From positions 6,015,011 through 6,024,244 of the forward strand of contig CP070627.1 of NCBI GenBank assembly GCA_020355945.1: a DNA stretch of 9,234 nt. Reading direction: 5' to 3'. How positions within the stretch are numbered: the first letter of the stretch is position 1; each line of letters begins with the position of its first letter. The DNA is from Candidatus Aminicenantota bacterium. Its GTDB lineage: Bacteria > Acidobacteriota > Aminicenantia > UBA2199. The notes under the pieces are model-generated. The model was not told the DNA's origin, did not search any database, and worked only from the letters and a program-made list of their open reading frames with translations. Position numbers and translations under genes: made by a program. Positions 1 through 9,234 of the stretch are shown in pieces.

Positions 1-1012
1 CAGTGGAAAAACGAATGATTTCAAAACGGTCTCCTTTGTTCAAGTTCTCAATACAAAACAACAACGCCTTTTTAGCCTGGTTTAAGTTTTTACCGGCCAT
101 GCTGCCGGATACATCTAACACAAACGTAATATCCTTTTCATCAATTTCAACATCCTGCGACACAAAACCGGGACTAAGACCCAAAAGAAAATAGCCATCT
201 TCATCACTATCCTTTTTATAAGAAAGTAAAGAGAAACCCAATTGCTCATTGTCCGTGCTGTAGTAAATCTTGAAATCAATATCCGGTTTCGTGTTTCTCT
301 CCTCGTAACTGATAATCGCCTGCTTTTTTCCTTTCCTGACAATTTCCGCCTCATGAGTGGGACAATAGATATTTTTTATATTTTCCGGGGAATCGATTTT
401 AATATTAATAGAAACGTCTTTTAAAGGTTTGGCGGAAAATTTTTCCGTGTTCAACGGATAGATATACTCAATGGTATGGTTGTCTTTGATTAGCAGTTCG
501 CGGTAGGAGATTTTGACTCGTTTTTTGGAGTGAGGTTCAATGGGAAATATCCTGGCCTTAAACATACCCTTTCCCATGTATTCCAGCAAAGCAGGGTCCC
601 GCTGTTTGCGCACAATGTCTTCATAAATTTTCTTTGCTTTTTTCGCATCCAGGAGCTCGGCCTCCATTTCTTTCCCGTTCACATACATGCTGAATTTCTT
701 AATCACTGCATTTGACGGCATGGGGAAGAGATAATAACCTTCCAGGCGCCAGCTAGTGGGATTGTAAAATTCCTGGTCAATATCAGTCACTGCCACCTGC
801 CCGTTAATCTCCGTATTCACCCGGTGATATACCACTTCCAATGGAAAAGGAGTAGGTAGAGGAGGGATGGGCCTGGGGGGCCGAGGACGGGGCGGCGCAA
901 TAATGTGCCCCTGGTGCGGAACCACAATAAACCCATCTCCATACAGCGAAAAACAAAAACCAAACACCAGCATGAAGGTGATGATTACTTTTAATCGTTT
1001 TATTGGTACCAT
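1..1012 (-). CDS. VIT and von Willebrand A domain protein, exported (C-terminus cut by window edge)
   Basis: The frame is open from an ATG at 1012 to the left edge, 337 codons with no stop, so the C-terminus is missing. AAGGAG at 1019-1024 lies 6 nt before the ATG. Residues 5-25 form a basic-then-hydrophobic signal segment. Residues 40-57 are proline/arginine-rich and probably a linker. Residues about 58-175 look like a VIT domain, with EGYYLFPMP at 91-99, the VNGKEMEAELLDAKKAK block and ARIFPIEP at 153-160. A vWA domain begins near residue 292; its MIDAS motif DVSGSMAG starts at D300, followed by AKKAL and GDRFEIIRFST. VIT-vWA proteins are typically exported or envelope-anchored and use a MIDAS metal for protein binding; the ligand here is unknown. 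It follows the other vWA gene by 67 bp on the same strand, so the two are probably co-transcribed. Family assignment is firm, function is not. Confidence 0.9.
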   Translation of the reverse strand, partial: MVPIKRLKVIITFMLVFGFCFSLYGDGFIVVPHQGHIIAPPRPRPPRPIPPLPTPFPLEVVYHRVNTEINGQVAVTDIDQEFYNPTSWRLEGYYLFPMPSNAVIKKFSMYVNGKEMEAELLDAKKAKKIYEDIVRKQRDPALLEYMGKGMFKARIFPIEPHSKKRVKISYRELLIKDNHTIEYIYPLNTEKFSAKPLKDVSINIKIDSPENIKNIYCPTHEAEIVRKGKKQAIISYEERNTKPDIDFKIYYSTDNEQLGFSLLSYKKDSDEDGYFLLGLSPGFVSQDVEIDEKDITFVLDVSGSMAGKNLNQAKKALLFCIENLNKGDRFEIIRFST

Positions 1013-1079
1013 TTTTATCTCCTTATCTTCTCATTTTTGTCCATGTTTTTCCGTGTTCATTTGCGGCTTTTTAGCATTA

Positions 1080-2234
1080 TTATTTCTCAAATTTGTAATT
1101 TTTCTGTTTGGCCTGTTCCCTGACAGTCTTAATGACTACTTCATCCAGGGTATCATCACCAGCCATCTGTTTTCGTTTTGCTGCTACATATTTATCCCGT
1201 TTTTTTCGTAATTGATTGATTTTCTTTTGGATTTTTTCTCTTTCTTTTTTCTTTTTTTCGATGTATTTTTTTCTTTCTTCTTTACTCATTTTTTTCATTT
1301 CTTCGGGTAATTGGTCTTCGTCTAATTCTTCAACTTTTACCTTTCCTTCTTTTTCAGCATCCACTATATCCCAATCCACGTTACTATACTGGGCGGAAGC
1401 TTTAGCCATAGAGCGCTGGGCCATTACCGCTTCACCCTTAGTAGCAGCATTGGAATCCTGCCTGCTCTGCCTCATCTTTTTCTCATAGCCTCTTTTCCCA
1501 TAAGCCACATAGGTTTCATTTAATTTTTTACCCAACTCAGCCAGTTCCTTATCCTGGGGCGCGTCAATATGAACGATTTTCTTGTCTTGATCGATATTCA
1601 TATATTTGCCATCAGCGAGATCAGCACCATCTTTCCAATGGGTCCGTATTCCTTTTTGGTAATTGCCGCAGAAAATAGTATTAACGACAATTCCTTTAGA
1701 AATGGTATCTTTGCAGGCGGTTCGATAATCCACGTTCCCCTGGGTAAAGGGTTCATTTCCGGCGATGAAAATCACCTTCAAATGGTTGTTGCTTTCGGTC
1801 CATTGGAGTTCCTGTGCGGCTGATTGAATCACCTTACCGCAGTATTCACTGCCGCCGTGGGTCGTCAGGTTGAATAACTCTTCGGATATCCGGTCCAGGT
1901 CTACGGACAGGGGGACAATCATCCGTAGATACCCTTCGGATGCAGGAAGACTGCTTTTGCCATATTCATAAAGTGCCACCTCCAGTTGTGGGCTTTGGCC
2001 CTCTTTTTTGGCTAAAGCCATCTCGTTCACGATCTTCCACAATTGGGTTTTAGCCTGATCGATCAACCCGTCCATACTGTTGCTGGTGTCAAGTAAAATA
2101 GCCATCTGCACCAAAGGTTTTTCACTGCTTTTTTTCGCTGCCGTGGGTATGGTCACCATTCCCATGACCAACAAAAACACCCATAACATCTTAAATTTTT
2201 TAATCCTCTTTACGTTTTGGTTTACTGGTTTCAT
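1080..2234 (-). CDS. Exported vWA-domain protein with charged coiled-coil C-terminus
   Basis: This 384-residue protein starts at ATG 2234. A GTG four codons upstream is rejected because the GGAGG ribosome site (2240-2244) overlaps it and sits 5 nt before the ATG. Residues about 7-34 are a signal peptide: a lysine/arginine n-region, a hydrophobic core, then TAA before KKS. The vWA domain spans about 40-235, with MIDAS DTSNS at 49-53 and a threonine in LTTHGGSE near 125. The position usually held by Asp after the central strand reads IAGNEPF, with Asn at 160, so metal binding may be altered. From about 245 the chain is rich in Lys, Glu and Arg and is predicted to be helical or coiled coil to the end. 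It leads an operon with the downstream VIT-vWA gene, suggesting that both work at the envelope. Exact role unknown; the family is recurrent in environmental bacteria. Confidence 0.9.
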   Translation of the reverse strand: MKPVNQNVKRIKKFKMLWVFLLVMGMVTIPTAAKKSSEKPLVQMAILLDTSNSMDGLIDQAKTQLWKIVNEMALAKKEGQSPQLEVALYEYGKSSLPASEGYLRMIVPLSVDLDRISEELFNLTTHGGSEYCGKVIQSAAQELQWTESNNHLKVIFIAGNEPFTQGNVDYRTACKDTISKGIVVNTIFCGNYQKGIRTHWKDGADLADGKYMNIDQDKKIVHIDAPQDKELAELGKKLNETYVAYGKRGYEKKMRQSRQDSNAATKGEAVMAQRSMAKASAQYSNVDWDIVDAEKEGKVKVEELDEDQLPEEMKKMSKEERKKYIEKKKKEREKIQKKINQLRKKRDKYVAAKRKQMAGDDTLDEVVIKTVREQAKQKNYKFEK

Positions 2235-2239
2235 TTTTA

Positions 2240-2244
2240 CCTCC
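2240..2244 (-). promoter_or_regulatory. Ribosome binding site deciding the vWA start
   Basis: GGAGG on the minus strand, 5 nt upstream of ATG 2234. It overlaps the alternative GTG at 2246-2244, so the longer 388-codon reading is unlikely. Confidence 0.75.
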
Positions 2245-2331
2245 ACTTTTTAATGTATTTTGTCTCATTTCAATCTCATTAGTCGGACGATTAGAAATTT
2301 CTTCCCCTATGTTAAAAATTTTTTAGACATT

Positions 2332-2459
2332 CACTCATGATACTGCCGCCTCACCGGAGACGAATAAAAATCATACTCTCAATATCTCAATTCTATTGTA
2401 GATGCTTCACGGCTTGATTTATCAAGCCCAGGTCTGGTCGATTCATACATGCCTCCGGC
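2332..2459. repeat. Dispersed intergenic element, copy A (truncated)
   Basis: It shares an ordered series of blocks with 2595-2718: ACTCATGA, a CCGGAGACG block, AAAATCATAC versus AAAATTATAC, ATTCTATTGTAG, CTTGATTTATCAAGCCC, then a GATTCAT/CAATTCAT block and a CATGCCTCCGG/CACGCCTCTTCGG block. It contains a palindrome, GGCTTGAT-TT-ATCAAGCC, at 2411-2428. Unlike copy B it lacks the second hairpin and instead runs into a G-run hairpin. I read it as an older or truncated copy of the same element. Confidence 0.6.
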
Positions 2460-2463
2460 GACC

Positions 2464-2495
2464 AGGGGGGCGCTTTTTGAAAAAACTGCCCCCCT
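2464..2495. repeat. G-run/C-run hairpin
   Basis: AGGGGGGC at 2464-2471 pairs exactly with GCCCCCCT at 2488-2495. The 16-nt loop can itself fold as TTTTT-GA-AAAAA. A further C7 run follows at about 2499-2505. There is no T-tract on either side, so it is not a standard intrinsic terminator, and it belongs to neither flanking gene. It resembles the stem of a REP-type intergenic element. Confidence 0.55.
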
Positions 2496-2594
2496 GTACC
2501 CCCCCGCAAAAACTTTTTATTAATAAAAACCCTTGCTTTTTTGTGCCATATTTGGTAACATAATCTATTCCAAATGTTAAGAAAAGTAGCAGCT

Positions 2595-2741
2595 ACTCAT
2601 GAGGCCGCTGGTCTCGCCCGGAGACGCATGAAAATTATACAGTCGCTTACTCCATTCTATTGTAGGGGCTTGATTTATCAAGCCCGTTCCGAGCAATTCA
2701 TCCACGCCTCTTCGGGGTTTGATGAATCAAACCCCTACAAT
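2595..2741. repeat. Dispersed element copy B with REP/BIME-like twin hairpins
   Basis: Two perfect palindromes lie 28 nt apart: GGGCTTGAT-TT-ATCAAGCCC at 2666-2685 and GGGGTTTGAT-GA-ATCAAACCCC at 2714-2735. They are wrapped by an exact 10-bp inverted repeat, ATTGTAGGGG at 2659-2668 and CCCCTACAAT at 2732-2741. The first part matches copy A at 2332-2459. Smaller inverted pairs (GTCTC/GAGAC at 2611-2625; AGTAGC/GCTACT at 2585-2597) sit at its left end. Paired, oppositely oriented hairpins are the hallmark of BIMEs, which are non-autonomous and mobilised in trans by TnpA-REP-type transposases. No transposase is in the window. Confidence 0.65.
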
Positions 2742-2760
2742 CGTATTTATGTCTATTTTT

Positions 2761-2790
2761 CCTTCGTGTAACTTCGTGGCTAATTTTTTA
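2761..2790. repeat. CACGAAG-type dispersed repeat, inverted copy
   Basis: Read on the minus strand it gives TTAGCCACGAAGTTACACG, a relative of the TTAGCCACAGAGGACACAGA pattern at 6138-6168. The heptamer CTTCGTG occurs twice on the plus strand. It ends about 20 nt before the helicase start codon, so it lies in that gene's leader. Confidence 0.5.
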
Positions 2791-2810
2791 GTTATTTTAA
2801 TGGTAGGCAA

Positions 2811-5800
2811 ATGAAATTTATCGCTGATTTTCATATCCATTCGCACTACTCAAGGGCTACCAGTAAAGAACTTATCCCCGAATACCTGGAATACTGGGCC
2901 AAACTAAAAGGAATCACCATTGTCGGCACCGGCGACTTTACCCACCCCGGGTGGACAAAAGAACTAAAAGAAAAACTCATACCCGCAGAACAAGGACTCT
3001 TTAAACTAAAAAAAGAATATAGACCAGAAGACCTGGAAACACCCTTTCTTCCCGACAAAGAAGTAAGATTCCTGCTCACCACTGAAATCAGTAACATCTA
3101 TAAAAAAAAAGAACGCGTCCGCAAAGTCCATAATGTCATATTTGCCCCGGATTTCGAGACCGTAGAAAAAATCCAACAAAAACTAACCGCTGTCAACGCC
3201 AATATCACCTCCGACGGCAGACCCATCCTGGGCCTGGATTCCCGCGACCTGCTGGAAATGGTACTGGATGCTAATGAAAAAAATTTCTTTGTTCCTGCCC
3301 ATATCTGGACCCCCTGGTTCTCAGTACTGGGTTCCAAATCAGGTTTCAACTCGATTACCGAATGTTTTGATGACTTAGCCCACCATATCTATGCCGTGGA
3401 AACCGGTCTCTCCACCGACCCACCCATGAATTGGATGTGCAGTTTTTTAGATAACTATACCTTGACCGCCAATTCCGATGCCCATTCACCCGAACGATTG
3501 GGACGCAATTCCAACCGCTTTGATACGGAACTTTCCTATGACGCGATTATTGGTGCCATGAAAACCGGTGATCCCAATCATTTTTTTGGTTCTATTGACC
3601 TCTTCCCCCAGGAAGGCAAATACCACTACGACGGCCACAGGAAATGCAGTATCTGCTGGGACCCGGTGGAAACCCTGAAACACGACAGTATCTGCTCCAA
3701 ATGCGGTAAACCGGTTACCGTAGGCGTAATGAACCGTGTAGTACAATTGTCCGACCGGGAAGATTTGAGCCAAAGACCCAATAGACATCCCTTTCAATCC
3801 ATTATTCCTTTAAAAGAGATGCTAGGTGAACTGGCAGGTGTGGGACCAAACTCTAAAAAAGTGGACCAGACCTATATAGACCTTGTAAAAAAAGGAGTAT
3901 CCGAATTGGAACTGCTGATGGACATTCCTATTGAAGAAATTAAAACCATCGGTGGTGAGGAACTGGCTGAAGCCATATGCCGAATGAGAAACCGGGAAAT
4001 TTATATCCAGGAAGGTTTTGACGGTGAATATGGCATCATAAAAGTATTTGCTGAAGATGAACGTCCTGCTTTGGATTTACAAAATTGCTTATTTAAAGAC
4101 CTGGTAAAACAAGAACGCCGTGTGCCTCCACCCAGGAAGATGATCAATTTCGACCTGGAAGAGTTTCGCCGGTTGACTGAGGTCAAAGCTCTTGAGGTGG
4201 ATCGAGAAGATAAAAAGAAAACGGATAAAAATAAAGTAACACCAGGCTTGAACCCGCAGCAGCAAGAAGCAGTGGAGCATTTTACCGGACCCGCTTTGGT
4301 GATTGCCGGACCCGGCACAGGAAAAACACGAGTGTTAACTTACAGGATTCTACATTTAATCGAAAACAAGAATATCAACCCGGGAAATATCCTGGCAGTT
4401 ACCTTTACCAACAAAGCAGCGGCTGAGATCAGCGAGCGGTTGGAAACACTATTGAAAAACAAATCCATTGCTTCCAAACCCCAGGTTACTACCTTTCATG
4501 CCCTGGGGTATTCCATTTTAAGGGAACAGGACAGGGTTGGAGAAGATCCTGTATCTTCATTTTCTATTCTTGACCCGGAGGATAAGAAGCGGATTATTCA
4601 ACGGTTTCCCGGTATTGAAAAGAGCAGGGTCAGTGGTATAGCCAATGCTATTGAAGAGGCCAAACAGCAATTGAAAAATCCAACGGATTTTGAGACCGAA
4701 AACCCCGAACTGGCAGATATATTTAAGAAGTACCAGGATTATTTAAGAGAGCAAAATATTTATGATCTTGCTGATTTGCTTTATGTGCCGGTGAGACTTT
4801 TTGAGGGCTGCCCGGATATCCTTGATTTTTATAGAGAAAAGTACCAATGGATATTGATTGACGAGTACCAGGACATCAATTATGCCCAGTATAAATTGAT
4901 CCGCAGTTTGATGCCGGATGTGGATGCCAATCTTTGTGCCATTGGTGACCCGGACCAGGCGATTTATGGGTTTCGGGGGGCGGATGTGAGGTTTATCCGG
5001 CGGTTTCAAGAGGATTACCCGGGTGCGGCGGTTTATCGGTTGAAACAGAGTTACCGTTGTTCCGATTCCATACTTAAAGCTTCGGGCAATGTGATGCAGC
5101 GGGTGGTTTCCGATGACGCACTGTTGACGGGTATGGAAGAGGGTGTGAAAATAAAAATCGTTAAGAATAGTACTCACAAGAGTGAAGCGGAGTTTGTGGC
5201 CCGGACTATAGAGCAGATGATGGGTGGTTTGCGGTTTTTTTCTATGGACAGCAGCATTACTGAGGGGCACAAAGAGGGGGAGATTGACAGCCTATCGGAT
5301 TTCGTGGTGCTTTGCCGGGTGAAAGGCCAGATGGAAGCCCTGGAAAAGGCGTTTATGGACCATAGTATCCCGTATCAGATTGTTGGGGAAGAACCTTTTT
5401 TTAAACAGGAACCCATTTGTTCTATTATTGACTTGTTGAAATTCTCCCGCAATCCTAAAAACACGATTTTGAAAGATAAGCTGATAGAAAAGGAGATTGT
5501 CACGCCATTGGAGCTGGGTGCTCTAAAAAACATTGTGGGTGGGAATTCTGTTAAAGAGATGATAGTAAATCTTGTGAATACTTATTTTAGCGATATAAAA
5601 GAAGTCGATCCTGATGGGCAGGTTGAATTTAATCAAAAGTTTTTGCAGGGGTCCAGGGGACGGTTTTTTCAAAAAGAGTCCCCTGATTTTAAGCGGTTAT
5701 TGGATTTGGTGGGGGATTATGGTAATGATCTGAATGGATTTTTGCGGTTTACTGCGCTAGGTACGGCGGTGGACACGTATCGGCCGGATTTGGAGCAGGT

Positions 5801-6131
5801 GACGTTGATGACACTTCATGGGGCTAAGGGTTTGGAGTTTAAAGCGGTGTTTATAGTGGGGTGTGAGGAGGGGTTACTTCCTTACTCTCTTTTTAAGAGT
5901 CAAACTTCTGACCCGGAGGAGGAGCGGCGTTTGCTTTATGTGGGGATGACGCGGGCGAAGAAGTTTTTGTTTCTTTCTCATGCGGAGAAGCGGTTTTTGT
6001 TGGGCAGGGAGTATAAGTTAGGGCGCAGTTTGTTTCTTAATCGTATTGAGCGGGAGTTGATCGAGTTATCGCAGCAGGAGAAGAAGAAAGCGAAAGAGCC
6101 GATACAGCGTACGTTATTTGATTTAAAATAA
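2811..6131 (+). CDS. Endonuclease Q-type PHP nuclease fused to UvrD/PcrA-family DNA helicase
   Basis: 1106 residues from ATG 2811; MKFIADFHIHSHYS matches the natural EndoQ N-terminus, although the ribosome site (TAGG near 2804) is weak. Residues 1-425 are an EndoQ/PHP module: H8, H10, D42, H45, E92, H107, H164 and the NSDAH motif at 221-225 are probable metal ligands. A zinc knuckle, CxxC at 279/282 and CxxC at 295/298, follows. EndoQ nicks DNA 5' of deaminated bases and abasic sites. Residues 426-478 are a charged linker. Residues 479-1075 carry all SF1A helicase motifs: Q motif LNPQQQEAV, Walker A GPGTGKT (500-506), TFTNKAAAEI, DEYQD (684-688), GDPDQAIYGFRGAD, LKQSYRC, LMTLHGAKGLEF and EERRLLYVGMTRAK. 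The C-terminal QRTLF at 1099-1103 resembles a beta-clamp-binding pentapeptide. There is no frameshift at the junction, so the fusion is intact. Cytoplasmic repair role inferred from the two families. Confidence 0.95.
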   Translation: MKFIADFHIHSHYSRATSKELIPEYLEYWAKLKGITIVGTGDFTHPGWTKELKEKLIPAEQGLFKLKKEYRPEDLETPFLPDKEVRFLLTTEISNIYKKKERVRKVHNVIFAPDFETVEKIQQKLTAVNANITSDGRPILGLDSRDLLEMVLDANEKNFFVPAHIWTPWFSVLGSKSGFNSITECFDDLAHHIYAVETGLSTDPPMNWMCSFLDNYTLTANSDAHSPERLGRNSNRFDTELSYDAIIGAMKTGDPNHFFGSIDLFPQEGKYHYDGHRKCSICWDPVETLKHDSICSKCGKPVTVGVMNRVVQLSDREDLSQRPNRHPFQSIIPLKEMLGELAGVGPNSKKVDQTYIDLVKKGVSELELLMDIPIEEIKTIGGEELAEAICRMRNREIYIQEGFDGEYGIIKVFAEDERPALDLQNCLFKDLVKQERRVPPPRKMINFDLEEFRRLTEVKALEVDREDKKKTDKNKVTPGLNPQQQEAVEHFTGPALVIAGPGTGKTRVLTYRILHLIENKNINPGNILAVTFTNKAAAEISERLETLLKNKSIASKPQVTTFHALGYSILREQDRVGEDPVSSFSILDPEDKKRIIQRFPGIEKSRVSGIANAIEEAKQQLKNPTDFETENPELADIFKKYQDYLREQNIYDLADLLYVPVRLFEGCPDILDFYREKYQWILIDEYQDINYAQYKLIRSLMPDVDANLCAIGDPDQAIYGFRGADVRFIRRFQEDYPGAAVYRLKQSYRCSDSILKASGNVMQRVVSDDALLTGMEEGVKIKIVKNSTHKSEAEFVARTIEQMMGGLRFFSMDSSITEGHKEGEIDSLSDFVVLCRVKGQMEALEKAFMDHSIPYQIVGEEPFFKQEPICSIIDLLKFSRNPKNTILKDKLIEKEIVTPLELGALKNIVGGNSVKEMIVNLVNTYFSDIKEVDPDGQVEFNQKFLQGSRGRFFQKESPDFKRLLDLVGDYGNDLNGFLRFTALGTAVDTYRPDLEQVTLMTLHGAKGLEFKAVFIVGCEEGLLPYSLFKSQTSDPEEERRLLYVGMTRAKKFLFLSHAEKRFLLGREYKLGRSLFLNRIERELIELSQQEKKKAKEPIQRTLFDLK

Positions 6132-6177
6132 ATTTTTTAGCCACAGAGGACACAGAGAACACAGAGAAGTTAAGAAG
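6132..6177. repeat. CACAGAG-type short tandem repeat, first flank of the TPR frame
   Basis: After the helicase stop comes ATTTTTTAGCCACAGAG (6132-6148), then iterations of a 9-base CACAGAG-type unit up to about 6168. A near-identical start, ATTTTTTTAGCCACAGAG, recurs at 7362-7379 just after the TPR frame. Similar sequences follow the stop codon of the vWA gene at about 1026-1076. It is a gene-end-associated dispersed repeat, not a terminator: there is no stem. Confidence 0.6.
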
Positions 6178-7356
6178 TTGAGAAAACGGACCACGGATTC
6201 TTCACATGTTTCACGGTCCAGGAGCAAGTGGAAAAAAACTTTCAAAAAACTTTGCCTCAGGGAAAAACTTTGCCAAAAACTTCAAAAACTTTGCCTGGCA
6301 CCAAAATATTTGCCGCCTCAGGGAAAAACTTTGCCTGGCACCCAAAATATTTGCCGGGAGATAGAAGATGAATTTTGGGAAGCTGTTGGGCACCAGAATT
6401 TGGGATATGTGCTGGCCTTCCAGGGCAGGGTAAAGAGGGTAAAAAGTGACAGCCCCTGTGCCACCTGTGCCGAAGGGGAATGTGCAAAGGCATTTAGGTT
6501 ATTTGAAAAAAATAACTTTATTCAATCTTTGAGTGTTGTTTCCGCCCAACGCTCTCTTTCCGCCCTGGTGCAAGCGCGGCTGGCTGCCGTGCTGCCCGAG
6601 GAAAAAAATCATGCCGCGGGTCACACCCGGGAGGCAGTGGCACAGGCCCGGAAGGCACTGGAATTTGCAGAAAAGACAGCAAAAATACAATACCCCTATC
6701 CGCGGGATTTTGTTCGGGCCTATTGGCTGCTGGGAGAGGCATTGGTGCAATGCCGGTTAGGCCCGGATCCCGGGCAGGTGAAATCCTTTGAAATTCCTTT
6801 TTATGACGAGCATTTCCAGCAGCAGGTGGAGTCAGTGAAAATGGACAAAAGCAGCCAATGGGCCGCGGCAGAGCGCTGCCTCACCGAAGCCCTGCGCCGC
6901 TGCCGCAAAGTCAACCTGGTGGAATTGGAACTCGATATATTGCTGGCTCATGCGCGGCTGGAATGGGCAAAAATATCTTCTCTACCGGGAAACCAACGCT
7001 GTGATTCTCTCCCGGCCGGTGAAACCACTCTTAAAGAGGCCCTGGAAATTGCCCAACGTGCCGGGTATCGACTCAAACTGGCAGACCTCCACCTCTTCTG
7101 CGGCCAGGTCCTGCTGCAATTAAAAGAAAAAACAACACTGCTGGGTCTAAATGCCCATGACCATCTGCAAAAAACCAAAGAATACGCTTTAGATGTCTCT
7201 GAATTTTCCCATCTCTATCAATCGCCCAACCCTGATTTTTATAAGGGAATCCCGGAATACCAGATGCTAAAACGCGGCATGACCAAAGAAGAACGTATAA
7301 AAAATGGTTATTGGCCGGCTTACCGCATCGCTGAACACTTAGGTGCAGCGGTATAA
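6178..7356 (+). CDS. TPR-like repeat protein, probably a 5'-truncated remnant
   Basis: The nominal start is a TTG at 6178 without a ribosome site; the frame is open back to 6127, and there is no in-frame ATG in the first 200 codons. Residues 1 to about 60 derive from tandem DNA repeats (6254-6356) whose copies are read in different frames, so this part is probably not a genuine protein segment. From about 6361 (EDEFWEAVGHQNLGYVLAFQG) the product is helical and alanine/leucine-rich. It has degenerate TPR-like units such as VRAYWLLGEALVQC, WAAAERCLTEALRRC and LKEALEIAQRAGYRLKLADL. The tail is KEERIKNGYWPAYRIAEHLG. Similar repeats form the C-terminal sensor of large NTPase-TPR proteins, so I infer the 3' end of such a gene, deprived of its N-terminus. 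It could also be a short standalone TPR protein. TPRs act as protein-protein scaffolds; no enzyme domain is seen. Confidence 0.6.
   Translation: MRKRTTDSSHVSRSRSKWKKTFKKLCLREKLCQKLQKLCLAPKYLPPQGKTLPGTQNICREIEDEFWEAVGHQNLGYVLAFQGRVKRVKSDSPCATCAEGECAKAFRLFEKNNFIQSLSVVSAQRSLSALVQARLAAVLPEEKNHAAGHTREAVAQARKALEFAEKTAKIQYPYPRDFVRAYWLLGEALVQCRLGPDPGQVKSFEIPFYDEHFQQQVESVKMDKSSQWAAAERCLTEALRRCRKVNLVELELDILLAHARLEWAKISSLPGNQRCDSLPAGETTLKEALEIAQRAGYRLKLADLHLFCGQVLLQLKEKTTLLGLNAHDHLQKTKEYALDVSEFSHLYQSPNPDFYKGIPEYQMLKRGMTKEERIKNGYWPAYRIAEHLGAAV
6254..6356. repeat. Imperfect tandem repeats with a 40- to 60-base spacing
   Basis: A 21-bp block beginning GCCTCAGGGAAAAACTT is exact at 6254-6274 and 6315-6335. 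A longer block, AAAAACTTTGCCTGGCACC followed by AAAATATTTGCCG, occurs at 6284-6315 (32 nt) and 6324-6356 (33 nt, one extra C). The one-base length difference puts the copies in different reading frames, which argues that the block is non-coding DNA that merely happens to be open. Confidence 0.75.
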
Positions 7357-7361
7357 ACCGG

Positions 7362-7384
7362 ATTTTTTTAGCCACAGAGACAAA
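7362..7384. repeat. CACAGAG-type repeat, second flank of the TPR frame
   Basis: ATTTTTTTAGCCACAGAG at 7362-7379 repeats, in the same orientation, the start of the element at 6132-6148 with one extra T. Only one CACAGAG unit is kept before the sequence diverges. Together the two copies bracket the TPR frame. This falls in the 46-bp gap between the TPR stop and the convergent toxin remnant. Confidence 0.6.
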
Positions 7385-7402
7385 AGCGGTATCTCCTGGC
7401 AA

Positions 7403-7632
7403 TCATGATCCCTCTAAAATTTCAATTTCTATCGTTGTACGATTCAAAAACTTCTTAAAATCTTTATCAAAAGTGACCAATTTGTTGCAGTATTGTTCAG
7501 CGACTTTTAGATGAATTCCATCATTAATATTCCTGCAAAAATTTATCTCTTTGCAAAGAGCGTATGCATCTTTTAATATATTTTTATCGATTGTGTGATA
7601 TAGATCAATAAGTTCGTATCAACATAAACCAT
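7403..7632 (-). pseudogene. PIN-domain (VapC-like) toxin gene, frameshifted and internally deleted
   Basis: An ATG at 7632, overlapping the antitoxin 3' end by 14 nt, gives MVYVDTNLLI, the standard PIN opening with its first catalytic Asp (D5). That frame then stops after 19 codons. In the next frame, from about 7606 to the TGA at 7403-7405, sits a PIN C-terminal half: INDGIHLKVAEQYCNKLVTFDKDFKKF, with the NDxxHLxxA and TFDKDF acidic motifs. The two halves meet at about 7604-7608. Joined, they would make only about 77 residues against roughly 130 usual for the family, and the middle section with the conserved Glu is missing. I therefore infer a deletion of some 50 codons together with a frame change. 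The C-terminal half shares its frame with the antitoxin but lies beyond the antitoxin stop. Active VapC toxins are Mg-dependent RNases; this copy should be inactive. Confidence 0.75.
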
Positions 7633-7870
7633 TATTCATCTCATTCATAATATCATCAATATTGATATTCTTATCAATTTTAAGATTCCTTTTTTTGGCA
7701 TTTTCTACCAACTGGTCAAATTGCTTTAACTTATCTGTTTTGAGATTATTGGGCAATGTACCCGCATAGGGCAGCACAATTATTTCAACCTGCTTTTCTC
7801 TAAACTCTTCAGGGATTCTGATCGTGACTGTATCGGCACCTGCTGTTATTATTTCTCTAATCGCTTGCAT
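7619..7870 (-). CDS. VapB-like antitoxin, partner of the adjacent PIN toxin remnant
   Basis: 83 residues from ATG 7870, chosen because AAGGAG (7877-7882) lies 6 nt upstream; a longer reading from 7900 begins ahead of that site. The N-terminal half, MQAIREIITAGADTVTIRIPEEFREKQVEIIVLP, looks like a beta-rich DNA-binding/dimerisation segment of an AbrB-like or related antitoxin. The C-terminal half, from about residue 40, is charged and probably disordered until it binds toxin. The last 14 nt overlap the PIN toxin start, a classic translationally coupled antitoxin-toxin order. Such antitoxins bind the toxin and repress their own operon. The frame is intact although its toxin is destroyed, so it is an orphan that may still bind DNA or related toxins elsewhere. 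Family assignment rests mainly on gene order. Confidence 0.75.
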   Translation of the reverse strand: MQAIREIITAGADTVTIRIPEEFREKQVEIIVLPYAGTLPNNLKTDKLKQFDQLVENAKKRNLKIDKNINIDDIMNEMNNGLC

Positions 7871-7876
7871 TTTATA

Positions 7877-7882
7877 CTCCTT
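7877..7882 (-). promoter_or_regulatory. Ribosome binding site deciding the antitoxin start
   Basis: AAGGAG on the minus strand, 6 nt upstream of ATG 7870. It lies inside the longer alternative frame starting at 7900, so it favours the 83-residue product. Confidence 0.75.
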
Positions 7883-8032
7883 ACAACTATATATTAACAT
7901 ATTTTACACCATTTTCTCCTTTTTTTATACAGGTTTAATTTTTTTTCTCGTAATGAAGAAAAAAACATCCCATGGGGAGAAACCCGATTTTTTTCAAGCT
8001 TTGACTTTAGCAGCCGCTTATGGTATTTTGTG

Positions 8033-8062
8033 AAAGACATAAGGGACAAAGACATAAGGGAC
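8033..8062. repeat. 15-bp perfect tandem duplication
   Basis: AAAGACATAAGGGAC occurs twice head to tail (8033-8047 and 8048-8062), followed by AGGCAG. It lies in non-coding DNA. The ACATAAGGGAC core looks like another short dispersed repeat family, but only this locus is visible. Confidence 0.75.
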
Positions 8063-8139
8063 AGGCAGATTTTTTGACTTTTCAATTATGAGTTGATTTT
8101 TTTCCCCCTTTGTGTTAAATATAAGTGTACTGACACTGA

Positions 8140-8166
8140 ATAAATTGGGTAAATACCCAAATTTAT
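8140..8166. promoter_or_regulatory. Inverted repeat in the leader of the HD-domain gene
   Basis: TTGGGTA-AA-TACCCAA at 8145-8160 is a perfect 7-bp inverted repeat with a 2-bp centre. Allowing a one-base bulge, the arms extend to ATAAATTGGGTA and TACCCAAATTTAT. It ends directly at the ribosome site, so it could be a repressor operator or an mRNA hairpin that shields translation initiation. Confidence 0.5.
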
Positions 8167-8172
8167 AGGAGG
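8167..8172 (+). promoter_or_regulatory. Ribosome binding site supporting a GTG start
   Basis: AGGAGG, 6 nt upstream of the GTG at 8179. This strong site is the reason for choosing GTG rather than the internal ATG at codon 27. Confidence 0.8.
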
Positions 8173-8178
8173 TAATAA

Positions 8179-9234
8179 GTGCGGCTCCTGGAATCCTCTA
8201 TCGAAAAGTTTAAAAAGAAAACAGGTTTTACCCTGCCCAATATAGAGCCTGAAGGTATGAACCTATGGAATTTAAAGCAATTTGACCTGGCTGTTAATAT
8301 CTTTAATCGTGTAATTGATATAATCAGTGCTAGCCGTTATAAACAGCCTCAAAAAGATGATTTGAAGAACGCATTGGCATACCTTTTTGAAAAAGCATTA
8401 CCTTTTTTTGTTGATGGCATGGATAAAAATCCGATTCATCACAATGTCCAGGTTGTTGAGAATATGCTGATAATTGCTATCCAGGAAACAAAATCACACC
8501 GCCTCGATAAATCCTACAAATTTGTAAGAAAAGCTGCGGTTCTTGCTTTACTACATGATATAGGCAGTGGTTTTTCTAATCCTGGTCTCCGGAAAATTAA
8601 AAGCAGTGATATTAAAGATCGAGAACAAGAGTTATTTAAGGGAGAAATGCCAAAAGAAGAAATTGAGAAAGAGATCAGTGGTTTAATAGAAAAAGCCGTG
8701 GAATATCGCATGGTACATATGATAGAAGGAGCGAAGATTGCAGAAAATTTATTGAACGAATTTAATCGTGATCAAAAAAAATTTAACGGGGTAACTTTTA
8801 ATGAAAGGGATATCCAGGACATAAAAAAATGTATTGAAAGGCATGATCTTCCCTGTATTGCAGAATACTATGTTACGCTGGGAAAACCCTGTAATAAGAA
8901 TTACTTGATTCAATTAGATAATCCCCTGGCTGTTATTCTTAGAGAGGCGGATAGATTGTGGATGGTTTCCAAAGAAGGCCTGGAAAAGGACTTATTTGAG
9001 GATTTAGAGAAAAACAAGAAACCCGAGCCTCTTCTAAAATTAAAGCATAATGTCAATAGATTCAAAGAGGAAACACTTTTCCGGACTAAATCCGGTTTAA
9101 AATTGTTAAAACAATACCTATTGCAAAGAATTGATGAATTAAACATCAAGTACGATCGAAAGAATACAAATATAATAGAATTCGTTTTACAAAAAGAAAA
9201 TGGGGTCGGTGCGTGGGAATGTTGGAATGTGAGC
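8179..9234 (+). CDS. HD-domain metal-dependent phosphohydrolase (C-terminus cut by window edge)
   Basis: Open from GTG 8179 to the right edge, exactly 352 codons without a stop, so the protein is incomplete. Residues 1-80 are a helical lead-in with no motif I recognise. Residues about 85-262 form an HD domain: H87/H88 in NPIHHNVQVVENML, the H126-D127 doublet in LLHDIG, H180 in MVHMIEGAKIAENLL, H222 in CIERHD and D258 in READRL. That set is enough to bind one or two metals. HD enzymes cleave phosphoester bonds in nucleotides, cyclic dinucleotides or nucleic acids; the substrate here cannot be read. The rest is a lysine/glutamate-rich helical segment with QYLLQRIDELNIKY near 313-326. The gene is AT-rich and starts a plus-strand unit divergent from the toxin-antitoxin remnant, with an inverted repeat ahead of it. 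Catalytic domain certain, role unknown. Confidence 0.85.
   Translation, partial: MRLLESSIEKFKKKTGFTLPNIEPEGMNLWNLKQFDLAVNIFNRVIDIISASRYKQPQKDDLKNALAYLFEKALPFFVDGMDKNPIHHNVQVVENMLIIAIQETKSHRLDKSYKFVRKAAVLALLHDIGSGFSNPGLRKIKSSDIKDREQELFKGEMPKEEIEKEISGLIEKAVEYRMVHMIEGAKIAENLLNEFNRDQKKFNGVTFNERDIQDIKKCIERHDLPCIAEYYVTLGKPCNKNYLIQLDNPLAVILREADRLWMVSKEGLEKDLFEDLEKNKKPEPLLKLKHNVNRFKEETLFRTKSGLKLLKQYLLQRIDELNIKYDRKNTNIIEFVLQKENGVGAWECWNVS

Follow-up and report, generated by a model that had tools for sequence, protein, structure and literature searches.

The gene at the centre of the window (the whole stretch of 9,234 bp that was analysed, taken from the Candidatus Aminicenantota contig CP070627.1) raises the question of what task is performed by a protein that joins a nuclease of the EndoQ type to a helicase of the UvrD/PcrA type. 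The first-pass annotation had read both enzymes from a single open reading frame, and this reading was confirmed: the full nuclease is followed by the full helicase in one chain (Table 1), and both the EndoQ and the UvrD folds are present in the predicted model of the fusion protein. The linker is modeled as flexible at residues 421–440 and 471–480. The INFDLxEYRxL-like segment of the linker (window positions 4140–4175) also recurs in helicase-less relatives. The nuclease residues and the helicase motifs are all intact, and nothing in the sequence suggests that either half is dead.

Table 1. Features of the EndoQ-UvrD fusion gene and of its neighbours in the window.
Feature	Position (bp)	Strand	Remarks
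VIT/VWA protein	2–1012	-	window neighbour
VWA protein	1080–2246	-	window neighbour
EndoQ-UvrD fusion gene, 1106 aa	2811–6131	+	single polypeptide
EndoQ nuclease part, residues 1–415	2811–4055	+	
E92 (Pfu E76), catalytic zinc ligand	3084–3086	+	81/81 fusions; role according to PMC8307549 (excerpt)
H107 (Pfu H84), catalytic zinc ligand	3129–3131	+	81/81; role according to PMC8307549 (excerpt)
H164 (Pfu H139), catalytic zinc ligand and base selection	3300–3302	+	81/81; role according to PMC8307549 (excerpt)
ETGLS, residues 197–201; G199 and S201 correspond to Pfu G169 and S171 (base selection)	3399–3413	+	E197, G199 and S201 invariant in 81 rows
SDAH motif, residues 222–225	3474–3485	+	each residue 81/81
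Structural zinc site H276, C279, C295, C298	3636–3704	+	each residue 81/81
Inner clamp-type motif QNCLF, residues 424–428	4080–4094	+	L 79/81, F 80/81, Q 53/81; region has the strict pattern in 50/81
Linker segment MINFDLEEFRRL, residues 444–455	4140–4175	+	similar segment in 60/81 fusions
UvrD/PcrA-type helicase, residues 479 to about 1089	4245–6077	+	
Walker A GPGTGKT, residues 500–506	4308–4328	+	helicase motif
Motif II IDEYQD, residues 683–688	4857–4874	+	helicase motif
C-terminal clamp-type motif QRTLF, residues 1099–1103	6105–6119	+	Q in 80, L in 75, F in 79 of 81
ORF without Pfam match	6178–7356	+	window neighbour
HD-domain protein	8179–9234	+	window neighbour

According to the available part of PMC8307549, the catalytic zinc of EndoQ is bound by Glu76, His84 and His139, any one of which abolishes cleavage when replaced by alanine, and thymine and adenine are excluded in PfuEndoQ by His139, Gly169 and Ser171. 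The window protein has the catalytic ligands, the base-selection residues and the fold of EndoQ, and shares them, together with the SDAH motif and a clamp-type box behind the core, with PfuEndoQ, TkoEndoQ and Bacillus EndoQ. It differs from these enzymes in its zinc site. A four-cysteine zinc cluster was named as a possible EndoQ signature in the excerpted text of PMC4357722; the first of the Pfu cysteines aligns to H276 of the window protein, where C279, C282, C295 and C298 are present, C282 being a cysteine in 42 of the 81 fusions. A second difference is the helicase, which belongs to the fusion only and is not mentioned for the described EndoQ enzymes in the parts of the papers that were available. 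The score against TIGR00375 was 167 bits, below the curated cut-off of 326.6, and because of this the EndoQ half is assigned to a related group that lies outside that model. One relative of 1451 aa (P0066) has approximately 340 extra residues near positions 191–201, at the ETGLS motif of its EndoQ half, with a precomputed match to PF14528, which we take to be a LAGLIDADG endonuclease domain; this insert is probably an intein.

The helicase half contains motifs Q, I, Ia, II, III, IV, V and VI and the UvrD fold, as expected for an SF1A helicase of the UvrD/PcrA type. Absence of the 2B domain was not supported, since the model aligns along UvrD. All motifs are thus common to the fusion and the UvrD, PcrA and Rep helicases, but the scores against TIGR01073 (PcrA; 443 bits with a cut-off of 911) and TIGR01075 (UvrD; 327 bits with a cut-off of 1144) did not reach either threshold. 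In a helicase tree of 61 rows, 37 fused and five fusion-like free helicases formed one clade (support 99) that excluded the 19 free UvrD-type helicases; locus L114, missed by the motif pattern, was left out of this tree. SF1A helicases move 3′ to 5′. With the active site of EndoQ and the SF1A motifs both intact in a single chain, the order of events suggested in the first-pass annotation, nicking and then unwinding, is the natural reading of the protein.

Bacterial beta clamps bind motifs of the Q-x-x-L-F form, and two such motifs are located in the window protein, one behind the nuclease core and one in the C-terminal tail, where the free UvrD-type helicases differ from the fusion. Of 171 relatives, 160 have a strict Q..[LMI]F pattern in their final 25 residues; elsewhere in these proteins it occurs in 67 of 7242 stretches of that length, and in shuffled sequences in 1.4%. 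It was retained after deduplication (156/167 distinct proteins; 58/67 representatives at 60% identity), typical endings being QLSLF, QRSLF and QLKLF. No C-terminal Q..LF was found in the 19 ordinary free UvrD-type helicases with a visible stop, 17 of which come from fusion genomes and one of which (L123) is partly masked. The model has low confidence around both sites (pLDDT of about 45 at residues 1091–1106). Such a motif in a flexible tail allows us to predict binding to DnaN.

A clamp motif of this kind was cited in bacterial EndoQ, and the C-terminus of archaeal EndoQ has a PCNA box that is required for PCNA binding and stimulation (PMC4858679, in the part available). The PCNA-EndoQ complex of Thermococcales described there shares with the fusion the idea of holding EndoQ on a sliding clamp through a short Q-type box. 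However, that complex involves PCNA, a single box, no helicase in the chain and binding that was measured, whereas the fusion would use the beta clamp, with two boxes, a helicase in the chain and predicted binding. Among the standalone EndoQ loci, 11 of 17 end at the position of the inner site with QKSLF, QLKLF or similar. Since most of these standalone EndoQ proteins end there in a clamp-type box and archaeal EndoQ has its box at the C-terminus, the inner site is probably the former tail of EndoQ itself, and the outer site was probably gained with or after the fusion. Some observations count against the clamp reading: the C-terminal Q..LF was absent in six of the 17 standalone EndoQ loci and in all five distant homologues, among the 87 short EndoQ entries only 20 have a relaxed C-terminal motif (many of the others resemble fusions cut at contig ends), and just 50 of the 81 fusions carry the inner motif in its strict form. 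Thirteen of the 87 short entries combine EndoQ, a fusion-like linker and a C-terminal Q..LF with no helicase. The core mechanism of the first-pass annotation is plausible but incomplete, as the two Q-x-x-L-F sites had been overlooked; the description of a self-contained machine is doubtful, because these motifs point to work with a sliding clamp. One standalone EndoQ (L080:2169–5404, in a record titled Nealsonbacteria) ends with QKTLF and is directly followed by a gene for NAD-dependent DNA ligase.

To evaluate how common the architecture is, which had been left open, a protein search was carried out, in which 7994 candidates were scored and 7985 matched. The fusion proved to be very common, with both domains found in all 120 proteins among the matches listed (P0012 is partial). 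A frame of at least 1000 aa with both signatures was present in 53 of the 80 fetched loci. According to the titles of their records, the fusion loci come from Aminicenantes, Bacteroidota, Calditrichota, Cloacimonadota, Deltaproteobacteria, Desulfobacterales, Elusimicrobia, Omnitrophota, Spirochaetes, Brocadiia and KSB3, titles being unsafe as a source of taxon names (one record titled Armatimonadetes falls in the phylum sample of a Cloacimonadota genome). In the order of genome G021 (titled Desulfobacterales), EndoQ matches were found in 85 of 96 genomes, one of them weak, and a frame of at least 1000 aa at the match in 71 of the 96, a count that rests on the EndoQ match and frame size with the helicase unchecked. 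Such frames were less frequent in the phylum samples of G012 (Cloacimonadota; 11/78, and one more truncated by a contig edge) and G001 (Aminicenantes; 2/119). Searches of open-licence PMC papers, judged by title and beginning of the abstract, brought up none that names an EndoQ-helicase fusion, and none at all for TIGR00375. In the EndoQ literature, as far as it was available, the enzyme is described as mainly archaeal with some bacterial homologues, among them a Desulfovibrio protein in Fig. 9 of PMC4357722; the fusion thus reveals a wider bacterial presence of EndoQ.

An EndoQ tree of 88 rows, 51 of them fused, gave a different picture from that of the helicases. No single EndoQ clade holding all fusions was found; fused and helicase-less proteins are mixed and nine changes of the fused label are needed in this quick tree, whose deep forks are weak. 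Because the helicase halves form one clade, a single old fusion with later losses of the helicase is the likely history and fits best, and repeated fusion of sister helicases is a possible alternative. Fusion-type helicases also occur without EndoQ (P0245 and P0252). Two loci at the dnaN-gyrB place described below encode EndoQ without a helicase match (L077:6001–7317) and EndoQ with a small helicase remnant (L072:5941–7783). As such relatives demonstrate, loss of the helicase is possible, which counts against the explanation preferred here.

The first-pass annotation had presented the fusion as an alternative to glycosylase-initiated repair, distinct from UvrABC, and had suggested checking whether genomes with the fusion lack uracil-DNA glycosylase or standalone EndoQ. 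Thirty fusion genomes of unstated completeness were surveyed. A UDG-family match (PF03167) was found in all 30, so that replacement of UDG by the fusion was ruled out; the same match was present in 76 of the 78 genomes of a phylum sample (11 of them with the fusion). No UDG match was found in four of 34 genomes (G030, G031, G033 and G034), each with a standalone EndoQ. Three of these (G030, G031 and G034; loci L073, L075 and L079) are genomes of 500–600 kb. UvrB scored above its cut-off in 25 of the 30 fusion genomes, with pieces in G013 and G015 and weak matches only in G003, G018 and G024, and, judged by UvrB, a stand-in for UvrABC was likewise rejected. In 25 of the 30, the matches listed include a UvrD/PcrA frame of 600 to 1000 aa distinct from the fusion (the match in G027 has internal stops marked), so replacement of PcrA/UvrD is unsupported. 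As to standalone EndoQ, 29 of the 30 genomes had no second EndoQ match among the matches listed, down to about E 1e-7, and G004 has a further EndoQ piece at a contig edge. EndoV (PF04493) was matched in nine of the 30 genomes, for which there is no comparison group, and no pattern of coupling can be claimed. Because UDG, UvrB and separate UvrD-type genes coexist with it, the fusion is an added pathway beside UDG-initiated repair. The presence of UDG throughout nevertheless counts against the preferred explanation, as it leaves the need for the enzyme unexplained.

An operon common across phyla was not found, recurring neighbours being confined to clades. At 14 of the 81 loci a neighbour is shared, the single member tested being DnaN; another is shared at 13 of the 81, and here the member tested is GyrB. 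The DnaN gene is located upstream on the opposite strand, within 1 kb in nine of 13 measurable loci. This neighbourhood is confined to one group, which counts against the preferred explanation.

According to the available text of PMC4357722, the cut made by EndoQ lies 5′ of the lesion and has a 3′-OH end, and the discoverers of the enzyme drew two routes from there (section 29), namely displacement by a polymerase, or removal by a helicase after cuts by EndoQ and EndoV. The fusion, with its clamp-type sites, would be consistent with these routes having been merged and EndoV left out. The fusion is probably a nucleotide-incision-repair enzyme tethered to the sliding clamp. The EndoQ half would flip out a deaminated base or an abasic site and nick just 5′ of it, leaving a 3′-OH. 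The helicase half is expected to share the 3′ to 5′ movement of SF1A enzymes. It would load on the undamaged strand at the nick, move past the lesion and peel off the strand that carries it, as a clamp-borne polymerase would need. The two Q..LF sites may keep the enzyme attached to the beta clamp, allowing the polymerase to follow, with a flap nuclease and ligase presumed to finish the repair. The nicking specificity, polarity, clamp binding and order of steps are those we infer from the observed anatomy and conservation.

More tentatively, and with slightly less than even confidence, the protein may represent a widespread undescribed bacterial enzyme that unites lesion incision, unwinding and two-point clamp docking in one polypeptide, that arose once and spread to many phyla, and that coexists with UDG; through its two sites it could occupy the two pockets of the beta ring and pass the nick directly on to the polymerase. 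The events after the EndoQ nick are still a model. That EndoQ, a helicase and clamp-type sites occur together in a natural fusion indicates which partners evolution has chosen, and the EndoQ pathway can be tested with a single purified protein plus clamp and polymerase.

It is unlikely that the protein is instead a helicase for replication or transcription conflicts, with EndoQ acting chiefly as an AP or structure-specific nuclease and deaminated-base repair being secondary. Clamp-type sites and the dnaN neighbourhood would suit replication too, uracil is already covered by the UDG-family genes, and UvrD-type helicases are active in many pathways; however, the residues that exclude thymine and adenine in PfuEndoQ are invariant, and most fusion genomes already have a separate UvrD/PcrA frame of at least 600 aa for such work (25/30, among the matches listed). 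A little less probable still is the absence of any coupled mechanism, two enzymes of the same pathway having been joined for shared expression or joint recruitment to the clamp and each working alone. The flexible linker of the model, the fusion-type helicases without EndoQ and the tailed EndoQ proteins without a helicase (13/87) are consistent with this, but the fusion has been kept by one helicase clade across many phyla.

Just as improbable is a role in antiviral defence, in which the fusion would attack foreign DNA with uracil or unusual bases, such as that of UDG-inhibiting phages, and the helicase would help to destroy it: a review allows Bacillus EndoQ a part in such defence and in PADLOC the helicase half matches GajB best (E 1e-88), but the PADLOC matches are UvrD-type helicases in general, none of the best 25 of 55 covers the EndoQ half, and the four scanned window neighbours gave no PADLOC match (the VIT/VWA protein at 2–1012 was outside that scan). 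Both GajB of Gabija and the window helicase are of the UvrD type, but the latter is fused to EndoQ and no GajA was seen among the four neighbours. Defence genes are usually patchy in their spread, unlike this gene, which lies near dnaN and gyrB in one group and, by frame size, occurs in 71 of the 96 genomes of one order.

Two further observations concern the surroundings of the fusion. In two Cloacimonadota loci, a gene located 12 and about 960 bases downstream of the fusion, respectively, encodes a methyltransferase with a UDG-family domain (L105:7320–8375 and L106:7964–9064). The source contig of the window, with 9.13 Mb, is large compared with its Aminicenantes-like kin.
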